Source of the DNA: Pelotomaculum sp. PtaU1.Bin035 | GTDB taxonomy: Bacteria; Bacillota; Desulfotomaculia; Desulfotomaculales; Pelotomaculaceae | Assembly (NCBI GenBank): GCA_002067965.1 | Contig: MVRN01000118.1 | Span: forward strand, 1 to 40,597 | Length of the DNA: 40,597 nt | Direction: 5' to 3' | Shown here: piece by piece, positions 1-40,597 of the stretch | Layout: every line of letters starts with the position of its first letter | Numbering within the stretch: position 1 is the stretch's first letter | The notes under the pieces: generated by a model | Seen by the model: only the letters and a program-made list of their open reading frames with translations | What the model was told of the DNA's origin: nothing | The model's database searches: none | Position numbers and translations under genes: made by a program

Positions 1-2
1 GC

Positions 3-668
3 CGCATGGGTATAAAGACAGTTATGATCACCGGCGACAACCCCCTTACGGCCGCGGCCATAGCCGCCGAGGCCGGAGTGGACGACTTTATTGCCGAGGC
101 AACACCGGAAGCCAAGTTAAAGTTAATTCGCGAATACCAGGCCGGTGGACACCTGGTGGCCATGACCGGTGACGGTACTAACGACGCGCCGGCCCTGGCC
201 CAGGCCGATGTGGGCGTGGCCATGAACAGCGGCACTCAAGCGGCCAAGGAAGCCGGGAACATGGTGGACCTGGACAGCAACTCCACCAAGCTGATCGAAG
301 TCGTGGAAACCGGCAAGCAGCTGTTGATGACCAGAGGCTCGCTTACCACATTCAGTATAGCCAATGATGTAGCCAAGTGCTTTGCCATCATACCGGCCTT
401 GTTTACTGTCACCTATCCGGAACTGGGGGTGCTTAATATTATGCGATTGGCCACGCCGCAAAGCGCCATCCTTTCGGCGGTGATATTTAACGCCCTGATT
501 ATTGTTGCTCTGGTCCCGCTGGCTTTACGGGGGGTAACTTATCGCCCGCTGGGGGCCAACACAATATTGCGGCGCAACATTCTGATTTACGGCCTTGGTG
601 GTTTAGTCGCTCCCTTTATTGGGATTAAAGCAATTGACTTAATCCTTGTGTCCATGGGTTTAAGTTAA
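3..668 (+). CDS. kdpB: Potassium-transporting P-type ATPase subunit B, C-terminal part
   Basis: This is the 3' end of the catalytic subunit of the KdpFABC potassium pump, an inner-membrane complex driven by ATP; the window edge cuts off the rest. The reading frame is open from base 3. The fragment starts just before the ITGDNPLTA region of the P domain and carries the hinge motif [12 protein letters not shown], followed by the KdpB-typical membrane segments ([29 protein letters not shown] and a last segment near the C terminus). The missing upstream part would hold the phosphorylated DKTGT motif. It is followed 42 bases later by kdpC, kdpD and kdpE in the expected order, which secures the identification. 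Confidence 0.97.
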
Positions 669-709
669 TACATTAAGCGGCTATCTTAGGAGAGGCGGAG
701 TGAATAAAT

Positions 710-1294
710 ATGATAAAATTTGTAAACAGGGCGTTCCTGTTACTGCTGCTGATGACGCTATTAACAGGCATATTCTATCCATTGGCCGTAACGGGCATGG
801 CCAAGGCCCTATTTTCCCGCCAGGCCAGCGGCTCACTGGTTTTTCTGGACGGCAAGCCGATAGGGTCGGCTTTAATCGGACAGGACTTTACTGACCCGAA
901 GTATTTTCATGGACGCCCTTCCGCGGCAGGAGCAAATGGCTGCGACGCGACGGCCTCGGGTGGTTCGAACCTGGGGCCTGCCAGCCGGACTTTTTTGCAG
1001 AATGTGGCAAGGCAAGCAGACGCGGTGCGTGATGAAAACTACTTGCGGCAAAAAGACTCCGTGCCCGCCGACCTGGTTACGGCTTCGGCCAGCGGGCTGG
1101 ATCCCCACATCAGCCCGGAGGCCGCCCTGATCCAGGTACACCGGGTAGCCCAGGTAAGGCAGCTACCCGAGCAAGAAGTGCGCCAGCTAGTGGAACAGCA
1201 CATTATAGGCCCGCAATTGGGAATGCTGGGTGAGTCCAGGGTAAATGTTTTATTGCTCAATTTGGATCTGGACAAAAAAGAAATGATAAAATAG
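710..1294 (+). CDS. kdpC: Potassium-transporting ATPase subunit C
   Basis: KdpC is the small single-span subunit of the Kdp pump; it stabilises the complex and affects ATP binding. The 194-residue product has one N-terminal membrane anchor (about residues 7-32) and the family signature regions around FTDPKYFHGRPSA and GSNLGP, then LDPHISPEAA. Length is normal for the family. The ATG at 710 is preceded by a purine-rich GGAGAGGCGGAG stretch. It lies between kdpB and kdpD and is presumably co-transcribed with them. Confidence 0.96.
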   Translation: MIKFVNRAFLLLLLMTLLTGIFYPLAVTGMAKALFSRQASGSLVFLDGKPIGSALIGQDFTDPKYFHGRPSAAGANGCDATASGGSNLGPASRTFLQNVARQADAVRDENYLRQKDSVPADLVTASASGLDPHISPEAALIQVHRVAQVRQLPEQEVRQLVEQHIIGPQLGMLGESRVNVLLLNLDLDKKEMIK

Positions 1295-1327
1295 AGATAA
1301 TAATGCAAATAAGGCAGGTGATTATAG

Positions 1328-4039
1328 ATGGAAAAAGAAAAGCGCGCTGATCCCGATGTCCTTCTGGCAAGCCTGCCCCGGGAGGGGCGGGGAAAATTGA
1401 CTGTTTTTCTTGGAGCGGCCGCCGGCGTGGGCAAGACGTACGCCATGCTGGAGGCGGCCCGGGAACACAAGGCGGAAGGCGTGGACGTGGTGGCGGGGTG
1501 GATTGAGACTCACGGCCGGGCAGAAACAGAGGCGCTTCTTGAAGGAATGCCGGTAATCCCTCCCCACTGCATAGAATACCGGGGTATAGAATTTAAAGAA
1601 ATGGATTTAGACGCCATTCTGACAAGGCGGCCTGAACTTGCCCTGGTTGACGAACTGGCGCACGCCAACGTGCCGGGTTCCCGCCATATCCGGCGCTACC
1701 AGGATGTAGAGGAATTATTGTCCGCTGGAATAAATGTCTATACCACATTAAACATCCAGCACCTGGAGACCCTGAACGATATTGTGGCCCAGATAACCGG
1801 TGTGACAGTGCGGGAAACCGTCCCCGACCGGAGCATCGAAACAGCGTCCGAAATCAAATTAGTTGATATCCCGGCGGAAGAATTAATCCAACGTCTTAAA
1901 GACGGCAAAGTTTACGTCCCGGGTCAGGCCAAGGAAGCAATGCGAAAGTTCTTTCGCATCGGGAACATAAATGCTCTCCGGGAACTGGCTTTGCGTTACA
2001 CGGCAAAGCGCGTCGACCGGCAGGTTGAAACCTACATGCGGGTTCACGGTATCCCCGGCCCCTGGCCGACAGGTGAACGGCTAATGGTCTGCATAAGTCC
2101 CAGCCCTTTTTCAGCCCAGCTCATCCGCGCGGCACGGCGCATGGCCGAGGGGTTGAAGGCCGAGTGGCTTGCCGTTTACGTTGAGGCGCCCCGCCAGTTT
2201 CCGGCCGGTGAGGCGGAAAAGGACCGCTTGGCTAAAAACCTTCGTCTCGCCGAAGAGTTGGGGGCTGAAACAATAACTTTGACCGGCAACACCGTGGCTG
2301 GAGAATTGTTAGAGCTTGCCCGAAAACGCAATGTATCACAGATTATCATCGGAAAGCCCCTGCACTCAAGATTCTGGGAATGGCTGCACGGTTCGGTTGT
2401 GGACAAGGTCATCCGCCAGAGCCAAGGCATAAGTATTCACGTAATCCCAGGCAAATTAAAACAATTACAAGATAAACTGCCCGCGAAACCTGTGCAAAAG
2501 ACTCTCTTGTATTTTCCCTACGCAGGGTCTTTTTTTATGATGCTTCTAGTTACTGCCATTGCCAGCCTGACACAGTCGTTTCTGGGACTGGTCAACATTG
2601 CGATGATTTACCTGTTACCCGTTTTGTTCAGCGCGGTAAAATGGGAAGTGGGGCCCGCAGTAGTTGCGGCGGTTACCGGGATATTAGCATTTGATATATT
2701 ATTTGTTCCGCCCTACTTCAGTTTTGCTGTCGTGGATTTGAGCTACTTGCTTAGTTTTGCTATATTCTTGGTAGTTGCTATACTGACCGGCACTCTGTCA
2801 TCCCGCTTGAGGCAACAGGCAGCCAGTTCCGGGCAGCGAGAGATCAGGACAAATGCCTTATACTCCTTAAGTTGTGAAATTGCTGCGGTTTCTGATTTGA
2901 AGCAGGTATTGGAGAGTGTGGTCCGAAAGGTTGCTGAAACCATTGAAGGCCAAGCTGCGGTGCTCCTGCCCAACAAGGATGGAAAACTGGAAATACAGGC
3001 TATATCGGATTCACAAGTAGAAAGTTTTGTAGATGAAAATGAGCGGGCTGTGGCTACTTGGACTTTTACAAACGGCCAGATGGCGGGCAGGGGCACGGAC
3101 AACCTTTGCGGGGCTGCCGGGCTTTATTTTCCATTGCGGACAGAGCAGGGCATAAAGGGAATTTTAGGGGTCCGGTTGAATAACCTGGAGCAGCGCCTGC
3201 TGCCGGAACAACAACGGATTTTAGAAGCGTTCGCCGGCTTAACGGCTATATCTGTAACCCGGATCCAATTTGCGGAGCAGGCCAGGGAAGCCCAGTTGCT
3301 GGCGGAATCGGAACGCCTCCGGACTGTTTTGTTTAGTTCTCTGTCCCACGATTTGCGCACGCCGTTGGCTTCCATTATCGGTGCGATTACAGGGCTCCTG
3401 GAAGAGGGAGATGTATACAGCCCTGCCGCCCGCAGGGACCTTTTGCTGACTATTCAGCAGGGAGCGGCGCGAATGAACAGGTTTGTAAGCAACCTGTTGG
3501 ATATGGCCAGGCTGGAAAGCGGCATGCTTAAGTTAAGTAAAGAATGGTGTGATATCCAGGACATTATTGGCGTTGCCGTAAGCCGTTTTTGCGAAGTATT
3601 GCGCGGCCGTCCCGTAAAAATAGAGGTCGAGCCTGGCTTGCCCCTGGTTAGGGCTGATTGTTTATTAATCGAGCAGGTGCTGGTTAATTTAATTGATAAT
3701 GCTCTTAAATATTCTAAAACTGAAAGTGAAATCGTCATCTCCGCCCGCCGTGGCATAAAACAGGCGCGGATTATAGTAGCTGACCGGGGCCTCCAGATCC
3801 CCGAGGAAGATTTGGAGCGTATATTCGACAAATTCTACCGTCTTCATTCTCCCCGCCAGGTAAGCGGCACCGGACTGGGACTGGCTATCTGCAAGGGGAT
3901 TATCGAATCTCACGGCGGACGAATTTGGGCTGCGAACAACCCCGCGGGGGGTGTGATCATTACGTTCGTTTTACCCCTGGACGATAATGCGCCACCTGCA
4001 ATCCCCGGTGTCGAAGAGGTTGAGAGCAATGGAAAATAA
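1328..4039 (+). CDS. kdpD: Osmosensitive K+ channel sensor histidine kinase KdpD
   Basis: KdpD senses potassium limitation or turgor and phosphorylates KdpE. The 903-residue protein has the full family layout: an N-terminal KdpD domain with a Walker A-like GAAAGVGKTYAM motif, a universal-stress-type nucleotide-binding domain (roughly 250-370), four membrane segments (roughly 395-500), a GAF-like linker, and a kinase core. The phospho-accepting His is residue 674 in SLSHDLRTPL. The ATP-binding domain shows the N box NLIDNALKYS and the glycine-rich GTGLGLAICKG. The stop codon overlaps the start of kdpE by 11 bases, so the two are probably translationally coupled. Confidence 0.96.
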   Translation: MEKEKRADPDVLLASLPREGRGKLTVFLGAAAGVGKTYAMLEAAREHKAEGVDVVAGWIETHGRAETEALLEGMPVIPPHCIEYRGIEFKEMDLDAILTRRPELALVDELAHANVPGSRHIRRYQDVEELLSAGINVYTTLNIQHLETLNDIVAQITGVTVRETVPDRSIETASEIKLVDIPAEELIQRLKDGKVYVPGQAKEAMRKFFRIGNINALRELALRYTAKRVDRQVETYMRVHGIPGPWPTGERLMVCISPSPFSAQLIRAARRMAEGLKAEWLAVYVEAPRQFPAGEAEKDRLAKNLRLAEELGAETITLTGNTVAGELLELARKRNVSQIIIGKPLHSRFWEWLHGSVVDKVIRQSQGISIHVIPGKLKQLQDKLPAKPVQKTLLYFPYAGSFFMMLLVTAIASLTQSFLGLVNIAMIYLLPVLFSAVKWEVGPAVVAAVTGILAFDILFVPPYFSFAVVDLSYLLSFAIFLVVAILTGTLSSRLRQQAASSGQREIRTNALYSLSCEIAAVSDLKQVLESVVRKVAETIEGQAAVLLPNKDGKLEIQAISDSQVESFVDENERAVATWTFTNGQMAGRGTDNLCGAAGLYFPLRTEQGIKGILGVRLNNLEQRLLPEQQRILEAFAGLTAISVTRIQFAEQAREAQLLAESERLRTVLFSSLSHDLRTPLASIIGAITGLLEEGDVYSPAARRDLLLTIQQGAARMNRFVSNLLDMARLESGMLKLSKEWCDIQDIIGVAVSRFCEVLRGRPVKIEVEPGLPLVRADCLLIEQVLVNLIDNALKYSKTESEIVISARRGIKQARIIVADRGLQIPEEDLERIFDKFYRLHSPRQVSGTGLGLAICKGIIESHGGRIWAANNPAGGVIITFVLPLDDNAPPAIPGVEEVESNGK

Positions 4040-4715
4040 AAAAGGGGCGCGTATCTTAATCATTGACGATGAGAAGCAAATCCGCCGGCTCCTTAAAGTG
4101 ACCCTGGACGGCCACGGCTATGAAGTGGAAGAGGCTGCATCAGGACAAGACGGCTTGGATCAAGCCGCGGCCCGCAAGCCGGACCTGATTGTTCTGGACC
4201 TGGGGCTTCCCGATATGGACGGCTTGGAAGTAATCAAACGGCTGCGGGAGTGGTCCAGGACACCAGTTATTATACTTTCTGTAAGAGAACAGGAGAAAGA
4301 TAAGATAGCCGCCCTTGATGCCGGCGCCGATGATTATGTGACCAAGCCGTTCAGCATGGGCGAGTTGCTGGCACGCATACGGGCCGCCTTGAGGCACGCG
4401 GCAGGTTTGGGGAATGAGCCGGTGCTGAACTTTGAAGATTTGTGGATTGATATTGCCCACCGTCAGGTCACTGTCAAAGGCAACGAAATAAAACTGACCC
4501 CGACGGAATATGAATTAATCAAGAACCTGGCGGTTTATGCCGGAAAGGTCCTTACCCACAGGCAGTTGCTGCGTACCATTTGGGGGGCGGCCTATGAGAA
4601 CGACACCCAGTACCTGCGGGTTTATATAGGGCAACTGCGCCGAAAAATAGAGGTGGATCCATCCCGCCCGCGCCATATTATAACCGAGCCGGGAGTTGGC
4701 TACAGATTGTTGTGA
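4029..4715 (+). CDS. kdpE: KDP operon response regulator KdpE
   Basis: OmpR-type response regulator, partner of KdpD, expected to activate kdp transcription under potassium limitation. The receiver domain shows ILIIDDEKQ, the phospho-acceptor region VLDLGLPD and the switch lysine in DYVTKPF. The winged-helix output domain ends with IITEPGVGYRLL, typical of KdpE. I start it at ATG 4029 inside the kdpD 3' end (product 228 residues, the usual KdpE length). The longer reading frame to 3987 would add 14 residues that do not resemble KdpE. A GAGG motif sits 9 bases upstream of this ATG. Confidence 0.95.
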   Translation: MENKKGARILIIDDEKQIRRLLKVTLDGHGYEVEEAASGQDGLDQAAARKPDLIVLDLGLPDMDGLEVIKRLREWSRTPVIILSVREQEKDKIAALDAGADDYVTKPFSMGELLARIRAALRHAAGLGNEPVLNFEDLWIDIAHRQVTVKGNEIKLTPTEYELIKNLAVYAGKVLTHRQLLRTIWGAAYENDTQYLRVYIGQLRRKIEVDPSRPRHIITEPGVGYRLL

Positions 4716-4778
4716 TTCGACATTCACTGAGCAGGAATTTGCCGAAAAAAGTTGAACTTTATGGTAAATACAATTTTA

Positions 4779-4800
4779 AAAGCAAAAAATAAATTGCTTT
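4779..4800 (+). terminator. Weak hairpin downstream of kdpE
   Basis: A 7-bp inverted repeat (AAAGCAA / TTGCTTT) with an 8-base A-rich loop ends in three T's. It is the only hairpin seen between kdpE and the next gene, so it could end the kdp transcript, but the stem is AT-rich and the U tract short. Confidence 0.25.
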
Positions 4801-4870
4801 CCGCAAAAAGGGATAAAATCATGTTGCCGTTAATATATCAGCGGTCATTCTATTGTCCGGAGAAATGTCC

Positions 4871-6271
4871 ATGTATAATCTAACTACTTCACATATTATT
4901 AGTATTGTTCTCACCCTGGCCTTAGTTTCTTTGGTTGGGATTTACGCGGGCAGGCAGGTTGGTAATGCTTCTGATTTCTCGGTTGGCGGCAGAAAGACAG
5001 GGGCGGCTCTTATAGCGGGAACCATCGTAGGGACATTGGTGGGTGGAGCGTCGACCGTTGGAACGGCTGAACTGGCTTTTAAGTACGGCCTGGCGGCTTG
5101 GTGGTTTACTCTTGGCTCGGGGGCCGCTTGTTTGTTGCTGGGTGTGCTGTTGGCCGGCCCCTTGCGGGAATCAGGATTAGAAACAGCGCCGCAGTTTCTT
5201 GTTAGGGCATATGGCCCGGTTGCGGGGCCGACTGCGAGTATTTTTAGTTCAATCGGTATTTTTTTAAATATCATAGCGCAGATTTTAGCCGCGATTGCCC
5301 TGCTGGGTTCGATGTTTCAATTAAGTCCGGTTTGTGCGGCTTTCATTACAATTGTTTTGGTCATCTTCTATGTCTTTTTCGGTGGAGTCATGGGTACCGG
5401 CATTGTCGGAGTCGTCAAGCTCGTTATTGTCTATACTTCTTTGATTGTCACTGGAGTTTTGGCCTACACTAAGGCGGGAGGAGTGGCCGGCTTCACCCAG
5501 TCTTTTCCCCCGTTTCCCTGGTTAAATCTTATGGGCCGGGGATTCCCGGTGGATTTTGCCGCGGGATTCTCGGTAATTGTAGGGGTCTTGTCCACGCAAA
5601 CTTATATTCAGGCGATGTTTTCCGGCAAAGATGTTGAAACGTCACGCCGGGGGGCTTTGCTTTCGGCTGTTATCATATCACCAAGCGGTTTGGCTGGAGT
5701 TATTGTTGGTATGTATATGAAACTAAACTATCCGGATATCCCAGCCTCGGAAGCATTGCCGTTATTTGTAATCAAGTACTTGCCCCCCTGGCTCGGAGGG
5801 GTCGTCCTGGCAGTGCTTTTGGTGGCTGTTATAGGGACTGCGGCAGGGCTGTCTTTGGGAATCAGTACTATGCTTACCAAGGACATCTATAAGAAGTATA
5901 TTAATCCCCGGGCTGACGACCGCCGGCTGCTTTTTATATCACGAATGGTTCTGGCCGCCGTAGCGGTTTCGACCATTCTTTTTGTAACCGGAAACCTGAA
6001 GTCAATGATCCTGGAGTGGAGCTTTCTTTCCATGGGATTGCGCGGGGCAACGATTTTCCTTCCTCTTTTGGGAGCGGTTTTCTTTAAAAATGTTGTCAGT
6101 CCCACGGGCGGGGTCCTGGCTCTAATACTGGGCCCAATAGCTGATTTGGTTTGGAAATTAGCTGTTCCCGTGGGAATCGATCCATTATATGTGGGGCTGT
6201 TGGTCGGCCTTACCGCTCTTGTGGTTGGTTCCGCCGCGTTTCCGGGAGCTAAATTCCGGAAATACGACTGA
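4871..6271 (+). CDS. Sodium:solute symporter family transporter
   Basis: Integral membrane transporter of the SSS family, which couples Na+ (or H+) entry to uptake of a small solute. The protein is about 466 residues and almost wholly hydrophobic, with around 12-13 predicted membrane segments. The N-terminal region around SVGGRKTGAALIAGT and GGASTVGTAELAFKYG is the glycine-rich SSS core where the sodium site and substrate cavity lie. I prefer ATG 4871 because a CGGAGA ribosome-binding site is 9 bases upstream; ATG 4865 and TTG 4853 are alternatives. The substrate cannot be told from sequence, and neighbours (kdp upstream, desulfoferrodoxin downstream) do not reveal it. Confidence 0.9.
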   Translation: MYNLTTSHIISIVLTLALVSLVGIYAGRQVGNASDFSVGGRKTGAALIAGTIVGTLVGGASTVGTAELAFKYGLAAWWFTLGSGAACLLLGVLLAGPLRESGLETAPQFLVRAYGPVAGPTASIFSSIGIFLNIIAQILAAIALLGSMFQLSPVCAAFITIVLVIFYVFFGGVMGTGIVGVVKLVIVYTSLIVTGVLAYTKAGGVAGFTQSFPPFPWLNLMGRGFPVDFAAGFSVIVGVLSTQTYIQAMFSGKDVETSRRGALLSAVIISPSGLAGVIVGMYMKLNYPDIPASEALPLFVIKYLPPWLGGVVLAVLLVAVIGTAAGLSLGISTMLTKDIYKKYINPRADDRRLLFISRMVLAAVAVSTILFVTGNLKSMILEWSFLSMGLRGATIFLPLLGAVFFKNVVSPTGGVLALILGPIADLVWKLAVPVGIDPLYVGLLVGLTALVVGSAAFPGAKFRKYD

Positions 6272-6292
6272 ACCAATTTAAAATATACAGTA

Positions 6293-6333
6293 TTAAATTG
6301 GGTGAGGTAATTAATCACCCCGGGGCAATTTAA
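6293..6333. promoter_or_regulatory. Nested inverted repeat between symporter and desulfoferrodoxin genes
   Basis: TTAAATTG-GGTGA, a 9-base AT-rich centre, then TCACC and (after six bases) CAATTTAA form two nested inverted repeats just upstream of the ribosome-binding site AAGGAGG of the desulfoferrodoxin gene. It could be a terminator of the symporter transcript or an operator/leader structure for the redox genes. There is no T tract after it. Function unproven. Confidence 0.35.
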
Positions 6334-6352
6334 AACATAAGGAGGCTACAAA

Positions 6353-6733
6353 ATGACCGAGTTGATGCGGGTATACAAATGTGCAATTTGCGGAAACATG
6401 GTTGAAGTTTTACACACCGGCAAGGGACAATTGGTTTGCTGTAACAAGCCTATGGAATTATTGACGGAGAATACTGTAGACGCTTCGAAGGAAAAACATG
6501 TACCGGTGATTGAAAAGAAAGACGGCAAGATAACGGTCCAAGTCGGCAGCGCTCTTCACCCAATGGAAGAAAAGCATTTTATTGAATGGATAGAATTGCT
6601 TGCTGACGGCGGAATTTTTAGAGAGTTTTTGAAGCCGGGCAGCAGCCCCGAGGTTTTATTTGAGTCTGTTGGAGAAAACATTTTAGCCAAAGCTTACTGT
6701 AATATCCACGGCCTGTGGACGAACAAAGCCTAG
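6353..6733 (+). CDS. dfx: Desulfoferrodoxin (superoxide reductase)
   Basis: Reduces superoxide to hydrogen peroxide in the cytoplasm without releasing oxygen, a standard defence of strict anaerobes. The 126-residue protein is the two-domain form. The desulforedoxin domain has Cys10, Cys13 and the adjacent Cys29-Cys30 pair. The catalytic neelaredoxin domain has the iron ligands His49 (KEKHVP), His69 (ALHP), His75 (EKHF), Cys116 and His119 (YCNIHG). The ATG follows an ideal AAGGAGG. The next gene encodes a rubredoxin-containing protein, a plausible electron donor. Confidence 0.97.
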
Positions 6734-6804
6734 TTGCAAGATAAACCTGTTTTTTTATGCGCAATCGGCGATGGAAGTCTATTTACCGAGGGAGATGAGT
6801 CTTT

Positions 6805-7491
6805 TTGAATACGAAAGCGTTGCATAAAATAAGCTATGGATTATACATCGTCACATCTGGAAAAGAAGGCCGCTATAATGGCCAGATAGCCAATACGGCA
6901 TTTCAGATTTCCAGTGAACCGGCTACCATCGCCATTAGTATCAACAAGCAAAACCTAACCAACGAGTTTATCAGGGACAGTAAACTTTTCACAGTATCTG
7001 TGCTGGATCAGGAAACACCTTTGTCTTTAGTCGGTCAGTTTGGCTTTAAAAGCGGCAGGGAAGTAGATAAGTTCGCTGGTGTAAATTACCAGATAGGTCG
7101 AAGCGGGGTTCCCTATATTACCGGACATACCCTGGCATATCTGGAGGCTAAAGTGCTTCAGGAAATAGACGCGAAAACGCACACTATTTTTATTGGCGAA
7201 GTAACCGGCGCGGAAGTAATGAAAGAAGGACTGCCGATGACATACGCATATTACCAGCAGGTAAAGAGAGGCAGTGTTCCTGTTACTGCGCCGGCTTACG
7301 CACCAAAGCAAGAGAAGAAAGCTGTCATAGAGGACAAATACGTTTGTTCAATCTGCGGCTACGTTTACGATCCGGCTGTTGGTGATCCTGAAAACGGCAT
7401 ACCGCCGGGAACAACGTTTGATAAACTCCCCGATGAATGGACATGCCCTGTTTGTGGAGTAGGTAAAAATATGTTCGAAAAAGATCGTTGA
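6805..7491 (+). CDS. hrb: High-molecular-weight rubredoxin (flavin reductase domain plus rubredoxin)
   Basis: A 228-residue fusion: an N-terminal FMN-binding flavin-reductase-like domain (about 1-160, YGLYIVTS and the SINKQNLTN region) and a C-terminal rubredoxin (about 175-228) with the iron-binding pairs CSICG and CPVCG. Family members carry electrons from NAD(P)H to flavodiiron proteins or superoxide/peroxide reductases in acetogens and clostridia. Its place directly after desulfoferrodoxin supports a role in oxidative or nitrosative stress defence. The start is TTG at 6805, preceded by GAGGGAGATGAG. No flavodiiron gene is present in the window. Confidence 0.93.
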
Positions 7492-7557
7492 CCATTGCTG
7501 AGGACGTTTAATTATGATTTAATTAAACAAAATAAAAACCATTAGGAGGAAAGGGAA

Positions 7558-7818
7558 TTGGAAAAGCATATATGTATTATTGGTATTATAGTTAATCAAA
7601 GGCTGGAAAATGCGCCAAAAGTACAGCAAATATTAACAAAGTATGGTTCATTGATCTTGCTCCGGAGTGGAATCCCTTATTCAAAATGCAACCAAGGGAT
7701 AATAAACCTGACATTAGAGGCTGATCCCGTTGAATTGGATAAGATAACCAAGGAATTGAACAGCATAGAAGATATTACAGTTGAATCAATGACACTGGTA
7801 CCTGGGAAAACTTTATAA
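7558..7818 (+). CDS. TM1266-family small protein (putative iron-only hydrogenase system regulator)
   Basis: The 86-residue product resembles the small ACT/ferredoxin-fold proteins of the TM1266 family, often called iron-only hydrogenase system regulators because they sit near HydEFG genes. Visible signs are the ICIIGIIV start, the central SGIPYSKCNQGIINLTLEA and the length. No hydrogenase gene is nearby here, so the name is a family label and its job is unknown. The start is TTG 7558 after AGGAGGAAAGGG. A strong terminator follows the gene. Confidence 0.78.
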   Translation: MEKHICIIGIIVNQRLENAPKVQQILTKYGSLILLRSGIPYSKCNQGIINLTLEADPVELDKITKELNSIEDITVESMTLVPGKTL

Positions 7819-7845
7819 CCATTTTTCTAATTTGATAATAATGCG

Positions 7846-7878
7846 GAAAGGAAGGCATTTGCAGCCTTCCTTTCTTTG
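7846..7878 (+). terminator. Rho-independent terminator after the TM1266-family gene
   Basis: An 11-bp perfect stem (GAAAGGAAGGC / GCCTTCCTTTC) with a 7-base loop is followed by TTTG. It ends the plus-strand redox transcript and lies between it and the convergent secreted-protein gene. Confidence 0.8.
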
Positions 7879-7901
7879 CATGGATGTAAAAGTATGCCCT
7901 A

Positions 7902-8360
7902 TTATTTCCAGCCATTGTCTTCGAACCAGTACTGGGTTATTCCGTTTTCATCTGCATATTGATGCACATCATAATCCCTGTCCGGATCAAGGTAGAAGTA
8001 ATGGTTTACGCCATTGTCGTCGACATAGAAATACCTTTCGCTGTCTCTGTCATAATCCCAATGCTGATGCCGGTTTCCCCTATCGTGGCGGAATAGAATA
8101 TTTTCCAGCTTGCTGATTTTTTCTCTATAGAAATCAGAATATTTCCCAATGTAACCGTAATTTACATCAGCCAAAAATCTATGGCCGCCGTTCTGATCAG
8201 CATCAGAATGGTACCAGCTGTAGCCTTGATAGCCATTGCTCACACTGCCGCTTTGAGAATCACCACAAACATCGAGACTGCCCCGCTGGTGGGCAAACGC
8301 TGCTGAAGAGAGCGTTAGTGACAGGACCAATGTCATGACCAATAAAACAATTTTCCGCAT
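7902..8360 (-). CDS. Secreted hypothetical protein
   Basis: I do not recognise the family. The product starts with a clear signal peptide: MRK, then a hydrophobic core LLVMTLVLSLTLSS and a cleavage-like AFA-HQ site. The mature part (about 130 residues) is polar and rich in Asp, Tyr, His and Gly, with repeated pieces such as YFYVDDNGVNHYFYLD and QYADENGITQYWFED that look like short beta-repeat units. I choose ATG at 8360 (minus strand) because the signal peptide begins there; an AAAGGAG lies 12 bases upstream. ATGs at 8372 and 8402 would add 4 or 14 polar residues. It is convergent with the TM1266-family gene and divergent from nif. Confidence 0.65.
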   Translation of the reverse strand: MRKIVLLVMTLVLSLTLSSAAFAHQRGSLDVCGDSQSGSVSNGYQGYSWYHSDADQNGGHRFLADVNYGYIGKYSDFYREKISKLENILFRHDRGNRHQHWDYDRDSERYFYVDDNGVNHYFYLDPDRDYDVHQYADENGITQYWFEDNGWK

Positions 8361-8484
8361 ATTATTGCTCATCTCCTTTGGATATTTTGATTGTGGACGC
8401 ATATATAAATATAATCAAGCGGCGCAATAAGATCAATGCGAAATTAGCGGCAATGATAAAAACAAATTCCTCTTAAAATAACTA

Positions 8485-8512
8485 TTGACAATGCAAGTTA
8501 AATAATTATAAT
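8485..8512 (+). promoter_or_regulatory. Consensus sigma-A promoter for the nif operon
   Basis: A perfect TTGACA (8485-8490) and a perfect TATAAT (8507-8512) are separated by 16 bases. Transcription would begin near 8519, giving a leader of about 300 bases before nifH. No sigma-54 (-24/-12) element was seen. A strong constitutive promoter fits control by attenuation in the leader rather than by activation. Confidence 0.85.
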
Positions 8513-8533
8513 AGAGGATAAATAATGTTATAG

Positions 8534-8600
8534 TGATACGAAGTAGTATCAATAGGGCAATGGCGCTTTTCTGGGAGGATCTTCCTGAAAAGCGTTTTTT
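8534..8600 (+). promoter_or_regulatory. Leader unit 1: paired hairpins overlapping a terminator (ANTAR-like)
   Basis: Hairpin P1 is TGATAC/GTATCA (8534-8551) with hexaloop GAAGTA. Two bases later, hairpin P2 is AGGGC/GCTTT (8554-8569) with hexaloop AATGGC. The 3' strand of P2 is also the 5' strand of a terminator: CGCTTTTC (8564-8571) pairs with GAAAAGCG (8587-8594), with an inner AGGA/TCCT stem, then six T's. P2 and the terminator cannot form together. Two closely spaced hexaloop hairpins with A at loop position 1 and G at position 4, overlapping a terminator, are the known signature of ANTAR antiterminator binding sites; P2 meets it exactly, and P1 has only the G4. Confidence 0.7.
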
Positions 8601-8605
8601 ATTTG

Positions 8606-8683
8606 GGTTATGAAGTCGTAACTATATTAGGGCAGTGGCGCTCTCGCCGCGGGGTTTACATCCTGCCGGTGAGGGCGTTTTTT
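8606..8683 (+). promoter_or_regulatory. Leader unit 2: second copy of the hairpin-terminator module
   Basis: The same design repeats. P1 is GGTTAT/GTAACT (8606-8623, two G-U pairs) with hexaloop GAAGTC. P2 is AGGGC/GCTCT (8629-8644) with hexaloop AGTGGC (A1, G4). Overlapping P2, an 11-bp terminator pairs CGCTCTCGCCG (8639-8649) with CGGTGAGGGCG (8667-8677) and is followed by six T's. The P1 stem sequence differs from unit 1 while pairing and loop are kept, which argues for selection on structure. Confidence 0.7.
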
Positions 8684-8693
8684 ATTAACAGAA

Positions 8694-8778
8694 TTATTTA
8701 CATTGATGTAATTGAGTACGCATTGCTGAAGACTGGGTGAGGACGCCTGTTGTCCCCCAGGGGGCGGGTGGCCTTTTT
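8694..8778 (+). promoter_or_regulatory. Leader unit 3: divergent third terminator module
   Basis: A hairpin TTAC/GTAA (8698-8711) has hexaloop ATTGAT (A1, G4). A weaker hairpin TGGGT/GCCTG (8734-8749) has loop GAGGAC. An imperfect GC-rich hairpin (about 8745-8772, CCCC against GGGG at its tip) ends in five T's at 8774-8778. It looks like a diverged copy of units 1 and 2, with a long spacer between its two small hairpins. nifH begins 41 bases later. Confidence 0.5.
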
Positions 8779-8804
8779 GTTTTCCAAAATATCGCATTGA
8801 CTGA

Positions 8805-9638
<834 letters not shown>

Positions 9639-9668
9639 TTCCAAATTTCTTTGTAAGGGGTGAGAACA

Positions 9669-9995
9669 TTGCTAATGATAAGGGCTATCGTCAGGCCTGA
9701 AAAAACAAACAGCATTTTGGCCGAGCTGAGCGTTTCGGGATTCCCGGCGGTGACCAAGATGGATGTGGTCGGGCGCGGCAAGCAAAGAGGGGTTAAAGTA
9801 GGGGAAATTGTTTATGCCGAGATCCCCAAAGAATTACTGATGCTGGTCGTGCAGGATGAAGATAAGGAAGATGTAATCAGCATTATTTCGAGATTGGCCA
9901 AACCAGGGGAAAAAGGAGCTTTCGGCGACGGTAAAATATTCGTCAGCCCGGTGGAAGAAGCGTATACCATCAGCAGCGGATCCAAGGGGCTGTAG
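9669..9995 (+). CDS. nifI1: Nitrogen regulatory PII-like protein NifI1
   Basis: One half of the NifI1/NifI2 pair, PII-family proteins that bind the NifDK protein and switch nitrogenase activity off when fixed nitrogen is plentiful; 2-oxoglutarate relieves this. The PII core is visible in MIRAIVRPEK, the T-loop region GRGKQRGVKVGE and the C-terminal GDGKIFVSPVEEAYTI. I choose TTG 9669, which gives MLMIRAIVRPEK like other family members and sits 8 bases after AAGGGG; the GTG at 9660 lies within that ribosome-binding site. Its position between nifH and nifD is diagnostic of archaeal and clostridial nif operons. Confidence 0.94.
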   Translation: MLMIRAIVRPEKTNSILAELSVSGFPAVTKMDVVGRGKQRGVKVGEIVYAEIPKELLMLVVQDEDKEDVISIISRLAKPGEKGAFGDGKIFVSPVEEAYTISSGSKGL

Positions 9996-10011
9996 GAGGA
10001 GCTTATATTTT

Positions 10012-10392
10012 ATGAAGGAAATTATAGCCATCATCCGTATGAACAAAGTAAATGAAACCAAGAAGGCTTTAATGGATGTCGGAATTTGCGGCCTCCATGC
10101 TGTCAAGGTAATGGGGCGGGGCAAGCTGCGGGTGGATTTTTCCATGCTGGGAGGAATCAGCATCCAGGAAGAGATCGGCGGGATTTTGGCGGATGGTTTG
10201 GCAAAGGGAAGCAGGCTCATTCCAAAACGTATGTTGACCATCCTGGTCCAGGACGGAGAAGTTGAAAAGGTGGTTAATGCTTTAATCAAAGTTAATCAAG
10301 GCGGCAATAAAGGGGACGGCAAGATTTTTGTCGCGCCCGTCCTGGATGTGGCCAGGGTTAGGACCGGTGAGCGGGGTGAAGTGGCAGTCTAG
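10012..10392 (+). CDS. nifI2: Nitrogen regulatory PII-like protein NifI2
   Basis: Partner of NifI1 in post-translational control of nitrogenase. The 126-residue sequence has the PII start KEIIAIIRMNKV, a longer T-loop region (residues about 38-65, GRGKLRVDFSMLGG) than NifI1, as is typical of NifI2, and the C-terminal GDGKIFVAPVLDVARVRTGERG. AGGAGGAG lies 11 bases before the ATG. It is 16 bases behind nifI1 and 29 bases ahead of nifD. Confidence 0.95.
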   Translation: MKEIIAIIRMNKVNETKKALMDVGICGLHAVKVMGRGKLRVDFSMLGGISIQEEIGGILADGLAKGSRLIPKRMLTILVQDGEVEKVVNALIKVNQGGNKGDGKIFVAPVLDVARVRTGERGEVAV

Positions 10393-10421
10393 GCAATAAA
10401 GCGTCGCAAGGAGGCAGGAGA

Positions 10422-12029
10422 ATGGCGATTGATCAAAAGATGCTGGAAGAAATTATCATAGGCCAGTACCCGGCAAAAGTTAAGAGGAACCGGAGAAAGC
10501 ACATCCTGATCAGGGATACCTCCCTGGCCGCGCAGGAAATTGAAGCCAACACCCGGACCATCCCGGGGATCATTACCAACCGCGGCTGCGCCTTCGCCGG
10601 CTGCAAAGGGGTGGTCCTGGGGCCGCTCCGGGACATGGTGCATATTGTCCACGGGCCGGTCGGGTGCGCTTTTTACAGCTGGCTTACCCGGCGGAATAAG
10701 GCGAAAAGCGATGATCCCGGAAAAAACTTTTTAGCTTATTGTGTGTCTACCGATATGCAGGAAGGCGACATCGTCTTCGGCGGGGAGAAAAAGCTGAACA
10801 GGATGATTGACGAAGTGGTGGAAATTTTTCATCCCAACGCGATTACGATATCAGCCACCTGCCCGGTGGGGTTAATCGGCGACGACATCCAGTCGGTTGC
10901 CAGGATGGCCCGGGAAAGGCACGGAATCAGTATCACCGCTTACAACTGTGAAGGCTATAAGGGGGTCAGCCAGTCCGCGGGCCACCACATTGCCAATAAC
11001 GGCCTGATGGAGCATGTGATCGGGCTTGGCGACATGGAAGAGCCGCCCGGCAAATTTACCATTAATATCCTGGGTGAGTACAACATCGGTGGCGACAGCT
11101 GGGAAGTCGGGAGGGTCCTGGAGGAACTTGGCTATGATGTGCAGGCGGTGATGACGGGCGACGGTTCTTTTGAAGAACTGAAAAACGCCCATGTATCGCA
11201 ATTGAACCTGGTGCAATGCCACCGGTCAATTAATTATATTGCCGATATGCTTGAAAAAAAATACGGCACGCCCTGGCTAAAAGTAAACTTCATTGGTATC
11301 CGGGCCACTTGCGAGACGCTGCGGAATATGGCCCTGTATTTCGGCGATGAATCGTTGATCCAACGGACCGAAGAAGTTATCGCCAGGGAGTTGGCCAGGA
11401 TCGAGCCGCTGCTGGAGCCATATAGAAAAATCTGCGAGGGAAAAACAGCCTTCTGTTTTGTCGGTGGGTCGCGCGGCCACCACTACCAGGGCCTGTATGA
11501 GGAGTTGGGGATTAAGACATTGCTGGCCGGTTATGAGTTCGCCCACCGCGACGATTATGAAGGGCGGCAGGTTCTTCCCAATATCAAGCCCGACGCGGAC
11601 AGCAAAAATATCCCTGAATTGCATGTCGTTCCGGACGATAGACGCTACAGGCTGAAGCTGCCGGCGGAGAAAATGGAGGAACTGAAAAGCAAGATCCCGC
11701 TGAGTTACTATAAGGGCATGATTGCGGATATGAAAGACGGCAGTGTTATTGTAGATGATTTAAACCACAAGGAAACGGAAGAACTGATCAGGATCTTGAA
11801 GCCGGATATCTTTTCCTCCGGCATAAAAGATAAATATATTCCGCAAAAAATGGGTGTTCCGGTCAAGCAGTTGCATAATTACGATTATAGCGGACCTTAC
11901 GCCGGATTCAACGGAGCTGTTAACTTTGCGAGGGACGTCAGCATGAACTTTGTCACGCCTGCCTGGAATTACATCGTGCCGCCCTGGAAGAACAAGCCTT
12001 TGTTGGAGGGGACTGTTCAGGATTCATGA
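10422..12029 (+). CDS. nifD: Nitrogenase molybdenum-iron protein alpha chain NifD
   Basis: Alpha subunit of dinitrogenase, carrying FeMo-co and half of the P cluster. P-cluster ligands are Cys56 (RGCAFAG), Cys82 (HGPVGC) and Cys147 (ATCPVG). FeMo-co ligands are Cys266 (NLVQCHRS) and His485 (KQLHNYDYSGPY). The substrate-site residues Gln184 and His188 (GVSQSAGHHIAN) are kept. The 535 residues include the insertion (about 395-450, EGRQVLPNIKPDADSKNIPE and following) found in Clostridium pasteurianum-type NifD. There is no delta-subunit gene (vnfG/anfG) behind it and it resembles clostridial NifD, so this is a molybdenum enzyme. Confidence 0.98.
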   Translation: MAIDQKMLEEIIIGQYPAKVKRNRRKHILIRDTSLAAQEIEANTRTIPGIITNRGCAFAGCKGVVLGPLRDMVHIVHGPVGCAFYSWLTRRNKAKSDDPGKNFLAYCVSTDMQEGDIVFGGEKKLNRMIDEVVEIFHPNAITISATCPVGLIGDDIQSVARMARERHGISITAYNCEGYKGVSQSAGHHIANNGLMEHVIGLGDMEEPPGKFTINILGEYNIGGDSWEVGRVLEELGYDVQAVMTGDGSFEELKNAHVSQLNLVQCHRSINYIADMLEKKYGTPWLKVNFIGIRATCETLRNMALYFGDESLIQRTEEVIARELARIEPLLEPYRKICEGKTAFCFVGGSRGHHYQGLYEELGIKTLLAGYEFAHRDDYEGRQVLPNIKPDADSKNIPELHVVPDDRRYRLKLPAEKMEELKSKIPLSYYKGMIADMKDGSVIVDDLNHKETEELIRILKPDIFSSGIKDKYIPQKMGVPVKQLHNYDYSGPYAGFNGAVNFARDVSMNFVTPAWNYIVPPWKNKPLLEGTVQDS

Positions 12030-12070
12030 TCTGTGGGTGAAGAAATAAATTATTGTGAGGAGAAAATCGT

Positions 12071-13456
12071 ATGTTAAACAGTACCCCGAAGGAATTGATT
12101 GAACGAGCGGGCGGAGCGATAAACCCCGCCAAAACTTGCCAACCCATCGGGGCTATGTACGCAGCCCTGGGGATTCACAAGTGCCTTCCCCACAGCCACG
12201 GCTCCCAGGGCTGTTGTGCCTACCACCGTTCGCACTTAACCAGGCATTTCAGGGAGCCTGTTATGGCATCCACCAGTTCCTTTACCGAAGGGGCCTCGGT
12301 GTTCGGGGGAGGGGCCAACGTGAAAACAGCTGTTAATAACGTTTTTACCATTTATAACCCCGACGTTATGGCCATTCATACCACGTGTCTTTCCGAAACT
12401 ATCGGGGATGACCTTCCTACTTACATTAAGGCGACTGAAGTGCCTGAAGGCAAGGTGGTAATCCATGCCAACACCCCCAGCTACGTGGGTTCCCATATTA
12501 CGGGATTTTCCAACATGACTAAAGCAATGGTCAGCTACCTGGCGGAAGCTTCAGAAGAAAACAAGAAAGAGCAGGCGAATATTATTCCCGGTTTTGTCAA
12601 CCCGGGGGACATGCGGGAAATAAAGAGACTGGCAAAGCACATGGGGGTTAAGTCCATAATGTTCCCCGACACCTCGGGTGTATTGGATTCACCTATTACC
12701 GGACAGTTTATGATGTATCCCAAGGGAGGCGCGAGAGTAGAAGATATCAGAGACTCGGGAAATTCAAGAATCACTCTTGCCCTGGGCAGCTACGCCTCCG
12801 CCGACGCCGCTTACCACCTTGAAAGAAAGTGCAAGGTGCGGGCTATTACCCTGAAAACGCCGATTGGAATTAAAGCCACGGATGATTTTCTGATGACCTT
12901 GCGGAGCAACTTTGTCAAAGAAATACCTTATGACCTGGAAGAAGAAAGAGGCCAGCTGGTGGATATTATGACCGACACCCACTATCATTTTTATGATAAA
13001 AAAGTAGCCGTCTTCGGTGATCCGGATATCGTGGCGGCAACGGCCGAATTTTTACTGAGCCTTGGTATGAGGCCGGTCCACGTCCTGACCGGGACGCCCG
13101 GCGGGGTGACGGGCGCTTCGGCGGGCGGCTTTGAAAGAGAAGTCAAAGAAATGCTGGATCAGTCCGGGGTCCAGGCCAATATCAAGGCCGGCGGCGATTT
13201 GTTTTTGCTGCACCAATGGATAAAAAACGAACCGGTGGATTTATTAATCGGAAATACCTATGGCAAATACATCGCCAGGGCGGAAGACCTGCCCTTTGTG
13301 CGGCTGGGCTTTCCCATCCTGGACAGGAGCATGCATCCCTACCTGCCGATAGTCGGCTACAAAGGCGCAATGCGGTTGCTTGAATTGATCGGAAACGCGC
13401 TTTTGGACAGGGTGGACCGTGACGCGAGCGATGAGGACTTTGAGTTGGTCATGTAA
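12071..13456 (+). CDS. nifK: Nitrogenase molybdenum-iron protein beta chain NifK
   Basis: Beta subunit of dinitrogenase; it shares the P cluster with NifD. The P-cluster ligands are Cys23 (PAKTCQPIG), Cys48 (GSQGC) and Cys106 (HTTCLSETIGDD), with the supplementary ligand Ser137 (NTPSYVGSH). At 461 residues it lacks the N-terminal extension of proteobacterial NifK, as expected for group III nitrogenases. TGAGGAGAAAATCGT precedes the ATG. The gene lies 41 bases after nifD and 12 bases before nifE. Confidence 0.98.
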   Translation: MLNSTPKELIERAGGAINPAKTCQPIGAMYAALGIHKCLPHSHGSQGCCAYHRSHLTRHFREPVMASTSSFTEGASVFGGGANVKTAVNNVFTIYNPDVMAIHTTCLSETIGDDLPTYIKATEVPEGKVVIHANTPSYVGSHITGFSNMTKAMVSYLAEASEENKKEQANIIPGFVNPGDMREIKRLAKHMGVKSIMFPDTSGVLDSPITGQFMMYPKGGARVEDIRDSGNSRITLALGSYASADAAYHLERKCKVRAITLKTPIGIKATDDFLMTLRSNFVKEIPYDLEEERGQLVDIMTDTHYHFYDKKVAVFGDPDIVAATAEFLLSLGMRPVHVLTGTPGGVTGASAGGFEREVKEMLDQSGVQANIKAGGDLFLLHQWIKNEPVDLLIGNTYGKYIARAEDLPFVRLGFPILDRSMHPYLPIVGYKGAMRLLELIGNALLDRVDRDASDEDFELVM

Positions 13457-13468
13457 TCTTCAGGCAAT

Positions 13469-14824
13469 ATGGAAGAAATGGAAGTGGTTTTGTTGACTGG
13501 GCTGCCGATTGAGGAAAGAAGAGATTTTATCCTTACGAAAGGAAAACAAAAAAGGCAACTGAAGTGTGATGCCGACAGCGTGGCGGGCTCGGTCAGCCAG
13601 CGGGCTTGTGTTTATTGCGGCGCCAGAGTGGTTTTAAACCCTGTAACGGACGCGGTCCACCTGGTGCACGGGCCTATCGGGTGCGCCAGCTACACCTGGG
13701 ATATCCGGGGCAGCTTGAGCAGCGGGGCCGACTTGTACCGGAACAGCTTTTCCACCGACCTGAAGGAGCACGATATAATTTTCGGCGGGGAAAAGAAGCT
13801 TGCCAGGGCCATTGACGAGTTGGTGCGAAAATATCGTCCCAAACTGGTATTTGTCTATTCAACCTGTATTGTCGGAGTTATCGGCGATGATCTGGAAGCA
13901 GTATGCAAAGCTGCTTCAGGAAAACACGGGATCGAAGTCATTCCGGTGCAGTCCAGCGGTTTTATCGGAAATAAGTCGGCAGGCTACCGGGCCGCCTGTG
14001 ACGCGCTGATGCGCCTGATCGAGCCCGGGGAAAAGAAATATGTTATAAAAAGTAAAAATATTAATTACTTAGGTGACTTTAATCTGGCGGGAGAGGCCTG
14101 GATTATTAAAAGATACTTGAGCCGGATGGGGGTCGATATTAATGTTGTTTTTACCGGGGACTCAAGCTACGCGGCTTTAAAAAAGGCTGCCGGGGCGTCT
14201 TTAAATATAATCCAGTGCGCCGGCTCAATGATTTATTTGGCTAGCCGGATGGAGGAAAATTACGGTATCCCATATATGAACGTGTCTTTTGTGGGCATCG
14301 AAGATACGTCCAATTCTCTGAGAAATATAGCGAAGGCCTTCAATGATCCGGAAATGGCGTATAAGGCCGAACAGTTAATTGAGCATGAGACGGCATTGGT
14401 TAAACCCGCAATTCAGCGTTATCGTGAAAAGCTTGAGGGTAAAAAAGCGGCCGTTTATGTCGGCGGCGGGTTTAAAGCGGTTTCCCTGATCAAACAATTT
14501 AAAGAAATCGGCATTGATGTGGTAATGATCGGGACTCAGACGGGACGGCCGGAAGATTATCGAAGGATCGGCGACCTGGTGGATGACGGGACGGTAATCC
14601 TGGATGACGCGAATCCCGCCGAGTTGGAGAAATTCATGCTTGAAAAGGGCGCCGATTTATTGGTAGGCGGGGTGAAAGAAAGGCCCCTGGCCTATAAATT
14701 GGGTATTGCTTTCATAGACCACAACCATAACCGGAAGCACCCGCTCAGCGGTTTTATCGGCGCTGTAAATTTCGCGGAAGAAGTATATGCCACTGTTTGT
14801 TCCCCGGTTTGGAACTATATATAA
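13469..14824 (+). CDS. nifE: Nitrogenase FeMo-cofactor assembly scaffold NifE
   Basis: NifE with NifN forms the scaffold on which the NifB product (NifB-co) is matured to FeMo-co before transfer to NifDK. The 451-residue protein is a NifD homologue with the cluster-binding cysteines in RACVYCGAR (Cys47, Cys50), HGPIGC (Cys72) and YSTCIVGVIGDD (Cys133). The ATG at 13469 has only a weak upstream AGG; ATG 13478 is a possible alternative. The end overlaps nothing, and nifN begins 20 bases after the stop. Confidence 0.96.
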   Translation: MEEMEVVLLTGLPIEERRDFILTKGKQKRQLKCDADSVAGSVSQRACVYCGARVVLNPVTDAVHLVHGPIGCASYTWDIRGSLSSGADLYRNSFSTDLKEHDIIFGGEKKLARAIDELVRKYRPKLVFVYSTCIVGVIGDDLEAVCKAASGKHGIEVIPVQSSGFIGNKSAGYRAACDALMRLIEPGEKKYVIKSKNINYLGDFNLAGEAWIIKRYLSRMGVDINVVFTGDSSYAALKKAAGASLNIIQCAGSMIYLASRMEENYGIPYMNVSFVGIEDTSNSLRNIAKAFNDPEMAYKAEQLIEHETALVKPAIQRYREKLEGKKAAVYVGGGFKAVSLIKQFKEIGIDVVMIGTQTGRPEDYRRIGDLVDDGTVILDDANPAELEKFMLEKGADLLVGGVKERPLAYKLGIAFIDHNHNRKHPLSGFIGAVNFAEEVYATVCSPVWNYI

Positions 14825-14844
14825 AAGCTAAAGAGGGGATAACA

Positions 14845-16239
14845 ATGAAGGACAACACGTCCTACCGTTATGCGAATGAAAACCCGTGCAATATGTGTAT
14901 GCCCATGGGCGGGATTATCTCATTCAAAGGCGTGGAAAAGTCCATGGTGATCATCCATGGCTCCCAGGGCTGCAGCACATACATGCGCCGGCACATTGCC
15001 GAACACTTTAACGAACCGGTCGACGTGGCCTCCTCTTCGCTTAATGAGAAGGGCACCATTTACGGCGGGGAAAACAACTTGAGAAAAGGTTTGGACAATT
15101 TAATCAAGTTATACAATCCCGGGCTAATCGGCGTGCTGACGACCTGTCTGGCTGAAACAATTGGTGAAGATATCGAAAGGATTACGTCGGATTACCTTAA
15201 GGACAGAGGGCTGACGGACTTGCCCGTGGTTGCGGTGTCCACTCCCGGTTACGGCGGCACGCATACGGAAGGTTATTTTCTGGCGTTAAAAAAGATTATA
15301 TACAGGCTGGCCGGCAAGGCGGGGAAGAATTCCCGGATCAATATAATAGTTCCCAGCCTGAGCCCGGCTGATATCCGGGAAATAAAAAGGATCCTTCATG
15401 TTATGGATGTCGACTGTATCCTTTTCCCTGATTACTCCGACACTCTGGACCGCCCCTTTGAGAGGCCTTATAAAAAGGTTCCTGATGGTGGGACCAGGCT
15501 GGCGGATATCGCCATGATGCCGGGCGCCGCGGCAACTATCCAGATGGGCGTTACGGCGGGTGACAATATTTCACCAGGCGGGTACTTGGAAAGTCATTTC
15601 GGAGTCCCTTTATACAACCTGCCCATACCTATGGGTATCGAAAATACAGACTTATTTGTTGAAACGTTGAAAAATCTAACCGGCAACGACGTGCCTGAAA
15701 ACCTGCGGCAAGAGAGAGGCAGGCTCCTGGACTGCATGGTCGACTCTCATAAATATAACTTCGAGGGTAGGAGCGTTGTTTTTGGTGAGCCGGAAAATGT
15801 GTATGCGATTGTTAAGACTTGCCTGGAAAACGGAATTGAGCCGGTAGTGGTTGCGACCGGCGGCAAGTCGAACAAACTGACTGAGTTGCTCAAGTCATGT
15901 TTAAATGGATGCCGTGGCAATGTGCATTTTTTAGATGAAACGGACTTTTCAGAAATTAGGGAAAAGAGCAAGGAGTCGGCTGCGAATATTGCGATTGGCC
16001 ATTCCGACGGCAGGTACCTGACTGAAAGAGAGGGTATTCCCCTGGTGCGGCACGGTTTTCCCATTCATGACCGGGTGGGGGGGCAAAGGTTGCTGTCGGT
16101 GGGGTACCTCGGCACCACCATGTTTCTGGACAGAATTACCAATACCTTGCTGGAAAATAAATATGGCAGCTACCGGAGCAATATGTATCAAAAGTTTTAT
16201 CAAAACACCGGCGATAATCCTTTGCAAACTATGAGGTGA
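14845..16239 (+). CDS. nifN: Nitrogenase FeMo-cofactor assembly scaffold NifN
   Basis: Partner of NifE and NifK-like in fold. The 464-residue protein shows ENPCNMCMPMGG (Cys15, Cys18), HGSQGCSTYMRRH and LTTCLAETIGED, the NifK-type cluster-region motifs. I start it at ATG 14845 with AGAGGGG 8 bases upstream; a longer frame to TTG 14797 would overlap nifE and add residues unlike NifN. The last codon overlaps the region of the nifB ribosome-binding site, so nifN and nifB are probably translationally coupled. Confidence 0.95.
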   Translation: MKDNTSYRYANENPCNMCMPMGGIISFKGVEKSMVIIHGSQGCSTYMRRHIAEHFNEPVDVASSSLNEKGTIYGGENNLRKGLDNLIKLYNPGLIGVLTTCLAETIGEDIERITSDYLKDRGLTDLPVVAVSTPGYGGTHTEGYFLALKKIIYRLAGKAGKNSRINIIVPSLSPADIREIKRILHVMDVDCILFPDYSDTLDRPFERPYKKVPDGGTRLADIAMMPGAAATIQMGVTAGDNISPGGYLESHFGVPLYNLPIPMGIENTDLFVETLKNLTGNDVPENLRQERGRLLDCMVDSHKYNFEGRSVVFGEPENVYAIVKTCLENGIEPVVVATGGKSNKLTELLKSCLNGCRGNVHFLDETDFSEIREKSKESAANIAIGHSDGRYLTEREGIPLVRHGFPIHDRVGGQRLLSVGYLGTTMFLDRITNTLLENKYGSYRSNMYQKFYQNTGDNPLQTMR

Positions 16240-16244
16240 TGGAA

Positions 16245-17276
16245 ATGGATTGCTGCAATATTTCTTTGTCGGAACAAACTGGCAGGCACCCGTGCTATTC
16301 CTTTGACGCCCACCTTAAGTTTGCCAGGATGCACCTGCCTGTGGCGCCTCTCTGCAATATAAGCTGCAATTACTGCAATAGGAAATTTGATTGTTTAAAC
16401 GAAAGCAGGCTGGGTGTAACCAGTGAGGTCCTGTCGCCTGAGTCGGCGGCGCAAAAATATGATTTTGTTAAGAAAAAAATTCATAACTTAAGCGTTGCCG
16501 GTATTGCCGGACCGGGAGACGCGCTGGCCAATTGGCAAGAAAGCAGGCGGACTATAGAGCTGATCAGGCAGTCCGACCCCGATGTACTGTTCTGTTTATC
16601 CACGAATGGGTTGATGCTGCCGGAATATGCCAAGGAAATTATCCGCCTGGGCGTCAAACATGTGACCGTTACTGTAAACTGCCTTATCCCCGAAATAGGA
16701 CAAAGAATATATAAGTTTGTGAATTATCAGGGAAAAAAATATGAAGGTGTCCAGGGCGCCGGCATACTTATGGAAAACCAGTCGGCCGGTATACAGCGCC
16801 TCGTCCGGGGAGGGGCGGCGGTAAAAATAAATATCGTGATGATAAAAGGCATCAATGACCGGCATATCCCGGATGTTGTAAAGAAAGTAAAAGAACTGGG
16901 CGCTTTTATCACCAACATTATGCCGCTGATACCGGCTCAGGGGAGCGCCTTTGAAGGCCTGCCCCAGACTAACATGAAAGAAATAAACCATATGAGAGAC
17001 GTCTGCCGGGCCGACCTCCGGCAAATGCGCCATTGCAGGCAATGCAGGGCTGATGCCGTCGGTATGTTGGAACACGACCGGTCATTGGAATTTCGAAGGG
17101 TGTGGGAGGAAAAAGAAGCCAATACAGATAGTAAGCAAGGCCCTGCGGTTTCACTAAGAGCGGGCTATAACGCCAGAAAAAGGCAGAAAAATAATATTCT
17201 CAGTGTTGAGTGTTACGATACTGTGGAAAACGCGTTGAAGCACGCGGCCGGAATCTTACATGACAAGGAGTGGTGA
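16245..17276 (+). CDS. nifB: Nitrogenase cofactor biosynthesis radical SAM protein NifB
   Basis: NifB fuses two [4Fe-4S] clusters and inserts a carbide from S-adenosylmethionine to make NifB-co, the core of FeMo-co. The 343-residue protein has the HPC motif (Cys17), the radical SAM CxxxCxxC (Cys37, Cys41, Cys44 in CNISCNYC), the glycine motif AGPGDALAN, and the C-terminal CRQC motif (Cys264, Cys267) with RADAVG, which supplies K-cluster ligands. It has no NifX-like C-terminal domain, only a short basic tail. Start chosen at ATG 16245, 5 bases after GAGGTGA; ATG 16239 and GTG 16236 are alternatives. Confidence 0.97.
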   Translation: MDCCNISLSEQTGRHPCYSFDAHLKFARMHLPVAPLCNISCNYCNRKFDCLNESRLGVTSEVLSPESAAQKYDFVKKKIHNLSVAGIAGPGDALANWQESRRTIELIRQSDPDVLFCLSTNGLMLPEYAKEIIRLGVKHVTVTVNCLIPEIGQRIYKFVNYQGKKYEGVQGAGILMENQSAGIQRLVRGGAAVKINIVMIKGINDRHIPDVVKKVKELGAFITNIMPLIPAQGSAFEGLPQTNMKEINHMRDVCRADLRQMRHCRQCRADAVGMLEHDRSLEFRRVWEEKEANTDSKQGPAVSLRAGYNARKRQKNNILSVECYDTVENALKHAAGILHDKEW

Positions 17277-17283
17277 TGATAAA

Positions 17284-17601
17284 TTGAACAAGCCCAAATA
17301 CCATGTTTTTGTTTGTACCAGTTCCAGGGTTAATGGTCAGCAAAAAGGCTTTTGCCATACAAAATCGTCAGTCGGCATTGTAAGCAGTTTTATGGAAGAA
17401 ATTGAAGGCAGGGGACTCGGCGGCGAGGTTGCGATATCTAATACAGGATGTTTCGGACTTTGCGAGAGAGGGCCGGTGGTGGTCGTCTACCCGGATAATG
17501 TCTGGTATGGCGGGGTAACGGACAGCGACGTGGAAGAGATCATGGACGAACATATCGAAGGCGGTAAAGCGGTAAAACGATTGGAGCTGTCAAGCAGCTA
17601 A
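17284..17601 (+). CDS. Thioredoxin-like [2Fe-2S] ferredoxin
   Basis: A 105-residue protein of the thioredoxin-fold [2Fe-2S] ferredoxin family, known from Clostridium pasteurianum and Azotobacter, where it is linked to nitrogen fixation. The cluster ligands are Cys11 (FVCTSSR), Cys24 (GFCHTK), Cys56 and Cys60 (NTGCFGLCERGP). The TTG at 17284 gives the typical MNKPKYHVFVCTSSR start; a longer frame begins at ATG 17260 inside nifB but has no ribosome-binding site. It starts 7 bases after nifB and may donate electrons to, or protect, nitrogenase. Confidence 0.93.
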   Translation: MNKPKYHVFVCTSSRVNGQQKGFCHTKSSVGIVSSFMEEIEGRGLGGEVAISNTGCFGLCERGPVVVVYPDNVWYGGVTDSDVEEIMDEHIEGGKAVKRLELSSS

Positions 17602-17614
17602 AATAAGGAGGCAA

Positions 17615-17656
17615 ATGGCGGACATGAGCCCGTTGGCAAGCGCCATATACACCTGA
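17615..17656 (+). CDS. Possible 13-codon leader peptide
   Basis: An ideal AAGGAGG is followed five bases later by ATG 17615 and a 13-codon frame (MADMSPLASAIYT, then TGA). A small TGGC/GCCA hairpin lies inside it, and the AnfO-like gene begins 35 bases after the stop. It could be a true small peptide or the remains of a larger gene. Evidence is limited to the ribosome-binding site. Confidence 0.3.
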   Translation: MADMSPLASAIYT

Positions 17657-17691
17657 ACAAATTTGGCAGCCGCGTAAGGAGAGTAGTTTTT

Positions 17692-18321
17692 ATGCGTAGA
17701 AGTATCGCGGTATACGTCGGGGAAAATGGTGAGACCACGTCGCTGTTCAACCAAGGTAGACTGGTTGTTTATCAGAAAAAGAAGGGCAAATGGAGTTCCA
17801 TGAAAGAAATGGACTTTTCCCCGGACGGAAGCCGGGGTATTAAAGAACTGCGTAAAAAGATGGAAGAAGTATTGGAATTCTTGGGCAACTGCAGGGTAAT
17901 CGTAGGGCTGTCGATAACCGGTGTGCCTTATTATGAGCTGGAAAAATGCCGCTTTAGTGTTTGGGAATTTGAGGGGAGACCCTTGGAGTTTCTGGACTAC
18001 GTCCTTGAAAAAGAGGAAGAAAAGCAAAGTCTGGAGGATGCTGAGCAAAACGCCTGCTTGCGGTTTATTCCAATTGAAACATCAAGCGGCAACTATCAGA
18101 TTTCAATTAAGGAAATCCAGGAAAAAGATATTGGGCTCACCACAAAACAAGTGCTGCTGCCGGTTTTGCGCAAAGGCAACTTTAATTCACTGGAAGTTAT
18201 TTGCAGCCATGTGCCCCCCTGGCTTGAAGCCGGGCTGTTAAGCAATTGCTACTGTGGGGAAATTAAAAAAAATAATAATGATGTCAGGGTCATTTTAACC
18301 GGTAGAGTTATACCAAGCTGA
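17692..18321 (+). CDS. anfO: AnfO-like nitrogenase accessory protein
   Basis: The 209-residue protein matches what I know of the AnfO family (Fe-only nitrogenase accessory protein): the start IAVYVGENGET, the segment GRLVVYQKKKGKW, a helical KELRKKMEEVLEFLG stretch, then GVPYYELEKCRFSVWEFEG and LDYVLEKEEEK. AnfO proteins are normally encoded behind anfHDGK and are needed for full activity of the iron-only enzyme; their biochemical role is not settled. Here it follows a molybdenum nif operon with no anfD, anfG or anfK in the window. AAGGAGAG lies 8 bases before the ATG. The C-terminal half is less similar in my memory of the family. Confidence 0.8.
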   Translation: MRRSIAVYVGENGETTSLFNQGRLVVYQKKKGKWSSMKEMDFSPDGSRGIKELRKKMEEVLEFLGNCRVIVGLSITGVPYYELEKCRFSVWEFEGRPLEFLDYVLEKEEEKQSLEDAEQNACLRFIPIETSSGNYQISIKEIQEKDIGLTTKQVLLPVLRKGNFNSLEVICSHVPPWLEAGLLSNCYCGEIKKNNNDVRVILTGRVIPS

Positions 18322-18359
18322 CTGGTAAACAGGATTATTTTTCACAACATGCAGTGAAT

Positions 18360-18444
18360 TTTAATAGCCGCGCCCGGTCAGGATGGAATGGAAGTTTATC
18401 TTCTAAACCATATGGCGTCCGAACCCGGTGTAGCGGCTATTAAA
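18360..18444 (+). ncRNA. Highly folded intergenic RNA or palindromic element
   Basis: A perfect 12-bp stem (TTTAATAGCCGC at 18360-18371 with GCGGCTATTAAA at 18433-18444) closes an 85-base element. Inside are CCGG/CCGG (18374-18377 with 18425-18428), GGATG/CGTCC (18381-18385 with 18416-18420) and an apical GTTTA/TAAAC stem with loop TCTTC. It has no T tract. It lies 38 bases after the AnfO-like gene and 161 bases before the NifB paralogue. I could not match it to a known riboswitch; it may be a structured RNA or a small non-autonomous repeat. Confidence 0.45.
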
Positions 18445-18451
18445 TTTAAAG

Positions 18452-18518
18452 TCAGTAGTCAGAATACTGTTAGAAAACAAGCTGTTTGTTTATTCCGGCT
18501 TCTGAATTCTGACTCCTG
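18452..18518. repeat. Imperfect palindromic repeat with GAATTCTGACTCCTG arm
   Basis: The left arm CAGTAGTCAGAATACTG is an imperfect reverse complement of the right arm CTGAATTCTGACTCCTG (18502-18518), with a small AAACA/TGTTT hairpin between them. The right arm recurs near 34713. In both places a TATAAT follows (here 18531-18536), so the repeat may carry or sit beside a promoter for the NifB paralogue. Confidence 0.5.
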
Positions 18519-18605
18519 CGTAAAAATAATTATAATGAAAAACATGTTGGCATTCAATTTCTGGTGATGAATCGAGTTTCCGGAGAGGGGAGGTTGCTAA
18601 GCAAA

Positions 18606-19385
18606 ATGGTCTGTGACGCGAAATCAGCTGTTAGTCAGCATCCGTGTTTCAACCATGCCGCGAGAAGATGGTTTTCCTGTGTGCATCTGCCGGTGGCGAT
18701 CAGCTGTAATATAAAGTGCCGCTACTGCTCCAGGGAATACGCTTGCGTTAATGAAAACTATAAAAAAGCAGCCGGAAAAACTGTATCACAGCGTGAGGCG
18801 TTAAAAAAAATGAACAATTATATAAAAAATTGTGAGAGGGTCCGCGTTGTCGGTGTCGCGGGTCCCGGGGAACCGCTGGCGAACAAGGAAACCATCGAAG
18901 TCCTCACCAAGGTCAACTCGCATTATCCTCATCTTGTCAAGTGTGTCTGCACCAATGGCCTGATGCTTGAAGATAACCTGCATGCGCTTTTGGACGCGGG
19001 CGTCAAGACAATTGCTGTAACGGTTAATGCGGTAGACCCCGCGATAGGAGGGGAGATTTATCGCTGGGTCTTTTATAAAAATAAACCGTACCATGGAACC
19101 ATAGGAGCCTGCTTATTATTGGAAAAGCAACTAGCCGGGATTAGGGAGGCAAAGAAAAGCGGCATTATGGTAAAAGTCAACTCAATATTAATCCCGGGCA
19201 TCAACGATTTTCACTTGAGAGAAGTAGCTATTGCCGTAAAAGAAGCCGGCGCATTTGTCATGAACATAGTGCCAATCGTGCCTCAAGCGGAATTTTCTTT
19301 AATCCAGCCGCCCGGCAGCCAGTTGTTGCGGCAGGCTAAAGAAGAGATCGAACCGATAATCCACTTGGCTGAAAGCTGCAGGTAA
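18606..19385 (+). CDS. NifB-like radical SAM protein, C-terminally short
   Basis: Paralogue of NifB. It keeps the SQHPC motif, the radical SAM cysteines CNIKCRYC, the following CVNEN segment, the AGPGEPLAN glycine motif and the VTVNAVDPAIGGEIYRWV region that matches NifB. It ends at AESCR, exactly where NifB reads RHCRQCRADAVG, so the second cysteine of the C-terminal CRQC motif and everything beyond is missing. That motif holds K-cluster ligands in NifB. Either a truncated relic or a variant with another role. I prefer ATG 18606 (259 residues), 13 bases after GGGGAGG; GTG 18564 is the longest alternative. Confidence 0.85.
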   Translation: MVCDAKSAVSQHPCFNHAARRWFSCVHLPVAISCNIKCRYCSREYACVNENYKKAAGKTVSQREALKKMNNYIKNCERVRVVGVAGPGEPLANKETIEVLTKVNSHYPHLVKCVCTNGLMLEDNLHALLDAGVKTIAVTVNAVDPAIGGEIYRWVFYKNKPYHGTIGACLLLEKQLAGIREAKKSGIMVKVNSILIPGINDFHLREVAIAVKEAGAFVMNIVPIVPQAEFSLIQPPGSQLLRQAKEEIEPIIHLAESCR

Positions 19386-19451
19386 TTACATCTAACATGC
19401 TTGCATATAAGAAATAATAAGAAAATCAATTATAGGAGTTGGGTACGGATT

Positions 19452-20685
19452 TTGGATAACAGTAAAATCAACATTGGTGAAATCATAAAAAAAGAGAATA
19501 TTTTTGCTTGTTTTCAGCCGGTTGTATCCGTTAAGAAAAAAATCAATCATTGGTTTTGAAGCTTTGTGCAGGGGTATAAATATTGAGACAAGAGAAGTTT
19601 TGCCTCCGGGCTTATTGTTCGAATCCGCCAGAAGCGAGAATTTTACTTTGGAATTGGACAGGCTGTGCAGGAAAAAAGCTTTGGAAGGTTACAAGGCCGC
19701 TCATACTGAAAATGATAATTTTATTTTGTTCTTGAATTTGGATACCTCTATCATAGATTTTGGCGTGGTAGGTTCGGGCCACTTGCTGAACTTGATTAAT
19801 GCGCTGGGAGTGGAGCCAAATAATGTAGTTATAGAAATAGTGGAGTCCAACACTGAAGACGTTAATTCTTTGGAAAGATTTATAAAAAGCTACAAGGGAT
19901 ATGGTTTTTTGACAGCCCTTGACGACGTGGGCTGTGGTTATTCGAACCTTGACCGGGTGGCGCTTGTGAAGCCTGACATATTGAAAATAGACATGGGGAT
20001 TATTAGTAATATTAATAAGTTTTTTTACAAACAAGAAATATTTAAGTCGCTGGTAAGCCTCTCAAAAAGAATAGGCGCGCTTGTCGTTGCCGAAGGTGTG
20101 GAAAGGGAGGAAGAAGCGCTTGTGGCCCTTGAGCTTGGGGCGGATATGCTCCAAGGGTTTTATTTTTCCAAACCCCAAGAAAATATGTTGAATATGGTAA
20201 ATGATATTGATTGCAAGACCAGCAAAATAGCCCATAATTTTAATGATTATATAATCAACAAGATTAAAATAAGCAAACTGCTCCATAGAAATTATAATAT
20301 TATATTGGACAGTATTATTTATGAGCTTTCAAAAATAACTTTAGAAAACTTCGATAGCAAGTTGAGAGAGGTTATCCGGAAATACCCTGCCTTGGAGTGT
20401 ATCTATATTATAAACGAGAATGGCGTTCAAGTTACTGAAACAATCTGCAGCCAGGCTGTGGCGGTAAAAAGAGGCAAAATTTATGTACCGGCAAAAAAAG
20501 GAACTGAGCATTCATTAAAAGATTATTATTATTATCTCGTAAGTACCGGATCTAAAAAATTTACAACTGACCCATATATCTCCTTAGCGTCTGGCAATTT
20601 ATGCATAACGATATCTTCGTTTTTCGAGAATTTTAACTTTGATCGTTATATTTTGTGTATTGATATCAATAAGGAGGAAAAATGA
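19452..20685 (+). pseudogene. EAL-domain c-di-GMP phosphodiesterase with C-terminal sensor-like domain, frameshifted
   Basis: An EAL phosphodiesterase would hydrolyse cyclic di-GMP. The catalytic motifs are present: GFEALCRG, NLDTSI, IEIVES, LDDVGCGYSNLD, KPDILKIDMG, EGVE and LQGFYFSKP. The C-terminal third (LECIYIINENGVQ, KDYYYYLV, PYISLASG) looks like a PDC/Cache-type sensor fold. The normal N-terminal piece ENIFACFQPVVSVKKK lies in another frame starting at TTG 19452 and stops at TGA after HWF. Removing one A from the A7 run at 19536-19542 restores FQPVVSVKK-SIIGFEALCRG. So this is a sequencing error, a slippage site or a true disruption. From 19504 on, 393 codons are open. Confidence 0.8.
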
Positions 20686-20689
20686 TGTA

Positions 20690-21035
20690 GCGCACCCCGT
20701 TGTCAAGACACATTTCTAAAAATTTAAGCTTTGTCACCTCTCTTTCGGCCATCAACACGGGCGGTACGCCAATCAACACATTCAGGTAAAAGATCGACTG
20801 CCGGCCCCAGGTAATGGCCGCGCCTCCCGGCACGGGTCCCGGCGAGCAGGCCGGTATACACTGTGGCGGCGTTGAGCCCCAGTACCTTACCCCTTTCCCT
20901 TGGCGTGAAAACCGGGATTAATATAGCCATGCCCGTGCTGGAGGTCGCTGCTTCACCGATCCCCTAAACCAGGATTCCCAACACAAAATTTTTTCTGCCA
21001 ATAATATCCGCAAGCCTGCCGAATATAATCCCGGG
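20690..21035 (-). pseudogene. Relic of an MFS drug-resistance transporter
   Basis: On the minus strand a major-facilitator motif A, GRLADIIGRKN, is followed by an in-frame TAG (complement of 20964-20966), then PVFTPRERGKVLGLNAATVY and TGLLAG. Near 20832 the frame must shift to continue as GPVPGGAAITWGRQSIFYLN and VLIGVPPVLMAEREV, the motif C/TM region of 14-TM (DHA2-type) exporters. Both ends are missing. No ribosome-binding site or full-length frame remains, so this is decayed DNA filling the gap between the EAL gene and the gas-vesicle cluster. Confidence 0.8.
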
Positions 21036-21204
21036 TTCGTAAAAAAAGATCCGTTTCTCAAAATCCGGCAACGAGATATGGAAAAAATTAACCGTTATTC
21101 TTATCTTTTGGAAGGCATATTATGCATTAACACAAGTATAACTGAAATATTAGTTTATATTATTATAGAAACAATTTGGAAGGGAGCCGGTATGAGGAGG
21201 ATGA

Positions 21205-21705
21205 ATGATGAAAAGCGATAATGAGGGTGGCATTCTTGGGAGTATTTTGAGGGGTGTCGGCGAACTGGTGGATTTGGCGCAAAAGCTGGACGCCGAGGGG
21301 AAAACAGAATTAAGCAGGACGGGGACTTTGGGCAAATCTCCGGGGAAGCGGGGTCCCGCCGGTCACTACGGTTTCAACATAAAGGTAGGATTGCCGGCAA
21401 AAAATGTACCGGTTGGCGGCGTTATGGGTGCCGGTGATGTTGAGGGGCCTTCGCTGAAAGAGCGGGAGCCGGTGATCGACGTTTTCGATGAGGGCCATTT
21501 CATCCGGGTAGTAGCGGAATTGCCGGCCGTCTCGGATGAAGAGGTTATCGTTAATATAAAGGAAAATGTTTTGTATTTAAAAGTCCGGGGAAATAATAAC
21601 CCTTTCAGTAAAAGCATTATGCTTCCTGAAAAAGTAAAACCGGAAACTTTGCGTAAATCCCTGCGAAACGGCATCCTTGAAGTACTGGTGGACGTGCAGG
21701 TATAA
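21205..21705 (+). CDS. gvpH: Gas vesicle protein GvpH (Hsp20-like)
   Basis: A 166-residue protein with a GvpH layout. An N-terminal amphipathic part (GILGSILRGVGELVDLAQKL) and a Gly-rich linker with HYGFNIKVGL precede a C-terminal alpha-crystallin-like domain (about 88-166: EPVIDVFDEGHFIRVVAELP, then LYLKVRG and FSKSIMLP). Haloarchaeal GvpH is a small heat-shock-type chaperone that binds gas vesicle proteins. AGGAGG precedes ATG 21205; ATG 21208 is equally possible. It opens the gas-vesicle cluster. Confidence 0.85.
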   Translation: MMKSDNEGGILGSILRGVGELVDLAQKLDAEGKTELSRTGTLGKSPGKRGPAGHYGFNIKVGLPAKNVPVGGVMGAGDVEGPSLKEREPVIDVFDEGHFIRVVAELPAVSDEEVIVNIKENVLYLKVRGNNNPFSKSIMLPEKVKPETLRKSLRNGILEVLVDVQV

Positions 21706-21762
21706 GTTTTGCACCCGGGTAAAACTTGATAGCTATATTTCCAAGAAGTTGGTGAGTTTTTT

Positions 21763-23919
21763 GTGACTGGGCAGATTGCATTAAAAGTGGCCAAGGCCCT
21801 GGGCAAGGACGTAGGCAGGTGTATTGCCAGGATTGATCCAGCCGACATCCAGGCGCTGGGGCTGGATGTCGGGGATCTGGTGGCCATTGGTCCCGAACGC
21901 CGGACAGCCGCCCGGGTCATGCCTGCCTACGCTGAGTACAGGGGCAATAAATTGCTCCAAATCGACGGTATTATCAGGGAAAACGCCGGTGTGTCCCTGG
22001 GCGAAATGGTTCCGGTCAGCAGTGTGGCCGGCCGGACCGCCAAAAAAATAACCTTGTCTCCCATTGGCGCCGGGCACACCCCGCAATTGGACGCTGCATT
22101 TATCAGCCGCTCGTTGCAAGGAATGCCCTTGGCTAAGGGGGACAAGGTGCGCATTTCGGTGTTAGGTCTGAGAAACCAGGAATTCCTGGTCAAGGATACT
22201 GTACCCGAAGGATTTGTACTGCTGAAAAAAGACACCTTGCTGGAGCTGCTTCAGACAAAAGAAGCAGGGTCTGTTAAGGCCAACCAAATCACCTATGAGG
22301 ATATCGGTGGCATGGGCAAGGAACTGGGGCGGATCCGGGAAATGATCGAACTGCCTCTAAAATACCCGGCCGTCTTTCAGCACCTGGGTATCGATCCGCC
22401 GAAGGGGGTATTGCTGTGCGGCCCGCCGGGCACAGGAAAAACGCTGATCGCGCGGGCGGTGGCCAATGAAGCCAACGTATACTTTTTACCCGTCAACGGG
22501 CCGGAGGTAATCCATAAGTACTACGGTGAAAGCGAGGCCAAGTTGCGGGAAATTTTTGATAAGGCTGCCAAAAAGGGCCGCAGCATTATTTTCCTGGATG
22601 AAATAGACGCCATTGCACCCAAGCGGGTGGAGGTCACCGGCGAAGTCGAAAAGCGGGTGGTGGCCCAGTTGCTCGCATTGATGGACGGCCTGGCCTCCCG
22701 CGGCCAGGTGATCGTTATAGCGGCCACCAACATACCGGATTCTTTAGACCCCGCCTTGCGCCGCCCCGGCCGCTTCGACCGGGAAATAACCATCGGCGTG
22801 CCTGACCAGAAGGGGCGGCTGGAGATTCTGCAAATACATACCCGGGGCATGCCCTTGGAAGACGGCGTGGATCTGGAACGGGTGGCGGAATTAACCGGCG
22901 GGTTCGTAGGGGCGGATCTGCTCGCTCTTTGCCGGGAGTCAGCCATGCATCGTTTAAGAAAAATTATGCCCAATTTGGATCTGGATCCGGAATCGGGAGG
23001 GTTGCCTCCCGAATTGCTGGCCCGGCTGCGGGTGTCCATGCAGGATTTCTTGCAGGCGTTGGAAGAAGTGGAGCCGTCGGCTACCAGGGAATTTCTGGTA
23101 GAGGTGCCCAATGTAGGCTGGGAGGACGTAGGGGGATTGGATGGGATCAAGCAGCACCTGCGTGAAACTATTGAATGGCCCTTGAAATATGCGGAGCTTT
23201 TCGGCCGCGCCGGGGCCCAAGCGCCTCGGGGGATCCTTTTGTACGGGCCGCCCGGTACGGGTAAAACGCTGCTGGCCAAGGCGGTGGCCAACGAATCCAA
23301 CGCCAACTTCATTTCGATTAAAGGCCCGGCACTGTTGTCCAAGTGGGTGGGGGAATCGGAAAGGGCAGTGCGGGAGGTTTTTCGCAAGGCTCGCCAGGCG
23401 GCCCCATGTATCGTTTTTTTCGATGAAATAGACGCGGTGGTCGCTTCCCGGGGAATGGGTGGCGGAGCCGCGGCCGAACGCGTGTTAAGCCAGTTATTGA
23501 CTGAGATGGACGGTATAGAGGAATTGCGGCGAGTGGTGGTGCTGGGGGCGACCAACCGGCTGGACATGATCGACTCGGCTCTGCTGCGCCCGGGCCGGTT
23601 TGACTTGCAGTTGCAGCTGGAACTGCCGGATAAGGCTTCCCGCCGGCAAATCCTGGCCGTACACGCGCACACCAGGAAAAAGCCTGTGTCGGAAGACGTG
23701 GATTTGGACTCTCTGGCTGGTGAAACAGCAGGTTTTTCCGGCGCGGATATCCGCCACTTGTGCAACCGGGCGGCCCTGGCCGCGGTGCGGGAATACCTGG
23801 CTCAAAATTCCTGGCAGTCGCAGGGACCTCCGGCCGTACAGATCCGCAACGAGCACTTCCGCTTGGCCCTGGCGGAAATCGGGCCGCGGGTGCCGCGGGG
23901 CGGCCCGGATCCGGCTTGA
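21763..23919 (+). CDS. CDC48/VAT-type double AAA ATPase
   Basis: The 718-residue protein has the full CDC48 (p97/VAT) architecture: an N-terminal double-psi-barrel/CDC48_2-like substrate domain (about 1-175, starting [18 protein letters not shown]), then AAA domains D1 and D2. Each has Walker A GPPGTGKT (about 220 and 495) and Walker B ([20 protein letters not shown]), with D1 and D2 second-region motifs RRPGRFDRE and LRPGRFD. Members unfold proteins or disassemble complexes. It sits 57 bases after gvpH and before a GvpJ-like gene, so a role in gas vesicle assembly or turnover is inferred. Start is GTG 21763. Confidence 0.93.
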
Positions 23920-24028
23920 TTGGGATTATATAAGGTGGTCCTATCCTGTGGACCTGTTTGGGGCGCGGTTTTTTCCTTGTCTTTAATCGCGAAGCAATAG
24001 TCTAAAGGGGAGAGGACGGAAATATCAT

Positions 24029-24406
24029 ATGGTGACAGGGCTGCAACCGAAGAAGAAAAGAGACGAGGACACGCTGGTTGTGCTGGTCGACCGCCTGCTT
24101 GACAAAGGCCTGGTGATCAACGCCGATATCCTGGTGTCTGTGGCAGGTGTGGAGCTGCTGGGCTTAAAAATAAGGGCGGCCCTGGCTTCCTTTGAGACGG
24201 CGGCCCGGTATGGCCTGGAATTTCCCTCCGGCACCAGTATTGAAACCGCCGCCTGGAAAGACGCCCGGATCGAAAGAGAAAGCTGCCCGCAATGTGAAAA
24301 GCGGGTGGCCAAGGAAGAACTTCTTACCGAGGGATGCCCGTGGTGCGGATGGATTTCAGCCAAGGCGAAAAAACGCATGGAAACTATGGCGTCTTTGCCG
24401 GTATAG
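24029..24406 (+). CDS. GvpJ-like gas vesicle protein with C-terminal zinc ribbon
   Basis: A 125-residue protein. Residues about 15-62 (LVVLVDRLLDKGLVINADIL, then VAGVELLGLKIRAALAS) align with the GvpA/GvpJ/GvpM shell-protein core. The tail holds a four-cysteine zinc-ribbon motif, CPQC...CPWCGW (about 87-107), then KAKKRM. GvpJ-type proteins are minor shell parts thought to nucleate vesicles. The zinc ribbon is not a standard part of this family. It shares the whole plan with the larger protein at 26448-27482, which has an insertion between the two parts. Confidence 0.85.
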   Translation: MVTGLQPKKKRDEDTLVVLVDRLLDKGLVINADILVSVAGVELLGLKIRAALASFETAARYGLEFPSGTSIETAAWKDARIERESCPQCEKRVAKEELLTEGCPWCGWISAKAKKRMETMASLPV

Positions 24407-24446
24407 CAGGGAAGGGAGGTATTTTGATGGGGCTGGATGAGGAAAA

Positions 24447-24878
24447 ATGAAGCGATTTCTGGACGCTCTGGATTGCCGGAGCCGGGCCGTCTGGTGGCAC
24501 TTGTGCTGCCATGGCCACGCCGGTGTCACCGGCCTGGCCCGGGTGGCAGGCCTGGATAGCGACATGGAAGTTTTACTTTCCATCCGCCAAGTTATCAACC
24601 CTGCGGCTATAGACATCCTGGGCGAGCCGGCAGTGGAATTTGCCTCCTGCCGGGTAGATCAAGGCACTGGTGAAAAAATACATTATCATTGGTGGCTTAG
24701 GCCTGTCGTTTGGTCACCGCCGCCCGGGCGCCTGCCGCTGGTGGATGTGTTTGAAACCGGCAGTGAGCTTGTTATAATTGTTGATCCCGGCGACAGGGTG
24801 GAATCCTCTCATCCGGAGGTAACCTGCCGGAACGGTATCGTGATGATCAAAATTGACCGTTCGGGAAACCGGCAGTAA
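24447..24878 (+). CDS. Hypothetical gas-vesicle-cluster protein, possible Hsp20-like C terminus
   Basis: I do not recognise this 143-residue protein. The N-terminal half has clustered Trp, Cys and His residues (VWWHLCCHGHAG; HYHWWLRPVVW). The C-terminal part, PLVDVFETGSELVIIVDPGD and later CRNGIVMIKID, resembles the strands of the alpha-crystallin domain seen in GvpH upstream, but is shorter. It lies between the GvpJ-zinc ribbon gene and gvpK in the same direction, so a gas-vesicle role is likely by context only. Confidence 0.6.
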   Translation: MKRFLDALDCRSRAVWWHLCCHGHAGVTGLARVAGLDSDMEVLLSIRQVINPAAIDILGEPAVEFASCRVDQGTGEKIHYHWWLRPVVWSPPPGRLPLVDVFETGSELVIIVDPGDRVESSHPEVTCRNGIVMIKIDRSGNRQ

Positions 24879-24910
24879 GTAATATTTAGGAGGGAAAGGC
24901 GGGGTGCGCC

Positions 24911-25222
24911 GTGGCCCTGGAAATCAGTGAGGACAATTTAAAGCACGGTTTGCTCGGGCTGGTCATCGCTCTGGTGGAGATCATCAAGGACGCGTTGAAA
25001 ATGCAGGCCGTGGCGCGCATGGAAGACGGCAGTCTGGAAGAGTGTGAAATAGAGCGGTTGGGCCGGGCATTACTGGACTTAGACCGGGCGATTGACGAGA
25101 TTAAATGTGAGCAAGGGATAACCGAGTCGGTAAAAAGCGTCCGGGACGGCCTGGACAGGATCGTGAACGACGTGGTGGACCGGCTCCTTAATCCCCGGCG
25201 GTGGGCAGAAGAAGCAGAATAA
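24911..25222 (+). CDS. gvpK: Gas vesicle protein GvpK
   Basis: A 103-residue, mostly helical protein matching GvpK: LKHGLLGLVIALVEIIKDAL at the start, then EECEIERLGRALLDLD and the C-terminal VNDVVDRLLNP. GvpK is essential for gas vesicle formation in several bacteria and is thought to act early in assembly; its mechanism is unclear. The start is GTG 24911. The gvpL start follows 11 bases after the stop. Confidence 0.93.
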   Translation: MALEISEDNLKHGLLGLVIALVEIIKDALKMQAVARMEDGSLEECEIERLGRALLDLDRAIDEIKCEQGITESVKSVRDGLDRIVNDVVDRLLNPRRWAEEAE

Positions 25223-25233
25223 GGGGTGGGGAA

Positions 25234-26400
25234 ATGGATTTCCGGGTGGATGGCGGTTCAAACAGCGTGACGGAACAGCCCGTGCCGGTGATGATTTCAC
25301 TGGCGCGCCTGCTGGTCAAGCGTGAATTGGAAAGACTTGGCCTGGAGAAAGAATTGCAGGCGGTTGCACAAGACGTTGCACGGGATATTATACAGTCGAC
25401 CGTTCGGGATGCTGTCCGCGTTGTGCTGGATGAAATGGCCGGCGATAAGGTAAAGCCAGCTTTGCTGGAGCGGCAGGATGGTGTGCCGGCAGCCTTAAGC
25501 CAGGTCCCTCAAGTATCGATGGAACCCTGTGAATCCACCAATCCGGCAATATTTCCGCCAGTGCCGGAGCGTCAAATAAGCGCTTCGCTGCCTGGGGAAC
25601 AATTGTTTGCGGGCGGTGGGCCGGCGGGCCTGTACATATACGGCGTGGCCATGGGAGAAGAGGAAATAGATCTGGATGCCGCAGGTATTGACGGATGCCG
25701 GGTATATACCCTGTCCGCCGCCGGCTTATGCGCAGTGGTGCATGATTGTTCCGCCGAGCCCTACCGGCCGGATAATGACGAGCATGCGAAAGGATGGCTG
25801 TTTGAGCACCAGGATGTATTGGACCGGGTAAAAGAGATGCTTGGCGATGTCCTGCCGATGGGCTTTAATACTATTATGCACGCTGCCGGCCGCCGGCCGC
25901 AAGAGGTGCTGCGGGACTGGCTGGCGCGGGAAAGCAGCCGGCTGAAAGCGATGCTCGGCCGCCTGCGGGATAAAGAGGAATATGCCGTTAAAATTCTTTT
26001 GACTGAAGAAATTTTAAAGCAGGCAGCCCTGCGTGAAGACAGCCGCCTGCAAGAGCTGCAGCGGGAGTTGAACGATAAGCCGGAAGGAGTACGCTATCTT
26101 TACCGGGAAAGGTTGGAAAAATCAGTAAAGGAAGCCCTGGAAGACATAGTGGAAATTTATTTCAGGAAGGCCTACCAGGCAATACGTCCTTCATGCGCTG
26201 ATATTCAAGTGGAAAAAACAAAGCGGGTTTCACCTGAAAAACGTATTATAGCCAACCTGTCCTGTCTGGTGGAGAAAAGCAAGGTAACGGAATTGGGTGA
26301 GACACTGGCGGAAATTGAACGGTGGGAAGGGTTTACTGTAGATTTTACAGGTCCCTGGCCGCCTTACAGCTTTGTCGGTGAACTGGCTGTTCCAGCCTGA
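25234..26400 (+). CDS. gvpL: Gas vesicle protein GvpL/GvpF family with long N-terminal extension
   Basis: The C-terminal 255 residues (from about 130, AGLYIYGVAMG) are a GvpF/GvpL domain, ending with the family signature FTGPWPPYSFV. GvpF and GvpL are assembly factors that bind GvpA and the other accessory proteins. The first 130 residues are an extra part: a helical, charged stretch (ISLARLLVKRELERLGLEKE and a DAVRVVLDEMAGD helix) and a Pro/Ser-rich linker. I start at ATG 25234, with AAGGGGTGGGG upstream. A second, ordinary-length member lies at 30202. Confidence 0.9.
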   Translation: MDFRVDGGSNSVTEQPVPVMISLARLLVKRELERLGLEKELQAVAQDVARDIIQSTVRDAVRVVLDEMAGDKVKPALLERQDGVPAALSQVPQVSMEPCESTNPAIFPPVPERQISASLPGEQLFAGGGPAGLYIYGVAMGEEEIDLDAAGIDGCRVYTLSAAGLCAVVHDCSAEPYRPDNDEHAKGWLFEHQDVLDRVKEMLGDVLPMGFNTIMHAAGRRPQEVLRDWLARESSRLKAMLGRLRDKEEYAVKILLTEEILKQAALREDSRLQELQRELNDKPEGVRYLYRERLEKSVKEALEDIVEIYFRKAYQAIRPSCADIQVEKTKRVSPEKRIIANLSCLVEKSKVTELGETLAEIERWEGFTVDFTGPWPPYSFVGELAVPA

Positions 26401-26447
26401 ACATAAATTATATTATCCATCCTTGTTTGTTATGGGGTTAGAGAATA

Positions 26448-27482
26448 GTGGGAGAAAGCACAAACATGAAACCTGTGAGCCGGCGGGAAGCCACGCTGAA
26501 TGATCTCATCGACCGGGTTTTAATTAAAGGGTTGATGTTGCATAGCGACGTGGTAGTTACCGTATCCGGCATCCCTCTGCTGGGATTGAATTTGCGCCTG
26601 GCACTGGCCGGTATGTCCACCATGCTGCGCTACGGTTTTATGACGGACTGGGACGAGGTTATACGGTCTTCGGTTCAAAAAGAGCGGGCGGTGGAGGGCC
26701 CGCGCCTGGAAGAGGGGGAACGGGTGCTCCTTTCCCGGTTTGGTTCCTGCTGGTTTGGCCGGGGTATTTATTCTGCCTGGCAGCCGGGTTTGATCTACCT
26801 TACCGACAGACGCCTGCTGCTCCACAGGCAGGAACCGGAGGAAACGCTTCTGGATATAAGCTTGGGGCTTGTCAGCGGTATAGATACCCGGCAGGAGCCT
26901 CACTTCAGCGGCCGGGAAAGGAAAGAGATCCTGCTTACCCTGGTTTCGGGCGGTGAAGTGAGGCTGCACAGCGCTGATTGCGGTCAGCTGTTGGCCGCCC
27001 TGGAAAAGGTCTGTATCCCGGCAGTACAGAAAAGCAAAGAATTGCCGGAACCGGGCAATCACGAAAAGATCTGGTTTTTGGCGCCGGACAGGACGGGTAA
27101 ATATGCCTGGGTGCCAGGTGAATTTTCCGTCAAGGAAGGTAGCCTGTGCTGGCGGGGTCATACCGGACCGGGAGCGTCGTTACGGGTGGCTGCGGCCGAT
27201 GTGCTGGCGGTCCGGTTTATCGATGGAGAAACTATGAGCGGCCCGGACGGTGGTCCGGTAATAGAGGTGCGTTACCTGGGCCGGCTTAGTCCGGAAAGTT
27301 TTTACTTTTCCGGTTTAGTAGAAGTATTGCAGCCGTGGGTCTCCCTGCTCAGAGAAGCACGCCGCGACGTCCTGGAAACTTGTCCGTCTTGCGGTTCTCC
27401 CGCTCCCGCCAACCGGCTGATCAATAAGGGCTGTGCCGCCTGCGGCTGGGTCAGCGCCCGGTTTAAGCGGCGTTTACCCTAG
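26448..27482 (+). CDS. GvpJ-like protein with inserted PH/GRAM-like region and zinc ribbon
   Basis: A 344-residue multidomain protein. Residues about 16-64 are a GvpA/J-type core (LNDLIDRVLIKGLMLHSDVV, then VSGIPLLGLNLRLALAG). Residues about 85-160 contain LIYLTDRRLLLHRQEPEETL, typical of a PH/GRAM-like fold; a related second segment around 205-290 (VKEGSLCWRGH, VLAVRFIDG) may be another copy. The C terminus is a zinc ribbon, CPSC...CAACGW, then ARFKRRLP. The ends match the 125-residue protein at 24029, so the middle is an insertion. It may tether vesicle nuclei to a membrane or protein surface (inference). GTG start at 26448. Confidence 0.85.
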   Translation: MGESTNMKPVSRREATLNDLIDRVLIKGLMLHSDVVVTVSGIPLLGLNLRLALAGMSTMLRYGFMTDWDEVIRSSVQKERAVEGPRLEEGERVLLSRFGSCWFGRGIYSAWQPGLIYLTDRRLLLHRQEPEETLLDISLGLVSGIDTRQEPHFSGRERKEILLTLVSGGEVRLHSADCGQLLAALEKVCIPAVQKSKELPEPGNHEKIWFLAPDRTGKYAWVPGEFSVKEGSLCWRGHTGPGASLRVAAADVLAVRFIDGETMSGPDGGPVIEVRYLGRLSPESFYFSGLVEVLQPWVSLLREARRDVLETCPSCGSPAPANRLINKGCAACGWVSARFKRRLP

Positions 27483-27614
27483 ATTGTTGAATTAATCCTG
27501 CACGGTAAATAACAAAAAATTTTACCAGAAAATGAATCACATTGTGGCAATAGATGTAATATTATGAATCAGTAGGAAACAATGGAGGGGGAAACTAAAG
27601 GAGGATATTAATTT

Positions 27615-27974
27615 ATGGAAGAAAATCAAACAGAAGTTTCTTATCTGGAGGAAGTTTCAGAAATCTTAAGCAAGCTGAGACCCCAATTTAGAATGGATCG
27701 TGGTTGTAAGACCGGCAACGGCAAAGTCGGAGAAAGTATCTTTGCCTTTAGCCCAAAAGGTCGGTATTACTGGGTGGTAATTGTGTGCGGCACCGGATCC
27801 TTTGCTTACAAGCATATAACACCGGAATGGATAGAGATTTATTCCAATCTGATACTTTTATCTTCAGAAGTATTTGTTGAATGGAATATAAATCACTATA
27901 TCACTAATTGGGCGGTAGAACAGGACAAAATCTGCGAATTTTATCTTAAAGAAGAAAAAGTGCGGGCAGTATAA
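27615..27974 (+). CDS. Hypothetical protein in gas-vesicle cluster
   Basis: I do not recognise this 119-residue acidic protein. It shows a helical start (YLEEVSEILSKLRPQF), then a beta-rich middle (GRYYWVVIVCGTGSFAYKHI) and a hydrophobic ILLSSEVFVEW stretch. GGAGG sits 13 bases before the ATG. The flanking intergenic stretches (132 bases before, 274 after) set it apart from its neighbours, so it may be its own transcript. It marks the change from GC-rich to AT-rich genes. Confidence 0.6.
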   Translation: MEENQTEVSYLEEVSEILSKLRPQFRMDRGCKTGNGKVGESIFAFSPKGRYYWVVIVCGTGSFAYKHITPEWIEIYSNLILLSSEVFVEWNINHYITNWAVEQDKICEFYLKEEKVRAV

Positions 27975-28248
27975 TAAATAAGTGTTATTACAAAAGTATA
28001 TAGATATGTGGGACTCTCTCATGTCCATAGTTAAATCATCAGATATTTCCTGCAACAGTATTGACTCTACCCGGTTATTGTGAGATACCTTTTTGCTTTA
28101 AGCTGCAATTGAGTGGCCAGGTTGTCTAATGGTGTATATTTCCATAGCCTGTGTGTTTTTGAATATTATGTTTAAATGATAGTACTAAAAAGGGAGAAGA
28201 AACATAAACTGTTAGCAAAATAAAATACTTTGATAAGGAGTGTTTTTT

Positions 28249-28461
28249 GTGAAGCACAGCATCAAAGCTTCTAGTTTGGCAGAAGTCGTCGATCGTATAC
28301 TTGATAAAGGTATTGTTATTGATCTCTGGGCGAGGGTTTCACTGGTCGGTATAGAGCTTCTGGCCATTGAGGCGAGAGTCGTAATCGCCAGCGTGGAAAC
28401 CTGGCTTAAGTACGCTGAAGCTGTCGGCCTAACAGCCTACCCATTACACGAAGCAGCGTAA
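28249..28461 (+). CDS. gvpA: Major gas vesicle shell protein GvpA
   Basis: The main structural protein whose helical ribs form the gas vesicle wall. The 70-residue product has the family core almost unchanged: [40 protein letters not shown] and [14 protein letters not shown]. The start is GTG 28249, with AAGGAG 8 bases upstream; an upstream GTG at 28240 overlaps that site. A 274-base intergenic region precedes it and should hold its promoter, but no clear consensus was seen. No other full GvpA copy is present. A GC-rich hairpin follows 10 bases after the stop. Confidence 0.97.
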
Positions 28462-28471
28462 TATTTTTCAC

Positions 28472-28502
28472 TTCCCGGCCGGGATCTGATTCCGGCCGGG
28501 AA
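28472..28502 (+). promoter_or_regulatory. Strong hairpin after gvpA without T tract
   Basis: An 11-bp perfect stem (TTCCCGGCCGG / CCGGCCGGGAA) with a 9-base loop directly follows gvpA and is not followed by T's. Such hairpins often protect the 3' end of an abundant upstream message or act as partial terminators, so it probably raises GvpA over the accessory proteins encoded downstream (inference). Confidence 0.65.
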
Positions 28503-28575
28503 CGCCCCAATCTTGAATCAAGATAACAATATAATAAATATTTATTCTTATATAAAAAGAACGGAGGTAATACAA

Positions 28576-28911
28576 GTGTCGCTTTCCCATAGTATGGCCG
28601 TTGCCGGGGAAGATCTTATCGGCTCGCTAAAAGCAAGGTTGGAGTTGCTTGATTCAATTCATAATGAAGTAAAGGGAATGCTGGTAAAGTATAATCGGGA
28701 GCGCTTGGAGATGTCCGGGAAATTAAAGGAAATTCTTGCTGATGACCGGCTTAACCGGATTGAAGAAGTGAATAAACTTATTGCTTCATATTGCGAGGAT
28801 AGGACAGGAGCCCACGAAGTATGGGAAGAAACTCTTAAAAAGCTAGGTAAGATTAGATCGTCAAAACATGAAGAGTTCAAGCCCAAGAAAGAGTTAAAGG
28901 GCAAAAAATGA
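28576..28911 (+). CDS. Small helical gas-vesicle-cluster protein
   Basis: A 111-residue, highly charged protein that I cannot assign to a named Gvp family. It looks mostly alpha-helical, with a probable coiled coil (LKARLELLDSIHNEVKGMLV; ERLEMSGKLKEILADDRLNR) and a Lys-rich tail. GTG 28576 is preferred because ACGGAGGT is 8 bases upstream; a longer frame to 28513 lacks a ribosome-binding site. The stop overlaps the gvpO start (ATGA), so the two are translationally coupled. Confidence 0.65.
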   Translation: MSLSHSMAVAGEDLIGSLKARLELLDSIHNEVKGMLVKYNRERLEMSGKLKEILADDRLNRIEEVNKLIASYCEDRTGAHEVWEETLKKLGKIRSSKHEEFKPKKELKGKK

Positions 28912-29168
28912 TCATCCTGAAACTTATTGATACCGTAGCCGGTTTCTTTGCCGATATCCTGAAAAAGCCGGGCGAAGTTATAGCAGTATTCCCACAACCG
29001 GATGAAGGATGGAAAGTTCAGATTGAGGTCACGGAAGATTCGGAATATATGCGGAAGCGGGCAAGGGATGACCTAATGGCTATATACGAGGTATCGGTGG
29101 ATAAAGACCTCCAGATACTGGGTTTTGAACGTTTGAGTATTCGTGAAAGAAATGCCAGCAGTATTTAA
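28908..29168 (+). CDS. gvpO: Gas vesicle protein GvpO
   Basis: An 86-residue protein with the GvpO signature: GWKVQIEVTEDSEYMRKRAR, then DLMAIYEVSVDKDLQILGFE and RLSIRER. GvpO is required for gas vesicle formation in haloarchaea and is found in many bacterial clusters, where it is an accessory protein with possible influence on gvpA expression. It overlaps the preceding gene by 4 bases and is followed by gvpN. Confidence 0.88.
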   Translation: MIILKLIDTVAGFFADILKKPGEVIAVFPQPDEGWKVQIEVTEDSEYMRKRARDDLMAIYEVSVDKDLQILGFERLSIRERNASSI

Positions 29169-29217
29169 TATTGCAACTATTAATACTTAAATATAGAATA
29201 CATCCGAGGTGGTAGGA

Positions 29218-30126
29218 GTGCCGGCAGAACAGTCAGGAAAACTAACTATGGGAAATGAATATTTCATAGAAACGCCCTATATATTGAATATTGAGAAGCG
29301 TGCTACTATGTACTTGAATGCGGGGTTCCCGGTACATTTAAGCGGGCCGTCGGGCACCGGTAAAACCTCTCTTGCTTTAAATATTGCTAGAAAATTAGGT
29401 CGTCCTATTACGTTAATCCACGGTAATGAAGATTTTTCAACGACAGACCTGGTGGGCGGCAATGTGGGTTACCGGCGAAAAAAAGTAATCGACGATTACA
29501 TTAACTATGTCCATTCGATTACTGAAAGCCTTCAGCAGCAGTGGCTGGACGGGAGAATAACCACAGCCTGCCGCAATGGCCATACTCTTATCTACGATGA
29601 ATTTACCCGTTCCAGAGCAGAAGTAAATAATATACTGCTTTCCATTTTGGAAGAAAAAACCTTAAGCCTGCCGAGTTTTCAGAACGACGGGCAGGATCTG
29701 AAAGTGCATGCTGAGTTTAAGGCTATTTTTACCAGTAACCCGGAAGAGTACGCGGGCATCCATAAAGCGCAGGTTGCCCTTTCTGACAGGCTGATTACCC
29801 TGGGGTTGGATAATTTCGATATTGATACGGAAATTGCCATCACGACGGCTAAGTCTGGACTGGATGCCGGGGATGCGGAAAAAATAGTACTTATAATGAG
29901 GATGTTCAGGGAGACATGCGGATATCCGGTTATTACATCTGTACGGACCAGCATAAAACTAGCAAAAGTAATGTCGATTCACAAGTTGCCTCTGAGTGAA
30001 AATAAGGCGACATTCAAACAAGCCAGCGTGGATATTTTGTTGTCTTTGGTACCGGGGATTAAAGATCAGGAAAGGGAAAAGTTAGTATATTTAATCAACA
30101 ATATTATAGATTCGTATATTATATAA
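29218..30126 (+). CDS. gvpN: Gas vesicle ATPase GvpN
   Basis: MoxR-type AAA ATPase needed for vesicles to grow to full size. The roughly 302-residue protein has Walker A GPSGTGKTS, the NEDFSTTDLVGG segment typical of GvpN, Walker B HTLIYDEFTRS, and sensor 1 AIFTSNPEEYAG. The start is GTG 29218, 5 bases after GAGGTGG; the GTG at 29209 lies inside that site. It sits between gvpO and gvpF as in many clusters. Confidence 0.95.
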   Translation: MPAEQSGKLTMGNEYFIETPYILNIEKRATMYLNAGFPVHLSGPSGTGKTSLALNIARKLGRPITLIHGNEDFSTTDLVGGNVGYRRKKVIDDYINYVHSITESLQQQWLDGRITTACRNGHTLIYDEFTRSRAEVNNILLSILEEKTLSLPSFQNDGQDLKVHAEFKAIFTSNPEEYAGIHKAQVALSDRLITLGLDNFDIDTEIAITTAKSGLDAGDAEKIVLIMRMFRETCGYPVITSVRTSIKLAKVMSIHKLPLSENKATFKQASVDILLSLVPGIKDQEREKLVYLINNIIDSYII

Positions 30127-30201
30127 TTGATTATTGACTTGAGCTGTAGATTTGACCTGTATTGACTCAATCGCCGCGGTTTTTCGGGAGAGGTGGTACG
30201 C

Positions 30202-30969
30202 TTGGCGGGAAAAAAGGAGGGTAAATACCTTTACGGTATCATTGAGGCCAGGGATAAAAAGAGCTTTGGCCACATAGGCATCGGAGGCCGGGGGGACATA
30301 GTGCATACAGTCAACTACCTGGACCTGGCGACTGTAGTAAGCAATACTCCGGTCGTTGTTTATGACCCTGTAAAAGATAACGCCATGGCTCACCAAAAAG
30401 TTATATCAACCGTTATGGAAGAGTTTGACATTATCCCTATGAGCTTCGGGATTATTTCTGAAAATGTGGAAGATATTATTAACCTGATGAAAAAAAATTA
30501 TGCCAAATTTAAAAGTGTGATGTCCAACATCAGGGGCAGATTCGAGCTTGGTCTAAAGATTTACTGGAGAAAAGATTCGTTTGGTAAGGAGATTGAGGAA
30601 GTAAACAGAGCTATCTTGGATATCAAAGATGAGCTATCTAAAGAAAGCTCCGACGCCACTTACTATAGCAGAATCGCTTTGGGAAAAATGGTTGAAGCGG
30701 CAGCCGAGGAAAAAAGGAGCCTTTATCGTAGGCGTATATTTGAACCTTTAGAAAAAATTGCTGTTTCTGCCCGGGAAAACGATATAATTACACCTAAAAT
30801 GGTAATGAACGCATCTTTTCTTGTGGATAAGGAAAAAGAACCGGATTTTGACCTTAAAGTCGAAGAAATCTATCAAAAATACAATGATATTCTGGATATA
30901 AAATACAGTGGTCCATGGCCGCCATATAACTTTGTAGATCTTCATATAAACCTGGCAAAAAGCAGGTAG
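30202..30969 (+). CDS. gvpF: Gas vesicle protein GvpF/GvpL family
   Basis: A 255-residue protein of ordinary GvpF length. It shows KYLYGIIEA at the start, the MSFGIISE segment, and the closing signature YSGPWPPYNFVDLHI shared with the longer gvpL product. GvpF binds GvpA and probably keeps it soluble until it is built into the wall. TTG 30202 is preferred, 6 bases after GAGAGGTGG. GvpG follows after 6 bases. Confidence 0.93.
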   Translation: MAGKKEGKYLYGIIEARDKKSFGHIGIGGRGDIVHTVNYLDLATVVSNTPVVVYDPVKDNAMAHQKVISTVMEEFDIIPMSFGIISENVEDIINLMKKNYAKFKSVMSNIRGRFELGLKIYWRKDSFGKEIEEVNRAILDIKDELSKESSDATYYSRIALGKMVEAAAEEKRSLYRRRIFEPLEKIAVSARENDIITPKMVMNASFLVDKEKEPDFDLKVEEIYQKYNDILDIKYSGPWPPYNFVDLHINLAKSR

Positions 30970-30975
30970 TAAATT

Positions 30976-31263
30976 ATGTTTATACTGGATAACCTGATCA
31001 TGTCACCATGGCGGTTTTTTTCCTTTATTGTTGAAGAAATTTATAACCGCGCCATGGCGGAACTTACCGACGAGTCACTGATCACCCGGGAGATGTTGGA
31101 GGTACAGGTCCGTTATGACATGGGTGAAGTCAGCGATGATGAATACGGAAAACTGGAAGAAGAACTGGTAGGCCGCCTGCGCGCGGCAAGAGAATTTAAA
31201 ATGCAACTGGCGGAAGAGGAGTCAGAATTTGAGGAATCAGAAGATTTTTGGGAATCAGAATAA
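30976..31263 (+). CDS. gvpG: Gas vesicle protein GvpG
   Basis: A 95-residue protein with the GvpG start (LIMSPWRFFSFIVEEIYNRA) and a long, highly acidic helical remainder (GEVSDDEYGKLEEELVGRLR, then many Glu). GvpG is a small accessory protein of vesicle assembly, usually encoded between gvpF and gvpL. The ATG at 30976 is 6 bases after gvpF, and no strong ribosome-binding site is seen, so translation is probably coupled to gvpF. Confidence 0.9.
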   Translation: MFILDNLIMSPWRFFSFIVEEIYNRAMAELTDESLITREMLEVQVRYDMGEVSDDEYGKLEEELVGRLRAAREFKMQLAEEESEFEESEDFWESE

Positions 31264-31286
31264 TTAATGATAAATTTTACCAGGAA

Positions 31287-31711
31287 GTGTTGAAGGATGA
31301 ACTTCCCAGGTGTTTGCACGAGAAAAGTTCGCAGGGGCAAGAGAGTCCTTCCGCAGTCAAGAGCGGGTACGGGACATTGCAGCCGGCCGTATTCCAGCAG
31401 GAAACAAGTTCAGGGGATAGCGGCTGAAAGCTGTGTTTCCACTCCGGATCCTATAAGAAAAAGCCGCGAGATTGCTTGCCATCCCGAAAATATTAAAGAC
31501 TCTAAATTTACTGTTTCACAGGCGCCTGAGCGTAAGGACGTGTCCGCTCCCTTCGTATCGGCGGGGTTGGCGGGCAAAAGAAAATTTTTCCCTTGGCCTG
31601 CCGGTCTCTCTGTGCGGTTGTCGAGGAGGTACCCTTGCAGGAATTCAATGAGGAGGCCCTTGAAAAAGATTTAATAATAAGGGGTTATCACAACTCAAAG
31701 GCGATAACCCC
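31287..31711 (+). pseudogene. Probable frameshifted small gene at the end of the gas-vesicle cluster
   Basis: Coding-like sequence switches frame twice. From GTG 31287, the frame reads LKDELPRCLHEKSSQGQESP and on to SSGDSG before TGA near 31428. The middle makes better sense in the next frame (PDPIRKSREIACHPENIKDS, 31297 register). The end (EEVPLQEFNEEALEKDL, then IIRGYHNSKAITP and TAG) returns to the first frame. The composite would be about 140 residues. It may be a decayed accessory gvp gene, or assembly errors may break it. No family recognised. Confidence 0.35.
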
Positions 31712-31723
31712 TTAGCCGTTTTT
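31679..31723 (+). terminator. Rho-independent terminator of the gas-vesicle cluster
   Basis: A perfect 11-bp stem (AAGGGGTTATC at 31679-31689 with GATAACCCCTT at 31703-31713) and 13-base loop are followed by five T's at 31719-31723. It ends the gas-vesicle transcript before the CheC-like gene. Confidence 0.8.
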
Positions 31724-31893
31724 ACAGAAAAATTTTTTATGTGGCGGCAGATATTTTGAAACTAAAATGTTATACTGCTTTAGTTATTTATAACGTTTAT
31801 GCTTATATTATTGAAGATTAAATAAAATATTTAAAGGCATTGATAATGTAAAATAATTACTGTATGATAAGGTTAGATACGGGGAGGATTGAA

Positions 31894-31965
31894 TTGGAGG
31901 AAATTCACGGGGATTTAAATTTTATTAATAAGCCGGCAACCAGGAAAATTCGCACGAGCGGTTAA
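31894..31965 (+). CDS. Possible 23-codon upstream peptide before the CheC-like gene
   Basis: GGGGAGGA is followed by TTG 31894 and a 23-codon frame (MEEIHGDLNF, then INKPATRKIRTSG and TAA). It ends 21 bases before the CheC-like start. It may be a leader peptide or chance. The remaining stretch from 31724 to 31890 is AT-rich and shows nothing else I can name. Confidence 0.25.
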   Translation: MEEIHGDLNFINKPATRKIRTSG

Positions 31966-31986
31966 TTCAATCAAGGGGGATCGATA

Positions 31987-32628
31987 ATGCTTTCTTCTTT
32001 ACAGCAGCATGTTCTCAAAGAATTTTTGAACGTATCTATTGGCCAAGCTACATATTCATTATCTGAAATGGCAAATCAAAAAATACAACTGACAATCCCG
32101 GAAATAGAATTAACTAATATTCCGTCATTAAGCAAAAAACTGAAAGACGGGTCTTTTTCAAAAATGTTTACAGGTCACATTGTTTCTTCATCGTTAGCAT
32201 TTGGCAATGAATTTAATGGTAAGGCAAAACTTGTGTTTCCTGTTAATAAAGGAAAGATATTGGTCAACTTCTTTGTGGGAGAAGAAGTGTCTCCGGAGAA
32301 TGGCTATGATCAGGATAATTTTTCTGACACTGATATAGATGCTTTAAAAGAGATAGGCAACATAATATTAAATACAATTGTGGGTGGTTTCGCAAATTTA
32401 CTTGATAAACAAATCATCTACTCCCTGCCGGAAGTTGATTTTTCATATTATCCGGGACAAGAGCCTGAACTTATCTTTGACGTGGGCCATAATATATTGT
32501 TGATCCATACTACCTTTTCCCTGGTTAAAGCTAAAGTTGAGGGGGCCATTTTTATAATTTTAACTATGGAGTCTATTTCCAACCTGATCGGAAAAATAAA
32601 TGAAATGTTGGTATGTGTCTATGAATAA
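31987..32628 (+). CDS. CheC-like chemotaxis phosphatase
   Basis: The 213-residue protein has two copies of the CheC/FliY/CheX active-site helix with Glu and Asn: VLKEFLNVSIGQAT near the start and ALKEIGNIILNTIVGG in the middle, each giving ExxN. CheC proteins dephosphorylate CheY-P or other receivers. No chemotaxis operon is near. The gene overlaps a PAS-GGDEF gene by 8 bases, so it may act on a receiver in a c-di-GMP pathway (inference). AAGGGGGA precedes the ATG. Confidence 0.88.
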   Translation: MLSSLQQHVLKEFLNVSIGQATYSLSEMANQKIQLTIPEIELTNIPSLSKKLKDGSFSKMFTGHIVSSSLAFGNEFNGKAKLVFPVNKGKILVNFFVGEEVSPENGYDQDNFSDTDIDALKEIGNIILNTIVGGFANLLDKQIIYSLPEVDFSYYPGQEPELIFDVGHNILLIHTTFSLVKAKVEGAIFIILTMESISNLIGKINEMLVCVYE

Positions 32629-33625
32629 GCTCTTATCACTTATTCCGGATCAGCTGGATGTGGGTATTATAGTTCTGGACAATGATTACATGATTAAAGT
32701 TTGGAACGGCTGGCTGGAGCGGCTTACAGGAAAGAATGCGGGGCAGGTCATTGGAACCAGGCTCGCCGACGTTTGTCCCCGTCTAAATAAAAAAATATAT
32801 TTCCGGATTTTTTATGAGGCTGTTTCATACGGGAAAAACAGATTTTGCTCCGGCGCATTGCATCGTTTTTTTATTAGCCCGGCCAATGAGTCAAGATGTG
32901 CCGCGATAAGGCAAAATATGCTCGTGCAGCCGGTGCAAATAGGCGACGAGCGGTTTATTCTTATACAGATATTTGATATAACCGGCCAGCATCAAAGAGT
33001 GCAACATCTTAAGAGCTTTATTGATGAATTAACAATAAACCATCAGAAATTAAAGGCTTCTGAAGAGACCATTAGATACCAGGCCTACCATGATTCCATG
33101 ACTGGTCTTCCCAACCGTCTATTGTTAATGGACCGCCTTAATATCGCTATCGCACATGCGCACCGCAATAAGCATTGCTTGGCTGTTTTATTTCTCGACC
33201 TGGACCACTTCAAGTATATTAATGACACATTGGGACATGCTGCCGGGGATCTGCTATTGCAGGAGGCTGCCGTTCGCCTGACGAGTTGCGTCCGTAAAAG
33301 CGATACCGTAGCCCGGCTTGGCGGCGACGAATTTGTTCTATTGGTCCCGGAAATTACAGAGCTAAACAGCGTATCTATTATTGCCATGAAAATAATCAAT
33401 ACGATTATTGAACCGTGGGTTTATCAGGATAAGGAGCATTTTGTCACCGCCAGCGTCGGTGTTGCCTTATTCCCCTACGATGGTGAAGAAGCCGGCGAAC
33501 TGATAAAAAACGCCGATAGCGCCATGTTTCGTGCAAAAGAATTGGGCAAAAACAACTATCAGTTTTTTAACGAAGAAATATATGCCAATAATGCCGGCAA
33601 ATTGGATAATCGTTCGCTGCCGTAA
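32621..33625 (+). CDS. PAS-GGDEF diguanylate cyclase
   Basis: Makes cyclic di-GMP from two GTP. The 334-residue protein has an N-terminal PAS domain (about 8-125, VGIIVLDNDYMIKVWNGWLE and the GQVIG segment), a short helical linker, and a GGDEF domain. The active site is RLGGDEFVLLV and the inhibitory I-site RKSD lies five residues before it, so it looks active and feedback-controlled. ATG 32621 overlaps the end of the CheC-like gene; a longer frame to 32600 is less likely. Confidence 0.92.
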   Translation: MNKLLSLIPDQLDVGIIVLDNDYMIKVWNGWLERLTGKNAGQVIGTRLADVCPRLNKKIYFRIFYEAVSYGKNRFCSGALHRFFISPANESRCAAIRQNMLVQPVQIGDERFILIQIFDITGQHQRVQHLKSFIDELTINHQKLKASEETIRYQAYHDSMTGLPNRLLLMDRLNIAIAHAHRNKHCLAVLFLDLDHFKYINDTLGHAAGDLLLQEAAVRLTSCVRKSDTVARLGGDEFVLLVPEITELNSVSIIAMKIINTIIEPWVYQDKEHFVTASVGVALFPYDGEEAGELIKNADSAMFRAKELGKNNYQFFNEEIYANNAGKLDNRSLP

Positions 33626-33807
33626 AGGCGTAATAATGATTATCGAAACGGGATGTCATTTTCAAAAAATTATAAATATGTTCACTGCCGGCTGGTTTCG
33701 CCCTCCAATAAAAGTTCTTTGCCACAAGGACATCAAAACCCTGGTAAATGAACTGCAATGGAAGAAGGCACGGATTCCAGCCGGAAATCACCCCTTGCCG
33801 CGCATCA

Positions 33808-34515
33808 TCAGCGCCTATTCATCCCCCCCGCTTTTTGTGCTTCTTCCATTAAAGACCGCAGTTTAGCCGGGCTTTTTTTGCCTTTATGCGATTCCACGCC
33901 CGAGCAGAGGTCGATGCCGTAAGGCCGGACACTTTCAACCGCCTCTCTGACGTTCTCCGGTTTAATCCCGCCTGCCAGGAAGGCCGGCAGGGTGGAACCC
34001 GCCACTATCCGGGCGGCCTGGTCCCACTGGCCGGTTGTGCCGGTGCCGCCGAACCTGACCACACCGTTGATTACAGCAGCGGTATCCAAGACCACCGCGT
34101 CCACTCCAGCCTTCTGGCACTGCTCAACCTGCCGGAGCACGGCCCCGGGGTCAAACATTGAAGCGCTGTCCCCGGCTGCCGGTATGAAGAGGGATTGCCA
34201 GATTTCCATACCGGGCGCTATTTTCTTGAGCTGCCCGGCCATTGCCGCCCCGTCCCGGCTCAGGAACTGGACGGCAAATGGCTTTAGCCGCGTCACCAAT
34301 TCCGTCAGGCGGCCGGGCTGCATTTCGTGAACCAGGGCCACCGCCGGAATTGAGGTGTTCGCGAAGATTGGCTCCGCGCTTTCTACCGTTTGTGAGCGCG
34401 GCGAGTAGGAGACTTCGATAACCACTCCAATATAATCCGCTCCTTCTCCGGCGGCCAGTTCCGCGTCTTCAATATTGGTTATGCCGCAAATTTTAACCAG
34501 ACAACCAGCTTTCAT
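33808..34515 (-). CDS. trpF: Phosphoribosylanthranilate isomerase
   Basis: Third step of tryptophan synthesis from anthranilate: an Amadori rearrangement of phosphoribosylanthranilate. The 235-residue TIM barrel shows LVKICGITN with the catalytic Cys, VVLDTAA, the phosphate-binding FGGTGTTGQWD, LAGGIKPENV and GIDLCSGVE with the Asp expected for catalysis. It stands alone, with no other trp genes in the window. I prefer the ATG at 34515 (minus strand), 9 bases after AAAGGA; the ATG at 34521 adds two residues. It is convergent with the GGDEF gene. Confidence 0.92.
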   Translation of the reverse strand: MKAGCLVKICGITNIEDAELAAGEGADYIGVVIEVSYSPRSQTVESAEPIFANTSIPAVALVHEMQPGRLTELVTRLKPFAVQFLSRDGAAMAGQLKKIAPGMEIWQSLFIPAAGDSASMFDPGAVLRQVEQCQKAGVDAVVLDTAAVINGVVRFGGTGTTGQWDQAARIVAGSTLPAFLAGGIKPENVREAVESVRPYGIDLCSGVESHKGKKSPAKLRSLMEEAQKAGGMNRR

Positions 34516-34712
34516 TGACATAATTCCTTTCCACGGCGATATAATTGCAAATTTGAATGACCGCGGTGCCGTGCCGCTCGCACCCGGCGCATGAGGCGCC
34601 TGTTGGCAATTGCTTTTTTGCTGCCACCCAGCCATCCTACCGGTAATTATTATAAAGCCGGCCCGCAGCCGAGGCAATGAATATTTTAAGATGATAAACA
34701 TTCTCTTTTTTT

Positions 34713-34739
34713 GAATTCTGACTCCTGACTACTGACTCC
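34713..34739. repeat. GAATTCTGACTCCTG repeat, second copy
   Basis: GAATTCTGACTCCTGACTA continues with CTGACTCC, giving a tandem of TGACTCCT units. The first 15 bases equal the right arm of the palindrome at 18452-18518. It lies in the divergent gap between trpF and the aminotransferase gene, just before a TATAAT. Confidence 0.6.
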
Positions 34740-34754
34740 TAAATATATTATAAT
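34725..34754 (+). promoter_or_regulatory. Possible promoter formed with the repeat
   Basis: CTGACT (34725-34730) as a -35 element and TATAAT (34749-34754) as a perfect -10 are 18 bases apart. The aminotransferase gene starts 45 bases downstream. The -35 match is only 4 of 6. Confidence 0.45.
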
Positions 34755-34798
34755 GAAAGCAGGATTAGGTTATCCGATTGAAGCTTCAGGAGGACATG

Positions 34799-35974
34799 AT
34801 GATCAGGGCAAAGCGAATGGACAGCCTGTCCGCCGGTATATTTAACGAGATGGAAGAGCGCAAAAAAAGGGTGGAGGCCCGCGGCCTTGAAGTGATCAAC
34901 ATCGGTGTCGGCAGCCCCGACCTTCCCCCGGCGCCGCATATTATTGAAGCGCTGCGCCGCGCGGTGGAGAAGCCGCGGAATTACACCTACCCGCTGGTAG
35001 CCCTCAGGTCACTTCGCCTGGCAGTTGCTGAACGGTACAAAAAGCGTTTTAACGTTGACCTGGAGCCGGGAACGGAAGTGCTGGAATTAATTGGCTCGCA
35101 GGACGGTCTGGCCCACCTGGCCATGGCCTATGTCGACCCGGGGGACGTGGCGCTGGTGCCGGATCCCGGCTACCCGATATACGGATTCGGCATACTTCTG
35201 GCCGGCGGGAAAATGTACCCCGTGCCGCTTTTGCCGGAGAATGGTTTTTTGCCTGATTTTGACGCCATTCCTGTGGAAGTGGCGCGCCGGGCGAAAATGA
35301 TCTGGCTGAATTACCCGAATAACCCGGCGGCGGCAATAGCAGACAGGGAATTTTTTGGAAGGGCTGTTGAATTTGCCCGCCGCTACGGCATCCTGGTTTG
35401 CCATGACGTGGCCTACGCCGAACTGGCATATGATGGCTTTAAGCCGGTGAGTTTTCTTGAAACGCCTGGCGCGAAGGAAGTAGGCGTCGAGTTTTTCTCT
35501 CTTTCCAAAACCTACAATATGGCCGGCTGCCGCCTGGGTTTCGCCGTGGGAAACGCCGGCGTACTGGCCGACCTGGCGTTAATAAAGTCCAATATCGACT
35601 ACGGGGTGTTTTATGCGGTACAGGAGGCCGGTGTTGCCGCTTTGAGCGGGCCGCAGGATTGTGTGGCCGAAACCGCCGCCATATACCAGAAAAGGCGCGA
35701 TGTGCTGGTGGACGGACTGGCGGCTTTAGGCTGGTCCATGCCTAAACCGCAGGCCTCCATGTTCGTGTGGGCGCCTTTGCCTCCGGGCTGCAGTGATTCC
35801 GCCGGTTTCGCGGCCGATTTGCTTGAAAAAGCCGGCGTTATTGTCATACCGGGTGTGGCCTTCGGGCAACGGGGCGAGGGGTATGTCCGGATCGCCCTGG
35901 TTAAGGCCGAAAAAGTGCTGAGTGAAGTGGTGCGCCGGGTAGGCGAAAACTTCCGGTTTAAATCATATTATTAA
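34799..35974 (+). CDS. Class I/II PLP-dependent aminotransferase, LL-diaminopimelate aminotransferase-like
   Basis: The 391-residue protein is a fold-type I aminotransferase with strongest resemblance to the DapL group (RMDSLSAGIFNEMEERKK, GVGSPDLPPAPH, YPLVALRSLRLAVAERYKKR). Typical sites are NYPNNPAAA, DVAYAEL and the PLP-binding Lys237 in FSLSKTYNM. DapL enzymes make LL-diaminopimelate for lysine and cell wall. Exact substrate cannot be fixed from sequence; aspartate/alanine-type activity is possible. ATG 34799 is preferred, 5 bases after AGGAGG; ATG 34796 is next to it. It overlaps the convergent hydrolase gene by 4 bases. Confidence 0.85.
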   Translation: MIRAKRMDSLSAGIFNEMEERKKRVEARGLEVINIGVGSPDLPPAPHIIEALRRAVEKPRNYTYPLVALRSLRLAVAERYKKRFNVDLEPGTEVLELIGSQDGLAHLAMAYVDPGDVALVPDPGYPIYGFGILLAGGKMYPVPLLPENGFLPDFDAIPVEVARRAKMIWLNYPNNPAAAIADREFFGRAVEFARRYGILVCHDVAYAELAYDGFKPVSFLETPGAKEVGVEFFSLSKTYNMAGCRLGFAVGNAGVLADLALIKSNIDYGVFYAVQEAGVAALSGPQDCVAETAAIYQKRRDVLVDGLAALGWSMPKPQASMFVWAPLPPGCSDSAGFAADLLEKAGVIVIPGVAFGQRGEGYVRIALVKAEKVLSEVVRRVGENFRFKSYY

Positions 35975-36831
35975 CTATTATGATATTCCCGGGCACGGGG
36001 AATATCGTGACGCGCTTGCCGCAAATTGACAGGAGAATTGTACGGTACGGGCTGGTTGGATGATTTAAAATGATCGGACCAAATGCCCGGGGTCCGGGAA
36101 GGCGCGCTGGCCAGGGGTATGTCCGGAGACAGGTGGCGCCTGGCGTTGCTGATAGCTATCGCGGGGCTGTTGTCATCTTCACTGAGGTGACCCAGCACAA
36201 CCAGCTTACATTTCTTCAGCCCCATGGATTGCAGCGCCAGACCGCACTGCTCGTTGGACAGATGTCCGGTAGGGCCAAGGTTGCGCCTGATCACATGCCG
36301 AGGCTTGGATGATTTTTTATACATATTGACATCGTGGTTTGACTCGATATACAAATAATCAAGCGATTGAAATTCATCAACGCAGTTTTCCGGGACATAG
36401 CCGGTATCAGTGATAAACCCCATTTGCTCGCCGCCGCCGCTGATAATAAAGCCGATTGTTTCAACATCGTGAGATAACTTGAAATGAGTTACGGTAAGGC
36501 TGCCGATTTTTTTCTTAACGTATTTGTCAAAAGCGATATACTTCACGGATGTATTGAACCGGTAATTTTCGCTGAGCTTTTTGATAATATTTTCTGTTGA
36601 ATATATGGGGAAATCCTTTTCTTGACAAATATATTTAAGCCCGTAAACATGGTCCGTATGGATATGGGTCACTAGAATCGCGTCAATATCACCTGCCGAT
36701 AAACCGGCCTGGTCCAGGAAGGGCTTAATATCTCTCTTCTTGAGGCCGCAATCAATAAGTATACAAGTGTTATTATCCTGTACCACGACGCTGTTGGCGT
36801 AACTGCAGGATGAGAGGCTGCAAAATCTCAA
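35971..36831 (-). CDS. Metallo-beta-lactamase-fold hydrolase, YycJ/WalJ-like
   Basis: The 286-residue protein has the metal-binding motif THIHTDHVYG (HxHxDH), a further His in KLSHDVETIG, Asp in FITDTGYV, and GHLSNEQ and LGHLSEDDN near the end of the fold. The start SLSSCSYANSVVV matches the YycJ-type family, which lies near the WalRK system in other Firmicutes and includes DNA-processing hydrolases. The last 50 residues are a Pro/Arg-rich tail outside the fold. Start is TTG at 36831 (minus strand), 8 bases after AGGAGG. Confidence 0.85.
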   Translation of the reverse strand: MRFCSLSSCSYANSVVVQDNNTCILIDCGLKKRDIKPFLDQAGLSAGDIDAILVTHIHTDHVYGLKYICQEKDFPIYSTENIIKKLSENYRFNTSVKYIAFDKYVKKKIGSLTVTHFKLSHDVETIGFIISGGGEQMGFITDTGYVPENCVDEFQSLDYLYIESNHDVNMYKKSSKPRHVIRRNLGPTGHLSNEQCGLALQSMGLKKCKLVVLGHLSEDDNSPAIAISNARRHLSPDIPLASAPSRTPGIWSDHFKSSNQPVPYNSPVNLRQARHDIPRAREYHNS

Positions 36832-36939
36832 GATCTAGACCTCCTTATATACAACAACTTCCACAAAAAACCCAAAAAACCTTTACGGTTATAACAAAAG
36901 GTTTTAATTAAGAGCTGAAAAACTTATCGTGAGGGGACT

Positions 36940-37893
36940 ATGAGCAAACAAATTGGTGATGATGTAGTACTGGCCAGGGAGCTGGTAAAAAAGTTCGGTG
37001 ACTTTGAAGCCGTCAAGGGGGTAAACTTTGCGGTCTCCAGGGGAGAATGTTTTGGTTTGCTCGGGCCAAACGGAGCGGGCAAAACGTCCATAGTTAAAAT
37101 GATTTACGGCTTTTCCCCGGTGACTTCCGGGAAACTTGAGGTGTTTGGAGAAGACATTATGGCGAGCGGGAGAAAGATTAAGTCCAGGGTCGGGGTGGTC
37201 CCCCAGGAGGATAACCTGGACCCGGAATTATCCGTGCGGGAAAATCTTATTGTCTATGCCGGCTACTTCCTGATGAAAAAGGATTTGGCCAAAAAACGGG
37301 CCGAAGAAATATTAGCGTTTATGGACTTGGCGGATAAATCCGGTGAAGTAGTGGAGCACCTTTCGGGAGGCCTGAAACGGCGTTTGACGGTAGGCAGGGC
37401 TTTGATCAACCAGCCGGAGCTTTTGATCCTGGATGAGCCCACCACAGGCCTGGACCCCTATGCCCGGCACCTGGTATGGCAGCGTTTGAGGAAGCTGAAA
37501 GAACTGGGAACTACCATGCTGCTGACTACTCATTATTTAGAAGAGGCCAGCCAGCTTTGCGACAGGCTTATCGTAATTTACCTGGGGGAGATCCTGGAGC
37601 AAGGCGCGCCCCAGGATCTGATTGAACGTCATGTTGGTAAAGAGGCCCTGGAAATGGGAGTAGATCCCTTGCGGCGCGAAGCTCTCATAAAAGGGTCCGA
37701 AGAATTAATCAAGGCCAGGCAGGAGCTGGGAGACGACCTGATTATTTTTACCGACTATGGCCGGGAATTGGCCGGAAGAATATCCGAAAGGGCGGCAGGC
37801 ATGGGTATTTTGCTTAATTACCGGAGGCTCAGGCAGACCAATCTGGAAGATGTATTTCTTAAACTCACCGGCGAGACTCTTAAACAAAACTAG
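36940..37893 (+). CDS. ABC-2 type exporter ATP-binding protein (NodI/DrrA-like)
   Basis: ATPase of an ABC-2 exporter. The 317-residue protein has Walker A GPNGAGKTS, Q loop VVPQEDNLDP, signature HLSGGLKRRL, Walker B LLILDEPTTGLDP and the switch His in TTHYLEE. The C-terminal 90 residues are the extension seen in NodI/DrrA/CcmA-type subunits. Export substrate is unknown; lipo-oligosaccharides or drugs are typical of the family. Its permease gene begins 2.3 kb downstream after an opposite-strand insertion. Confidence 0.93.
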   Translation: MSKQIGDDVVLARELVKKFGDFEAVKGVNFAVSRGECFGLLGPNGAGKTSIVKMIYGFSPVTSGKLEVFGEDIMASGRKIKSRVGVVPQEDNLDPELSVRENLIVYAGYFLMKKDLAKKRAEEILAFMDLADKSGEVVEHLSGGLKRRLTVGRALINQPELLILDEPTTGLDPYARHLVWQRLRKLKELGTTMLLTTHYLEEASQLCDRLIVIYLGEILEQGAPQDLIERHVGKEALEMGVDPLRREALIKGSEELIKARQELGDDLIIFTDYGRELAGRISERAAGMGILLNYRRLRQTNLEDVFLKLTGETLKQN

Positions 37894-37920
37894 AGGAATT
37901 ATTTTGAAAGGAACAGATAA

Positions 37921-37996
37921 TGGCGAAAAAAAATAATGGAATAACCTCTGTCCCTGATTAATCATGGCCGTTGATATTATGGGCCTTGTTCGCCGA
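37921..37996 (+). pseudogene. Relic of the 5' end of the ABC permease gene
   Basis: The sequence reads MAKKNNGITSVPD, stop, SWPLIL, and matches the intact permease start MAKKNQ...SMPDLSWPLIL at 40231. The match includes the ribosome-binding region (GAAAGG..CAGATAATGGCGAA). A TAA replaces the Leu codon, and similarity fades after about 75 bases. It sits 28 bases after the ATPase gene, where the permease gene would be expected. Confidence 0.75.
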
Positions 37997-38037
37997 ATGA
38001 GATATTCATAACGGTGCCAGATTTAAGCACCCAATGG

Positions 38038-39675
38038 TCAATTAGAGGCGCTCTCACTCAACTTGTCCGGAACAACCGGGCCACCTCTGGCCGAAGCGTC
38101 TGATGGTGTTTGTGTAGACCCGGCTTTTTTCACAGGCTTTTTCAGGAAAAACGCAAGAGGAATTGCTATAAATATAAACACCGCTGCCACAATAAAAGTG
38201 TCGTCTATGGCCCGGACCAGGGACTCCTCGGCCACAAGCCCTCCCAAAACCGCCATTGCCGCGTCACTGGCATCTGCCACCCCGGCATACGTAAGATATC
38301 CGTTCAACTGGTTCAAAAGAGAAACGGCGTTAGAATTGATAGAGGTCCCCTCCGCCAAACTGGCGTAATGGAATACTTGCCTGTTTTGCATTACCGCCGT
38401 AAGAATAGCTATGCCAAAAGATCCGGCAACCTGGCGGCTGACATTACTTAGGGCGGAGGCCCTGCCCACCTGGCTGGCCGGAACAGTATTCATGCCGGCG
38501 GTGGTAATGGGCATCATTGCCAGGCCCATGCCCAAGGATCTTAAAGCTGCAAAAAGCATTATACTATGACTGCTTGTATTCAAACTCAGATTATGGAATT
38601 CCAAAGTCCCCCAGGCCGTCAATGTCAAACCGGCGACAGCCAGGATTTTTGGGCCAAAACGGTCAAACAGAAAGCCGCTTACTGGCATCATCAACGCTGT
38701 CACAATGGCGGCGGGCATCAATATAAGACCTGTTTCATAAGGAGTCAAAAGCAACAGGTTTTGGGTAAAAAGAGGTATTAAGAAGACTCCGCCATACAGG
38801 CCGACCGTAATTAAGCTCCCGGCAAAAACGCTGATTGAGAAAATGCTATTTTTAAACAGACTCAGGTCCAGCATCGGTTGGTCATGGTTGAGTTCCACAA
38901 TAACAAACAAAAGCAGCGCATAGAAGAAAAAGATAAGTAAAGACACTATGTAAAAAGAACTCCAACCTTCTTTTGTTCCTTCGCTCAGCGCCAGTAGCAG
39001 GGTAAAACAGCCTATAGCGGAAGAAATAAAACCCCATGTGTCAAATTTCAGGCTTTGGCGTAGCGTGCTTTCAGGAAGTAATATATATGCTAAAAAAAAG
39101 CCGGTGATACCAACGGGAATATTCATTGTAAAAAGAAACCGCCAGTTCAGGTGGTCTACGATATAGCCGCCCAGAGTCGGCCCGACTGCTGGCCCGCACA
39201 CAGCCGCCATACCCCAGACTCCAAGGGCCAGGCCGATTTTCTCCCTGGGTACGATCCTATACACGATAGCCATGCTGACCGGCATAATAGCCCCGCCGCC
39301 TATACCCTGTATCACTCTGGCCGCCACCATGGAACTATTATTCCAAGCGAGGCTGCACAGTACCGATCCTATTGTGAAAATAACTGTACAGGCGAGATAA
39401 ACCCGCTTGGTCCCCAGACGGTCTCCAAGGTAACCGGTTACCGGGATGACCACCCCGGACGTCAACATATACGCGGTCAAAATCCACTCGGCGTCTTCCG
39501 CTGAAACCCCGAAAATAGACATCATTTTGGGCAACGCCACGTTTATGGAGCTGTTGTTTAGAATCGCCGCGAAGGCGCCAAGAACCACCACGAACAGCGG
39601 TAACCAAAAGGAACCATTCCGGGAGGCTTCCCGCTGTTCCAAAATACCCACATCCTTTTGAAAACGGTTTTTCAT
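38038..39675 (-). CDS. DHA2-family (EmrB/QacA-type) MFS multidrug exporter
   Basis: Proton-driven exporter with about 14 membrane segments in 545 residues. Motif A is GYLGDRLGTKRVY, motif C-like GPAVGPTLGGYIVDH follows, and the N-terminal SSINVALPKM is typical of DHA2 members. A basic, polar C-terminal tail (KKPVKKAGSTQTPSDAS) is cytoplasmic. It is 15 bases downstream of a PadR-type repressor gene on the same strand, so probably co-transcribed and substrate-induced through it. Confidence 0.93.
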   Translation of the reverse strand: MKNRFQKDVGILEQREASRNGSFWLPLFVVVLGAFAAILNNSSINVALPKMMSIFGVSAEDAEWILTAYMLTSGVVIPVTGYLGDRLGTKRVYLACTVIFTIGSVLCSLAWNNSSMVAARVIQGIGGGAIMPVSMAIVYRIVPREKIGLALGVWGMAAVCGPAVGPTLGGYIVDHLNWRFLFTMNIPVGITGFFLAYILLPESTLRQSLKFDTWGFISSAIGCFTLLLALSEGTKEGWSSFYIVSLLIFFFYALLLFVIVELNHDQPMLDLSLFKNSIFSISVFAGSLITVGLYGGVFLIPLFTQNLLLLTPYETGLILMPAAIVTALMMPVSGFLFDRFGPKILAVAGLTLTAWGTLEFHNLSLNTSSHSIMLFAALRSLGMGLAMMPITTAGMNTVPASQVGRASALSNVSRQVAGSFGIAILTAVMQNRQVFHYASLAEGTSINSNAVSLLNQLNGYLTYAGVADASDAAMAVLGGLVAEESLVRAIDDTFIVAAVFIFIAIPLAFFLKKPVKKAGSTQTPSDASARGGPVVPDKLSESASN

Positions 39676-39690
39676 CTTGTATGATAGACG

Positions 39691-40047
39691 TCAGTATCCG
39701 AGTAAGTCCGTTCGTAAAATTGTGATCCACCGCTCAGCCTGTTTTAATTTCTCTTGCATCATTAGTTCTAATGTGGGTATATAGGCAACACCGGCATCCT
39801 TAATTGTATAAACCCGCTTACCACGGGTGACTGGGCTATCCCATTCTCCGGATATATATCCCCGTTCTTCCATTGTTCGAAGCAAGGGATACAAAGCGTT
39901 TGTGTTAGGCGTATAGATACCTTGGGTGCGCCGTTTTATTTCCATTGCCATTTTATTTCCGTGCGCAGGCCCTTGCTCAAGTATCTTTAGTATGTATAAC
40001 CCAATAATTAGCCTCGCGAGGGTTTCTTGTTCATTTTTTTTTCCCAT
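39691..40047 (-). CDS. PadR-family transcriptional regulator
   Basis: The 118-residue winged-helix protein has LIIGLYILKILEQGPAHGNKM, then TPNTNALYPLLRTMEERGYI and the wing VTRGKRVYTIKDAG, as in PadR repressors, with a C-terminal dimer helix. PadR proteins commonly repress an adjacent exporter gene and release on binding its substrate. I start at ATG 40047 (minus strand), 6 bases after AAAGGTG; a longer frame to 40101 adds an Asn-rich stretch unlike the family. Confidence 0.9.
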   Translation of the reverse strand: MGKKNEQETLARLIIGLYILKILEQGPAHGNKMAMEIKRRTQGIYTPNTNALYPLLRTMEERGYISGEWDSPVTRGKRVYTIKDAGVAYIPTLELMMQEKLKQAERWITILRTDLLGY

Positions 40048-40230
40048 GAAAACACCTTTTTTATTAATTATATTATTATTAAATTTATCAATAAATCTCA
40101 CTTATGTCAATATTCATGATTTCCGAAGAAAGCTGGCCTCGAAGCCTTGATATAATTGAAGGTTTAGTGATAATATTTTACGGAAAAATAAAGTTGCAAA
40201 ACTACAAGTCAAGACGAAAGGCGGCAGATA

Positions 40231-40597
40231 ATGGCGAAGAAAAATCAATTGTTAAAGGGAATAGCTTCCATGCCTGATTTATCCTGGCCGTTGATATTAA
40301 AGGTTTTTTTCCGCAATCTCCGGGTTTTCAGGAAGACCTGGAAGGCGAACATCATGTTTAACTTTGTGGAGCCCATGCTTTACTTATGGGCCTTGGGTTT
40401 TGGCCTGGGAGTTTACGTCAGCCAAATTGAGGGGCTGTCCTATATTGATTTCCTCGCCCCCGCGCTGATTGCTTCCTCGGCGATGTTTTCCACCACTTAT
40501 GAAATGACTTATGGCAGCTTTACCCGGATGGGCTACCAGAAGACCTTCCACGGCATGGTGGCTACTCCTGCAAGTATGGACGATGTGGTAATGGGTG
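40231..40597 (+). CDS. ABC-2 type exporter permease (NodJ-like), 5' part
   Basis: The frame is open from ATG 40231 to the window end (122 codons). It reads MAKKNQLLKG, then SWPLILKVFFRNLRVFRKTW, and membrane segments around MLYLWALGFGLGVYV and LAPALIASSAMFSTTYEM, then FTRMGYQKTFHGMVATP, the ABC-2 permease core of NodJ-like proteins. It should pair with the ATPase at 36940, from which it is separated by the padR-MFS pair. The rest lies outside the window. Confidence 0.9.
   Translation, partial: MAKKNQLLKGIASMPDLSWPLILKVFFRNLRVFRKTWKANIMFNFVEPMLYLWALGFGLGVYVSQIEGLSYIDFLAPALIASSAMFSTTYEMTYGSFTRMGYQKTFHGMVATPASMDDVVMG

Follow-up and report, generated by a model that had tools for sequence, protein, structure and literature searches.

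Several nitrogen-fixing Pelotomaculum relatives keep a shortened second NifB beside the normal NifB

The nif operon, the short NifB paralogue and its leader

The window analysed here, a 40,597-nucleotide stretch of DNA from Pelotomaculum sp. PtaU1.Bin035, carries a nif operon on the forward strand in the order nifH-nifI1-nifI2-nifD-nifK-nifE-nifN-nifB-fdx-anfO (8820-18321), with the nifI1 and nifI2 labels based on P-II family matches and gene order. It is followed by the gene of a shorter NifB paralogue, which we refer to as NBL, and then by a gene that we take, from its sequence, to be EAL-domain-like; a counterpart of the latter with 57% identity also lies downstream of the short gene in genome G003 (Table 1). 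The NBL reading frame is intact and has no internal stop, as the first-pass annotation of the window had stated. A GTG at 18564 is an alternative upstream start, and the ATG at 18606 agrees with the starts of the orthologues, the initial methionine being invariant in 6/6 aligned. Against the TIGR01290 (nifB) model, with a cut-off of 343.65 bits, NBL scores 243.3 and the operon's own NifB 389.1, and none of the seven short forms described below reaches the cut-off. Matches of NBL to the MoaA and viperin models are weak family matches, reflecting only the common radical-SAM core.

Table 1. Positions of NBL, its neighbours, its predicted ligand sites and the copies of leader element R1
Feature	Position	Strand	Remarks
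Operon's full-length nifB	16236..17276	+	346 aa, carries HCRQCRADAVG
2Fe-2S ferredoxin gene	17260..17601	+	NF041612
anfO	17692..18321	+	PF09582, 227.6 bits; TIGR02940 slightly below cut-off
R1, conserved hairpin element between anfO and NBL	18359..18450	+	about 90 nt; covariance model; no Rfam match
NBL, short NifB paralogue	18606..19385	+	259 aa, C-terminal end ...AESCR
C14, equivalent of K1 ligand C30 (MaNifB) / C29 (MtNifB)	18645..18647	+	Cys in 7/7 short forms
H27, equivalent of K1 ligand H43/H42	18684..18686	+	His in 5/7 short forms; Pro in G005 and G018
CNIKCRYC, radical-SAM CX3CX2C (C34, C38, C41)	18705..18728	+	7/7 short forms
Latch loop C47...E50 (C62, E65 of MtNifB)	18744..18755	+	C47 is Cys in 7/7 short forms
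C113, equivalent of K1 ligand C129/C128	18942..18944	+	7/7 short forms
C258-R259-stop, remnant of K2 motif Cx2CRxDAxG	19377..19385	+	second Cys and RxDAxG absent
EAL-domain-like gene, 3' of NBL	19504..20685	+	label from sequence
R1, other copy	L036:2029-2116
R1, other copy	L039:2469-2556
R1, other copy	L053:7812-7898
R1, other copy	L055:1023-1108
R1, other copy	L040:9759-9843
R1, other copy	L041:6701-6783
R1, other copy	L077:12213-12302

A separate promoter for NBL, also suggested in the first-pass annotation, did not hold up: five sigma-70-like sites were found where 5.0 are expected by chance, and the candidate at 18509-18536 was rejected on these grounds. There is no intrinsic terminator in the intergenic region 5' of NBL. 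The same region contains the hairpin element R1, for which a covariance model was built from eight copies. At E <= 0.001 this model finds one forward copy in each of 9 of the 113 genomes sampled from the order, and these are the nine nif-bearing genomes of the family; eight of the nine copies (or an identical sister) are in the model, so that their scores are high by construction. Relaxing the threshold to E <= 0.01 adds echoes on the reverse strand of G016, G011 and G005 and, from a different family, one weak match in G068 (24.9 bits); the window copy itself scores 76.8 bits forward and 14.5 in reverse. R1 is situated towards the 3' end of the nif operon, downstream of anfO (or nifB) and ahead of the short gene, and in P. 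propionicicum and G023 it is 5' of a NifV-like gene, that of P. propionicicum matching TIGR02660 below the cut-off. Covariation amounts to 13 double-sided cells compared with 6.3 in shuffled alignments (0/500 as high); pairs showing a double change are unremarkable in number (5 compared with 4.0; 151/500 shuffles as high). At gathering thresholds no Rfam family matches the window, with permissive Rfam settings no plausible match to a known riboswitch was seen in 18280-18660 or in three relatives, and no nif leader RNA was found in the literature covered, mostly outside subscription journals. R1 could function as a regulatory RNA or mark a processing site.

Several other features of the window and its genome (G000) were recorded. 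AnfO, known as a guard of the Azotobacter Fe-only nitrogenase, is encoded here in a Mo-type nif operon, and its ICSHV stretch retains a Cys-x-His pattern that resembles the reported Cys201/His203, a likeness between two unaligned proteins. Near the nif region, 25201-27482 encodes gas-vesicle-like proteins (GvpL- and GvpM-like, below cut-off). Additional nitrogenase-like genes of this genome are found on C50 (L034, L181), at C57:23010-25365 and at C36:1465-3610; the set on C50 includes a separate NifB that carries CRQCRADACG, and nearby are a NifX-like protein, an MtaA/CmuA methyltransferase and a homocysteine synthase.

The missing K2 motif and the retained cluster sites

For NifB of M. acetivorans (MaNifB), C50, C54 and C57 are reported as ligands of the SAM cluster, C30, C63, C129 and H43 as ligands of K1, and C264, C274 and C277 as ligands of K2 (PMC7145814). 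Crystal structures reassign C63 (C62 of M. thermoacetophila) as the fourth SAM-cluster ligand, on a flexible loop, and place E65 on K1, and the passages of that account dealing with the ligands name only two K2 cysteines (PMC9692996). Aligned with phmmer to the solved NifB structures 6y1x, 7bi7 and 7jmb, NBL C258 pairs with the first cysteine of HCxxCRAD, the phmmer table for 7jma puts the NBL end at the same residue, and a MAFFT alignment of 117 NifB-like proteins gives the same pairing. When NBL is simply aligned pairwise with the NifB of the operon, the end instead falls some residues earlier, at the cysteine of MRDVCR, and the last few NBL residues are thus aligned without certainty. The earlier claim that the protein stops exactly at the K-cluster motif of NifB is therefore borne out as to the place, but its exactness holds only to within a few residues. 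The same annotation saw no lost RADAVG-like continuation past 19385, and we likewise found none in any frame within 300 nt; a programmed continuation was rejected on this basis.

To describe conservation, ten of the 117 proteins aligned from the loci sampled were set aside (the seven short forms, a truncated NifB of G003, L139, which is cut by a contig end, and the mis-trimmed L130), leaving 107 full-length rows. The K2 cysteines C274 and C277 are present in 107/107, and C264 is not universal, being Ala or Leu in many full-length rows. In all seven short forms the motif Cx2CRxDAxG, which contains K2 ligands, is absent, and the K2 cysteines are degenerate or gone. Their tails read ESCR (window), NYQCFC or SYQCFC (G016, G011, G020), TDCREQCLQDMRKIYC (G003), and RQTI without a cysteine (G005, G018). 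A lone nonsense mutation in the window was rejected, the motif being missing in 7/7 family orthologues, the window included. A curated NifB set has excluded NifBs lacking any of the fingerprint motifs, Cx2CRxDAxG among them (PMC5715403), and by this defining K2 motif NBL is not a NifB.

The remainder of the protein has kept much of what characterises NifB. Exactly six cysteine columns are invariant in the seven short forms (C14, C34, C38, C41, C47 and C113), corresponding to the three radical-SAM (RS) ligands, the 'latch' cysteine and two K1 ligands, and all other cysteines vary. The window copy has the HPC motif and equivalents of the K1 ligands C30, C129 and H43; the substitution of H27 by Pro in two of the seven means that K1 binding may differ in G005 and G018. 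Latch-loop residue 50 is Glu in 5/6 aligned rows and Asp in G005. AGPG is found in the window and four more of the seven and is NGPG in G005 and G018, the GPG stretch being common to all seven. At the TxTxN motif the window copy reads AVTVN, a departure from the pattern that is present in the other six, and at ExRP it reads ENYK, with ExRP itself present in two short forms; since the operon's own NifB also lacks ExRP (ESRL), this absence is weakly informative. Among 43 columns that are at least 97% conserved in the 107 full-length NifBs, 25 are kept in all seven short forms and 18 are changed in at least one, seven of these 18 being the K2/RADA columns. The window copy is changed at the conserved residues R25, P32, R52, P53, G54, P62 and T137. 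At seven sites (S42, R63, K67, N71, F156, N159 and P161) the short clade is fixed for residues that full-length NifB rarely has.

An AlphaFold2 model of NBL, computed from a 63-row alignment picked for diversity from the 117 rows, has a pLDDT of 90.1 and a pTM of 0.89, with a weak stretch at residues 50-56 next to the latch loop. Foldseek places NifB entries at ranks 1 to 5 against the PDB, the best being 6y1x (TMq 0.93, rmsd 1.2), and NBL is confidently predicted to have the NifB fold. The 6Y1X structure contains the RS and K1 clusters only, with the C-terminal stretch disordered (PMC9692996). In the published description the latch residues C62 and E65 hinder SAM binding until K2 arrives, and the latch cysteine caps the unique Fe in 6Y1X (PMC9692996). 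By analogy, NBL looks like a protein fixed in the RS+K1-only state of 6Y1X.

Distribution, descent and selection of the short forms

Nine of the 25 genomes sampled from the family carry nif (NifB-class matches taken at E <= 1e-30), and seven of these nine, from five genera, hold an intact short copy, which answers a question raised in the first-pass annotation as to whether orthologues with the same type of end exist elsewhere. Full-length close relatives around a single copy with a nonsense change, which would have spoken against a maintained variant, are not what is found within the family. A nifB gene is beside the short copy in 7/7 genomes, and in G003 this nifB is itself truncated. In G001 a relic of the short gene, a pseudogene with deleted stretches and stops, lies at the same place, and G023 is nif-bearing with no short gene; the short gene is therefore dispensable. 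A NifB-class match at E <= 1e-57 is present in 34 genomes of the order sample (113 genomes), and the matches outside the family whose C-terminus was read are full length, including 10 (L171-L180) of 31 phylum-level genomes. Several nitrogen-fixing Pelotomaculum relatives thus keep a selected, shortened second NifB beside the normal NifB. In the literature covered, mostly outside subscription journals, no truncated second nifB was found for this group, and the Paenibacillus case discussed below was the only one.

The survey also yielded observations on the surrounding genes. The NifD beside the short gene differs considerably between genomes (G000 and G003 are 50% identical, G000 and G005 39%), and all three pass the nifD cut-off; three very different Mo-type nifDK sets, with NifDs 39-50% identical, thus occupy the same operon position (window 10422-14824, L037, L040), and nifB and the short gene are kept in genomes whose nifDK sets differ. 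The G003 operon looks damaged: its nifB (L037:9935-11207) ends ...MRNICSG and passes directly into an anfO that is missing its initial part, nifK is split into two overlapping frames, and the assembly has no NifB with K2 cysteines left, yet the short gene is kept. At G005:C1:944632-944979 lies part of a further NifB-like gene, interrupted by three stops. In a Halodesulfovibrio MAG, the stop-to-stop frame from 5176 (+) of L104 is NifB-like, with THSCF where NifB has HPC and KANVRCKYDD in place of CX3CX2C, and thus belongs to a relative of NifB whose radical-SAM motif has been lost.

A maximum-likelihood tree was computed from 80 of the 117 rows with the C-terminal columns left out, deltaproteobacterial and other long forms having been thinned and one row dropped. 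The seven short forms constitute one clade (100/100), and its sister group (87/80) consists of 16 NifBs of Moorella, Desulforadius-like and other Clostridia, a more distant clade in which 16/16 rows are full length. In G045, G055, G032 and G054 the sister-clade NifB is the only strong NifB-class match and is located in a cluster with divergent nifDK-like genes; the D and K proteins of G045 fall under the nifD, nifK, vnfD and vnfK cut-offs, which leaves this nitrogenase without an assigned type. The position of the short clade beside the NifB of a divergent nitrogenase argues that NBL derives from the NifB of another nitrogenase lineage and did not arise by recent duplication of the nifB in the operon.

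Selection was estimated from Nei-Gojobori counts in two informative close pairs; ratios for the window against its relatives were left out, as these pairs are saturated (dS of at least 1.86, or infinite). Between G016 and G020 the dN/dS of the short gene is 0.123 (dS 0.29), compared with 0.186 for nifB and 0.391 for anfO, and between G005 and G018 it is 0.049 (dS 0.28), compared with 0.198 for nifB. Out of 2000 runs of a neutral simulation without indels at a dS of 0.29, 0.55% and 0.25% retained an open frame. Neither a broken frame nor a dN/dS near 1, as expected for a pseudogene, was seen, and all seven short forms are without an internal stop. The view that NBL is a maintained variant and not debris is borne out by its presence in 7/9 nif-bearing genomes as one clade under these low ratios.

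Possible functions and known systems

We propose that NBL descends from a NifB whose K2 site was lost before the family's nif-bearing genera diverged, and that it was kept as a separate protein beside a working NifB. It retains the ligands of the RS and K1 clusters and the latch cysteine and is unable to hold K2. Since it cannot hold K2 it should not make NifB-co, judging from published NifB mutants: methyl transfer by MaNifB needs the SAM and K2 modules together, such that the SAM+K1 variant is without it (PMC6053413). The role of NBL is probably something other than synthesis of the cofactor precursor. The analogy to NifB crystallised with RS and K1 only suggests that at rest NBL would be latched, with two [4Fe-4S] clusters and SAM excluded. 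Its most likely part at the NifB step would be to hold or load Fe-S clusters, for instance by supplying or protecting a K1-type cluster for NifB. As the short gene is kept beside nifB despite three NifD sets, the NifB step, common to all, is indicated and not one particular NifDK. Our preferred reading, held tentatively, is that NBL is a maintained RS+K1-only NifB derivative serving as Fe-S holder or loader for NifB; we infer the steps beyond the inability to hold K2, and sequence comparisons of this kind would fit other accessory roles as well as that of a loader. The fuller proposal, of a conserved, separated 'half NifB' (RS+K1, no K2) that is a dedicated NifB accessory with a structured leader specific to nif and absent from Rfam, is possible but doubtful.

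There are two other explanations, each of which we consider unlikely. NBL could be a radical-SAM enzyme acting on another substrate, with K2 loss having opened the active site; the CX3CX2C motif and GPG stretch are kept throughout and the clade-specific fixed sites suggest a new constraint, but so is the latch cysteine that caps the unique Fe in 6Y1X kept in 7/7, AGPG has become NGPG in G005 and G018, and no common neighbour of the short gene was seen beyond nif and mod genes. Alternatively, NBL could be a slowly dying relic, the NifB of a displaced Moorella-type nitrogenase made redundant by the present nifB. The sister group being the sole NifB of a divergent cluster is consistent with this, as are the deletions in the G001 copy, the ragged, lineage-specific C-termini and the loss of conserved NifB residues, and there is a parallel in the NifB3 of two Paenibacillus strains, which lacks the same motif in a study that calls nifB3 and nifB4 possible pseudogenes (PMC8287671). 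Decay is difficult to reconcile, however, with dN/dS values of 0.05-0.12, under that of the neighbouring nifB, and with the lack of a stop in all seven copies at distances where a neutral frame rarely stays open.

Partnership with a neighbouring gene product appears very improbable in either of two forms. Cofactor sorting together with AnfO is suggested by the adjacency of anfO and the short gene in 5/7 genomes and by the reported binding of FeMo-co and FeV-co to the C-terminal domain of AnfO (PMC11938142), but the adjacency may just reflect the operon end, G005 and G018 (the latter 77% complete) have the short gene and no genome-wide anfO match, and G023 (85% complete) has anfO and no short gene. 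Assistance to AnfO, put forward in the first-pass annotation, consequently does not stand as a general role. A split NifB, in which NBL forms a heteromer with NifB and NifB supplies K2, agrees with the presence of nifB next to the short gene in 7/7, but has hardly better prospects: the neighbouring NifB keeps its K2 motif in six of the seven (all but G003) and so needs no partner, and NifB of M. acetivorans is reported to be monomeric (PMC7145814).

How NifB obtains its two substrate [4Fe-4S] clusters, and the order of their fusion, is debated, and a natural protein with one site kept and the other lost would be a ready-made tool for studying the K1 half alone. The preferred reading, of an Fe-S holder or loader for NifB, would show that NifB-derived helpers are possible in nif operons, which is relevant to the transfer of nitrogen fixation. 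If NBL is only a relic, it is an annotation warning: a NifB match without Cx2CRxDAxG is not to be counted as NifB.

Among known systems, NifB itself (TIGR01290; 6Y1X, 7BI7, 7JMA, 7JMB) shares with NBL the fold, the radical-SAM motif, HPC, AGPG, the K1 ligand set and the latch cysteine, and is 44% identical to it in the case of 6Y1X (Foldseek alignment), whereas NBL lacks the K2 motif and falls below the curated cut-off, the window copy also being without TxTxN or ExRP. Its nearest relatives in the tree, the NifBs of Moorella, Desulfofundulus and Desulforadius (46-52% identity), differ in keeping C274 and C277 in 16/16 rows. In the diazotrophs Paenibacillus zanthoxyli JH29 and P. durus DSM 1735, NifB3 is likewise an additional NifB of reduced length that lacks Cx2CRxDAxG, but the published account describes its gene as scattered over the genome with a NifX-like gene as neighbour, uninduced and possibly a pseudogene, and nifB3 and nifB4 did not restore nitrogenase (PMC8287671). 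The SAM+K1 mutant of MaNifB has the same cluster set as that predicted for NBL, RS and K1 without K2; that mutant was made in the laboratory, whereas NBL is natural (PMC6053413).

Follow-up and report, generated by a model that had tools for sequence, protein, structure and literature searches.

A GvpM-type gas vesicle protein with a predicted tandem PH/GRAM and zinc-ribbon arm in Bacillota

The gas vesicle (gvp) cluster of Pelotomaculum sp. PtaU1.Bin035 encodes a version of GvpM, a known essential gas vesicle subunit, with a conserved C-terminal arm that is undescribed in the open-access literature searched; in some related genomes a small PH-like protein, likewise undescribed, is encoded beside it. 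The cluster lies on contig MVRN01000118.1, whose stretch of 40,597 nucleotides is hereafter called the window. The gene of the long GvpM (26448–27482, forward strand, as are its domains and the genes given below from gvpJ to gvpL) consists of one uninterrupted reading frame, 344 codons long, with a GTG start at 26448, a stop ending at 27482 and an alternative in-frame ATG start at 26466. Its identification is based on the intact 344-aa ORF, the existence of whole-length orthologs, its place in the GvpM clade and its position after gvpL. An arm of about 265 residues, consisting of two predicted PH/GRAM-type domains (PH1 and PH2) and a zinc ribbon, follows a core of about 80 residues.

Domain organisation of the long GvpM

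The core (residues 7–78, 26466–26681) belongs to the GvpA family, as the Pfam Gas_vesicle model (PF00741) matches residues 16–54 with an E-value of 1.1e-10 and 41.9 bits against a gathering score of 25; no other Pfam model matched the long GvpM of the window above its cut-off. Among the NCBIfam models GvpM (3.8e-22) is far ahead of GvpJ (9.5e-9) and is the best model overall, at 77.8 bits against a cut-off of 109 that is set for haloarchaeal proteins. A tree built on 76 cores, taken from this genome and its relatives, places GvpA, the ribbon-bearing GvpJ and GvpM in separate groups, with the long proteins in the GvpM group, and in a tree of 18 cores the split between GvpJ and GvpM is supported at 100/100, while the inner branching order of these trees, built from few alignment columns, is weak. 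Monophyly of the long GvpM cores, tested against the nesting of a short core from a relative (G044) among them, gave a p-AU of 0.079. The long gvpM directly follows gvpL in the window and in relatives, with a small PH-like gene between the two in four genomes. Owing to the tree and to this gene order the core is assigned to the GvpM type. The initial annotation had described a GvpJ-like protein with a GvpA/J-type core; membership of the GvpA family holds, whereas a GvpJ identity is excluded by the same two lines of evidence, and the cluster has its own GvpJ at 24029–24406.

The first arm domain, PH1 (residues 84–192, 26697–27023), contains the segment LIYLTDRRLLL, in which a GRAM-like motif had been noticed. 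Modelled alone with AlphaFold2 (residues 83–196), it forms seven strands and a C-terminal helix, with a pLDDT of 74 and a pTM of 0.70. In structural comparison with VIA-align the model is closest to a Leishmania domain (4tyz, Z 12.5), followed by the human (Z 12.4) and yeast (Z 12.3) Vps36 GLUE/PH domains. The AlphaFold2 model of the full-length protein, computed with two sequences as input, is poor (pLDDT 40), and within it residues 206–309 are nevertheless folded as seven strands and a C-terminal helix at a local pLDDT of about 53–74. This second domain, PH2 (residues 207–309, 27066–27374), corresponds to a further similar segment that had been considered probable, and when its model was compared with the PDB, domains of the PH superfold ranked at the top (best Z 11.5, the PH-GRAM domain of MTMR6). 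The linker between the two domains (residues 193–206, 27024–27065) varies freely, with 7–64% identity between orthologs.

A sequence search of the PDB with the window protein or with a profile of the PH region returned no PH relative, and the kinship was found by comparison of folds and through orthologs. The window protein itself stays below the Pfam PH cut-offs (0.26 for Vps36-GLUE with the whole protein, 0.22 for bPH_3 with the middle part), while four orthologs (G459, G814, G1016 and G1002) reach cut-offs of PH-type families. The clearest is G1016, with 26.8 bits for bPH_3 (cut-off 23), 27.9 for GRAM (23.6) and 33.6 for Vps36 (24.1); bPH_3 scores 25.0 bits in G814 and 24.0 in the isolated PH1 of G459. 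The profiles of PH1 and PH2 align with each other at an hhalign probability of 96%, against 0.3% for the reversed control. The models, the Pfam matches of the orthologs and the alignment of the two profiles together indicate that both GRAM-like segments are real. Each domain is thus predicted to adopt the PH/GRAM superfold, a seven-stranded barrel capped by a C-terminal helix, an assignment which for PH2 is backed by the GRAM match in G1016. An aromatic β1–β2 hairpin of PH1 (W, G-I-Y, W, G) is kept in the Bacillota orthologs, and with net charges from -5 to +5, mostly near 0, the PH domains are not basic overall. A search of 41 close relatives for bPH_3 proteins as possible donors of the arm found none at 1e-5.

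The C-terminus of the long GvpM (residues 310–341, 27375–27470) carries a CPxC-x13-CxxC motif (312–333; CPSC...CAAC in the window) with cysteines at positions 312, 315, 329 and 332, in agreement with the zinc ribbon proposed there. The GvpJ of the window also ends in such a ribbon (ESCPQC...GCPWCGWISAKAKKR), and the two share the longer motif CPxC-x13-CxxCGW-S. An HMM of the GvpJ ribbon picks up the ribbons of full-length GvpMs at 2.4e-10 to 3.5e-9, with the next unrelated ORF at 0.35, and the two ribbon profiles align at 98.8% in hhalign. The GvpM ribbon, a predicted zinc ribbon with four conserved cysteines, is therefore classed as homologous to the GvpJ ribbon of the same cluster. Since a joint profile clearly matches only GvpJ and GvpM in six whole genomes (next match 0.008), the ribbon looks specific to gas vesicles and common to two GvpA paralogs. 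It is kept in all long orthologs except that of Streptomyces, and in one genome, G743, it lies in another frame. On GvpJ, the C-terminal ribbon is widespread in Bacillota clusters, across the order and beyond, and also occurs on a Streptomyces plasmid; no description of it was found in the literature.

The PH pair had been interpreted as an insertion in GvpJ; it is instead a C-terminal extension that lies between core and ribbon. That core, two PH/GRAM-like domains and ribbon all belong to one protein, as originally read, is borne out by the intact ORF and by the whole-length orthologs. A chance fusion of unrelated genes, or a decaying frame, would be suggested by G743, where the ribbon is out of frame and the cluster looks degraded. 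However, the frame runs uninterrupted in the window, as it does in seven further Bacillota genomes, and whole-length orthologs exist. Every domain is under purifying selection, with a dN/dS that stays below 0.6 in each pair that could be measured (core 0.06–0.14, PH1 0.21–0.29, PH2 0.32–0.56, ribbon 0.11–0.50). A mis-joined or decaying gene is thus scarcely credible, and for the window gene a chance fusion is ruled out by the intact orthologs and by selection. The core changes more slowly than PH2 and the linker.

The gvp cluster and distribution of the long form

Upstream of the long gvpM the window encodes, in this order, a 125-aa GvpJ with a C-terminal zinc ribbon (24029–24406; PF00741 2e-13, NCBIfam GvpJ 6.5e-27, ribbon profile), a weakly Hsp20-like protein of 143 aa (24447–24878; NCBIfam Hsp20 at 0.014 only, conserved beside gvpJ and gvpK), GvpK (24911–25222; PF05121 5.3e-17) and GvpL (25201–26400; PF06386 2e-60 at residues 143–392). 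GvpL has an N-terminal extension of about 140 residues (25201–25625) that has no Pfam match and a similar counterpart in relatives. The block from gvpJ through the Hsp20-like gene, gvpK and gvpL, with or without the small PH-like gene, to gvpM is conserved across the clusters with the long form, and is found in relatives such as G044 with a short GvpM. No accessory protein is exclusive to the long form, and G044 keeps GvpJ, the Hsp20-like protein, GvpK, GvpL and a CDC48-type ATPase.

In G459, G814, G1016 and G1002 a separate ORF of 115–131 aa between gvpL and the long gvpM (L081:10095-10490 in G459, with matching stretches in the other three genomes, L122, L123 and L124) resembles both PH1 and PH2. 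Its profile aligns with them at 95% and 92%, respectively, in hhalign, with reversed controls below 1%. This small PH/GRAM-like protein is possibly a new accessory gas vesicle protein.

Several other genes accompany the cluster. A CDC48/VCP-type double AAA+ ATPase (21763–23919) is encoded within it and recurs in most related clusters, in several of which its gene directly follows gvpM. Between gvpM and gvpA lies a 119-aa ORF of no known family (27615–27974), which G003, G005 and G013 also have in their clusters and which was not found in the stretch from G011. A nitrogenase-like (nif) cluster at 8820–19385, recognised by reading of the sequence only, adjoins the gvp cluster and includes two ORFs read as NifB-like radical SAM proteins (16236–17276 and 18564–19385).

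Nine Bacillota genomes, from spore-forming anaerobes, carry the long GvpM, and a form that lacks the ribbon is encoded on one Streptomyces plasmid. Within the same family it is carried by the window genome (G000), G003, G005 and G011, with whole-length orthologs at 62–69% identity, and the protein of G003 is also encoded on a contig of Pelotomaculum propionicicum (L029). In the whole order (113 genomes) the middle region occurs only in these four, a survey in which the G013 cluster stops at a contig end before gvpM and the G016 assembly is 64% complete. G459 came from a sample of 398 genomes of the phylum, and G743, G814, G1002 and G1016 from further searches; the long GvpMs obtained in this way share 33–37% identity with the window protein, and four genomes outside the family have whole-length orthologs at 35–37%. 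On the plasmid of Streptomyces sp. SGAir0924 (NZ_CP027299.1) a ribbon-bearing GvpJ is followed by a 303-aa protein annotated as GvpJ, in which a GvpM-type core precedes a region aligning with PH1 and PH2 at about 30% identity. Viral contigs and phages yielded no relatives.

Two further long frames were rejected as read-throughs: a 346-aa frame in G104, where a GvpA-like remnant runs into GvpF, and a 308-aa frame in G181, where non-coding sequence precedes a short GvpM. The gvp cluster of G743 (L095) looks degraded, with gvpJ and the Hsp20-like gene broken up and no gvpL found nearby. In G044 (L086:3500-5200) the short GvpM, nested among the long ones in the tree, has an unrelated tail, and sequence resembling a tyrosine recombinase remnant (by eye) lies downstream of it, near tRNA-like genes; it is possible that the arm was lost here through an insertion event.

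Possible roles of the arm

The GvpA-like core of the long GvpM may join the vesicle nucleus or cone tip as a minor subunit, a placement modelled on proposals for other GvpA paralogs, with the arm of two PH/GRAM-type domains and a GvpJ-type ribbon pointing to the cytoplasmic side. There the arm would dock protein partners, of which the likeliest are GvpJ with its twin ribbon, the Hsp20-like protein, GvpK and GvpL, and in four genomes the small PH-like protein; it would thus be a built-in platform assembling the nucleation complex. A docking platform on the cytoplasmic side, serving an accessory complex at the nucleus or tip, is the reading of the arm to which we give an even chance. With a charge close to neutral, the PH domains are no less suited to docking proteins than to binding lipids. 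Halobacterium cannot form vesicles without GvpM and GvpJ, both of which bind GvpL and further accessory proteins (PMC8716928). Vesicle formation there does not depend on the last 25 residues of GvpM, which nevertheless make contact with GvpF, GvpH and GvpL (PMC8716928), and the GvpM C-terminus is hence a plausible site for a docking module. In Bacillus, the interaction of GvpA2 with GvpL is mediated by GvpS, GvpK and GvpJ, and GvpJ and GvpS have been proposed to lie at vesicle tips (PMC11445434). Clusters with a short GvpM, such as that of G044, keep GvpJ, the Hsp20-like protein, GvpK, GvpL and the ATPase, and the arm is therefore not needed for the complex common to both.

The initial annotation had proposed an anchoring of vesicle nuclei to a membrane, polyphosphate granule, spore or nucleoid. 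PH/GRAM folds often bind membranes, and the PH arm might alternatively anchor the nucleus, and hence the vesicle, to a cell structure such as the forespore/exosporium membrane or the cell membrane, in the manner of the 'gas caps' of clostridial spores; we hold this to be a tentative reading of rather low probability. It would accord with the conserved aromatic hairpin of PH1 and with the presence of SpoIVA in all six Bacillota carriers tested, although SpoIVA is also present in G044, whose GvpM is short. Gas vacuoles of Desulfotomaculum acetoxidans lie adjacent to spores (PMC3035247), vesicles of Sporohalobacter lortetii stay attached to them, and those of Orenia are located between the exosporium membrane and the coat (PMC4187190). 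However, classical binding of acidic lipids is not favoured by PH domains that lack a basic charge, and the PH region is also present in the form on the plasmid of Streptomyces, a genus without endospores, which speaks against a role confined to endospores. No conserved sporulation promoter was found upstream of gvpA, where boxes resembling those of sigma-K occur in two genomes only (G011 and G005). The fuller version, in which a nucleation protein would tie vesicles to the forespore, spore or cell membrane through its tandem PH/GRAM and ribbon arm, with the small PH-like protein as part of the same tether, is judged unlikely; if true, it would be a molecular tether of a kind not described for gas vesicles before. 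A purely steric role, in which an arm of this bulk caps rib growth at the tip or sets its pace and so controls vesicle size or shape with no dedicated ligand, would suit the disproportion between arm and core as well as the faster change of PH2 and the linker, but the conserved PH1 hairpin and ribbon suggest specific contacts, and such a role seems quite improbable.

With its modular arm, which we favour as a docking platform, the long GvpM lends itself as a bait with which to find partners of the nucleation complex, and the arm could reveal to which parts of the cell gas vesicles attach. It also allows a direct test of the old observation of gas vesicles attached to the spores of some anaerobes. 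That a protein of the shell family can carry so large an extension may be useful for engineering vesicles as imaging agents.

Comparison with known systems

In the open-access literature searched 'gas vesicle' was not found joined with 'GRAM domain' or 'zinc ribbon', and a study of an Antarctic Chlorobium population reportedly names both 'gas vesicle' and 'pleckstrin homology', with one mention each. The earlier statement that no gas vesicle protein of this build had been described thus stands within that literature, and the build extends beyond one organism. The Vps36 GLUE domain, the myotubularin PH-GRAM domain and bacterial bPH_3 share with the arm domains their fold and the profile matches of the orthologs; we know of no link of these families to gas vesicles, and their ligands (phosphoinositides, ubiquitin) are, to our knowledge, not to be expected in these bacteria.

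Among gas vesicle proteins, the GvpM of Halobacterium salinarum (83–84 aa) resembles the window protein in its GvpM-type core, in the position of its gene beside gvpL and as its best NCBIfam match; unlike the long GvpM it has about 84 residues and neither PH domains nor a ribbon (PMC8716928). It is also the best plasmid match of the 303-aa Streptomyces protein (48%). The latter shares with the window protein both the core and the PH1/PH2-aligned region, and differs in its lack of a ribbon, its annotation as GvpJ and its setting, an annotated stretch with only J, M, K and L genes. The ribbon-bearing GvpJ of the window and of many Bacillota, in turn, has a core of the GvpJ type and no PH domains, and shares with the long GvpM a GvpA-family core and the homologous ribbon.
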